Below are positions 1 to 40,822 of a stretch of DNA of 40,822 nucleotides, one piece after another. The stretch comes from Gammaproteobacteria bacterium. GTDB lineage: Bacteria; Pseudomonadota; Gammaproteobacteria; Ga0077536. The first letter of the stretch is position 1, and every line of letters begins with the position of its first letter. The stretch is from NCBI GenBank assembly GCA_019747795.1, contig JAIEQK010000315.1:1-40822 (forward strand), written 5' to 3'. A program made the position numbers and the translations under genes. The notes beneath the pieces were generated by a model. That model was not told the DNA's origin and ran no database searches. It worked only from the letters and a program-made list of their open reading frames with translations.

Positions 1-997
1 ACGTCGAGGCGGGCGCGGCGGCCTCGTTGGGGGACGCGGCCGCTTCGGCCGGTGCGACGCTGTCCTCCGGCGCCTCGCTCGGCGCCGGCACGGCGGCGCC
101 GTCTACCGCGGCCGGCGGGCTCGCGCCATCGGCGCTGCCGTCGGCGTTCATGGTCGTGCCGTGATCGCCCCGCAGCACCACGATGCTGATGCGACGGTTG
201 ATGGGCGCACGCGGCTGGCTGGGATCGAGCAGGTCGGAGGAGCCGAGACCAACGACGCGGCCAATCTTTTCCTCCGCCAGGCCGCCGTTCAACAACTCGC
301 GACGCGCGGCGTTGGCGCGGTCGGCGGACAGCTCCCAGTTCCCATAGTCGCCGTTCCGCGCGTAGGGCGTGGCGTCGGTGTGGCCGGAGATGCTGATGCG
401 GTTCGGCGCCTCGCTCACGACTTTCACGATCTCGTGCAGGATGTCACGCGTGTAGGGCTGTAGCCGCGCGCTGCCCTGGTCGAACATCGCGCGGTTCTCC
501 TTGTCGACGATCTGGATGCGCAACCCCTCGGGCGTGATGTCGAGCAGGATCTGGTCGGCGAACTCCTTGAGCGCCTTGCCGGCGTCCACGACTTCCTTCA
601 GTTCGTCCATCATCTGCACCATGCGCGCGCGCTCGATCTGCTCTTCGTCGAGCTGCACGTCGGGGCCGTTGCGGGTGCTGTTCTCTTCGTCCTGCGACTG
701 GCCGCTGAAGGGATTCTTGCCACGGCCGGTCAGGATGCCCGAGCCGCCGTTCAGGGCCGGGTTGCCGCCGCCGTTGCCGTCGAAACCGACCTTGGCCATG
801 GGGTCGTTGAAATAGGACGAGATCGAGGCGCGCTGCTCGACGGTGGTGGACGCCATCAGCCACATCAAGAGGAAGAAGGCCATCATCGCCGTCACGAAGT
901 CGGCGAACGCGACCTTCCAGGCGCCGCCATGGTGCCCATGGCCGCCCTTCTTGATCTTCTTGATGATGATCGGCGCGGCGGACTGGTTCGCGGCCAT
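1..997 (-). CDS. motB: MotB, flagellar stator protein (C-terminus cut by window edge)
   Basis: Stator subunit that anchors the MotA proton channel to peptidoglycan. I translated it from the ATG at 997; it stays open to the left edge, giving about 332 residues with no stop. The N-terminus is basic and His/Gly-rich. One membrane helix follows (about residues 28-48, AFADFVTAMMAFFLLMW) and contains the conserved proton-path Asp at residue 33. A periplasmic OmpA-like peptidoglycan-binding domain follows, with SGHTDATPYARNGDYGNW and RANAARREL typical of MotB. After this domain lies an Ala/Pro/Ser/Glu-rich tail of at least 50 residues with no recognisable fold. The start is 19 bases after the motA stop, so the two form an operon. 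Recognition is firm; only the C-terminal end is unknown. Confidence 0.95.
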   Translation of the reverse strand, partial: MAANQSAAPIIIKKIKKGGHGHHGGAWKVAFADFVTAMMAFFLLMWLMASTTVEQRASISSYFNDPMAKVGFDGNGGGNPALNGGSGILTGRGKNPFSGQSQDEENSTRNGPDVQLDEEQIERARMVQMMDELKEVVDAGKALKEFADQILLDITPEGLRIQIVDKENRAMFDQGSARLQPYTRDILHEIVKVVSEAPNRISISGHTDATPYARNGDYGNWELSADRANAARRELLNGGLAEEKIGRVVGLGSSDLLDPSQPRAPINRRISIVVLRGDHGTTMNADGSADGASPPAAVDGAAVPAPSEAPEDSVAPAEAAASPNEAAAPAST

Positions 998-1016
998 GCT
1001 CAGCGGACTCCGGCCG

Positions 1017-1871
1017 TCACTTGCCCTTCACGCGGTTCTCGAGCTCCGAGAACGAGGGCCGGTCCGGCCCGCCGATGGCCTTGCGACCGAACTCGATGGC
1101 GATCTGCGGCGCATAGCCCTGGGCCGAGGCCACCAGCGTGTTCTTGATGGCGAGGAACATCTGCGCCTCGTCCGCGGCCATGTGCTCGACCGCGGTCGCC
1201 ATCGGACCGACGAAACCGTAGGCGAGCAGGATGCCCAAGAAGGTGCCGACCAGCGCCGCCGCGACGTGGTGACCGAGCTCCGCCGGCGGTCCGCCGATGG
1301 CGCCCATGGTGATGACGATGCCTAGCACCGCGGCGACGATGCCGAAGCCCGGCAGGCCGTCGCACACGCGGGTGAGCGCGGCGGCCGGCTGGTGGCCGTC
1401 GTGATGGTGGGTCTCGAGTTCGACGTCCATCAACGCGTCCAGCTCGTAGGGACTGGTGATGCTGCCCGCGGCCAGAAGACGCAGGTAGTCGGTGACGAAC
1501 TCGATCAGATGGTGGTCGGACATCAGGTTCGGATACTTGCCGAAGATCTCGCTGGACTCCGGTTTGTCGACGTCGCCTTCCAGCGCCATCATGCCCTGCT
1601 TGCGCGCCTTGACCAGCAGGTCGTAGAGCAGGGCCAGGGTGTCCATGTAGAGCTCTTTCTTGTACTTCGAGCCCTTGAGCAGCTTGGGGATCGCGCCGAA
1701 GGTGGCCTTGATCACCTTCATCGGGTTGGCGATGACGAAGGCGCCCAGCGCGGCGCCGCCGATGACCAGGAGTTCGTAGGGCTGCCACAGGGCCGCCAGC
1801 TCGCCGTGGGACAGGACGAAGCCGCCGGCCACGCAGCCGAGCACGAGGACGATGCCGATGATGAAGAACAT
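1017..1871 (-). CDS. motA: MotA, flagellar stator proton channel subunit
   Basis: 284 residues, the normal size for the E. coli-type MotA. It forms the proton-conducting stator with MotB and turns the flagellar rotor. Helices 1 and 2 are near residues 1-20 and 32-48. A long cytoplasmic loop (about 50-165) carries the NPMKVIKATFG and GALPK-like segment (here GAIPKLLKGSKYK). Helices 3 and 4 are near 168-190 (GFGIVAAVLGIVITMG) and 200-222 (LVGTFLGILLAYGFVGPMA), with the two conserved prolines of the channel region. The C-terminal tail is charged. The ATG at 1871 begins directly with the first helix. No strong ribosome-binding site is visible. A sigma-28-like promoter lies 40-70 bases upstream, and motB follows. 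Confidence 0.97.
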   Translation of the reverse strand: MFFIIGIVLVLGCVAGGFVLSHGELAALWQPYELLVIGGAALGAFVIANPMKVIKATFGAIPKLLKGSKYKKELYMDTLALLYDLLVKARKQGMMALEGDVDKPESSEIFGKYPNLMSDHHLIEFVTDYLRLLAAGSITSPYELDALMDVELETHHHDGHQPAAALTRVCDGLPGFGIVAAVLGIVITMGAIGGPPAELGHHVAAALVGTFLGILLAYGFVGPMATAVEHMAADEAQMFLAIKNTLVASAQGYAPQIAIEFGRKAIGGPDRPSFSELENRVKGK

Positions 1872-1910
1872 GGGTCGCGTGGAACTCTTGCCAGGACTAC
1901 TCGAGGCTAC

Positions 1911-1938
1911 TTAGCGGCAGTGCGGCAAGGCCGCTTGA
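1911..1938 (-). promoter_or_regulatory. Candidate sigma-28 (FliA) promoter for motAB
   Basis: On the minus strand I read TCAAGCGG, 12 bases, then GCCGCTAA. The second box matches the FliA -10 consensus GCCGATAA at 7 of 8 positions. The first resembles the TCAAG/TAAAG -35 form. It lies 40-67 bases upstream of the motA ATG, where a class III flagellar promoter is expected. The same two-box layout and spacer recur before the chemoreceptor and PilZ genes of this window. Read by eye, with no scoring. Confidence 0.55.
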
Positions 1939-1983
1939 GCACCCGTGCCGCGCGGCGCGACGTGCGCATGGCGCGGCGGCCGG

Positions 1984-1989
1984 TACAAT
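1984..1989 (+). promoter_or_regulatory. Possible -10 box for the CoA-transferase gene
   Basis: TACAAT matches the sigma-70 -10 consensus at 5 of 6 positions and lies 31 bases before the ATG at 2021. No convincing -35 box is visible 17 bases upstream. Confidence 0.3.
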
Positions 1990-2020
1990 CCCCAGGCACC
2001 ACGCTCGAGGGGAGGGTTCG

Positions 2021-3232
2021 ATGGACAAGCAGGCGTTCTATGCCGCGGCGCGCACCGACGTGCGCGGCCCGTTGCACGGCATCAAGGTGGTCGAGGCCAC
2101 CACCACCTGGGCGGGGCCGATGGCGGCCTGCCTGCTGGCGGATTTCGGCGCGACGGTCGTGAAGGTCGAGCACCCGGCTGGCGAGGTGTGCCGCAAGCTG
2201 CCGCCCATGCTCCCCGATTCCGCGCTGTCCATGGCCCATGAGACCGTCAACCGCAACAAGCGCAACGTGTCGCTCGATCTGCGCAAGCCGCAGGGGCGCG
2301 AGATGTTCCTGGCGCTGTGCCGCGACGCCGACATCGTGGTCGAGAACTTCAAGCCCGGCACGCTCGCGGGCTGGGGCGTGGGCTACGCCGATGTCGCCGC
2401 GGTGAAGCCGGACATCATCTACGTCTCGGTCAGCGGCTACGGCCAGTTCGGGCCGCTGTCCGATCGTCCCGCCTACGACCCCATCGCGCAGAACTTCACC
2501 GGCTGGACTTCGCTGAACGGCGATCCGGCCGGCGGCCCGACCAAGGCGCCGACCTTTCTCGGCGACGACCTGGCCGGCATGCACGGTGCGCTCGGCGCAC
2601 TCGCGGCGCTTCAGCACCGCAACCGCACCGGCGAAGGTCAGCACGTCGACGTCGCGCTGATCGACGGCCTGCTCTACCAGAGCAACGGCAATCTCACGGC
2701 CGGCGCGCTCGGCATGCCGCTCACGCGCTACGGCAACCAGTTCGCGCTCGCCGCGCCGGTCAACGTCTACCGTTGCAGCGACGGCAGCATCTACGGGGGC
2801 GTGTTGCTGGACAGCCATTGGCGCGCGCTATGCGGCCTGCTCGAGCGCCCGGATCTCGCGTCGCTCGTAAATGCCGAGCGCATCGCGCGCCGCGACGAAC
2901 TGGACGGCCTGGTGGCGGCCTGGTGCGCGGCGCACTCGGTCGCCGAGGTCACGGCGCTATGGACCGAGGCTGGCATCACCGTGACGCGCGTGCAGTCCTA
3001 TGCCGAGGCCTCCGGCCATCCCCACGTCGCCGCGCGGGACATGCTCCAGCCCACCACGCTCGCCGACGGCCGCACCGTGCCGCTGACCGGGCCGGCCGCC
3101 AAGTTCTCGCGCACGCCGACCCGGGTGCACGAGCCGGCCGCGACGCTCGGCCAGCACAACGCGGAGATCTATGGCGAACTCGGCTACGACGCCGCGGCGC
3201 TCGCGCGCCTCAAGGATGAGGGTGTGATCTGA
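2021..3232 (+). CDS. Class III CoA-transferase (CaiB/BaiF family)
   Basis: 403 residues, typical of the family. These enzymes move CoA between carboxylic acids through an enzyme-bound aspartyl-CoA anhydride. The N-terminal Rossmann part has the familiar HGIKVVEATTTWAGPMA and LLADFGATVVKVEHP segments (20-52). NRNKRNVSLDLRKPQGRE (78-94) and DIVVENFKPG (104-113) follow, then the family signature SGYGQFGP (138-145). The probable catalytic aspartate is Asp182 in GDDLAGMHGA. The ATG is well supported by GGGGAGGG five bases upstream. The gene stands alone, divergent from motAB, so the substrate acid cannot be read from context. Other acyl-CoA genes in the window suggest use in degradation of organic acids or lipids. 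The family is certain; the specific substrate is unknown. Confidence 0.9.
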   Translation: MDKQAFYAAARTDVRGPLHGIKVVEATTTWAGPMAACLLADFGATVVKVEHPAGEVCRKLPPMLPDSALSMAHETVNRNKRNVSLDLRKPQGREMFLALCRDADIVVENFKPGTLAGWGVGYADVAAVKPDIIYVSVSGYGQFGPLSDRPAYDPIAQNFTGWTSLNGDPAGGPTKAPTFLGDDLAGMHGALGALAALQHRNRTGEGQHVDVALIDGLLYQSNGNLTAGALGMPLTRYGNQFALAAPVNVYRCSDGSIYGGVLLDSHWRALCGLLERPDLASLVNAERIARRDELDGLVAAWCAAHSVAEVTALWTEAGITVTRVQSYAEASGHPHVAARDMLQPTTLADGRTVPLTGPAAKFSRTPTRVHEPAATLGQHNAEIYGELGYDAAALARLKDEGVI

Positions 3233-3245
3233 GGCCGCGCCGTGC

Positions 3246-3599
3246 CGATGGGCACCTGACGGCCTTCGCCATCACTCACCACATCGTCACCCTCGCGAAA
3301 GCGAGGGTCCATGGGCGGTCGGCGAAGCCGATGGATTCCCGCTTGCGCGGGAATGACGGGTTGTATGAGTCGATGGGCACCTGACGGCCTTCGCCATCAC
3401 CCACCACATCGTCACGCTCGCGAAAGCGAGGGTCCATGGGCGGTCGGCGAAGCCGATGGATTCCCGCTTGCGCGGGAAAGACGGGTTGTATGAGTCGATG
3501 GGCACCTGACAGCCTTCGCCATCACTCACCATATCGTCACCCTCGCGAAAGCGAGGGTCCATGGGCGGTTGGCGAGGTCGATGGATTTCTGCTTGCGCG
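3246..3599. repeat. 125-bp tandem repeat, 2.8 copies, each with two hairpins
   Basis: Copies start at 3246, 3371 and 3496, with an exact period of 125 bases. Copies 1 and 2 differ at only about three positions. Copy 3 is more diverged and is cut off after about 104 bases, ending at the stop codon of the antiporter gene (3600-3602). Each unit holds CCCTCGC-GAAA-GCGAGGG, a 7-bp stem with a GAAA loop, and TTCCCGC-TTGC-GCGGGAA. The second hairpin in copy 1 (3335-3354) fits the ATTCCC-N8-GGGAAT form known from neisserial dRS3 elements; in copies 2 and 3 it is decayed. No protein is likely here. Confidence 0.9.
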
Positions 3600-4868
3600 C
3601 TACAGCAGCACGAAGGCGAGGGCCGCCACTATGGTGGGGGGCAGGGCGGCCGCGAACAGCCCGGCCGGGCTCACCGCCTCTTCGGCGAAGCTGCCCTTCA
3701 GGATCGCGATGCCGGCCGGGTTCGGCGCATTGGCGATGACGGTGAGCCCGCCGCCGCTGACCGCGCCCGCCACCACCGCGTACTGGAAGTCGGGCGACAC
3801 GCCCTCCACCAGCGAAGCGAGATAGGTCAGGGCCGCGTTGTCGGTGATCGCGGTCAAGGCGGTGGACAGGTAGAAGAGCGCGGTCGGCGAGACCGCCGTC
3901 AGAGCGTCCTCCAGCCACCAGCGCTGCAGACCGCCCAGCACCACCAGCCCGCCGAGGAAGAAGGCCACCAGCAGCCCCTCGCGCAGGATCAGGCGGTCCT
4001 GGTACTCGCTGTAGGCCTCGCAGTAGCCGAGAAACAGCAGGAAGAGGCCAAGGAACAGCGTCGGATGGTGGGCGAAACCGACCACCGCGACGAGGAAGGC
4101 GAAGTGCACGGCGGCCACGAACGCCGGCACCCGCAGACGCGCGCCGGCGTCGTCGCAATGGCCCTTGGCGATGATCTCGCGGCGGAACAGCGCGGACAGC
4201 ACGAAGCCGTTCACCAGCACCGCGAGCGCGGCCTTCCAACCGAAGGTCAGCAGCATGAAGCTCGAGTCCCAGCCCCACTTGGACGCGACCATCAGCACCG
4301 GCGGCGCGGCGAAGCTGGTCAACGTGCCTCCGATGGAGACGTTCACGAACAGGGTGCCGAGCGTCGCGTACTTGAGCGGCGCGCCGAGTCGATAGCGGAA
4401 GAAGCCGTCGCGCAGCGCGAGCGCGGCGAGCGTCATCGCCGCCGGCTCGGTGATGAAGGACCCGAACAGCGGCACCACCGTCAGGCACAGGAAATAGAGC
4501 GTCAGGCGCCGGTCGACCGGCACCGCGATCGCGAGCCACTGCATGGCCGCCATCACCGTGCTCAGCACCGGCCGGCTGGCGGCGACCACCATCACCACGA
4601 ACACGAACATCGGCTCGCCGTAGTTGCGGCTGTCGACATAGGCGATGGTCGCGGCTTCCCCCTGCAAGGCGAACAGGCAGGCGACCAGCGCCAGGGCCCA
4701 CACGCCGAACACCACCTCGACCTCGGCGAGCAGGTGCCACAGTCCCGCGTGGCGCGGCTGCAGGTGGCCGAGACGCGCGATGAGCTTGGTCGAAAAGGTG
4801 TGCAGCACCGCGAGCGCGAACAGCGCGCTGGCTGCGAGTTCGACCAGACTTGGGCTCGCAGGGGACAT
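3600..4868 (-). CDS. Putative Na+/H+ antiporter, ion-transporter superfamily membrane protein
   Basis: About 422 residues, almost all hydrophobic, with some 10-12 predicted membrane helices. It looks like the putative Na+/H+ antiporter family related to the ArsB/NhaD ion transporters. Supporting segments are a first helix followed by HLQPRHAGLWHLLAEVEVVFGVWA, the polar in-membrane stretches SIGGTLTSFAAPP and TAITDNAALTYLAS, and the late loop VSGGGLTVIANAPNPAG. The last two resemble the paired re-entrant hairpins of that superfamily. It should sit in the inner membrane and exchange cations for protons, but ion choice cannot be read. I prefer the ATG at 4868; a TTG two codons upstream is also open. 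Its stop codon abuts the degenerate third copy of the 125-bp repeat. Confidence 0.7.
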   Translation of the reverse strand: MSPASPSLVELAASALFALAVLHTFSTKLIARLGHLQPRHAGLWHLLAEVEVVFGVWALALVACLFALQGEAATIAYVDSRNYGEPMFVFVVMVVAASRPVLSTVMAAMQWLAIAVPVDRRLTLYFLCLTVVPLFGSFITEPAAMTLAALALRDGFFRYRLGAPLKYATLGTLFVNVSIGGTLTSFAAPPVLMVASKWGWDSSFMLLTFGWKAALAVLVNGFVLSALFRREIIAKGHCDDAGARLRVPAFVAAVHFAFLVAVVGFAHHPTLFLGLFLLFLGYCEAYSEYQDRLILREGLLVAFFLGGLVVLGGLQRWWLEDALTAVSPTALFYLSTALTAITDNAALTYLASLVEGVSPDFQYAVVAGAVSGGGLTVIANAPNPAGIAILKGSFAEEAVSPAGLFAAALPPTIVAALAFVLL

Positions 4869-4947
4869 GGTCAACAGGGGATGCGGCCTCGAGTGCGTCA
4901 GGCCGGGGCAGGCGCGACGTGGTGGACGAAGGGGCGGGGCGCCCGCC

Positions 4948-6030
4948 TCACATCACGAAATGCACGAGGTCGGGATTGTCGTCGCTGGCCTCGTCGCCGA
5001 GCGCGAACACGCCGCTGCCCTGCAGCACCATGCTCGTCTTGCGCAACTCCTGGCGTCGTCCGTCGCTGAAGCGCACGAAGGTGCCATTGGTGCTGTCGTC
5101 GGTGAGGTGGTATTCGCCCTCGCGGTACTCGATGCGCGCGTGGAAGCGCGACACGCGGTCGCGCCGAATGCGCAGATCGCAATCGCTGACGCGGCCCAGG
5201 GTGAAGGCGCCGACGTGGGTGGCGAGGTCCCAGGTGAGGCCGCGCCACTCGACCTTGAGCTGGGGAGGACGACGGAAGAACTGTTTCAGAATGCCGCTCG
5301 CCGCGACCCGCGTCTCGGTGGTCTCCTCCAGGCTCTGGTCCTTGAGCTTCTCCCACTCGAGGCGCCGACGCAGCTGCTCGCGCACGTCGGTCGAGACTTC
5401 GTGGCGCAGAAAGCTGTTCTCTTCGCGCAGCACGTACTTCAGGAGCTCTTCGCACCACTGTTCGGTGACGTCGGCCGGATTGAAGTACTGGCGGCGTTCC
5501 ACCAGTTCGTCGAAGTTGCGCGTCAGGAGCTGCACGGCCGCGTGCTCGAGGTCGATGCTGAACTGCACGAGCACGGGAATGGTGCCGTCGATGCCGACGA
5601 CCGCCTTCTGGTTGGGGCCGCGCGCGTCGGTCACGCGCAGCACCTTGATGGGCGCGCCATGCTGGCGCAGCCGATCCGCCCAGGCGGTGGGCGAGGCGCC
5701 GGCGGTGGTCACCTCAAGGGGCCGCGGACGCGCCAGCCGCAGCGCGCAGCGCAGGCTCACGGTCTGCGGGGGGCGGCCCTCGGCGCTGATGTCGTACTGG
5801 CCCTGCAGGAAGCCCGGCACCTCGCCAACGCCGGGGATCTTGAGCGTCACCGGCGCTTCGTCGCCGAGAATGCGCAGCTGCTTGACCAGGTCACCCAGCA
5901 CCTGGTGGATGCGGAACAGGGCCGGCAGCGCCACCGCGAGCAGATCCTGCGCACGGTTATCGTCCTGCGTACCGCGAGTGGCAGCCTCCTTGGCGGCCGC
6001 GCGTTTCTTCAGATCGTCGAGCAGTCCCAT
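4948..6030 (-). CDS. FHA-domain protein with unknown N-terminal region
   Basis: 360 residues, soluble. The C-terminal part (about 272-345) is a forkhead-associated domain, a phosphothreonine-peptide reader. It shows the key residues Gly279-Arg280 (FTLGRVSDCDLRI), Ser294 and His297 in VSRFHARIEY, and Asn315 in DSTNGTFV. The first 260 residues match no family I can name. They start with a charged helix (MGLLDDLKKRAAAKEAA), and residues 170-235 look helical and charged. No kinase or phosphatase is adjacent, so the partner is unknown. An extended -10-like TGGTAGACT lies about 73 bases upstream. The next gene in the same direction ends about 75 bases beyond the FHA stop. Confidence 0.85.
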   Translation of the reverse strand: MGLLDDLKKRAAAKEAATRGTQDDNRAQDLLAVALPALFRIHQVLGDLVKQLRILGDEAPVTLKIPGVGEVPGFLQGQYDISAEGRPPQTVSLRCALRLARPRPLEVTTAGASPTAWADRLRQHGAPIKVLRVTDARGPNQKAVVGIDGTIPVLVQFSIDLEHAAVQLLTRNFDELVERRQYFNPADVTEQWCEELLKYVLREENSFLRHEVSTDVREQLRRRLEWEKLKDQSLEETTETRVAASGILKQFFRRPPQLKVEWRGLTWDLATHVGAFTLGRVSDCDLRIRRDRVSRFHARIEYREGEYHLTDDSTNGTFVRFSDGRRQELRKTSMVLQGSGVFALGDEASDDNPDLVHFVM

Positions 6031-6102
6031 GCCTGGCCTCGATGCACGCGACCGCCAGGCGGCCGAGGAACGACGCGCCGCGCGCGTCGATGAATGCCCG
6101 GC

Positions 6103-6108
6103 AGTCTA
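6103..6108 (-). promoter_or_regulatory. Possible extended -10 box for the FHA gene
   Basis: The minus strand reads TGGTAGACT. The TG one base before the hexamer TAGACT fits an extended -10 element. No good -35 box is present. Similar TAGACT hexamers precede the genes at 11441 and 35540. Confidence 0.3.
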
Positions 6109-6209
6109 CCACCGGCATATGGCACACAGCCGGTCAGGGTGCACGAAATCACCGCGCAATATGCGTGTAGGCGTGGGACGGACAGGCTGTCGGAGGAGAG
6201 GAGGAGAGG

Positions 6210-6234
6210 GCCCCTCACCACAGGGGTGAGGGGC
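6210..6234. terminator. Hairpin downstream of the RND exporter gene (second of two)
   Basis: A perfect 10-bp stem GCCCCTCACC/GGTGAGGGGC with a 5-base loop. It follows the hairpin at 6244-6269 on the minus strand, with no T-run. It probably helps end the exporter transcript. Confidence 0.45.
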
Positions 6235-6243
6235 TGAAGGCAG

Positions 6244-6269
6244 GCCGCCGCGCCGAGCGGCGCGGCGGC
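6244..6269. terminator. Strong GC hairpin directly after the RND exporter stop
   Basis: A perfect 11-bp stem GCCGCCGCGCC/GGCGCGGCGGC with a GAGC loop, starting 15 bases after the stop codon of the minus-strand exporter gene. There is no T-run, but in a genome this GC-rich such hairpins often act as terminators or 3'-end protectors. Confidence 0.55.
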
Positions 6270-6283
6270 TAGGGCAGGGTGGC

Positions 6284-8713
6284 TCAGATGACGGCTTCGT
6301 CGACCTTGTCCATGAACTGCGACAGGTCGACGTTCTCGCCGACCATGAGGTCCGTGCGGCGCAGGAAGTTCGGGTTGACGAACCACACTTCGAGCGGCAG
6401 CACCACCAGCGACAGCACCATGTTGATCAGCATGATGGCCACCAGCAGCACGCCCATGTCGGCCATGAACTTCAGATCCGACAGGAAGTACCACGGCATG
6501 ATGGCGAGCAGCATGATCGACGCGGTGAACATGATCGCCTTGCCGGTGGTGGTCAGCGAGGCGAAGATGGCCTTCTTCAGATCCTGCTCCTGCGCAACGT
6601 ACTCCTCGCAGATGCGCGACAGCAGGTAGATGCCGTAGTCGATACCCACGCCCACGCCCATCACCGCCACGATCGCGGCGTTGATGTCGAGGCCGATGCC
6701 AATCACATGCATCGCGGCCATCAGCATGAAGTTCGACAGGTTCACCGGCACCAGCAGCAGGAAGGCCGCGACCACCGAACGGTAGGCGTACCAGGCCAGG
6801 AAGAACACGCCGATGTTCACGCAGCCGAGAATCAGCCAGTGGTACTTCTTCACCACGTTGTTCATCGCCTGCTGGAGCGCGATCACGCCGGTGGCGATAC
6901 GCACCTTGAACTCCGGATGGTCCAGACCCGCCTTTTCGCCGGCCGCGAAGGCCGAGGCGAGCGCCGCGTCCACCGTGCCCTGCTTGTTGTCGCGGAACCA
7001 GGCCGAGACCGTCGAATCCTGGAACTCGAAGTCGGCGACGTGGCTGAAGTTGATGGCGTTGGAGCCCATCAGCGCGGCGAAGCCGGCGGCCGAAATCGCT
7101 TCCGGCGTCGGGTCGAGCGGCATCCACTTCGGGTTACCGCCGGCGAACAGGCGGTTGATGTCACGCATGTAGTCGGAGAACGACAGCGTGGCGCGCGGCG
7201 GCAGGTTGGGATCGGAGCGATCCGACTCCAGCGAGCGCTGCATCTCGGTCGCGACCTTCACGACGTCCGGCGTGTTCACCACGCGGTGGTCGTTCTTGCG
7301 CTCCTTGGCCTCCAGCACGATTTCCAGCGTGTTGGTGCCGGGGAAGTGCGCATTGATGGCGCGCGTGCCGGTATTGAACTCCGAGTCGTTCCACAGCAGG
7401 TTGGTGCCCTCGACCGGGTTGCCGACCTTGATCTGGGACGTCTCGTAGATCGACACGGCCGCCACGATCAGCACGATCACCAGGGTGACGCGCGCGGCGT
7501 TGCCGTAGGTGATGTGGGCGATGCCCTCGAGCAGCTTGGTCTGGCCGCGATGGAAGGCCGATTCCTTCTCCGCGCCACCGACGATCTTCTCGAGGTTGTT
7601 CGGCACCGGCAGGTAGGACAGCAGGATGGAGGCCAGGAACACGCCGGTCGGAATGATCCAGAATGCCCACCAGCCGCAGAAGATCGAGTGGTTGATCATC
7701 GTCTTGATCGGCGCGATGGCGATGAAGATGATGCCGAACACGTCGGTGAAGATGCCGAGGATCGACGGCGCCATCATGATCGCCATGGTGATCTCGGCGG
7801 CCAGCACCTTGTCCTTCACATGATTGAGCACCTCGTAGTAGCGCTCGGTGTACTGGATGCAGTGCGAGATGGAACGCGCCACCAGCAGCAGGGGCACGAT
7901 CATGAGCAGCGGCTCGATGGGACGCTCGTACCAGCCGATGGTGCCGAAGCCCCAGATGCCGGCGGTCGCGGCGCTCGCCAGCGGCATGACGGTGCCGGCG
8001 ATGTTGCCCATGTAGAACACCAGCAGCACCAGCATCACGCCGATGGTGGTGGCGAAGATGCGGTAGGTCTGGTGCTGCAGCTTGTACACCCAGCCAGTCA
8101 GGGCCGGCTGGCCGACGAGATGCACCTCGTGGTTGGCGTCGCGGTTCTTCTCGACCAGCTCCTGCACGTACTTGAACGCTTCGCCGTAGTCGATGGTGTC
8201 GAGGAAGGCGGCGTTGATCAGGGTCGCGGTGCTGTCGCCCGAGATGTAGAACATCTGCGCGCCGGAGGAGATGTTCACGCGGCGGCGGAACTCGGCGATT
8301 TCCTCCTCGGTCGCCGGCGCGTGATCGCTCATCAGCGGCTTGGTGTCGATGCCGTCACGCGTGGCTTCCGCGTAGCGCATCTTCTCCGTCGAGATGGAGA
8401 TGATCTGGTCGTGGTCGACGTAGGGCGCGAGGTCGATGTCGCGCGTGATGTTGTAGACCTTGGCCAGCGTCTCCGGGTTGTAGATGTCGCCGTTCTTGTT
8501 CTTGACCATGATGGACATGGTCAGCGGGTTACCGAAGTTGCGATGCGCGAAGAAGATCTTCACGAACTCTTCGTTGGTCGGCAGGAAGTCGTTGTAGATC
8601 GTCCGGATCTCGACTTTCGGAAACTGGCTCATGAAACCCAGTGTCACGATGAGGAAGGCCATGCCCACACCGAAGCGGTGCGTCATGATCCATTTTGCTA
8701 CTCGGAACCTCAT
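6284..8713 (-). CDS. RND superfamily (MMPL-type) exporter
   Basis: 809 residues with two repeats of the RND fold and about 12 membrane helices: one at 11-30, five after the first periplasmic loop (about 218-385), one near 412-430, and five at about 620-790. Two large periplasmic loops lie at about 35-215 and 435-615. The TM4-type stretch GLDINAAIVAVMGVGVGIDYGIYLLSR and the NFMLMAAMHVIG segment are typical of the hydrophobe/hopanoid-like exporter branch rather than AcrB. It would use the proton gradient to move lipids or hydrophobic compounds. No membrane-fusion protein or TolC-like gene is nearby. The ATG has GGGAGAG about nine bases upstream. An acyl-CoA dehydrogenase gene precedes it in the same direction. 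The substrate is unknown. Confidence 0.88.
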   Translation of the reverse strand: MRFRVAKWIMTHRFGVGMAFLIVTLGFMSQFPKVEIRTIYNDFLPTNEEFVKIFFAHRNFGNPLTMSIMVKNKNGDIYNPETLAKVYNITRDIDLAPYVDHDQIISISTEKMRYAEATRDGIDTKPLMSDHAPATEEEIAEFRRRVNISSGAQMFYISGDSTATLINAAFLDTIDYGEAFKYVQELVEKNRDANHEVHLVGQPALTGWVYKLQHQTYRIFATTIGVMLVLLVFYMGNIAGTVMPLASAATAGIWGFGTIGWYERPIEPLLMIVPLLLVARSISHCIQYTERYYEVLNHVKDKVLAAEITMAIMMAPSILGIFTDVFGIIFIAIAPIKTMINHSIFCGWWAFWIIPTGVFLASILLSYLPVPNNLEKIVGGAEKESAFHRGQTKLLEGIAHITYGNAARVTLVIVLIVAAVSIYETSQIKVGNPVEGTNLLWNDSEFNTGTRAINAHFPGTNTLEIVLEAKERKNDHRVVNTPDVVKVATEMQRSLESDRSDPNLPPRATLSFSDYMRDINRLFAGGNPKWMPLDPTPEAISAAGFAALMGSNAINFSHVADFEFQDSTVSAWFRDNKQGTVDAALASAFAAGEKAGLDHPEFKVRIATGVIALQQAMNNVVKKYHWLILGCVNIGVFFLAWYAYRSVVAAFLLLVPVNLSNFMLMAAMHVIGIGLDINAAIVAVMGVGVGIDYGIYLLSRICEEYVAQEQDLKKAIFASLTTTGKAIMFTASIMLLAIMPWYFLSDLKFMADMGVLLVAIMLINMVLSLVVLPLEVWFVNPNFLRRTDLMVGENVDLSQFMDKVDEAVI

Positions 8714-8845
8714 GGAATGAAACTCTCCCGATGGTAATGATTATCTAGTTACGGCGCCGATCGTCCGGTTCATGGTCTCGTTCCGCCCCGCGTGGCGCGC
8801 CTCGTGACGGCGGTGAGGCCGTCTTCCCCGAAGCGCCGCGCGGGG

Positions 8846-8884
8846 GGTGACGTGGTGGTGGGGCGAAACCCGCATCACGTCACC
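8846..8884. terminator. Inverted repeat after the acyl-CoA dehydrogenase gene
   Basis: The arms GGTGACGTG and CACGTCACC match perfectly over 9 bp around a 21-base centre that can pair further (GGG/CCC around CGAAA). It lies about 40 bases beyond the stop of the minus-strand gene, so it may end that transcript before the exporter gene. Confidence 0.5.
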
Positions 8885-8924
8885 GGCGCGAACGAAACCC
8901 GAGCCTGCGTCAGGCGACCAGCGC

Positions 8925-10142
<1,218 letters not shown>

Positions 10143-10445
10143 TAGACCCCCCCGGACCAGCATGGCGAGACAAAAAGCCGAGACAGTCTACCCGGTTATG
10201 CACGCCCAGACGACATTCCCCGATAGGGTTTTTCGTGCCTCGCCGGGCGGGGTGGCGAGGGGCCCTGAACGGCGGCGCGGCGCGCCGGCAGGCGGGCGAG
10301 GCGGGGCGGGGTCGACGCCCAGGCGGCCGAGCATGTCCATGGCTGTCATCTCGTGGCCGTTCGAAGCATGGCATTCTAGCCCCGCGCCCATCGGCAGGAC
10401 TTGGCATCGATCAAGCCGCCACAGCGGGCGCTGGGGAAACGAATC

Positions 10446-11342
10446 ATGCGCATGACAGGGGGACGCGTCGCGCTCGGCGCGGCGCTGCTGCTCGTGTCGG
10501 TGTGTGCCTGTGCCGCACCGCTCACGGTGCTGCTGACCAACGATGACGGCTACGACGCGCCGGGCCTGGCCGCGCTCCGCACGGCGCTGCTCGCCGCCGG
10601 CCATCGCGTGACAGTCGTCGCGCCGTTGCGCCAGCAGAGCGGCAGCGGCGTGCGCCTGACCCTGGGCGAACTCGCCGTACGGGCCGAGGGCGAGGGCGCA
10701 TGGGCGGTGGACGGCAGCCCGGCCGACGCGGTCGCGGTGGGCCTGACGCGCCTGCTGCCCGCGCGCCCGGATCTCGTGGTGTCCGGCGCCAACCTGGGCC
10801 AGAACCTCGGCACCAACGTGGTCAGTTCGGGCACGGTGGGCGCGGCGGTGATGGCGGTGCAGTTCGGCGTGCCGGCGATCGCGGTGTCGGTCGGCCTGGA
10901 TCTCGCCGAGGCGCACGCCAAGCCGGCGCCCTTCCCGAGCACGACCGCCGCCTATCCGCTCGCGGCCTCGACCGTGGTGCGGCTCGTCGAGCGCCTCGCG
11001 ACCGCCGCGCGCGGCGGGCCGCTGCTGCCGCCCGACACGCTGTTGAACGTGAACGTCCCGGCACGACCCGCGGCCGCACTGGCCGGGGTGGCGCTCGTGC
11101 CGCTCGGCGCCCACGGCGGGTTCCGCTTCGACTACCCGCAGGTGGCGGAAGGACGGGTGCGCGCGGCGCTCGACGTGGATCCCGACGGGGCGCGGGACGC
11201 GCGCAGCGACACGGGACGTTTCGCGGCGGGCTGGATCACGCTGTCCGTGCTGCGCCCGGACTGGGCAGCGGAGGGGGCGCGGGCCGCTGAAGTTGCGACG
11301 CGTCTCGGTGACGTCGCGGGGCTCGCGCCGACGGCGCCTTAG
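10446..11342 (+). CDS. surE: SurE-family 5'/3'-nucleotidase with signal peptide
   Basis: 298 residues from the ATG at 10446, which has GGGGA eight bases upstream. A start 45 bases earlier is open but would put 15 extra residues before the signal peptide. SurE proteins are metal-dependent phosphatases of nucleoside monophosphates. The metal site is clear: LTNDDGYDAPG near residue 30 and SGANLGQNLGTNVVSSGTVGAAVMA near 115-140, with the active-site Ser/Asn. Unlike ordinary cytoplasmic SurE, it begins with a basic N-region and hydrophobic core (VALGAALLLVSVC) ending in a likely cleavage site ACA/APL, so the enzyme should be periplasmic. It is not next to pcm, nlpD or rpoS, the usual partners of cytoplasmic surE. 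A 14-base-loop hairpin follows the stop. Confidence 0.88.
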   Translation: MRMTGGRVALGAALLLVSVCACAAPLTVLLTNDDGYDAPGLAALRTALLAAGHRVTVVAPLRQQSGSGVRLTLGELAVRAEGEGAWAVDGSPADAVAVGLTRLLPARPDLVVSGANLGQNLGTNVVSSGTVGAAVMAVQFGVPAIAVSVGLDLAEAHAKPAPFPSTTAAYPLAASTVVRLVERLATAARGGPLLPPDTLLNVNVPARPAAALAGVALVPLGAHGGFRFDYPQVAEGRVRAALDVDPDGARDARSDTGRFAAGWITLSVLRPDWAAEGARAAEVATRLGDVAGLAPTAP

Positions 11343-11343
11343 C

Positions 11344-11373
11344 GCGCGCCGCGATAAGCTCATGCCGGCGCGC
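11344..11373. terminator. Possible hairpin terminator after surE
   Basis: GCGCGCCG pairs with CGGCGCGC across a 14-base loop, two bases after the surE stop. There is no T-run. Confidence 0.35.
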
Positions 11374-11400
11374 TCCTCACGCCTGCGCGCTGTGCCCGCC

Positions 11401-11406
11401 TAGACT
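11401..11406 (+). promoter_or_regulatory. Possible -10 box before the methyltransferase gene
   Basis: TAGACT, 35 bases before the ATG at 11441. The match to TATAAT is partial and no clear -35 box is present. Confidence 0.25.
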
Positions 11407-11473
11407 CGCGCCACCAACCACTCGAACAGGGAGCAGCACAATGTCGGTAGACCCGGAACGTCTCAATTAACTC

Positions 11474-12499
11474 GTGCAACGTGCCTTCGGCGATCTGGCG
11501 GCCGGCGCCAGCGGCGTGATGGTCAGCCTCGGGCGACGGCTCGGCCTGTACAAGGTGCTGGCCGGCGCCGGGCCGCTCAGTTCCGACGAGGTGGCCGCCC
11601 GGGCCGGCTGCGCCGAGCGCTACGTGCGCGAGTGGCTGGCGAGCCAGGTGGCGGCCGAGTACCTCGTCTACCACGCGGCCACCCGGACCTACGAAATGAC
11701 GCCCGAGCAGGCCATGGTGCTGGCCGACGAGAACAGCCCCTGCTACTTCCCCGCGGCCTGGGAAGTGACCGCGTCGATGTGGATGGACGAGGCGCGCTCG
11801 GCCGAGGTGTTCAGGACCGGCGAGGGCTTTCCCTGGGGTGAGCACCATCCGCGGCTGTTCTGCGGCGTGGCGGCGTTCTTCCGCAACTCCTACCGCGGCT
11901 CACTGGTGCCCGAGTGGCTGCCGGCGCTGGACGGCGTGGTGGACAAGCTCGGCGCCGGTGCACGGGTCGCCGACATCGGCACCGGCCACGGTCACTCGGC
12001 GCTGCTGATGGCGGAGGCCTTTCCGCGCTCGCGCTTTCACGGCATCGACGCGCACGCCGGCTCCATCGAGGCGGCCCGCGCCAATGCCGCGGCCGCCGGT
12101 CTCAGCGAGCGGGTGAGCTTCGAGGTGGCGAAGTCCACCACCTTCGTCGAGCGCGGCTTCGATCTCATCTGCTTCTTCGACTGCCTGCACGACATGGGCG
12201 ACCCGGTCGGCGCCGCGCGCCACGCCGCGCAGGCGCTGGCGCCCGGCGGCACGGTGATGCTGGTCGAGCCCTACGCCGACGATCGCCTGGAGAACAACAT
12301 CAATCCCGTCGCGCGGCTCTACTACAGCAGTTCGACGACGCTGTGCTGCGCCCATTCGCTGTCGGAGCCCGTGGGCCTCGCGCTTGGCGCGCAGGCCGGC
12401 GAGACGCGCCTGCGCAAGGTGTTCGAGGAAGCGGGGTATTCGCACTTCCGGCGCGCGGTGGCGACGCCGTTCAACCTCATCCTGGAAGCCCGCGTGTAG
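11474..12499 (+). CDS. SAM-dependent methyltransferase (start region interrupted by TAA)
   Basis: 341 residues from the GTG at 11474. An N-terminal winged-helix-like region (SSDEVAARAGCAERYVREWLASQ, about 25-60) precedes a class I methyltransferase domain with motif I VADIGTGHGHSALLMAEAFP near 165 and later ICFFDCLHDMGDP. The substrate is unknown. The start is odd. An ATG at 11441 with an excellent AGGGAG seven bases upstream opens the same frame, but codon 10 is TAA (11468-11470), and the GTG at 11474 comes one codon later. Translation probably began at 11441 in an ancestor. It may now restart at the GTG, or the TAA may be a sequence error. The rest of the frame is intact. The stop codon lies inside the inverted repeat at 12495-12578. 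Confidence 0.8.
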   Translation: MQRAFGDLAAGASGVMVSLGRRLGLYKVLAGAGPLSSDEVAARAGCAERYVREWLASQVAAEYLVYHAATRTYEMTPEQAMVLADENSPCYFPAAWEVTASMWMDEARSAEVFRTGEGFPWGEHHPRLFCGVAAFFRNSYRGSLVPEWLPALDGVVDKLGAGARVADIGTGHGHSALLMAEAFPRSRFHGIDAHAGSIEAARANAAAAGLSERVSFEVAKSTTFVERGFDLICFFDCLHDMGDPVGAARHAAQALAPGGTVMLVEPYADDRLENNINPVARLYYSSSTTLCCAHSLSEPVGLALGAQAGETRLRKVFEEAGYSHFRRAVATPFNLILEARV

Positions 12500-12578
12500 G
12501 TCGGGCTGAAGTCCGACATTCGTTCGAGAGCGCGATGTAAGCGCGTGAATCGAATGTCGGACTGAAGTCCGACCTACA
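12495..12578. repeat. 84-bp inverted repeat (REP/MITE-like) between convergent genes
   Basis: Two 28-base arms (12495-12522 and 12551-12578), beginning TGTAGGTCGG and ending CCGACCTACA, are complementary at about 25 of 28 positions around a 28-base centre. The right arm is itself a small perfect hairpin, GTCGGAC-TGAA-GTCCGAC. The element contains the methyltransferase stop codon (TAG, 12497-12499) and ends nine bases before the acoC stop. It may serve as a two-way terminator for the converging genes. The form is that of intergenic palindromic repeats dispersed in many proteobacterial genomes; only one copy is in this window. Confidence 0.85.
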
Positions 12579-12586
12579 GGGAGGGT

Positions 12587-13693
12587 TCACAGCAGCAGCT
12601 TGTTCACCTCGGCCGCGGCTTCGAGCTGCACGAGATGGCCGAAGCCATCCAGCACCGTCACCTTGACCTTGGCCGGCAGGCCGGCGGCGTGGCTCGCCGG
12701 GATGATCGCGTCCTTCGATCCCCAGATGACCTTGACCGGCACGTCGAGTCCATCGAGGTGCGCGCGCAGGTTCACCGTCTGCTGGCTGCCGTCCTGGAAG
12801 CCCCTGGCGATGGCGGTGAGCGCCGCGCCCACGCCGTCGATGCGCTTGAACTGCAGCATGTCGTTGATGAGCGTGCGCGTGACGAGCTCGGGGTCGGCCA
12901 CCAGCTGTTCGAGCAGCGGCTTCATCTCCTTGCGCGAATCGGCGGCGATGAAGCCGTTGATGTAGGCCGCGTTGATCTCCGCGCCGAGGCCGGCCGAGGC
13001 GATCAGCGCGAGCGCGCTCACCCGGCCCGGATGATCGACCGCCGCCTGCAGCGCGACCGCGCCGCCGAGCGAATGCCCGATCAGCTCCGCCTTGTCGATG
13101 CCGACCGCGTCCATGAACGCGATGACCGTGGCGGCGAGGTGCTTCACCGAGCCGTCGTTCAACTGCTTGCTCGACTGGCCGTGACCGGGGAGATCCAGCG
13201 CATAGACGCTGGCGCTCGCCGCCAGCGGCTCCTGGGTGAACGCCCAGCGATCGGCGTCGCCACCGAAGCCGTGGATCAGCACGATGTTGCGCGCGCCGTC
13301 GCCCATCTTCGAGTAGCGCAGGCGGTAGCCGCCGGCCTCGACGAACTTCCAACCGTCGGCTGCGCCTTCCTCGGCGATTTCCGGCGGCACGTAGTTCTTC
13401 TGGAACTCGGTGATGAACTCGTCGACCTCGGCGTCCGTCACCTCGGCCGGCGCCAGCACGCCGAGCAGCGCGCCGATGGGCAGCACCTCGTCCGGCTGGG
13501 CGACGATGCGTCGCAGGAGCCCCGCGTCCAGTGCGTCGAAGGTGTTGGCGATTTTCTCGGTCTCGATGTCGAGCACGTGGTCACCGAGCTTGAGCTCGGT
13601 GCCTTCCGGCACCAGCCACTCCACCACCTTGCCCTCCTGCATGGAGAGGCCCCACTTGGGCATGGTGATGGGCACTATCCTGGCAGTGCTCAT
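12587..13693 (-). CDS. acoC: AcoC-type E2: lipoyl domain fused to alpha/beta hydrolase
   Basis: 368 residues, matching the AcoC family length. The N-terminal lipoyl domain (about 5-80) carries the lipoylated Lys47 in DIETEKIANTF. A linker (about 85-115) follows, then an alpha/beta-hydrolase domain instead of the usual E2 catalytic core. That domain has HGFGGDADRW (141-150), the nucleophile Ser208 in IGHSLGGAVAL, a likely Asp in WGSKDAIIP and His in GFGHLVQLE. In acetoin dehydrogenase complexes this subunit takes the acyl group from E1 and passes it to CoA. The start overlaps the acoB stop by four bases (ATGA), so the two are translationally coupled. No peripheral-subunit-binding domain for E1/E3 is evident. 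The true substrate could be acetoin or another 2-oxo compound. Confidence 0.9.
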   Translation of the reverse strand: MSTARIVPITMPKWGLSMQEGKVVEWLVPEGTELKLGDHVLDIETEKIANTFDALDAGLLRRIVAQPDEVLPIGALLGVLAPAEVTDAEVDEFITEFQKNYVPPEIAEEGAADGWKFVEAGGYRLRYSKMGDGARNIVLIHGFGGDADRWAFTQEPLAASASVYALDLPGHGQSSKQLNDGSVKHLAATVIAFMDAVGIDKAELIGHSLGGAVALQAAVDHPGRVSALALIASAGLGAEINAAYINGFIAADSRKEMKPLLEQLVADPELVTRTLINDMLQFKRIDGVGAALTAIARGFQDGSQQTVNLRAHLDGLDVPVKVIWGSKDAIIPASHAAGLPAKVKVTVLDGFGHLVQLEAAAEVNKLLL

Positions 13694-14703
13694 GCGGCAT
13701 ACCCCGCGGTCGCGCGCACGGCGGCGGCGATGCGCTCGACGCTCGGTACGTAGAGATCCTCCAGCTTGCCGTTGAACGGCACCGGCGTGTGCGGCGCGGT
13801 GACCATCTCGACCGGTGCCTTGAGTGAGGAGAAGGCCTTCTTCGCCACCAGCGCGGAGATGTCCGCGGCCATGCCGCAGCGCGGATGGGCCTCGTCGACC
13901 ACCACCAGGCGGCCGGTGTTCTCCACCGATTCCAGGATGGTGTCCTCGTCGAGCGGCGACGTCGTGCGCGGATCGATGACCTCGCAGGACACGCCCTCCT
14001 TGGCGAGCGCGGCCGCGGCCTTGTTCGCCTGCTGCACCATGCGGCCGAAGGCGACGATGGTCACGTCGTCGCCCTCGCGCACGACATTCGCCTCGCCGAA
14101 GGGAATGGTGTAGGACTCCTCGGGCACTTCGCCTTCCAGCGTGTAGAGCACCTTGTGCTCGCAGAAGATCACCGGGTCGTTGTCGCGAATGGCCTGGATC
14201 AGGAGACCCTTCACGTCATATGGCGAGGAAGGGAGCACGACCTTGAGCCCCGGGATGTGGGTGAACAGCGGGTACAGGCACTGCGAGTGCTGGGCCGCCG
14301 CGCGGAAGCCCGCGCCGTACATGGTGCGGATGACCACCGGCGTCTCGGCCTTGCCGCCGAACATGTAACGGAACTTGGCCGCCTGGTTGAAGATCTGGTC
14401 GAAGCACACGCCCATGAAGTCGATGAACATGAGTTCGCACACCGGGCGCAGGCCCGAGGCCGCGGCGCCGACCGCGGCGCCGACGAAGCCCGACTCGCTG
14501 ATCGGGGTATCGAGGATGCGATCGCCGTATTTCTTGTAGAGGCCCTTGGTCACGCCGAGCACGCCGCCCCAGGCGTCCATCTCGCCGTCCGAGCCGCTGC
14601 CGCCGACCACGTCCTCGCCCATGACGACGACGTTCTCGTCGCGCGCCATCTCCTGGTCCAGGGCCTCGTTGATGGCCTGCTGGTAAGTGATTTTTCTCGC
14701 CAC
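13690..14703 (-). CDS. acoB: AcoB-type E1 beta subunit, thiamine-dependent dehydrogenase
   Basis: 337 residues from a GTG at 14703. A longer open frame upstream is only a reading of acoA in another frame. Family features are RKITYQQAINEALDQEMARDENVVVMGEDV at the start, LDTPISESGFVGAAVGAAASGLRPVCELMF near 65-95, MYGAGFRAAAQHSQCLYPLFTHIPGLKVVLPSSPYD near 130-165, and EVIDPRTTSPLDEDTI near 245. It forms the alpha2-beta2 E1 with AcoA and decarboxylates or cleaves the substrate using thiamine diphosphate. The acoA stop is 11 bases upstream, and GGAG lies between, as a good ribosome-binding site. It overlaps acoC by four bases. Confidence 0.92.
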   Translation of the reverse strand: MARKITYQQAINEALDQEMARDENVVVMGEDVVGGSGSDGEMDAWGGVLGVTKGLYKKYGDRILDTPISESGFVGAAVGAAASGLRPVCELMFIDFMGVCFDQIFNQAAKFRYMFGGKAETPVVIRTMYGAGFRAAAQHSQCLYPLFTHIPGLKVVLPSSPYDVKGLLIQAIRDNDPVIFCEHKVLYTLEGEVPEESYTIPFGEANVVREGDDVTIVAFGRMVQQANKAAAALAKEGVSCEVIDPRTTSPLDEDTILESVENTGRLVVVDEAHPRCGMAADISALVAKKAFSSLKAPVEMVTAPHTPVPFNGKLEDLYVPSVERIAAAVRATAGYAA

Positions 14704-14714
14704 GATGCCGCTCC

Positions 14715-15689
14715 TCAGTACTTGATGTAGACGTCGGTCAGGAGATCCGCGGGATCCGGATCGGGCGAGGACTCGGCGAAGGCCACCGCTTCGTCGATGA
14801 GCTTCGCCACCTCGTCGTCGATGGCCGCGAGCTGCTGCGGCGTGATGCCGTGCTCGCTCGTGACCTTGGCCGAGAAGCGCTTGATGCAGCACGCCTCCTC
14901 GCGCAGGCGCTGGACCTCGCCGGGCGGTCGATACTTCTGGTTGTCGCCTTCGAAGTGGCCGAAGAAGCGATCGAGCTTGTGCTCGATGAGCGACGGTCCC
15001 TCGCCGGCGCGGGCGCGCGCGGCGGCCTCGGCGAAGGCCTCGTGGACGGCGAAGAAGTCGTGACCGTCGACGATGCGGCCTGGCATGCCGAAACCGACCG
15101 CGCGCTGCGCGATGTCCTTGCAGGACACCGAGAAGCGACTGTCGGTGGCCTCGGCGTAGCCGTTGTTCTCGAACACGAACACCACCGGCAGCTTCCACAC
15201 CGTGGCGAGGTTCATCGCCTCGAACACCGTGCCCTGGTTCGACGCGCCGTCACCGCAGAAGGCGACCGCGAGGCCCCCCTTGCCGCGGCGCTTGGCGGCC
15301 AGCGCCGCGCCGCACACCAGCGGCGGCCCGCCGCCCACGATGCCGTTCGCGCCCATCATGCCGGTATCCAGATCGGCGATGTGCATCGAACCGCCCTTGC
15401 CGTGGCAGGTGCCGGTCTTCTTGCCGTAGATCTCGGCCATCATGCCCTTCACTTCCACGCCCTTGGCAATGCAGTGGCCGTGGCCGCGATGGTTGCTGGC
15501 GAGACGATCGTCGTCGCGCAGCTGGACACCGACGCCGGTCGCCGAGGCTTCCTCGCCGGCATAGAGATGGACGAAACCCGGAATGCCGCCCTTGGCGAAT
15601 TCGACGTGGACGCGGTCCTCGAATTCGCGAATGGTCTTCATCGTACGGTACGCGTCGAGCAGGTCCTCGACGGACAGCGCTTGCGCCAT
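14715..15689 (-). CDS. acoA: AcoA-type E1 alpha subunit, thiamine-dependent dehydrogenase
   Basis: 324 residues. It binds thiamine diphosphate through the classic motif starting GDGASNQG (146-153) and ending FVFENN (171-176). Other family marks are GFVHLYAGEEASATG (38-52), NHRGHGHCIAKG (66-77) and HGKGGSMHIAD (96-106). It is the first gene of a three-gene E1-alpha/E1-beta/E2 operon. GGGGGAGA seven bases before the ATG is a strong ribosome-binding site. No E3 (dihydrolipoamide dehydrogenase), no acoX and no AcoR-type regulator flank the operon, so E3 must come from elsewhere. The 172 bases upstream carry only a weak -10-like TATAGT on the minus strand. Confidence 0.92.
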   Translation of the reverse strand: MAQALSVEDLLDAYRTMKTIREFEDRVHVEFAKGGIPGFVHLYAGEEASATGVGVQLRDDDRLASNHRGHGHCIAKGVEVKGMMAEIYGKKTGTCHGKGGSMHIADLDTGMMGANGIVGGGPPLVCGAALAAKRRGKGGLAVAFCGDGASNQGTVFEAMNLATVWKLPVVFVFENNGYAEATDSRFSVSCKDIAQRAVGFGMPGRIVDGHDFFAVHEAFAEAAARARAGEGPSLIEHKLDRFFGHFEGDNQKYRPPGEVQRLREEACCIKRFSAKVTSEHGITPQQLAAIDDEVAKLIDEAVAFAESSPDPDPADLLTDVYIKY

Positions 15690-15862
15690 GAATGCTCTCC
15701 CCCTTGAGTTCGCGTGCGCTTCGAGCGCGGCGGCACGGGCCGCGCCGTCGCTATGGACGAGCGCACGGGCTAAGACTATAACAAGGCCACGGGCGCGAGA
15801 TAGTTGTCGCCGCGCGCGATGGGCGCGGCCCGCCCGCTCACTGGCCTCAACCGGAGCGCGCC

Positions 15863-16330
15863 ATGTCCTTTGCCGATCTCATCACGCGCATGACCCAGGC
15901 GATCGTGCGCAACGACGGCGCCGCGGCCGCCGACTGCTTCACCGACGACGGGGTCTACCACGACGTGTTCTACGGCGCCTTCCCCAAGGCGCGTATCCCG
16001 CTCATGGTCAGCGAGCATTTCCATCGCGACGCCAGCGACTTCATCTGGGATCTGCACGAGCCGGTGAGCGACGGGCGCGTCGGCTACGCCCGCTACGTAT
16101 TCAGCTACGCCGGGCGCATGCCGGGCAGCGAAGGCCGCCGGGCGCTGTTCGAGGGCGTGTCCATCTGTACTCTGCGCGACGGGCGCCTGGTGACCTACCA
16201 CGAGGTCGCGAACGCGGCGCCCGGGCTCGCCATGCTCGGCTTCGCGCCCGAGCGCCTCGTCAAGATCATCGGCCGCCAGGGCGAGGCGCTCGCCGCGCGC
16301 GGCGAGGCCGCCCACCACCTGCCGCGCTGA
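15863..16330 (+). CDS. SnoaL-like / NTF2-fold protein
   Basis: 155 residues with the short helix-sheet pattern of the NTF2/SnoaL superfamily: LITRMTQAIVRNDGAAAADCFTDDGVYHDVFYG at the start, then an R-rich strand region (GRRALFEGVSICTLRDGRLVTYHEVAN). Members include small hydrolases, isomerases and cyclases, and the family alone does not give a function. The ATG is supported by GGAG seven bases upstream. The PLP dehydratase gene begins 10 bases after the stop, so the two are probably one transcription unit. Confidence 0.75.
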   Translation: MSFADLITRMTQAIVRNDGAAAADCFTDDGVYHDVFYGAFPKARIPLMVSEHFHRDASDFIWDLHEPVSDGRVGYARYVFSYAGRMPGSEGRRALFEGVSICTLRDGRLVTYHEVANAAPGLAMLGFAPERLVKIIGRQGEALAARGEAAHHLPR

Positions 16331-16340
16331 GCCGCGCGCG

Positions 16341-17327
16341 ATGGAATCCCGCGACCTGCGGCGCGCGCCGCTCTCGGCGGCGGATTTCGCGCGCGCCGCG
16401 AGCGAGATCTACACCGCGCTCGCGCCGAGCCCGCAGATAGCCTGGCCGCTGCTGGCCGATCGCTGCGGCTGCGAGGTGTGGTTGAAGCACGAGAACCACC
16501 TCCCGACCGGCGCTTTCAAGGTGCGCGGCGGGGTGTGGTTCATGGCCCAACTGGCCGCCGCGCATCCCGAGTGCCCCGGCGTGGTGGCGGCGACCCGCGG
16601 CAATCACGGCCAGAGCGTGGCCTTCGCAGCCAGACGTCACGGCCTGCGCGCGGTGGTGGTGGCGCCGCACGGCAACAATCCGGAGAAGAACCGCGCGATG
16701 CGCGCGCTGGGCGCGGAGCTGATCGAGCACGGCGAGGACTTCAATGCGGCGCTCGACCATGCCCACGCCCTCGCCGCCGAGCAGGGCCTCTTCCCGATGC
16801 CGTCCTATCACTCGACCCTCGTGCAGGGTGTCGGGACCTACGCCTACGAATTCCTGCGAGCCGTGCCGGACCTGGATGCGATCTACGTGCCCATCGGGCT
16901 CGGCTCCGGCATCGCCGGCACGGTCGCGGCGCGGGACGCCCTGGGGCTCCGCACCGAGGTGGTGGGCGTGGTCGCGGCGGGCGCCGACGCCTACGCGCGT
17001 TCCTTCGCCGCTGGCAAGGTGGTCTCGACCGCGCGCGCCGACACCCTGGCCGACGGCGTGGCGGTGCGCGTGCCGTCGGCCGAGGCGCTGGCCTACCTGC
17101 TGGAAGGCGTCGCCCGCGTGGTGACGGTGGACGACGACGCCATCCTGGACGCCATGGGCGCGCTGCTCAGCGACACCCACAACCTGGTCGAAGGCGCGGC
17201 GGCCGCGCCGCTCGCCGCGCTCCTGGCCGAGCGCGAGCGGCAGGCGGGGCGCCGGGTGGGGCTGGTCGTGTCCGGCGCCAATGCCGATCGCTCGACGCTC
17301 GCCCGCGTGCTGGCGCGCGACCCCTAG
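16341..17327 (+). CDS. PLP-dependent serine/threonine dehydratase-like enzyme
   Basis: 328 residues, fold type II PLP enzyme. The cofactor lysine is Lys60 in LPTGAFKVRGG. The asparagine loop TRGNHGQS near 90 and the phosphate-binding glycine loop GLGSGIAG near 190 are both present. The C-terminus lacks the regulatory ACT domains of biosynthetic IlvA, as in catabolic or racemase-type members. It may deaminate threonine or serine to a 2-oxo acid, or act on a 3-hydroxy amino acid. It follows the SnoaL-like gene by 10 bases and precedes the GFA-type gene by 29 bases. Confidence 0.87.
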   Translation: MESRDLRRAPLSAADFARAASEIYTALAPSPQIAWPLLADRCGCEVWLKHENHLPTGAFKVRGGVWFMAQLAAAHPECPGVVAATRGNHGQSVAFAARRHGLRAVVVAPHGNNPEKNRAMRALGAELIEHGEDFNAALDHAHALAAEQGLFPMPSYHSTLVQGVGTYAYEFLRAVPDLDAIYVPIGLGSGIAGTVAARDALGLRTEVVGVVAAGADAYARSFAAGKVVSTARADTLADGVAVRVPSAEALAYLLEGVARVVTVDDDAILDAMGALLSDTHNLVEGAAAAPLAALLAERERQAGRRVGLVVSGANADRSTLARVLARDP

Positions 17328-17356
17328 CAGCTCTTTCCATTCGCGGAGTCTCGCCC

Positions 17357-17857
17357 ATGCACCTGTCCGGTTCCTGCCACTGCGGCAAGGTCAAGTTCTC
17401 GCTGACGTCCAAGCATCCCTACCCGTTCAACCTGTGCTACTGCTCGATCTGTCGCAAGACCGCCGGCGGTGGCGGCTATGCCATCAACCTCGGCGGCGAC
17501 AGCGACTCGCTCAAGGTGCGCGGGCGCGGTCACGTCAAGGTCTACCGTGCGCTGATGCCGCCCGAGACACCCGGGGCACGCGCGAAGCGGAGTCCGGCCG
17601 AGCGCCATTTCTGTGGCGAGTGCGGCAGCGCGCTGTGGGTGTGGGATCCGCGCTGGCCGGAACTGATCCATCCCTTCGCCTCGGCGATCGACACCGAACT
17701 GCCGGCGGCGCCCGAGCGCACCCATCTCATGCTCGGGTCCAAGGCCGCCTGGGTGCCGCTCCTGACCGGCAAGAAAGACCGGCGCTTCGACGAGTACCCG
17801 CAGGAGGCGATCGCCGAATGGCATCAGCGCCTGGGGCTCGAGACACCCGACGACTGA
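17357..17857 (+). CDS. GFA / CENP-V family zinc protein
   Basis: 166 residues. The zinc-binding cysteines of the glutathione-dependent formaldehyde-activating (GFA) family are all visible: SCHCG (about 6-10), CYCSICRK (about 28-35) and FCGECGSALW near 92-101. An insert (GRGHVKVYRALMPPETPGARAKRSP) separates the second and third pairs. The family name comes from one enzyme proposed to speed the formaldehyde-glutathione reaction; most members have no proven activity. The ATG at 17357 begins the conserved HLSGSCHCGKVKFS. It is co-directional with the dehydratase upstream, and the next gene starts eight bases after its stop. Confidence 0.85.
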   Translation: MHLSGSCHCGKVKFSLTSKHPYPFNLCYCSICRKTAGGGGYAINLGGDSDSLKVRGRGHVKVYRALMPPETPGARAKRSPAERHFCGECGSALWVWDPRWPELIHPFASAIDTELPAAPERTHLMLGSKAAWVPLLTGKKDRRFDEYPQEAIAEWHQRLGLETPDD

Positions 17858-17865
17858 ACATCGCC

Positions 17866-18489
17866 ATGTACACGCCCGAAGCCTTCGCCGAACGCCGGCC
17901 CGCGGCCCTCTACGGCCTGATGCGCGCCCATCCGCTGGCGACGGTGGTCATCGCCCACCCGGCGCAGGGGCTGGTCGCGAACCTTTTGCCCTGGTTGGTG
18001 GATGAAGAACAGGGGCTGCTGCGTGGCCACGTCGCGCGGGGCAATCCGCTGTGGCAACTGGTGGGTGAAGGGCATGACGCCTTGAGCCTGTTCCAGGGCC
18101 CCCAGGCTTACGTCTCGCCGTCGCTGTACCCGTCCAAGACCGAACATGGGCGGGTGGTGCCGACCTGGAACTACGCGGTCGTACAAGCCCACGGTCGACT
18201 GCGGGCGGTCACGGATCGGGACTGGCTGCTCGCGCTGGTCAACCGCCTGACCGACGGGCACGAGGCGGAACGGGCGCGTCCATGGCGGGTGGACGACGCG
18301 CCGCCCGACTATCTCGACGGCATGCTGCGCGCCATCGTCGGGCTCGAGTTCCGCATCGAGCGACTGGAAGGCAAGTTCAAGCTGAGCCAGAACCGTGACG
18401 AGCGGGACCGTGACGGCGTGCTGCGAGGCCTGGCCGGCAGCGCGCTCGGTGACCTGATGGCGGCGGGCGCCGCCCGCGACGAGGCCTGA
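17866..18489 (+). CDS. paiB: PaiB-like FMN-binding protein
   Basis: 207 residues. It fits the PaiB family, split-barrel flavin-binding proteins first described as negative regulators in Bacillus. The N-terminus is YTPEAFAERRPAALYGLMRAHPLATVV. The core holds LLRGHVARGNPLWQ, LSLFQGPQAYVSPSLYPSK and VPTWNYAVVQAHGRL, the standard PaiB signature (PxxYP and TWNY). The end has VGLEFRIERLEGKFKLSQNRDERDRDGV, also diagnostic. There is no helix-turn-helix, so DNA binding is doubtful; many members are probably flavin or heme enzymes. Its ATG lies eight bases after the GFA gene. It converges with the pyrophosphatase-like gene with only four bases between stops. Confidence 0.88.
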   Translation: MYTPEAFAERRPAALYGLMRAHPLATVVIAHPAQGLVANLLPWLVDEEQGLLRGHVARGNPLWQLVGEGHDALSLFQGPQAYVSPSLYPSKTEHGRVVPTWNYAVVQAHGRLRAVTDRDWLLALVNRLTDGHEAERARPWRVDDAPPDYLDGMLRAIVGLEFRIERLEGKFKLSQNRDERDRDGVLRGLAGSALGDLMAAGAARDEA

Positions 18490-18493
18490 GCGT

Positions 18494-18937
18494 TCAGCGC
18501 CGCGCGGCGCGCGCCAGGACCTCCGCGAGGTCGCCGAAGCCGGCGCAGCGGGTCGCGCCCGGACGCCGCTGGACGGCGCCGCGCAGGCGCTTGGCGAGCG
18601 CATAGACATGGAAGAAGGCGAGCACCAGGCGTCGCTCGCCGGGCGTGAGCGGCGCGGCGGCGCAGATCAGCTTGTCGTCCTCCTGGCCGGCATCGACGAA
18701 GCGCACCACCGCCCGCGGCGTGGTGCAGAGCGTGGTGCCGACGGCGAGCCGCGGACCGAGCACCACGGCGTCGAGCGCGTCCTGGTCCGCGCCGCGCAGC
18801 GCCGGCACCGAGCCGTAGTTGAACGGACAGGGCAGGGGCGAGAGGAATTCGAGGCGGCGCGCGGCATCACGCTTCGCGAAGCTGCCGCGCGGGACCTCGA
18901 TCAGGACGGTGATGGAAGGGGCGGCGGAGAACTCCAT
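18494..18937 (-). CDS. Divergent inorganic-pyrophosphatase-like protein
   Basis: 147 residues, shorter than the usual ~175. The core aligns with family I soluble pyrophosphatase: LIEVPRGSFAKRD, CPFNYGSVP, GADQDALDAVVLG, VDAGQEDDKLICA and AFFHVY. Compared with E. coli PPase from memory, the metal aspartates are kept (Asp51, Asp53, Asp56, Asp82, Asp87), as are Lys22, Lys89, Tyr41 and Tyr112. The residues matching E. coli Tyr51, Glu98 and Lys142 are Cys37, Ala83 and Ala113, Arg43 is displaced by one, and Glu31 is Asp. It may therefore have low or altered activity, or act on another phosphoanhydride. A housekeeping PPase is presumably elsewhere. The gene stands alone, converging on paiB. Confidence 0.72.
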   Translation of the reverse strand: MEFSAAPSITVLIEVPRGSFAKRDAARRLEFLSPLPCPFNYGSVPALRGADQDALDAVVLGPRLAVGTTLCTTPRAVVRFVDAGQEDDKLICAAAPLTPGERRLVLAFFHVYALAKRLRGAVQRRPGATRCAGFGDLAEVLARAARR

Positions 18938-19169
18938 GGTCGCGGGGCGCTGGCAGGGCTAAGCGCGCGGGATTGTGCCACGGACCCGTCGCGGGACGAG
19001 AATCGCTAGAAGGCGCAAGGAAAACGCTATGGCTGTGAATTTTTGCGGCGACCGCGGTCCGAACGCGAACTGCTTGCTTGCGCTGCCGACGTTCCGGCGT
19101 AAGGTAGCCGCTCACGACGGTGCCGGCGGGAGGGGCGCGACCGTCCGTTGTCGCTGAGCGAGGCGCGCC

Positions 19170-20267
19170 GTGCTGAACATGTCCACTCCCGTGTCGTCGT
19201 TCGAAGCCGATCCCGGCGAGGTCCGCATCGCGCATTTCCAGCGCGAGGTCCTGACCCGTTTCCTGTACACCGCGACGCTGCTTGCCGTGCCGGTGTTGCC
19301 GGCCTACTGGATGGTCGGCATCCGCCCCCTGTTCTACCTCTCCTGCGTGTTCTTCGCCGGCGTGGCCGCTTTGTGTTACCTGCACAACGTGCGGCGCTAC
19401 GCCCACCCGGCGAGCGCCAATGTGTTCCTCGGCCTGTGCATGGGCGTGACCTTGGCCGGCATCTGGTTCGGCAACGAGCAGATCGACAACAAGCCCTGGC
19501 AGATGCTGATCCCGATGATCGCCTTCCTGCTGGCGGGCAGCAGGCGCGGCGTGTGGTGGTCGGGGGCCGACCTGCTGGCGCTCGGCCTGGTGTTCTACCT
19601 GAAGCGCGCGCACTACGAGCCGCTGTCCGTGATGATCCTGCTCACGGCCCACCCGATCTTCGCCTATGCCATGTATCTCTTCGCGCGCGGCTACGAGGCC
19701 AGCGTGCGCGCCATCAGCCGCCTGTCGCACACCGACACCCTGACCAAGACCTACAACCGTCAGTTGTTCGAAGAATTGTTCGGCAATCTCTTCAACCGCG
19801 CGCGGCGGCGCCAGGAGGGGCTGGCGGTGTACATGATCGACATCGATCACTTCAAACGCTACAACGACAACTACGGCCACATCGCCGGCGACCGCGCGCT
19901 GTCCCAGGTCGCCGAGGTCATTCGCCGCGCCGCGCGCCGCGCGACCGACCTCGTGTTCCGCTACGGCGGCGAGGAGTTCTGCGTGGTGTCCTCCGGCCCG
20001 AGCGGTAACGACGCGCTGTTCGTCGCCGAGGCCATCGTCGAGGGCGTACGCGATCTGAACCTGCCGCACGTGGCCGGCGAGCGCGGGCAACTCACCGTGT
20101 CCATCGGGCTGACCTGGGTGCGCGGCCTGGACGCGCACGATACCGAGAGCCTGCTGCGCCGCGCCGACCGCGCGCTCTATGCCGCCAAGACCCGCGGTCG
20201 CGACCGAATCGAGGTGGACAGCGAAGAGGGCGCCGCGGCGCGCGCGCGGGCCTCCGCGACCTTGTGA
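19170..20267 (+). CDS. Membrane-bound diguanylate cyclase (GGDEF domain)
   Basis: 365 residues from a GTG with GAGG six bases upstream; an ATG three codons later is possible. The N-terminal half has five or six membrane helices (about 32-48, 53-71, 83-99, 111-123, 132-145, 152-172) with no separate sensor domain. The GGDEF domain (about 186-350) has DTLTKTYNRQLFEE, the metal-binding MIDIDHFKRYND (222-233), GHIAGDRAL and the active-site GGEEF at 266-270. The inhibitory I-site RATD (257-260) is five residues before it, so feedback by c-di-GMP is expected. It should make c-di-GMP in response to a membrane signal. Its stop overlaps the next gene's GTG by four bases. Confidence 0.93.
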   Translation: MLNMSTPVSSFEADPGEVRIAHFQREVLTRFLYTATLLAVPVLPAYWMVGIRPLFYLSCVFFAGVAALCYLHNVRRYAHPASANVFLGLCMGVTLAGIWFGNEQIDNKPWQMLIPMIAFLLAGSRRGVWWSGADLLALGLVFYLKRAHYEPLSVMILLTAHPIFAYAMYLFARGYEASVRAISRLSHTDTLTKTYNRQLFEELFGNLFNRARRRQEGLAVYMIDIDHFKRYNDNYGHIAGDRALSQVAEVIRRAARRATDLVFRYGGEEFCVVSSGPSGNDALFVAEAIVEGVRDLNLPHVAGERGQLTVSIGLTWVRGLDAHDTESLLRRADRALYAAKTRGRDRIEVDSEEGAAARARASATL

Positions 20268-21016
20268 GCGCGGGCTTCGCCGATCACTTCTCGGCGCGCG
20301 CGGCCGACTACAGCGCCTTTCGTCCCCATTACCCTGATGCGCTCTTCACGCGGCTGGCGGCCGAGACCCGCGAGCGGCGCCTGGCCTGGGACGTCGGCAC
20401 CGGCAGCGGCCAGGCGCTCGCCGGCCTGCGCGCGCACTTCGCCCAGTTGGTGGCGAGCGACGCGAGCCTTGCCCAGCTGGACGAGGCGCGACGGTTGGGG
20501 CACGAGGGGCTCATCGCGGCGCGCGCGGAGCGCGCCCCGCTGCCGGCGAGCAGCGTCGACTTGGTGACGGTCGCGCAGGCGCTGCACTGGTTCGACCTCC
20601 CAGCCTTCTTCGCCGAGGTCGCGCGCGTGCTGAAGCCCGGCGGCGTGCTGGCGGCCTGGACCTACAACCTGTTCGCCGTCACGCCCGCGGTGGACGCGGA
20701 ACTGGGACGCTTCTACGCGGAAGAGGTGGGCGCGTGGTGGCCGGCGGATCGCCGGCACGTGGAGAACGCCTACGCCGACATCGCGCTGCCCTGGGGCGGC
20801 GGCGCGCGCTGCGCGCTCGAGATGCGGGCCGCGTGGTCGATGGCGCAGGTGCTGGACTACGTCGCCACCTGGTCCGCGGTGACGCGCTGTCGTCGGGTGA
20901 CCGGCGTCGATCCCATGCCGGGGCTGGCGGCGCGCATCGAGCGCGCCTGGGGTGCAGCCGCGACGCACGAGGTGAACTGGCCGCTGACCTTGTTGACCGT
21001 GCGCAAGCCAGGCTGA
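20264..21016 (+). CDS. Class I SAM-dependent methyltransferase (UbiE/Tam-like)
   Basis: 250 residues. SAM motif I is LAWDVGTGSGQALAGL (about 40-55); DASLAQLDEA and the post-motif VDLVTVAQALHWFDLPAFFAEVARVLKPGGVLAAW are typical of the Methyltransf_11 group. The N-terminal FADHFSARAADYSAFRPHYPDALF resembles trans-aconitate and related small-molecule methyltransferases. The substrate is unknown. The GTG start overlaps the diguanylate cyclase stop by four bases (GTGA), so translation is coupled, an unusual partner for a GGDEF gene. It converges with the hydrolase gene 19 bases further on. Confidence 0.85.
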   Translation: MSAGFADHFSARAADYSAFRPHYPDALFTRLAAETRERRLAWDVGTGSGQALAGLRAHFAQLVASDASLAQLDEARRLGHEGLIAARAERAPLPASSVDLVTVAQALHWFDLPAFFAEVARVLKPGGVLAAWTYNLFAVTPAVDAELGRFYAEEVGAWWPADRRHVENAYADIALPWGGGARCALEMRAAWSMAQVLDYVATWSAVTRCRRVTGVDPMPGLAARIERAWGAAATHEVNWPLTLLTVRKPG

Positions 21017-21034
21017 GCGCCGCGCAGCGCGCGC

Positions 21035-21862
21035 CTAGATCAGCGGCGTCAGGAATTCGCGCAGGCAGGCGTTGAAGGCGGCCGGCGCCTCGAGATTGCT
21101 CAGGTGTCCGGCGTCCGGGATCTCCAGCAGCCGCGCCCCGACGATGCCCTCGGCCATCTTGCGCGAGATGGCGGGCGGGGTGAGGCGGTCGTCGGCGCCG
21201 ACGATGATCTGCACCGGGCAGCGGATCAGCGAGACGTCCGTGACCGGCTGGTACATGGTCAGGGCCTCGATGGTCTTGATGTACGAGTCCTTGTGCAGGC
21301 AGGAGATGCTGTCGACGAGCTTCTGCAGGATCGCCGGCGAGGTCTTCGGCGAGACCAGGGACTTCGCCACCGCGGGCGCGATGTCGCGCGGTTCCTTGCC
21401 TTCGACGAGCGGCTGGCGCCGCTCGCGCACGAAGCGTTCGCGGCCCTCGGCGGTGAACGAAGCGTCATAGCCAGGAAAGGTGTCCACCAGGACCAGGCTC
21501 GCGACGCGGTCGGCGTGGCGCTCGTAGAAATCCAGGATGATGCGCCCGCCCATGGACAAACCGCACAGGTGGGCGCGCGCCACGCCCAGGTGATCGAGCA
21601 GGCGCAGCAGGTCGTCGGCGAAAGCGGTGAAGGCGAGCGGGCCGTCGTAGTCGTCGCTGTCACCGTAGCCGCGCGCGTCCCACGCCACCACCCGGCAGAC
21701 GTCGGCGAGCGCGGTCAGCTGCTCGGTCCAGTTGCGACGGTTGCCGCCGACGCCGTGCAGGCAGACCAGGGTCGCGGGGCCGTCGCCGGCCACGTCGTAG
21801 GCCAGCCGCGGCGCGCCCGGCACGAAGTCCGTGCGCACGGTCGCGCCGCCGGCCGCACTCAT
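21035..21862 (-). CDS. Alpha/beta hydrolase, enol-lactonase-like
   Basis: 275 residues. The oxyanion-hole segment is CLHGVGGNRRNW (34-45). The nucleophile elbow is GLSMGG with Ser103, the acid is Asp224 or Asp225 in VGADDRLTP, and the base is His253 in DAGHLSNLEAP. WDARGYGDSDDY is also typical. The arrangement resembles 3-oxoadipate enol-lactonases and related C-C or ester hydrolases, but nothing fixes the substrate. Its start overlaps the cupin stop by four bases, so the pair is translationally coupled and likely acts in one pathway, perhaps an aromatic or lactone degradation step (inference). Confidence 0.85.
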   Translation of the reverse strand: MSAAGGATVRTDFVPGAPRLAYDVAGDGPATLVCLHGVGGNRRNWTEQLTALADVCRVVAWDARGYGDSDDYDGPLAFTAFADDLLRLLDHLGVARAHLCGLSMGGRIILDFYERHADRVASLVLVDTFPGYDASFTAEGRERFVRERRQPLVEGKEPRDIAPAVAKSLVSPKTSPAILQKLVDSISCLHKDSYIKTIEALTMYQPVTDVSLIRCPVQIIVGADDRLTPPAISRKMAEGIVGARLLEIPDAGHLSNLEAPAAFNACLREFLTPLI

Positions 21863-22245
21863 GCCTGTTGACCGTCCCAGGGCAGCGCCATGTGCTGGTG
21901 CTCCGCCGTCTCGACGCGCACGGGCGCCATGGCCAGCGTCGCCATGATGTACAGCTCGCTGTCACCCGCGTTGCAGATCTGGTGGGTGACGCCCGAGGGA
22001 ATGACGAAGGTCTCGTCCTCCTTCGCGCGGTATTCCTGGCCGCCGCAGTAGCACACCGCCTCGCCCTTCAGCACCACGATCACTTCCTCGCAGTCGTGGC
22101 GGTGGACCGGCGTCGCGGCGCCCGCGGCGATGGTCTGGCGCCAGACTTCGATGCTCTTCAGGCCGTCGCGCTGACCGGCCAGGGTCTGATGCTCGAGGCC
22201 CGGCAGATGGTGCTTCTTCAAGGACGCGTTCTGGTTCACTTGCAT
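21859..22245 (-). CDS. Small cupin protein
   Basis: 128 residues, a single beta-barrel cupin. Motif 1 is TPVHRHDCEEVIVVLKGEAVCY with probable metal ligands His48, His50 and Glu54. Motif 2 is FVIPSGVTHQICNAG with His88. Such proteins are metal-dependent isomerases, dioxygenases or sensors. GGGGAGGA seven bases before the ATG is a strong ribosome-binding site. It is the first gene of a two-gene unit with the downstream hydrolase. Confidence 0.85.
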   Translation of the reverse strand: MQVNQNASLKKHHLPGLEHQTLAGQRDGLKSIEVWRQTIAAGAATPVHRHDCEEVIVVLKGEAVCYCGGQEYRAKEDETFVIPSGVTHQICNAGDSELYIMATLAMAPVRVETAEHQHMALPWDGQQA

Positions 22246-22315
22246 GGCGGTTCCTCCCCTGGAGTGTTGCCCGTGGTGGCCGGAGTATACGCGGCCGACG
22301 CGCGCCTGGCAGGCG

Positions 22316-24148
22316 TCACTCGGCCTGGTTCACACGCCGCCGCGGCTGCGCGCCGTCGGCTGCGCAGCCGTGGTGGGCGAGGAAGCGGTTCGCGCCCTCG
22401 GCGCCCATGTACTTGCGTAACAGCGGCACCTCGGTGAGCGAGAGGTCCACCCACAGCAGGCAGTCGATGGCGTTGTTGAATTCCGGGTCGACGTTGAAAC
22501 CGAGAATGCGCCCGTTCAGCTTCAGGTACTGGCGGAGCAGCACCGGGATGCCGATGTCCTGTTCCTCCACCGTGTTCAGCAGCGCGGCGATGATGCGCAG
22601 ATCGCTCACGTTCAGGTCCATCAGGGTGGCGGTGCGGTCACCGCGCGGGAACGGACGACGGGGCTTCACCAGGCTGGCGCGCTGCGGCTCCATGCGGTTG
22701 CGCTGCAGGAAACGCACCATGAGCTGCTGCGAGACCGGGTGGTAGTCGTTGCTGATGCTCACCGGCCCGAACAGTACGCGGTAGTGCGGATGGCGGGCGA
22801 CGTAGGCGCCGATGCCCTTCCACAGCAGCATCAGGGAGGAATAGTTGCGTTGATGTTCCGGGCGTACGAAGGAACGCCCCACTTCGAGCGCCGAGTGGAG
22901 CTCAGCCTCCAGCGAACGCTCGAGCTTGAACAGGCTGCGCACGTACAGGCCGCGCGCGCCGTAGCGCGACAGGATGCGGTCGGCCTGACCGAGGCGGTAG
23001 CCGCCGATCACCACGTGATTGGTCGGATCCCACACGAAGAGATGCAGGTAGTAGCTGTCGAACAGGTCCAGGTCGACGCTGCGCCCGGTGCCTTCGCCGA
23101 CCTGGCGGAAGGTCATCTCGCGCAGGCGCCCGATCTCCTGCAACAGCCACGGCACCTGGTCGGCCTGCGCCACCCAGACTTCGTACTGGCTGGTGCTGAC
23201 CAGGCGCTGCTCCGGCGCGAGCGCCCCGACTTCGCGCGCCAGCAGCGTCGGCTCGATGGCAGCGGCCAGCGGTTCACGGTGCACCTGGGTCGGCGGTACG
23301 CGGGTCAGGCGCACCGGCTTGCGATAGGCGTTGCGCGCCTTGATGAGATAGGTGTTGGCCTGCAGGTAGGGGCCGATGGCCGCGCGATCGCCGAGCACCG
23401 CGAGCGTCTCCGCCTCGATCGGTCGACCGCACTTGACGTTCATCACCGTCCCGCGGTGATTGAGCATCTCGCGCACCAGGAGCGCGGTGCGCAGCCGCGG
23501 ATGCAGCAGGCCGGCGGCCTGGAACAGCGCGCTGTTGCGGCCGTCGATGAAGCAGGGCACGACCGGCGCGCCGGACTTCTCCACCAGCCAGCCCACGCCC
23601 GCGTCCCATGGCGGGTCGGTCACCACGCGCGTGCGCAGACTGAGACTCGACACTTCGCCGCCGGGGAACACCATCAGCACGCCGCCCTGCTTCAGCCACG
23701 CGAGCGCGCGCCGGACCGCGCCGAAGTTCGCGCGCGACGCATTCGGGCCGCCGAACGGGTCGACGCCGATGAAGATGGGCGCGAGCTCGTTGAAGTTCAG
23801 CAGCAGGAAGTTGGCCATCACGCGCAGGTCTGGCCGACGACGCATGAGCAGTTCGACCATCGCCACGCCGTCCAGCATGCCATGGGGATGGTTGGCGACG
23901 ACGATGCACGGACCGCTGGCCGGCACGTTGTTCAGCGAGTCGTCGATGCGCGCCAGGACGCCGCAGTTGTCCAGCACGCAGCGCGCGAAGGTGTGCGGAT
24001 CGGTGCCGACCGGGATGGCCCGCCAGACTTCGTTCAATCCGTCGAGTCCGAGCGCGCGGTCGAGCGTGCGGGCCAGGGGGCCGCGCAGCGGGCCCAGGCC
24101 TTCGGGCAGATGGTTTCGCAGGGTGAAATAGGAGCGTTCGCGCGTCAT
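22316..24148 (-). CDS. OlsF-type bifunctional acyltransferase (PlsC-like plus GNAT/OlsB-like)
   Basis: About 610 residues from the ATG at 24148 (MTRERSYFTL); a GTG 17 codons upstream is also open. The N-terminal half is a lysophospholipid-type acyltransferase with NHPHGMLDG (His87/Asp93), NASRANFGAVRRAL and the substrate-loop FPGGEVSSLSLRT. The C-terminal half (about 310-560) resembles OlsB/hemolysin-type N-acyltransferases: YEVWVAQADQVPWLLQEIGRLREMTFR, DLDLFDSYYLHLFVWD, then GGYRLG. In Serratia, OlsF with this two-domain layout makes ornithine lipids: the C-terminal domain adds a 3-hydroxyacyl chain to ornithine and the N-terminal domain adds the second chain. By family, this enzyme likely makes ornithine or another aminolipid in the inner membrane. 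A ferritin-like gene is divergent from it, and a membrane hydroxylase gene lies beyond. Confidence 0.85.
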   Translation of the reverse strand: MTRERSYFTLRNHLPEGLGPLRGPLARTLDRALGLDGLNEVWRAIPVGTDPHTFARCVLDNCGVLARIDDSLNNVPASGPCIVVANHPHGMLDGVAMVELLMRRRPDLRVMANFLLLNFNELAPIFIGVDPFGGPNASRANFGAVRRALAWLKQGGVLMVFPGGEVSSLSLRTRVVTDPPWDAGVGWLVEKSGAPVVPCFIDGRNSALFQAAGLLHPRLRTALLVREMLNHRGTVMNVKCGRPIEAETLAVLGDRAAIGPYLQANTYLIKARNAYRKPVRLTRVPPTQVHREPLAAAIEPTLLAREVGALAPEQRLVSTSQYEVWVAQADQVPWLLQEIGRLREMTFRQVGEGTGRSVDLDLFDSYYLHLFVWDPTNHVVIGGYRLGQADRILSRYGARGLYVRSLFKLERSLEAELHSALEVGRSFVRPEHQRNYSSLMLLWKGIGAYVARHPHYRVLFGPVSISNDYHPVSQQLMVRFLQRNRMEPQRASLVKPRRPFPRGDRTATLMDLNVSDLRIIAALLNTVEEQDIGIPVLLRQYLKLNGRILGFNVDPEFNNAIDCLLWVDLSLTEVPLLRKYMGAEGANRFLAHHGCAADGAQPRRRVNQAE

Positions 24149-24258
24149 GAAAGCTGGAAGATCTCCGCGGGAGGGCGGCGGGCCGAGGCAGGCTCGCACG
24201 AGATTGTTACACTAGCGGACCCAGAATCACGACCGCGATCCTTCGAGCCCCATCGTCG

Positions 24259-25179
24259 ATGCTCCACGCCTCCGATACGCCGGAAACGTCCGGCGCAAGC
24301 GCGCCGGCCACCGCGGGCGCGCATCATACCGAAAGCCGGCCGCCCACGGGACGCGCGGCGCGCCACTGGCACCTGGATGACATTGACTGGGGGGCCTTCC
24401 GAGGTTCCGCGGTGGACCCGCGCCTGTTGGCGGCGGTCAAGACCGCCGCGGTGGTCGAGGCCAACAGCGCAGACTACGTGCGCTACCTCGACAACGTCTT
24501 CGTCGATGACCCGGCGTTCCGCGCGGCCGCCGCGCGCTGGGGCGAGGAGGAGGCGCAGCACGGCGCGGCGCTCGGTCGCTGGGCGGAACTCGCCGACCCC
24601 GAGTTCGACTTCGCCGCGGCGCTGGCGCGCTTCCGCGCTGGTTACCGCATTCCGCTCGACGCCTCCGAGTCGGTGCGCGGCTCGCGAGCCGGCGAACTGC
24701 TGGCGCGCTGCGTGGTGGAGTCGGGCACCTGCTCGTATTACTCGGCACTGCGCGATCGGGCCGAGGAGCCGGTGCTGCGCGACATCTGCCATCGCATCGC
24801 CCAGGACGAGGCCCAGCACTACCGCTTGTTCCACGGCCATCTCGCCCACTACGCCCGCGAGGCGGGGCTCGGAGCGTGGGCGCGGCTGCGCATCGCGCTC
24901 GGGCGGGTGGGCGAAACCGACGACGACGAGCTCGCCTACGCCTGGTTCAGCGCCGTTGAGGCCACTCGGCCGGGTGCGCGCTACGAGCGTGCGCGCTGCG
25001 CCGCGCTCTATCAACGGCTCGCCATGTCCATGTACGGCCTGGCTCACGTGCGCTCGCTGGTCAGCATGATCGCGCTCGCGCTCGGGCTGCGCGGCACTGC
25101 GCGGCTCGTGAGGGTGGTCGGATGGGTCGGCTGGCAGTGGCTGCGGCTGCGCAGTTCAGCGTCCTTCGCCGGCGGTTGA
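24259..25179 (+). CDS. Ferritin-like (rubrerythrin-type) di-iron protein
   Basis: 306 residues. A disordered Thr/Ser/Ala-rich N-terminus of about 40 residues precedes a four-helix di-iron core. Likely ligands are Glu67 (VVEANSADYVRYL), Glu98 and His101 (EEEAQHGAAL), Glu154 (VVESGTCSYYSAL) and Glu184 and His187 (DEAQHYRLFHGHL). This is the complete E...ExxH...E...ExxH pattern of ferritin-like oxidases and rubrerythrins. The C-terminus (about 250-300) has a hydrophobic helix (SLVSMIALALGL) that may touch the membrane. No rubredoxin domain is present. It may be an oxygenase or an iron/peroxide protein. It is divergent from the OlsF-like gene, and its last 24 bases overlap the end of the converging desaturase gene. 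Confidence 0.8.
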   Translation: MLHASDTPETSGASAPATAGAHHTESRPPTGRAARHWHLDDIDWGAFRGSAVDPRLLAAVKTAAVVEANSADYVRYLDNVFVDDPAFRAAAARWGEEEAQHGAALGRWAELADPEFDFAAALARFRAGYRIPLDASESVRGSRAGELLARCVVESGTCSYYSALRDRAEEPVLRDICHRIAQDEAQHYRLFHGHLAHYAREAGLGAWARLRIALGRVGETDDDELAYAWFSAVEATRPGARYERARCAALYQRLAMSMYGLAHVRSLVSMIALALGLRGTARLVRVVGWVGWQWLRLRSSASFAGG

Positions 25180-26040
25180 CACGCCTTCCGCCTGGCAGCG
25201 CCGCCAGCGGAACGGCGCGGCGAGCTGGCCCAGGAACCCGGCCGGCATGAACTCGCGGATGCCGATGGTCTCGACCTCGGCACCCGGCCGATGGTGGAAG
25301 GTGCCGAGCAGGCGATCCCACAGCACCAGGTTCTCGCCGTAGTTGCTGTTGCCGATGCTTGCGTCGATGGCATGGTGCCAGCGGTGCAGGTTGGGGGTGT
25401 TGAACACCAGGCTCAGGCGTCCGCAGCGCATGTCGACGTTGCAGTGGGTGAGGATGCCGATGTAGGCGGTGATGGCGCTGACCCAGATGATGGCGTCCAT
25501 CGAGATGCCGGTCAGCAGCAGGCCCGGCAGGCTCGCCGCGACCGCCAGCAGAGAATCGACGAAATGAAAGCGCCCGGTGTTCACCAGCCACAGCTTGCGC
25601 ACGCTATGGTGCACGGCGTGGAAGCGCCACAGCGCCGGCCATTCGTGCTTCAGCCGGTGCGCCCAGTAAAGCCCGAATTCGGACGCCACCAGACCCACCG
25701 CCACCTGCAGCGCCATCGGCGCCGTGGCGAGCAGCCCAGGCGCACGCTGTTCGAGCACGCCGCGACCCGCCAGCGTGATGATGAGGAGCTGCACCAGGCC
25801 CTTGTTCAACAGCGTGTGCCCGAGGTCGTGCAGGATCTGGCCATCCGGGCGACGCCAGCTGGCGCGGAACGGCAGCCAGGCCTCCAGCAGGAGCAGCCAG
25901 GCGATGATCCACGCGTACGACAAATTGAAGAACAGGGTGGGGGTGCCGCGCGCGAAGCCCGCCGCAAGGATCGCGCAGGCGCTCGCCACCAGGAATGGCC
26001 ACGCCCAGCGGCGGGCCGCGTCCGCGACGCCCCGATCCAT
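25156..26040 (-). CDS. Sterol desaturase / fatty acid hydroxylase family membrane protein
   Basis: 294 residues from the ATG at 26040; the longer open frame upstream is another gene's shadow. The full histidine set of the membrane di-iron hydroxylases is present: HDLGH (71-75), HRLKH (128-132), HAVHH (141-145) and HRWHH (219-223). There are about four to six membrane helices. These enzymes add OH to, or desaturate, sterols, carotenoids, fatty acids and lipid head groups. The family includes OlsE, which hydroxylates the ornithine head group in rhizobia. With an OlsF-like gene nearby, an aminolipid-hydroxylating role is possible, but this is inference. It starts 11 bases after the Cys-rich secreted protein gene, so they are probably co-transcribed. 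Confidence 0.88.
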   Translation of the reverse strand: MDRGVADAARRWAWPFLVASACAILAAGFARGTPTLFFNLSYAWIIAWLLLLEAWLPFRASWRRPDGQILHDLGHTLLNKGLVQLLIITLAGRGVLEQRAPGLLATAPMALQVAVGLVASEFGLYWAHRLKHEWPALWRFHAVHHSVRKLWLVNTGRFHFVDSLLAVAASLPGLLLTGISMDAIIWVSAITAYIGILTHCNVDMRCGRLSLVFNTPNLHRWHHAIDASIGNSNYGENLVLWDRLLGTFHHRPGAEVETIGIREFMPAGFLGQLAAPFRWRRCQAEGVSTAGEGR

Positions 26041-26051
26041 GGCCGGGACGC

Positions 26052-26696
26052 TCAATTCAGCGCGCAGCTGCGCCGAACGGCGGTCGACACCAGGTAGACG
26101 TCGTTGGTCTTGTCGCGCGCAAGGCCGCACAGCACCTCGGTCTTGACCGCGTAGCCGCTGGTCCGTTCGGCGATCAGGAAGGTGTAGCGCGGGCTGCAGT
26201 TGGACGAGCAGCGCGCGTACAGCAGGCGACCGTCCTCGCCGCGGCCCTGGGAGAATTCCATGATCCACTGGTTCATGGCATCGACGCTCGGAAATTCGCG
26301 CTGGTCGAAGGTCAGGGGACGCGAGCGCGTTTCGCTTTCGAACTGGCGGCACACGTCGCGCTGCTGTTCGTCGGCGAGGAAGGCGGTGGGCGTCACTCGG
26401 TAGACGATCTGCGACCGTTCGCGCGCCGGGCAATGGGGGCCACAGTCTGCGCGCGCGGTCTTGCGGTCGAGATCGAAGGCCTTGGTCAGCAGGCGGCCCG
26501 CCACCACGCGGATGGAGCTGGGGTCCTCGGCGATGTTCTGCACGATGCCGACCGAGCCGGTCTCGGTGGCGAGCGGCACCTCGTGTTGATGGCCGCCGCA
26601 GGTCGGGCCCACTACGGCAGGCGCCTCTGCGGCGCCGCAAACGAGCGGGAGACAGGTCAGGCCAGCCAGCCAAAGGCGCGGGAGTCTTCGCAGCAT
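26052..26696 (-). CDS. Cys-rich secreted protein of unknown function
   Basis: 214 residues from the ATG at 26696; an earlier start at 26741 would add 15 residues before the signal peptide. The N-terminus is a classic signal peptide: basic MLRRLPRLW, hydrophobic core, then likely cleavage at GAAEA/PA. The mature part has eight cysteines (PTCGG, ADCGPHC, DVCRQ, ARCSSNC, LCGL, RSCAL), an even number that suits disulfides in the periplasm. I recognise no domain. A weak GGTGA lies upstream. It is the first gene of a pair with the sterol-desaturase-type gene. Confidence 0.7.
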   Translation of the reverse strand: MLRRLPRLWLAGLTCLPLVCGAAEAPAVVGPTCGGHQHEVPLATETGSVGIVQNIAEDPSSIRVVAGRLLTKAFDLDRKTARADCGPHCPARERSQIVYRVTPTAFLADEQQRDVCRQFESETRSRPLTFDQREFPSVDAMNQWIMEFSQGRGEDGRLLYARCSSNCSPRYTFLIAERTSGYAVKTEVLCGLARDKTNDVYLVSTAVRRSCALN

Positions 26697-26766
26697 TGGT
26701 TCACCGTGGGAACCATCACGACAAGTGGATGGTATTGACAAAGGCTCAAGAAATCAATCGTTAATT

Positions 26767-26794
26767 GGGCTGATCTCATCCATGTTATCAGCCC
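26767..26794. promoter_or_regulatory. Inverted repeat GGGCTGAT-N12-ATCAGCCC, possible operator
   Basis: A perfect 8-bp inverted repeat inside the locally AT-rich divergent region between the Cys-rich protein gene and the GST gene. It lies about 70 bases upstream of the minus-strand start. It could be a regulator site or a hairpin. No regulator gene is adjacent. Confidence 0.4.
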
Positions 26795-26854
26795 TCGGAA
26801 CGCTCGGGTCATAAGACCTCATCCGTTCGGGCGCTTGAGGCCGCCTCGCGGCGG

Positions 26855-26877
26855 CGCATGGTGCGTCGCACCATGCG
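26855..26877. promoter_or_regulatory. Perfect palindrome CGCATGGTGC-GTC-GCACCATGCG
   Basis: A 10-bp perfect stem around a 3-base centre, about 90 bases upstream of the predicted GST -35 box. The rest of this 370-base intergenic stretch (26697-27066) holds the other inverted repeat and the GST promoter; I see no additional gene. Function unknown: operator or terminator-like hairpin. Confidence 0.4.
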
Positions 26878-26963
26878 AAATGTAAAGCGCGCGCAGCATG
26901 TCAACTCGAAATGACGGGTGCCTGAACGGCTGCCTGTGTTGCTCACGCCTGTCCCCTCATCGA

Positions 26964-26992
26964 TTGACGCGCTCGCGGCCCCTCCCTATAAC
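26964..26992 (+). promoter_or_regulatory. Sigma-70 promoter for the GST gene
   Basis: TTGACG (26964-26969), exactly 17 bases, then TATAAC (26987-26992). Each box matches consensus at 5 of 6 positions. The transcript would start near 26999, giving a leader of about 68 bases before the ATG at 27067. This is the best vegetative promoter in the window. Confidence 0.75.
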
Positions 26993-27066
26993 GGCCGTTC
27001 CCGATCACCTTCGGGAACGCGCCGGCGCTCGTGCCGGCGAGGCCAGACCAGCGAGGAGAAAACGAA

Positions 27067-27717
27067 ATGAAGCTGCTGAATTCCTTTGGCCCGAACCCGC
27101 GACTCGTGCGCATGTTCATGGCCGAGAAGGGCATCACCCTGCCCAGCGAAGACCTGGACCTGCTCGGCGGCGCGAATCGCCAGGCGCCCTACCTGAGCAA
27201 GAACCCCGCGGGTCAGACGCCGGCGCTGGAACTGGACGACGGCACGGTGATCGCCGAGACCGTGACCATCTGCGAGTACCTGGAGGAGAAGCATCCGACC
27301 CCGGCACTGGTGGGCACCACGGCCGAGCAGCGCGCCGAGACGCGCATGTGGGTGCGGCGGGTGGAGCTCAACATCACGGAGTACATGTACAACGGCTTCC
27401 GCTTCGCCGAAGGCATCGAGATCTTCCGCAACCGCATGCTGTGCCTGCCGGAGGCCGCGGCTGGTCTGAAGGCCAAGGGCAAGGCCGGCCGCGAATGGCT
27501 GAACGGCCTCATGGCGGGTCGTGACTTCATCGTCGGCAGCCGCTTCAGCCTGGCCGACATCGTGTTCTTCGCCTGCGTGGATTTCGCCAAGGGCGTGGGT
27601 CAGCCGCTGGAACCCGAGTTCGCCAACCTGACCGCGTGGTATGCGCGCGTCGCGGCGCGTCCGAGCGCCCAGTCGAGCCTGCATCCGGCGGCGCCGCAGC
27701 TCAAGATGGCGGGCTGA
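27067..27717 (+). CDS. Glutathione S-transferase
   Basis: 216 residues. The N-terminal thioredoxin-like domain (about 1-78) has LLNSFGPNPRLVRMFMAEKGI, the cis-proline region NPAGQTPALEL and the glutathione-binding DGTVIAETVTICEYLEE, with the Glu/Ser-Thr signature of GSTs. The C-terminal helical domain ends with FIVGSRFSLADIVFFACVDFAKG. It would join glutathione to electrophiles, or serve a degradative step; the substrate class is not readable. GAGGAG eight bases before the ATG fixes the start, and a consensus-like sigma-70 promoter lies upstream. Two strong hairpins follow the stop. Confidence 0.92.
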   Translation: MKLLNSFGPNPRLVRMFMAEKGITLPSEDLDLLGGANRQAPYLSKNPAGQTPALELDDGTVIAETVTICEYLEEKHPTPALVGTTAEQRAETRMWVRRVELNITEYMYNGFRFAEGIEIFRNRMLCLPEAAAGLKAKGKAGREWLNGLMAGRDFIVGSRFSLADIVFFACVDFAKGVGQPLEPEFANLTAWYARVAARPSAQSSLHPAAPQLKMAG

Positions 27718-27724
27718 TCGGCAA

Positions 27725-27753
27725 GGACGAGGGCGGCGCAGCCGCCCTCGTCC
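27725..27753. terminator. Strong hairpin after the GST gene
   Basis: A perfect 13-bp stem beginning GGACGAGGGCGGC around a GCA loop, seven bases after the GST stop, in the gap between converging genes. No T-run on either strand; probably a two-way terminator. Confidence 0.65.
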
Positions 27754-27756
27754 AGC

Positions 27757-27780
27757 GGGCGCGCGAAGGGTCGCGCGCCC
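27757..27780. terminator. Second hairpin between GST and LLM oxidoreductase genes
   Basis: A perfect 10-bp stem GGGCGCGCGA/TCGCGCGCCC with an AGGG loop, 13 bases after the stop of the minus-strand gene and next to the hairpin at 27725. It probably ends that transcript. Confidence 0.6.
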
Positions 27781-27793
27781 GTGACAGCAAGGC

Positions 27794-28933
27794 TCAGGCC
27801 GCCTTGCTGTCGTCGCGCAGGAAGGCCGGCGCCGCGTCCACCTCGGTGTCGAACAGCGGACGGTGGCCGAGCTTCTTCAGTTCCGGCACCACATCCTTCG
27901 CGAACAGCTCGAGGTTGCCGCGCGCGACCGCTTCCGACATGCCGGCATAGCTGAACACGCCGGTGAAGCCGCAGCAGTCGGTGCGCGAGTGCACGTCCTT
28001 GATCTTCTCGTAGCACATCTCGGGCGTGCCCCAGATCTGCAGGCTCATGAAGAACTCGGTCATCGCATCGACGCCCAGGGTGGCGACGGTGTCGGTCATG
28101 CGCTTGTAGTGCTCGTAGCCGGTGGTGCCTTCGAAGTGGCTGCCGCCCATCTCGTAGTGCTTGACCACCGAATGCCAGTAGCCGCCGATGTACTTGCGCG
28201 CCATCTCCTCGGCGCGGCCGGCGTCCTTGTCGCAGGCCACCCAGCCGGTGACGTAGGGACGCGGCGGGGCGACGCCCTGCTCCTTGCGGTACAGGTCCGC
28301 GTAGTCCTTGAGTTCCTTGGCGTGCTCTTCCCACGGCTTCTGCGGAATCACCAGCAGGCCGACCCCGAGGCGCGCCATGATCAGCGCCGACTCCGGCGAC
28401 ACGGCGGCGGCGTAGGTGCGGTTCTTGAACGAGCGGAAGGGTTCGGGACGGATGCGCGCGCGCGGCTGCTTGATGTGCTTGCCGTCGTACTCGCAGTAGC
28501 CCTGCTCGAGGCCCTGCAGGATGGTCTCGGCGCACTCGACGAAGCGCTCGCGCGATTCACCCATCGGCACGCGGAAGCCCTCGAATTCCACGCGCCCGAG
28601 CCCGCGACCGATGCCGACCAGCAGGCGACCCTCGGACATGCAGTCGAGCATGGCGATCTTCTCGGCGATGCGCAGCGGGTCGTTCCAGGGCAGCACGATG
28701 ACCATGGTGCCGAGCTTGACCTTCTTGCTGTGCCCGCCGACGAAGGACAGGAACTGCGTGACGTCCGGCGTCATCGTGTAGTCGGTGAAGTGGTGCTCGA
28801 CGCCCCACACCGACTCGTAGCCCAGGCTCTCCGCCGACAGGGCGAGCTTCATGTCCTGCTGATAGACGGCGTAATCGCTGTGTCCGCTGTCGCGGCCCGG
28901 GTTCTGGAAGATGGCGGCCATACCTACATGCAT
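27794..28933 (-). CDS. LLM-class flavin-dependent oxidoreductase
   Basis: 379 residues from the ATG at 28933, preceded by GAGGAG; an upstream in-frame start is unlikely. This is the luciferase-like (F420/FMN) TIM-barrel family. Marks are ESLGYESVWGVEHHFTDYTMTPDVTQFLSFV, LGTMVIVLPWNDPLRIAEKIAMLDCMSEGRLLVGIGRGLGRVEFEGF, and RTYAAAVSPESALIMARLGVG. It resembles the flavin monooxygenase branch that usually needs a separate reductase, which is not adjacent. It may attack a hydrophobic organic compound, but the substrate cannot be read. Confidence 0.9.
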   Translation of the reverse strand: MHVGMAAIFQNPGRDSGHSDYAVYQQDMKLALSAESLGYESVWGVEHHFTDYTMTPDVTQFLSFVGGHSKKVKLGTMVIVLPWNDPLRIAEKIAMLDCMSEGRLLVGIGRGLGRVEFEGFRVPMGESRERFVECAETILQGLEQGYCEYDGKHIKQPRARIRPEPFRSFKNRTYAAAVSPESALIMARLGVGLLVIPQKPWEEHAKELKDYADLYRKEQGVAPPRPYVTGWVACDKDAGRAEEMARKYIGGYWHSVVKHYEMGGSHFEGTTGYEHYKRMTDTVATLGVDAMTEFFMSLQIWGTPEMCYEKIKDVHSRTDCCGFTGVFSYAGMSEAVARGNLELFAKDVVPELKKLGHRPLFDTEVDAAPAFLRDDSKAA

Positions 28934-29197
28934 GTTCGAGACTCCTCGGCTTGCGCCGTGAAAATGGTGGCGTTGAACCCTCAAGTAGACGGGGCGCGCG
29001 CCGGCCCGTCAACCCGGGGGGCGCCGGCTCGGCTGCCGTGGCGGGGACTTGAGCCCTGAATGTTAAAGATGCGCACCACGCCGCACTTCGGGCTTGCCCG
29101 TGCGTCGAAGGCTGGTGAATGATGAGCCGTCGCCGGCCCGCGCCGGTGGCGCCAGGGGGGTAGGACACTCTGGAAGTACGAGCGGGAGCAGAATTGA

Positions 29198-29569
29198 ATG
29201 AATACCAAGATTCCACACCGTGCCTGGCGCGCGCTGGCCGTTGCCAGTGCGCTGACCATGTCGGGTTCGCTGCAGGCGGCGCCGGGCCCCAATGATGGCG
29301 CGCTCCGCGTGGTGTCCACGGAGGTGCGGAGCGAAGGCGACGCGACCGTGGTCGCAGCGCGCATCTCGCGCAGTCTCCTGACCCGCGTGCTGACGCCGCG
29401 CGTGCTGCGCATCGCCATCGTCGACGGCCAGGGCAACGCGCGCGCCGAGCAGCGCCGCGTGGTCGGGCCGGCGCAGCTGGCGCGGGGCAATACCCGCGAC
29501 GCTTTTGTCGGCGCGCGTCTCCCCGCGGTGGCCGGGGCGGCCGAGCGGGTGGTGGTCGAACTGCTCTAG
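29198..29569 (+). CDS. Small secreted protein of unknown function
   Basis: 123 residues. A signal peptide (KIPHRAWRALAVASALTMSGSLQA, cleavage about residue 27 at LQA/AP) precedes about 95 residues with alternating strands (LRVVSTEVRSEGDATVVAARISRSLL, PRVLRIAIVDGQGNARAEQRRVVG), suggesting a small beta-sandwich. I recognise no family. GGGAG about ten bases before the ATG supports the start. It is divergent from the LLM gene and converges with the porin gene, with ten bases between stops. Confidence 0.6.
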   Translation: MNTKIPHRAWRALAVASALTMSGSLQAAPGPNDGALRVVSTEVRSEGDATVVAARISRSLLTRVLTPRVLRIAIVDGQGNARAEQRRVVGPAQLARGNTRDAFVGARLPAVAGAAERVVVELL

Positions 29570-29579
29570 GCGCGGCTCG

Positions 29580-30794
29580 TCACAGCGCGATCTGCACCCG
29601 CAGGCCGAGGACCAGGGCGTCGTCGAGGGTACCGTCGGTGCCCGGGTCGATGACGTACTGCAGGTCCGGCTGGACGGACAGCCAGGGCGCCGGCGTGACC
29701 AGGTAGGTCAACTCGAGGGCGGTCTCGGCGCGTTCGGCGGTCGGGTCGAGGCGCATGAAATGGTCGCCATTCCGCGCGTGGGCCAAGGCCAGGCCGGCCA
29801 CGTCCGCCGGCCGGCAGGCGCAGGGCCCGGTCCAGTTGACGCCGGCGCCGACGTAGGTCGATATCTGGTTGTTGTCGCCGTCGGCGAATCCAAGCTGGGT
29901 GAAGACTCCGACGCCGCGCCCATCCTCCTGCCGCCACAGATCGCTCTCCGCGATCGCGTAGATCCCTGAGTTGTCGTCCCGCGGCACGCCGTCCAGGTCG
30001 TCGAAGTTGGCGGTGCGATACCAGCCGCCGACGCCAAGCTTGTAGTAGCGCCCCTCGCCACCGAGCAGGCCGGCCTCGGCGATGGCGAACACGCCGTCGC
30101 CGTGATCGAACTGGATCTGCGGGCCGTAGGGATTGTCGGGGTCGCCCGCCACACCGTCGTACACCGCGGCGAGCAGGTAGGTGTTCGGCGTCCAGTTCAG
30201 CCGCAGACGTATGCCCGGCGCGGTGACCGGAAAGGTCGAGGGGCCGGCCTGCGTCACGTCGATGCCGATGCCGAGCGAGCTGTTCATGAACAGCGTGCTC
30301 ATCTCCGTGAGATAGAAGTCCTCGTTGATTTCGTGCAGGCCAACCAGCAGGCCGAGGCGATCATCCAGCAGGCGCTGCTCGTAGCTGAGACCGTAGAAGG
30401 TCACCGTGTTGACGATGGCTTCGTGGTTGCTGGAGATCTGGATGTCGCCCACGCGTTGACTCGGGAAGCCCCCCACGGCACCGATGATGTGCATGCGGAA
30501 GGTGCCGTTCTGCCACCAGCCCGCGGTGCCGGTATCCAGGTTGAATACCACGTCCAGATTGCCGAGCGCCTCGACGCCGCGCGAGCGGCCGCCATCGACG
30601 ACCGCCATCACGTCGCTGGTGGCGACGAACTCCATGTCCAGGCCGCGTTCGGCGAGCGCCGAACGGTGGCCGTTCCAGTCGCCGAGCAGCCAGGGCTGCG
30701 CGTCATCGGCGGCCGTGGCCCCCTGCGCCAGCCAGGATCCGGCCAGCAGGGCCCAGGCCCGTGCGCCTCCGCGCACGCTCAGAACTCGTTCCAT
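29580..30794 (-). CDS. OprB-family carbohydrate-type porin
   Basis: 404 residues. A signal peptide (about 1-28, ending [11 protein letters not shown]) precedes a Gly/Asp/aromatic-rich beta-barrel of alternating strands: [27 protein letters not shown] at the start, [27 protein letters not shown] in the middle, and a terminal run of strands ending LGLRVQIAL. The opening DWNG and the layout are those of OprB, outer-membrane porins selective for sugars. Here the substrate may differ. Its ATG lies 16 bases inside the end of the chemoreceptor gene, so the two form an operon. I infer that the porin and receptor may serve the same nutrient. Confidence 0.85.
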
Positions 30795-31525
30795 ACGTCA
30801 CTCCCGTTGCCGCCCGCGGCGATCAGCGTTGCGGCTGGCGCGGCCGCCGGCGCGGCGCGCTCGGACCACGGCCGGTTGGCCTTGCGGCGCTCGACGCGCG
30901 GCGCTTCCGTCGCTTCCACCTGGGGGGCGGTAGCGTCGGCGGCGCCGCCCTTGAAGAAGGCCATGAGATCGGTCAGGGACCGCGTCTCGTCGTCCATCGA
31001 CTCGCTGGCCGCGGTCGCTTCCTCGACCAGCGCGGCGTTCTGCTGTGTCACCTCGTCGAGCTGCACCAGCGCGCGGTTGACCTGTTCGATGCCGACCTGC
31101 TGTTCCTCGGAGGCGGCGGTGATCTCGGCGATGATGTCGCTGACGTTCTTCACCGCGCCGACGATGTCGCGCAGCGTGCTGCCCGATTCGTTGACCAGCT
31201 GCGAGCCGTGGTTGACCTTGTCGACGCTGTCGCCGATGAGGTCCTTGATCTCCTTGGCCGCCGCGGCGCTGTTCTGCGCGAGGTTGCGCACCTCGCTCGC
31301 CACCACCGCGAAGCCGCGTCCCTGTTCGCCGGCGCGTGCCGCTTCCACCGCCGCGTTCAGCGCCAGCAGGTTGGTCTGGAAGGCGATGCCGTCGATGACC
31401 GAGATGATGTCGGCGATCTTGGCGCTGGCGCTGTTGATCTCGTTCATCGCGCCGACCGCGTCGGCCACCACCTTGCCGCCCTTTTCGGCCTCGCTGCGCG
31501 CGGAGGCGGCGAGCTGGTTCGCGCG
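30779..31525 (-). pseudogene. Chemoreceptor C-terminal signalling domain, separated by an in-frame TGA
   Basis: This is the rest of the gene at 31526-33412, in the same frame straight after its TGA stop. About 248 residues are open: [20 protein letters not shown], then the highly conserved receptor hairpin tip [41 protein letters not shown], then an Ala/Arg-rich linker. The protein ends VWNEF, which fits the xWxxF pentapeptide that tethers CheR/CheB. There is no further damage, so the interruption is recent, an error, or read through. A GTG at 31471 could restart translation, but such a fragment would lack membrane and sensing parts. The porin gene overlaps its end by 16 bases. Confidence 0.8.
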
Positions 31526-33412
31526 TCACGCGTTCTCGGTGTTCTCCTGCACGCGGGTCGTGAGCGACTGGATGGCCGAGGTGGTCTCCTCGATGGAGGC
31601 CGCCTGTTCCTGGGTGCGACGGTTGAGGTCCTGGTTGCCCTTGGCGATCTCGCTCGCCGAGCTGCCTATGCTGGAGGACGAGTCGCCGATGCGCTTGACC
31701 ATGTTCGCGAGGTTGGCGATGGAGGCGTCCATCGCATCGCGCAGCACCGCGAACTCGCCCTGGTAGTCGCCTTCCATGCGCTTGGACAGGTCGCCGGCCG
31801 CGAGCGCCGTCATGACGGTGCGCGCGGCGGTGATCGGCTGCGCCACGGAATCGAGCATGTTGTTCATGCCCTCGACGATCTTGCGGAAGTCGCCCCAGTG
31901 GCGCTCGAGCGCGGCGCGCTCGTTCAAGCGGCCCGCCTGCGCGGCCTCCACCAGCGTGGTCGCGTCCTCGATCATCGCACGCAGCACTTCGCTGCAGGTG
32001 TTCAGGTTGTTCTTGATGTCGTTGAACGCGCCGTGGAACTCGGCGGTGATCGGCGCCGGCAGCTTGCCGTCGGCGATCGCGCTCAGGTGCGCGGCGGCGA
32101 CGTTCAGCGGCGCGGTGACCGCGTCCATCATCTGGTTGACCGACAGCGCCAGCGCGCGGGTGAAGCCGCGGAAGCGTTCGGCCTCCAGGCGGCTGTCGAG
32201 GCGGCCGGCGGTGGCGTCGTCGAGCACCGCCTGGATCTGGCGCTCCGCTTCGCGCTGCTCGGTGAGATCCACCCACTCGCACACCACGCCGAGGTGCTCG
32301 CCCTGTTCGCCGCGTACCGGGGTGGCGGTGATGGAGAAGGTCTTGCCGCCCAGTACGAACTCGTCGGTGCGCGGCGCGGTCAGGCGCAGCAGCGTGTCGC
32401 GCATGCCCCGGTCTATGTAGAACTGCTCGATGCCGTGTCCGATCATCTGGGCGGTGTCGAAGCCGGGCAGGTCCTTGCGCAGGTCGGCTGCGTAGCGCGC
32501 GAACATCTCGCGCGCGGTGTCGTTGACGTAGACCACGTCCAGGCGGTCGTCACTCAGCACCACGTTGGTGGTGGCGGCGTTCAGGGCCTGCTGCACGCGG
32601 AACGCGGCCTGCGCGCGCAATTGCTCGGCGCGATGCTGCGCATCGAGGTCGTCCAGCACGCCGTTGAACGCGGTCTCCACCCCGGAGAATTCGTGCTTGA
32701 AGCCCGACAGGCGCGTGCCGTTGCTGTCGCCACCGCGCAGCGCTTCAATCGCTGCGCGCAGCGTCTCGAGCGGGTTGACCACGCTGCGCACCAGGAAGTA
32801 GGACACCACCAGCGCGGCGATGGCCGCGGCGAGGATCACGACCGACATCAGCATCACCGACCGCGCGGCCAGTGCGATGGCGGCGGTCTCGGCCTGATTG
32901 GCCTTGTCTTCCACGAGGTCCGAGACCTTGGACATCTCACCCTCGAGCGCGCTGAAGGCGACGAGGAAGTCCGGCATCTGCTTCTCCGCCGCGGCGCTGT
33001 CGGTGAAGGCCTGTTGCACGATGGTATTGGCCGCGGTCTCGTAGGCTTGCAGCGCCGGCGCGACCGACGCGAGGGCCTCCTTCACGTCCGCCGACAGGGG
33101 CAGCGCCTGGTTGTCGGCGAGCACCGTCTCGAAGTTGCCGATGTGCTCCTTCAGATCGCTCTCGACCTCGCGGCGCGCCTCGGCATCGCCACTCGCGGCC
33201 GCGCGCAGCGCTGACAGCACGTCAGCGCGCAGCGCGTCGTGCATCATGTCGGCTTCCATGTGGTTGCGCAGGGCGCTCAATTGGACGTTCAGCACCTTCA
33301 GCGCCTCGCCCTGGGCTTTCTCGCCGTGATAGCCGACGAGACCCACCACCAAGGTGGCGACGATGCTGAAGGCCGCAAAGGTCCATAGTTTCTGCTTGAC
33401 GCTCAGATCCAT
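31526..33412 (-). CDS. Methyl-accepting chemotaxis protein, N-terminal part up to in-frame TGA
   Basis: 628 residues before a TGA stop (31526-31528). Together with the downstream frame it would be an 877-residue receptor. Layout: TM1 about 12-28; a helical periplasmic sensor domain of the four-helix-bundle type (30-182); TM2 185-208; HAMP-like 209-262; a PAS-like domain (275-385, ALNAATTNVVLSDDRLDVVYVND); two further HAMP-like repeats (about 395-520 and 521-575); and the start of the signalling helix up to TTRVQENTENA. The usual sequence next is RQANQL; here it is stop-RANQL, suggesting CGA to TGA. I chose the ATG at 33412 (GGAG six bases upstream) over a longer frame. A sigma-28-like promoter lies upstream. 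Confidence 0.85.
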   Translation of the reverse strand: MDLSVKQKLWTFAAFSIVATLVVGLVGYHGEKAQGEALKVLNVQLSALRNHMEADMMHDALRADVLSALRAAASGDAEARREVESDLKEHIGNFETVLADNQALPLSADVKEALASVAPALQAYETAANTIVQQAFTDSAAAEKQMPDFLVAFSALEGEMSKVSDLVEDKANQAETAAIALAARSVMLMSVVILAAAIAALVVSYFLVRSVVNPLETLRAAIEALRGGDSNGTRLSGFKHEFSGVETAFNGVLDDLDAQHRAEQLRAQAAFRVQQALNAATTNVVLSDDRLDVVYVNDTAREMFARYAADLRKDLPGFDTAQMIGHGIEQFYIDRGMRDTLLRLTAPRTDEFVLGGKTFSITATPVRGEQGEHLGVVCEWVDLTEQREAERQIQAVLDDATAGRLDSRLEAERFRGFTRALALSVNQMMDAVTAPLNVAAAHLSAIADGKLPAPITAEFHGAFNDIKNNLNTCSEVLRAMIEDATTLVEAAQAGRLNERAALERHWGDFRKIVEGMNNMLDSVAQPITAARTVMTALAAGDLSKRMEGDYQGEFAVLRDAMDASIANLANMVKRIGDSSSSIGSSASEIAKGNQDLNRRTQEQAASIEETTSAIQSLTTRVQENTENA

Positions 33413-33482
33413 GTCCGACTCCGAATTGACGACTGCTCGCGGCGCGCGCAGCGCGCGGGCCAATGGTGGAAAAGCTCCTCCA

Positions 33483-33510
33483 CTAGCGACCGGGGGGCGG
33501 GGTTTCTTTA
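33483..33510 (-). promoter_or_regulatory. Candidate sigma-28 promoter for the chemoreceptor gene
   Basis: The minus strand reads TAAAGAAA, 12 bases, then GTCGCTAG, about 70-100 bases upstream of the ATG at 33412. The -35 keeps TAAAG; the -10 matches GCCGATAA at 5 of 8. It is weaker than the sites before motA and the PilZ gene, but has the same spacer. The remaining 200 bases between this gene and the ABC transporter hold no gene. Confidence 0.45.
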
Positions 33511-33594
33511 GAACGAGGGCGGCGCGGGCGAGGCGGCGCACCCGGCTGAAGACGCCGCGGGACGGGGCGTCGATGGGGTCTGGAGTGTCGAGCG

Positions 33595-33615
33595 GGCCGC
33601 GCCTCGCGCGCGGCC
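33595..33615. terminator. Hairpin after the ABC exporter gene
   Basis: A perfect 8-bp stem GGCCGCGC/GCGCGGCC with a 5-base loop, four bases beyond the stop of the minus-strand ABC gene. No T-run. Confidence 0.5.
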
Positions 33616-33619
33616 GGGC

Positions 33620-35437
33620 TCAACCCGTGCTCAGACTGTCGGCGGTGCCGACGTCACTGAACTGGAGTTCGGCGAGGCGCGCGTACAGTCCGCCGCCCTC
33701 GGTGAGATCCTCGTGCGTGCCGCTCGCGACGATGCGGCCGGCGTCCATCACCACGATGCGGTCGGCGCGGCGCACGGTCGCTAGACGATGGGCGATCACC
33801 AAGGTCGCGCGGTCGTGGACCAGGTCCTCGAGCGCCGCCTGCACCGCCAATTCAGACTCCGCGTCGAGTGCGCTGGTCGCCTCGTCGAGCAGCAGGATGG
33901 CGGGCTGCTTCAGCACCGCGCGCGCAATCGAGATGCGCTGCTGCTGGCCGCCCGAGAGTCGCACGCCCCGTTCGCCGACCTGGGTGTGATAGCCGTCGGG
34001 GAGCCGCTCGATGAATTCGGCCGCGGCGGCCGCGCGCGCCGCGGCGCGTACTTCTTCGTCGCTGGCGTCGGGCCGTCCGTAGCGGATGTTCTCCAGGATG
34101 CTGTCCGCGAACAGCACGGTGTCCTGCGCGACGATGGCGATGTGCGCGCGCAGCTCGCGGGGATCGACGTGGGCCAAGTCCACGCCGTCCAGCAGGATGC
34201 GCCCGGCCTGCGGCCGGTAGAAGGCGAGCGCGAGCGCCAGCACGCTGCTCTTGCCGGCGCCGGACGGGCCGACCAGCGCGACCGTTTCGCCGCGCCGGAG
34301 CGTCAGCGAGAAATCGCTCAACGCGGGCGGCGTCGGCCGAGAGGGATAGCTGAAGCGCACGTGTTCGAAGCTGAGTTCGCCGCGGCACGGCACGGGCAGC
34401 GGCGTGGGCGTCGCCGGCAGCGGCGGATCGGGCCGCACGCCCAGCAGTTCCACCAGCCTCTCGGTGGCGCCGCCGGCCTGCTGCAGGGCGCCGAAAATCT
34501 CCGACAGGCCGGCGGTCGAACCGCCCGCGAACACCGCGTACAGCAGGAACTGGCCCAGCTGGCCGCCGCTCATGCGACCGCTGACCACGTCCTGCGCGCC
34601 CACCCACAGCACGAACACCAGCGCGGCGAACACCATGGAGATGGCGTAGGCGGTGAGCAGCGCGCGCTGGCGGATGCGCTTGCGGGCCGCGAGGAAGGCC
34701 TGTTCGACCGCCTGCTCGTAGCGCGCGCCGTGCAAGGCCTCGAGGGTGTAGGCCTGCACCAGCGACATCGCGTTCAGCACCTCGCCCGCCAGCGCGGAGG
34801 TGTCCGCGAGCCGGTCCTGGCTCGCGCGGGACAGCACCCGCACGCGGCGGCCGGCGAGGATGATCGGCACCACCACCAGCGGGATCACCAGCAGGATGAT
34901 GCCGGTCAGGCGAGGGCTGGTGATGGTCAGCATCACCACCGAGCCGCCGAGGGTCAGGGAACTGCGCAGCGCGACCGACAGGCTGCTGCCGACCACGTTC
35001 TGGATGAGCGTGGTGTCGGTGGTGAGGCGCGAGAGCAGTTCGCCGCTCTTGGTCACTTCGAAGAAGGACGGCGACAGGCCGAGCACGTGGCGGAACACCG
35101 CCGAGCGCAGGTCGGCCACCACCCGTTCGCCGAGCCAGGAGACCAGGTAGAAGCGCAGCGCGGCGAAGCAGGCGGTCGCGACCGCGAGCACGAAGAGTCC
35201 CAGGAAGTAGCGATCGACCGCCGCGCCGTGGGCATTGCTCAAGCCCGCGTCGATCACGTGGCGCACCGCGACCGGCATGCCGAGCGACGCGCCCGCGGCG
35301 GCCAGCAGGGCCACGAGTGCTGCGGCGATGATGCCGCGATAGGGGGAGAGGAAGGGGCGCAGGCCGCGCAGGCCGGCGAGGCGTCGCCGCGCGCGTGGCG
35401 CGTCGGGCGCTGCGCCCGCTGCGGTGGGAGAGTTCAT
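33620..35437 (-). CDS. MsbA-like ABC exporter (fused permease and ATPase)
   Basis: 605 residues from the ATG at 35437; the longer open frame upstream is not needed. The membrane domain (about 25-330) has six helices. The ATPase domain (about 355-595) has Walker A GPSGAGKS (390-397), the Q-loop AQDTVLF, the signature LSGGQQQR (494-501), Walker B ILLLDEATS (514-522) and the H-loop IAHRLATV. This is a half transporter that dimerises in the inner membrane, related to lipid and drug exporters of the MsbA/LmrA group. Substrate not readable. The KSGELLSRLTTDTTLIQNVVG segment is typical of this group in proteobacteria. It is divergent from the DUF938 gene. Confidence 0.92.
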   Translation of the reverse strand: MNSPTAAGAAPDAPRARRRLAGLRGLRPFLSPYRGIIAAALVALLAAAGASLGMPVAVRHVIDAGLSNAHGAAVDRYFLGLFVLAVATACFAALRFYLVSWLGERVVADLRSAVFRHVLGLSPSFFEVTKSGELLSRLTTDTTLIQNVVGSSLSVALRSSLTLGGSVVMLTITSPRLTGIILLVIPLVVVPIILAGRRVRVLSRASQDRLADTSALAGEVLNAMSLVQAYTLEALHGARYEQAVEQAFLAARKRIRQRALLTAYAISMVFAALVFVLWVGAQDVVSGRMSGGQLGQFLLYAVFAGGSTAGLSEIFGALQQAGGATERLVELLGVRPDPPLPATPTPLPVPCRGELSFEHVRFSYPSRPTPPALSDFSLTLRRGETVALVGPSGAGKSSVLALALAFYRPQAGRILLDGVDLAHVDPRELRAHIAIVAQDTVLFADSILENIRYGRPDASDEEVRAAARAAAAAEFIERLPDGYHTQVGERGVRLSGGQQQRISIARAVLKQPAILLLDEATSALDAESELAVQAALEDLVHDRATLVIAHRLATVRRADRIVVMDAGRIVASGTHEDLTEGGGLYARLAELQFSDVGTADSLSTG

Positions 35438-35527
35438 GCTGGTGCCGGGTGTGAGGGCGAAGTAGCGCGACCTTAGCACAGCCCGTGCTTCGCTCGCCGC
35501 GCGAGTGTGATCGCCGGGCGCTGCGGC

Positions 35528-35533
35528 TAGACT
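35528..35533 (+). promoter_or_regulatory. Possible -10 box immediately before the DUF938 gene
   Basis: TAGACT ends only six bases before the ATG at 35540 and no Shine-Dalgarno sequence lies between. If it is a real -10, the transcript would start at the ATG itself (leaderless). No clear -35. Confidence 0.3.
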
Positions 35534-35539
35534 GGCGCG

Positions 35540-36151
35540 ATGTTCCAGGACTTCAGCCCCGCCGCCGAGCGCAACAAGGCGCCCATCCTCGCGGCGCTCG
35601 AACCCTTGCTCGAATCTGCACGCGAGGTGCTCGAGATCGGCGCCGGCAGCGGCCAGCACGCCTGTCACTTCGCCGCCGCGCTGCCATGGCTGCGCTGGCA
35701 GGCGAGCGAGCATCCGGCAGGTGTCGTGGCGCTGGCCGTGAACCTGGCCGGCGCGCATATCCCGCTGCCGGCGCCGCTCGCGCTGGACGTGCGCCTGAAG
35801 ACCTGGCCCGTGACGGCGGTCGACGCGGTCTACGCCGCGAACGTCGTGCATTGCATGCCATGGCCCGCGGTAGAAGCCTTGTTCGCCGGCGTCGCCCGAG
35901 TGCTGCGGGCCGGCGGTCCCTTACTCTTGTACGGGCCGTTCAATCGCGATGGTCGCTTCACCAGCGAAGGCAATCTGCGTCTCGACGCCTGGGCGCGCGG
36001 CCTCGATCCCGACTTCGGGCTGCGCGATCTCGCCGAGCTCGAAGCGCTGGCGGCGCGGGTCGGACTGGCGCTGTGCGAGAATCTCGCGCTGCCCGCCAAC
36101 AACCAGTTGCTGGTGTGGCGACACGCCTCCACGCAGAAGACAGGCAGGTGA
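35540..36151 (+). CDS. DUF938 family SAM-dependent methyltransferase-like protein
   Basis: 203 residues, the family's usual size. The start FQDFSPAAERNKAPILAAL and SAM motif VLEIGAGSGQHACHFAAALP (about 31-50) are diagnostic of DUF938. Later marks are SEHPAG, VYAANVVHCMPWPAVEALFAGVARVL and GPFNRDGRFTSEGNLRLDAWARGLDPDFGLRD. The reaction is unknown. No ribosome-binding site is visible before the ATG. The acyl-CoA synthetase ATG is two bases after its stop, so the two are coupled. Confidence 0.85.
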   Translation: MFQDFSPAAERNKAPILAALEPLLESAREVLEIGAGSGQHACHFAAALPWLRWQASEHPAGVVALAVNLAGAHIPLPAPLALDVRLKTWPVTAVDAVYAANVVHCMPWPAVEALFAGVARVLRAGGPLLLYGPFNRDGRFTSEGNLRLDAWARGLDPDFGLRDLAELEALAARVGLALCENLALPANNQLLVWRHASTQKTGR

Positions 36152-36153
36152 CC

Positions 36154-37740
36154 ATGCTGCACGCCTCGCGCGATCTGACCGCGCTGCTCGCCGATGCGCC
36201 CGACGAAGTCGTCGCGCTGCGCTACGCCGGCCGCGCGATGACCTTTGCCGAACTGCGCGCGGAGAGCGCGCGGGTGGCGTCCGGCCTCGCGGCCCTCGGC
36301 CTGGGACCGGGCGACCGCATCGCGGTGTGGCTGCCGAACATCCCTGCCTGGCTCACGCTCTTGTTCGCCTGCGCGCGGCTCGGCGCCATCCTGGTGTCGG
36401 TCAACACGCGCTTTCGCGCCCACGAGGTGGCGGACATCGTCGGCCGTTCCGGCTGTCGCATGCTGGTGCTGTGGCCGACGTTCAAGGCCATCGACTTCGC
36501 CGGCATTCTGGCCGAGGTGCCGCCGGCCGCGCTCGGCGCCGTCGAGCGCGTCATCGTCTACAGCGAAACGCAGGACGAAACGCCCGGTGAACCGCTGCCC
36601 GGCGTGCCGAGCACGCGCTACGCGGACCTCGACGGTCCGCCAACTTCGGTTGCCGGCGGGCCGGACGCGCGCTGCGTGATCTTCACCACTTCCGGCACCA
36701 CCAAGGCTCCGAAATTCGTGTGCCACGTGCAGGGCACGGTCGCCCGCCACGCGGCCGACGCGGCCCGCGCCCTCGGCCTCGACGACGGGCCGTGCCGCGT
36801 GCTGCAGGCGCTGCCGCTGTGCGGCGTCTACGGCTTCACGCAGGCGCTGGCCGCGCTCGTCGCGCGCGCGCCCATGGAAGTGATGCCGGTGTTCGACGCG
36901 CCGCAGGCGGCGCGCCTGGTGCGCGAACTCGGCATCACGCACATGAACGGCGTCGACGACATGATCGACCGCATGTTGGCCGAGGTCGATGAGCCGCAGG
37001 CTTTTCCGAGCCTGCGTCACTTCGGCTTCGCGCTGTTCAACCCGGCGTTGGAGGACATCGTCGAGCGCGCGGCGGCGCGCGGCGTGACGCTGCGCGGGTT
37101 GTACGGCATGAGCGAATGCCATGCGCTGTACGCGCTGCAGCCGCTCGACCTGCCGGCGGCCGAACGGCGCAAGGGCGGCGGCCTGCCGGTCGCGCCCGAG
37201 GCGCGGGTGCGCGTGCGCGACCCGGAGAGCGGCGAACTGCTGCCGGTCGGCGTCGCCGGCGAACTCGAGATCGCCGGGCCGAGCCTGATGCACGAATACT
37301 TCGGCGACCCGGCCGCCACCGCCGCGACGTTCACCGCCGACGGCTACCTGCGCACCGGCGACCTCGGCTATCTCGAGACGGATGGCCGCTTCTGCTACCT
37401 GGCGCGCATGGGCGACACGCTGCGCCTGGGCGGCTTCCTCACCAGCCCGCTCGAGATCGAGTCCGCGCTCGATCAGCATCCGCAGGTGCTGAGCAGCCAG
37501 GTGGTGGCGGTACAGGTCGACGGCGCGCCGGCGCCGGTGGCCTTCGTCCTCGCGCGCGACGGCGAGGTGGACGCGGAGGCGGTGATGGCGCACTGCCGCG
37601 CGCGTCTGGCCGGCTACAAGGCGCCGAAGCGCGTATTCGTGCTGGAAGCGTTCCCGACCACCTTGAGCGCGAACGGCACCAAGATCCAGAAGGCGAAACT
37701 GCGCGCGCTGGCCGAGGAGCGCCTCGCGCGGGGCGGCTGA
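36154..37740 (+). CDS. AMP-dependent acyl-CoA synthetase
   Basis: 528 residues. It activates a carboxylic acid as acyl-AMP and then acyl-CoA. The phosphate loop is FTTSGTTKAPKF (178-188). Motif A5 is YGMSECHAL (317-325). The hinge region is YLRTGDLGYLETDGRF (398-413) followed by ARMGDTLRLGGFLTSPLEIE. The C-terminal catalytic lysine lies in SANGTKIQKAKL (Lys510 or Lys513). The acid chain length or ring cannot be read. It starts two bases after the DUF938 stop and is followed after 50 bases by an SDR gene with its own strong ribosome-binding site. The cluster looks like an organic-acid degradation unit. Confidence 0.9.
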   Translation: MLHASRDLTALLADAPDEVVALRYAGRAMTFAELRAESARVASGLAALGLGPGDRIAVWLPNIPAWLTLLFACARLGAILVSVNTRFRAHEVADIVGRSGCRMLVLWPTFKAIDFAGILAEVPPAALGAVERVIVYSETQDETPGEPLPGVPSTRYADLDGPPTSVAGGPDARCVIFTTSGTTKAPKFVCHVQGTVARHAADAARALGLDDGPCRVLQALPLCGVYGFTQALAALVARAPMEVMPVFDAPQAARLVRELGITHMNGVDDMIDRMLAEVDEPQAFPSLRHFGFALFNPALEDIVERAAARGVTLRGLYGMSECHALYALQPLDLPAAERRKGGGLPVAPEARVRVRDPESGELLPVGVAGELEIAGPSLMHEYFGDPAATAATFTADGYLRTGDLGYLETDGRFCYLARMGDTLRLGGFLTSPLEIESALDQHPQVLSSQVVAVQVDGAPAPVAFVLARDGEVDAEAVMAHCRARLAGYKAPKRVFVLEAFPTTLSANGTKIQKAKLRALAEERLARGG

Positions 37741-37790
37741 GGCCAGAGCATTCAAAGTCCAATCAACGAAACATTCGAGGGGAGAGAGTC

Positions 37791-38570
37791 ATGCCACGTC
37801 TGAGCAAACTGAGCCGCAGCATCGCCGGCAAGACAGCGCTGGTCACCGGCGCGGCGAGCGGCATGGGCCGTGCCACCGCCCACCTGTTCGCCGACGAGGG
37901 CGCGCATGTCGCGGTGACTGATCTCGATGCCGACAAGGTCGCGCGCGTGGTCGAGGAGATCACGGCGGCCGGCGGCAGCGCTGCGGGCTGGGTGCTGGAC
38001 GTCAGCAGCGCCGCGCAGCGCGAGCAGGTGGTCAGCGAAATCGTCGCGCGCTGGGGCGGGCTCGACATCCTGGTCAACAACGCCGGCATCTCGCGCCAGC
38101 TCGATCTCGATGCCGAGGACTACGTGGCGGTCTGGAACAAGCACCTCGACGTGCTGCTCACCGCCCAGGTGATGCTCATTCGCGTGTGCATGCCGCATCT
38201 CTTGAAGAGCGGCGGCGGGCGCATCGTCAACATCGCCTCGACCGAGGGCCTGGGCGCGACGCGCGGCTTCAGCCCCTACACCGCGGCCAAGACCGGCGTC
38301 ATCGGCCTGACGCGCTCACTGGCGGTGGAATTCGGCACGCGCAACGTGACGGTCAACTGCATCTGTCCGGGACCGATCAACACCGGCATGACGGCCGAGA
38401 TCCCGGACAATGCCAAGGCCGAGTTCGCGCGTCGCCGCGTCGCGCTCAAGCGTTACGCGGAGCCGGAGGAAGTGGCGCATGGCACGCTCAATTTCGTGTT
38501 GCCCGCAGCGCAGTACATCACCGGCCAGGTGCTGGCGGTGGACGGCGGGCTCACGGTGCGGAACGCCTGA
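37791..38570 (+). CDS. SDR-family oxidoreductase
   Basis: 259 residues, classical short-chain dehydrogenase. The NAD(P) loop is TGAASGMGR (19-27), with Asp44 after strand 2 (VTDLDAD) favouring NAD over NADP. The other marks are NNAG (96-99), Ser150 and the Tyr163/Lys167 pair in YTAAK, then CPGPINTGM. The end (ITGQVLAVDGGLTV) is standard. It would oxidise a secondary alcohol, for instance a 3-hydroxyacyl-CoA, or reduce a ketone. GGAG eight bases before the ATG is a good ribosome-binding site. It follows the acyl-CoA synthetase and probably shares its pathway. A strong hairpin follows. Confidence 0.92.
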   Translation: MPRLSKLSRSIAGKTALVTGAASGMGRATAHLFADEGAHVAVTDLDADKVARVVEEITAAGGSAAGWVLDVSSAAQREQVVSEIVARWGGLDILVNNAGISRQLDLDAEDYVAVWNKHLDVLLTAQVMLIRVCMPHLLKSGGGRIVNIASTEGLGATRGFSPYTAAKTGVIGLTRSLAVEFGTRNVTVNCICPGPINTGMTAEIPDNAKAEFARRRVALKRYAEPEEVAHGTLNFVLPAAQYITGQVLAVDGGLTVRNA

Positions 38571-38579
38571 GCGGGTGGG

Positions 38580-38605
38580 CGAGAGCGGCGCTCGCGCCGC
38601 TCTCG
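38580..38605. terminator. Hairpin between the converging SDR and glyoxalase genes
   Basis: A perfect 11-bp stem CGAGAGCGGCG/CGCCGCTCTCG with a CTCG loop, in the 41-base gap between the two stops. It probably terminates both transcripts. Confidence 0.6.
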
Positions 38606-38611
38606 TGGGTC

Positions 38612-39115
38612 TCAGGCGACGATCGCCTTCAGGCCCTGCGGGCTCAGGATCTCGATCCAGTAGCCGTCCGGATCCTTGATGAAGGCGATGCCCTTCATCT
38701 TGCCGTCGTCGGGTCGCTTGACGAACTCCACGCCCAGGGACTCGAAGCGCGCGCTCGCGGCATAGACGTCGGGCACCGAAATGCCGATGTGGCCGAAGCC
38801 GCGCGGATCGCTGTTGCCGTTGTGGTAGCCGGCGAAGGCCGGGTCGGATTCGCTGCCCCAGTTGTGGGTGAGCTCGATCAGCGCGGGGCGACCGAACACC
38901 CACTGGGCGCGTTCACCCTTGTCGCTGGGAATGCTCTCGCCGGGCGCGAGGTAGCCCATGAAGTACAGCGAGAACTGCATGCCCTCGAAGTCGTAGCGAT
39001 CGAGCAGGGTCATGCCGAGGACATCCTGGTAGAACGCGACCGAGACCTTCGGATCGCGTACGCGCAGCATGGTCTGGTTCATGACGAAACCGTCGGTAGG
39101 GGAGGCGTTGGCCAT
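38612..39115 (-). CDS. gloA: Glyoxalase I (lactoylglutathione lyase), zinc-type
   Basis: 167 residues. It turns the methylglyoxal-glutathione adduct into S-lactoylglutathione. Metal ligands by alignment with human glyoxalase I are Gln14 (NQTMLRV), Glu81 (IELTHNWG), His109 (FGHIGIS) and Glu155 (YWIEIL). The protein has the extra segments ([25 protein letters not shown] and the GNSDPRG loop) of the longer, zinc-dependent class found in eukaryotes and some pseudomonads. It lacks the short ~135-residue form of the E. coli nickel enzyme. GAGACC-type sequence rather than a clear SD precedes the ATG. It lies downstream of the PilZ gene. Confidence 0.93.
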
Positions 39116-39145
39116 CGCGGGTCTCCGTGGTGCTGGGGAATGTCA

Positions 39146-39164
39146 CGCCGCGTGAGTCGCGGCG
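39146..39164. terminator. Possible hairpin terminator after the PilZ gene
   Basis: CGCCGCG pairs with CGCGGCG around a TGAGT loop, in the 86 bases between the PilZ stop and the glyoxalase start on the minus strand. No T-run. Confidence 0.4.
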
Positions 39165-39201
39165 GCAGGGCACTATAACCGGCGCGGGCGGACCGCAGAA
39201 G

Positions 39202-40338
39202 TCAGCCGAGGCGGCCGAAGGCGCGCGGCACCTGTTCGTCGTCGAGGGTTTTGTCGATGGCGTCGTAGAGTTCGCCGAGCAAGGGCACGACCCGCGTGCG
39301 GATGGCGTCGTACATGCAGCGTCGCACGCGCGGCGAATCGCAGTACTCGACCGTCGCCTGCCAGAAGATGCGGAAGGTGGTGGCCGGCTGCAGCGGGTTG
39401 TGCTCGAGGTCCAGCGCATGGCCGAGCACGTTGGCCAGGCGTACGTTGAGCTGGAACAGCTTGAGCTTGAACTTCTCCGCCGCGGCGTGACCGATCGCGA
39501 TGATGGTGGCGTCGCTCTCCACCACGCTGTCGGCCATCACACCTATCGGACCGCCGGCCGTGTTCTCGCCAGGGCGCCGCGCGCCGAGCACCGGCGCGAT
39601 GGTGAGTTCCTGGGTCTGGTCGAGATCGCTGGTGACGGCGAAGGCCTGCAGGAACAGGCGCTCGATGGTGCGACCGATGGGGATGGCCTTCTCGTCCAGC
39701 AGGTCCGCCTCGGCGCGCGCCTCGCGCGCTTCGCTGGGCCGGCCGCCCTCGGCCTCCTGGCGCAGTCGCTTGGTGGTCTCGGTGCGCAGGGTCCAGATGA
39801 TGTTCGGCAGGAGCTTCTCGGCGGTTCTGCGACAGGCGAGCATGGTCTTGCGTGCCTGCTGGCTCGCCTGGCGGCGCTGCTGGCCGGTGTCCTGGGCGCG
39901 CGCTTCCACTGCCGCCTGGGCGATGATCTTGAGTGCGTCGCGCAGGCTCTCGTCGTTGCGCTTGAAGCGCACGCCCATGCCGGTCGGGGTGCGCCACATG
40001 ATCTGCACCGGCACCTGCACCTTGTGCTGGCCGGCCTGCAGCGACTTGACCGTGAACTCGAGCCGGCCGCTGCTGCCCTGGTCGAGCGCCTCGCGGCCGG
40101 GTTCCGGCGTCTTGAGGTCGATCTTCAACGCCATGCCGGTGCTGCTGATGTCCTCGATGGTGCAAGCCACCGCGTAGCCCTTGCGGTCGACGACAATGGC
40201 CGGCAGCGACACTTCGTGCCGGATGCTGCCTCTGCGCTTGCCCCAGTCGTCCGGGGAGGCGACGCCTTCCACCTGCTCGTCAATCACGCTCGCGCCACTC
40301 GTCGCTCCAGGGATGATGCCCGCGCCACGGCACGACAC
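39202..40338 (-). CDS. PilZ-domain protein with DUF1631-like C-terminal region
   Basis: 378 residues from a GTG; no strong ribosome-binding site is visible and an internal GTG at 40287 is also possible. The N-terminal PilZ domain (about 33-130) keeps both c-di-GMP-binding motifs: RGSIR (36-40, RxxxR) and DISSTG (63-68, D/NxSxxG). The rest is helical. Its end resembles the DUF1631 family, which often carries PilZ: NVLGHALDLEHNPLQPATTFRIFWQATVEY then LLGELYDAIDKTLDDEQVP. The role is unknown, but it is a likely c-di-GMP receptor. A strong sigma-28-like promoter upstream suggests a place in the flagellar regulon, and a GGDEF enzyme is encoded 20 kb away. Confidence 0.83.
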   Translation of the reverse strand: MSCRGAGIIPGATSGASVIDEQVEGVASPDDWGKRRGSIRHEVSLPAIVVDRKGYAVACTIEDISSTGMALKIDLKTPEPGREALDQGSSGRLEFTVKSLQAGQHKVQVPVQIMWRTPTGMGVRFKRNDESLRDALKIIAQAAVEARAQDTGQQRRQASQQARKTMLACRRTAEKLLPNIIWTLRTETTKRLRQEAEGGRPSEAREARAEADLLDEKAIPIGRTIERLFLQAFAVTSDLDQTQELTIAPVLGARRPGENTAGGPIGVMADSVVESDATIIAIGHAAAEKFKLKLFQLNVRLANVLGHALDLEHNPLQPATTFRIFWQATVEYCDSPRVRRCMYDAIRTRVVPLLGELYDAIDKTLDDEQVPRAFGRLG

Positions 40339-40379
40339 TCGTGGCGGACACGAGGTGGGCGCTGGACGCGGCTACGATA

Positions 40380-40407
40380 ACATCGGCATCACCTGCTGCA
40401 AACCTTA
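40380..40407 (-). promoter_or_regulatory. Candidate sigma-28 promoter for the PilZ gene
   Basis: The minus strand reads TAAGGTTT (7 of 8 to TAAAGTTT), 12 bases, then GCCGATGT (6 of 8 to GCCGATAA), about 42-69 bases upstream of the GTG at 40338. This is the best -35 match among the three sigma-28-like sites in the window. The remaining 170-base gap to the next gene holds a terminator-like hairpin and no gene. Confidence 0.6.
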
Positions 40408-40468
40408 TCTTTTTTGCAAAACATGGATTTGCGGAGGACTCTCGAAGTCTCGCCGCAGGGCCGGCGAG

Positions 40469-40498
40469 ACCGGCCCGAGTCGGTCGACACGGGCCGGT
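40469..40498. terminator. Hairpin after the glycine-zipper gene
   Basis: ACCGGCCCG pairs with CGGGCCGGT, and inside it GTCG pairs with CGAC around a 2-base loop, with one A-A mismatch between. It lies ten bases beyond the stop of the minus-strand gene, consistent with a terminator, though without a T-run. Confidence 0.55.
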
Positions 40499-40507
40499 GT
40501 TGGCCGA

Positions 40508-40822
40508 TCAGTAGCCGGGGGGCGGCGGCGTATTGGGCGCCGGGTAGCTGCTCGCCGGCGGCGGCGGGGTGTAGGCGGGGGTGGCCGGCGCGCTCTGCTG
40601 GTACTTGGCGACGCTGGCCGGCACCGGCACCTGGTGACCCTTGGCGTACATGCATTGAATGTAGGCGTCGTCATAGCGGTTCTGGGCGAGGTAGCCGCTG
40701 CCGCTGTAGGAGTCGCTGGCCGAGGCGCTGCCGAACAGGAGTCCGCTGCCACCGCCGATGGCCGCGCCGGCGGCGGGGTCGCCCGACGCGGCGCCAATCA
40801 GCGCGCCGGCCGCGGCGCCGAC
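40508..40822 (-). CDS. Glycine-zipper (YMGG-like) envelope protein, N-terminus outside the window
   Basis: At least 104 residues, open to the right edge. The first part is a Gly/Ala-rich membrane-active repeat (VGAAAGALIGAASGDPAAG then AAIGGGSGLLFGSASASD), the glycine-zipper pattern. The second part holds YLAQNRYDDAYIQCMYAKGHQVPVP, a sequence I associate with small glycine-zipper envelope proteins of gammaproteobacteria. The end is a Pro/Ala/Tyr tail (TPPPPASSYPAPNTPPPPGY). The start, and any signal peptide or lipobox, lies beyond the window. Function unknown. Confidence 0.75.
   Translation of the reverse strand, partial: VGAAAGALIGAASGDPAAGAAIGGGSGLLFGSASASDSYSGSGYLAQNRYDDAYIQCMYAKGHQVPVPASVAKYQQSAPATPAYTPPPPASSYPAPNTPPPPGY

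Follow-up and report, generated by a model that had tools for sequence, protein, structure and literature searches.

Analysis of a 40,822-nucleotide stretch of DNA (the window) from a gammaproteobacterial draft genome identified a chemoreceptor gene on the minus strand (33412–30779) whose reading frame is broken by one in-frame TGA. Based on the comparisons below, this stop is probably a real and recent nonsense mutation that disables a conserved receptor in the lineage of the window genome, an ordinary event. What is seen directly is the stop itself, the intact gene in relatives, and a frame that is otherwise undamaged. A recent knock-out was the first option offered by an earlier reading made from the sequence alone (the sequence-only reading), and it is supported here as the best one, with intact full-length copies of the gene in both congeners analyzed.

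An in-frame TGA interrupts a chemoreceptor gene

The gene spans 878 codons, from an ATG at 33412 to a final TGA at 30781–30779, and translation of this frame meets stops only at codon 629 (TGA, 31526–31528, minus strand) and at its end, with no other stop or frame break. The 5′ part (31529–33412, minus strand) has 628 codons that encode a 4-helix sensor, a PAS domain, a HAMP domain, and the start of the first signaling helix. The 3′ part (30782–31525, minus strand), 248 codons past the stop, encodes a methyl-accepting chemotaxis protein (MCP) signaling domain with its tip and a C-terminal VWNEF. Codon-usage log-odds look like those of coding sequence before and after the TGA (31.7 upstream and 34.3 downstream, 80 codons each), and in alignments to the orthologs of the two congeners both homology and frame continue through it. 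Read on the plus strand, this stretch gives something different.

The sequence-only reading had placed the gene at the correct coordinates, leaving the strand (minus) unstated. Its description of a full-length receptor gene broken by a single TGA, with the same frame on both sides, no other damage, an intact tip-coding part, and a C-terminal VWNEF, agrees with the frame translation, the congener alignments, and the codon usage.

Domain make-up and comparison with known receptors

In the protein obtained by reading through the stop, matches over the respective cut-offs were found to 4HB_MCP_1 (the 4-helix sensor, residues 2–180), PAS_4 (residues 284–388), and HAMP_2 (best stretch, residues 504–567). 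The MCPsignal domain (PF00015, residues 633–789, 180.6 bits against a cut-off of 34.6) lies entirely past the stop. The signaling domain and the upstream sensor and HAMP regions of a methyl-accepting chemotaxis protein are therefore encoded, but the frame is not uninterrupted, and because of the TGA at codon 629 the gene is classed as a broken, not a working, methyl-accepting chemotaxis protein.

The cytoplasmic part resembles Aer2-type receptors. Residues 486–877 match the Aer2-type model NF041847, to which the whole protein scores 553.7 bits, well under the 1200-bit cut-off, and residues 268–480 match the Aer2 chain of PDB entry 3vol (the Aer2 structures compared were 3vol and 4hi4). Unlike the Aer2 type, the window receptor has an N-terminal 4-helix sensor that matches 4HB_MCP_1, as well as the TGA interruption.

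The hairpin tip binds CheA and CheW in known receptors, and the C-terminal CheR-tether pentapeptide follows the pattern xWxxF. The VWNEF C terminus is present in the window gene and in both congeners, and with six CheR-type matches in the genome it is a candidate CheR tether. The signaling part (residues 526–845) aligns without gaps to Escherichia coli Tsr (PDB 6s1k and 1qu7), placing codon 629 on an Arg at chain position 324 of 551; Tsr differs in being uninterrupted, and no match to its sensor part was reported. In PMC4692393, the Tsr pentapeptide is given as NWETF and adaptation sites are given as 297, 304, and 311; codon 629 falls past these sites and before the tip, so the 628-residue product is without a tip.

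PHROGs were of no help, with two weak matches and, on the signaling part, a single family whose function is unknown. The 20 plasmid-record matches listed cover 26–31% of the query, and no plasmid record reaches 80%. All Rfam matches over the gene were far under gathering scores and were taken as chance.

Codons 629 and 630 in related genomes

The genus comparison covered three genomes, the window's own included. A full-length copy without a stop is present in both of the others (G001:C41 and G002:C5), which is the pattern of a nonsense pseudogene, with intact orthologs in close relatives (2/2 congeners) and the disabling change here. These orthologs are homologous over their whole length (73 and 70% identity, aligned from residue 1 or 2 to 877) and have the same OprB porin gene as a neighbor. 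They differ in having no stop: codons 629–630 are CGC CAG (Arg-Gln) in both congeners and TGA CGC (stop-Arg) in the window (codon 630, 31523–31525, minus strand), a difference of four bases in six. No near-identical second copy of the receptor gene was found in the window's own genome.

A wider alignment gave 129 hits, paralogs included and with several loci contributing more than one hit; setting aside two hits to the window gene itself and one with a gap left 126. At the position of codon 629 these have Arg in 24 hits, Cys in one (a paralog in a Polaromonas metagenome-assembled genome), and a stop in none. Restricting the count to hits that cover the site at 45% identity or more leaves 25, with Arg at 629 in 16 of them and Gln at 630 in 20. 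The sequence-only reading had taken Arg to be usual at this position, and the residue is common there without being universal. That reading had also written the local sequence as ENA-R-QANQL, but codon 630, directly behind the stop, is CGC and encodes Arg instead of Gln.

A single CGA-to-TGA change had been proposed as the origin of the stop. Two adjacent codons differ from the congeners and none of the 54 Arg codons of the window gene is CGA, so such a change would explain only part of the difference; two more distant hits do carry CGA at this position. As the aligned codons stand, the stop is separated from the congeners' codon by at least two substitutions, and the next codon has changed as well. 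A CGA-to-TGA step is possible given a prior silent change, and would leave the Gln-to-Arg neighbor unexplained. Private changes of neighboring residues are common in this gene (residues 521–815 hold 30 columns, many of them adjacent, in which the congeners agree and the window differs), so the pair of changes is no proof of a single event. Micro-inversion was tried as a source of both codon changes. Inverting a short segment at the site does away with the stop, with one residue still different; a null in which the second codon was random behaved identically in 2000 of 2000 trials, however, which makes this test uninformative.

Some relatives were also flagged for internal stops. In seven of the eight flagged places inspected (L025 and seven stretches), the first stop is the end of the receptor frame. 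The eighth, at another position, is in congener G002 (L132, 5955–7211, minus strand, contig C4), where a multi-HAMP chemoreceptor gene has a single in-frame TAA ahead of its signaling domain. Such breaks therefore occur in the genus, sequence errors apart.

Accuracy of the sequence at codon 629

The main rival explanation is that the gene is intact in the cell and that the consensus is wrong at codon 629, which we consider unlikely, though the most serious of the alternatives. The assembly is a draft in 331 contigs, and a gene that is otherwise undamaged and is intact in both congeners is also what an erroneous base call would leave. Against an error, the adjacent codon 630 also differs from both congeners. 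In addition, 29 pieces of the genome, the window among them and 600,822 bases in all (about a tenth of the total), were scanned for in-frame stops flanked on each side by 80 coding-like codons. Of the nine that turned up, seven have an ATG-type start no more than 22 codons further on and look, from their translations, like ordinary gene borders; the other two are the receptor stop and the TGA of a known selenoprotein. Since this selenoprotein is the sole further case with no start close by, errors of this type are not common in the assembly, but the scan sees only clean in-frame stops in about a tenth of the genome and therefore sets only a loose bound on the error rate.

Possible restart downstream of the stop

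An in-frame GTG (31469–31471, minus strand) lies 54 nucleotides 3′ of the TGA behind a Shine–Dalgarno (SD)-like site, and a restart there would yield, next to the sensor stub, a separate soluble signaling tip 230 residues long. We regard such a two-part receptor as very unlikely. Its SD-like site equals that of the OprB start in strength (both −6.9 kcal/mol), and the ratio of nonsynonymous change past the stop is 0.87 (defined below). The duplex energy at the GTG exceeds the 5% quantile for random positions (−6.6 kcal/mol) only slightly; the site is not evidence of use. The SD-like bases also encode EKGGKVV residues common to the congeners, so coding explains the site. The same ratio is raised in the tip core (2.26), and no relative examined has a split at codon 629.

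A fuller form of this proposal, which is if anything less likely, holds that the stop made two cooperating proteins, a 628-residue membrane stub and a sensor-free, VWNEF-bearing array tip of 230 residues started at GTG 31471, with translation continuing into OprB. If functional, such a split would amount to a naturally occurring receptor whose sensor and tip are different chains; among the papers listed, none was found on a working receptor split by a stop.

Selenocysteine insertion and read-through

The window's own genome encodes tRNA-Sec, SelA, and SelB on one contig (C291) as well as a known selenoprotein, so recoding of the UGA needed a real test. Under this explanation the UGA is read as selenocysteine, or by a near-cognate tRNA, and a full-length receptor is made. 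We give it very little credence. Besides the machinery, what can be said for it is the Cys at the codon 629 position in the Polaromonas paralog (L043) and the identity of the next base, UGA followed by C being a leaky context. Set against these are the Arg of both congeners and the 126 other aligned hits, with no stop and a single Cys. The stop read-through suggested by the sequence-only reading is thus not conserved in the relatives examined, the inspected flagged ones included. There is no redox motif at the receptor site. Among the tRNA genes examined (42 tRNA-family matches and a tRNA-Sec match, all analyzed with ARAGORN), in which a suppressor tRNA was sought, the only UGA-reading anticodon is that of tRNA-Sec.

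The selenoprotein of this genome provides a worked contrast. It is a ResA-like WAxxUGC protein (L185, 7316–8458, minus strand; C327:27316–28458) that matches NF041054 (304.7 bits; cut-off, 300), and like the receptor gene it contains one in-frame TGA, with sequence that looks coding before and after it. In the seven best homologs covering the site (L239–L245, all from other genomes, one of them congener G001), this TGA is kept at the same place in 7/7, within W-S-S-W-TGA-G-C-R. In a selenocysteine-decoding genome, the UGA of a genuine selenoprotein is therefore kept across relatives, whereas that of the receptor is private to one genome. The selenoprotein further differs from the receptor in its W-U-G-C motif and in a same-loop hairpin found at seven of eight loci, its own included. 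Formate dehydrogenase, sought as a selenoprotein control, gave no match above the family cut-off.

Hairpin tests were less decisive. Constraints on the bacterial selenocysteine insertion element (bSECIS) were taken from the legend of Figure 2 of PMC13188914. In our own version, the model accepts the receptor site, which speaks for recoding, and seven of eight selenoprotein loci, but it also accepts 323 of 1500 random TGAs. A stricter form of the hairpin, of our own design, with a bulged U and a loop starting with G, fails at the receptor, passes in the selenoprotein of this genome, and passes at 413 of 13,173 background sites. Folding energy past the stop is no better than that of shuffled sequences at the receptor site, nor is it at the selenoprotein. 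The hairpin tests do not decide the question, and it is the relatives that carry the case against recoding.

The selenoprotein gene would be split by a standard-code gene caller. A second redoxin-like gene of the same genome (C288:3055–4212), 45–49% identical to the first, has one flagged TGA and similarly flagged copies in several relatives, and it may be another selenoprotein.

A phase-like on/off switch at codon 629, also raised by the sequence-only reading and favored by the single, reversible-looking site, has next to no probability, as no substrate for it is visible: the site lacks a short-unit repeat (a single, weak 12-base array lies at 31338–31364), and no inverted-repeat pair flanks the TGA closely.

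Constraint and age of the interruption

Nonsynonymous change was expressed as a ratio (the dN ratio), dN on the window branch over dN between the congeners, from simple substitution counting in three species. For the receptor this ratio is 1.35 over the whole gene, 1.49 before the stop, and 0.87 after it, with 2.12 for residues 500–628 and 2.26 for the tip core (residues 631–810); for the neighboring genes it is 1.22 (OprB), 1.22 (ABC transporter), and 0.91 (AMP-binding enzyme). The receptor's branch dN/dS is 0.38, compared with 0.22, 0.30, and 0.30 for the same three neighbors. Taken whole, the receptor gene is under constraint similar to that of its neighbors, evolving at most slightly faster, and its signaling core shows raised dN ratios to either side of the stop.

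The dN ratios above those of the neighbors (1.49, 2.12, and 2.26), the GTG with its SD-like site, and the loose bSECIS pass are the points against the nonsense reading. The raised segments could reflect constraint relaxed earlier, or no more than a faster-evolving branch, and the absence of other damage in the frame fits a recent event. Third-position G+C in the receptor gene has shifted on the window branch (0.93, against 0.74 and 0.80 in the congeners), so the constraint figures are given little weight.

Predicted consequences and the neighboring porin gene

In the preferred nonsense-mutation reading, the gene of a transmembrane chemoreceptor, Aer2-like in its cytoplasmic part, would have acquired the stop, probably recently. 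Translation would end past residue 628, in the first signaling helix, and the product would consist of the sensor, PAS, and HAMP regions. Lacking the hairpin tip and the VWNEF tail, this product would be unable to bind CheA and CheW through the tip and would not signal alone. We infer that the base calls are correct, the change recent, and the product null, with expression of the downstream OprB gene perhaps lowered.

The genome has 12 MCP-domain matches, including the window gene, with three CheA-type and six CheR-type matches. Since 11 other MCP-domain matches and the CheA- and CheR-type genes remain, chemotaxis as such need not be lost. Loss of one of about a dozen chemoreceptors by point mutation is an ordinary event and has little significance alone.

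Directly downstream of the receptor gene is an OprB-family porin gene with an intact frame (29580–30794, minus strand). The two genes adjoin not only in the window but also in both congeners and in G028, a genome from a different genus in the family; this adjacency suggests a sensor and uptake pair. The porin ATG lies closely 3′ of the receptor stop in the congeners; in the window the porin frame starts either at an ATG that overlaps the last (VWNEF) codons of the receptor or at a GTG just past them. Although this porin ATG has the SD-like site of its own noted above, expression of the porin may be lowered if the last 744 bases of the receptor frame go untranslated.
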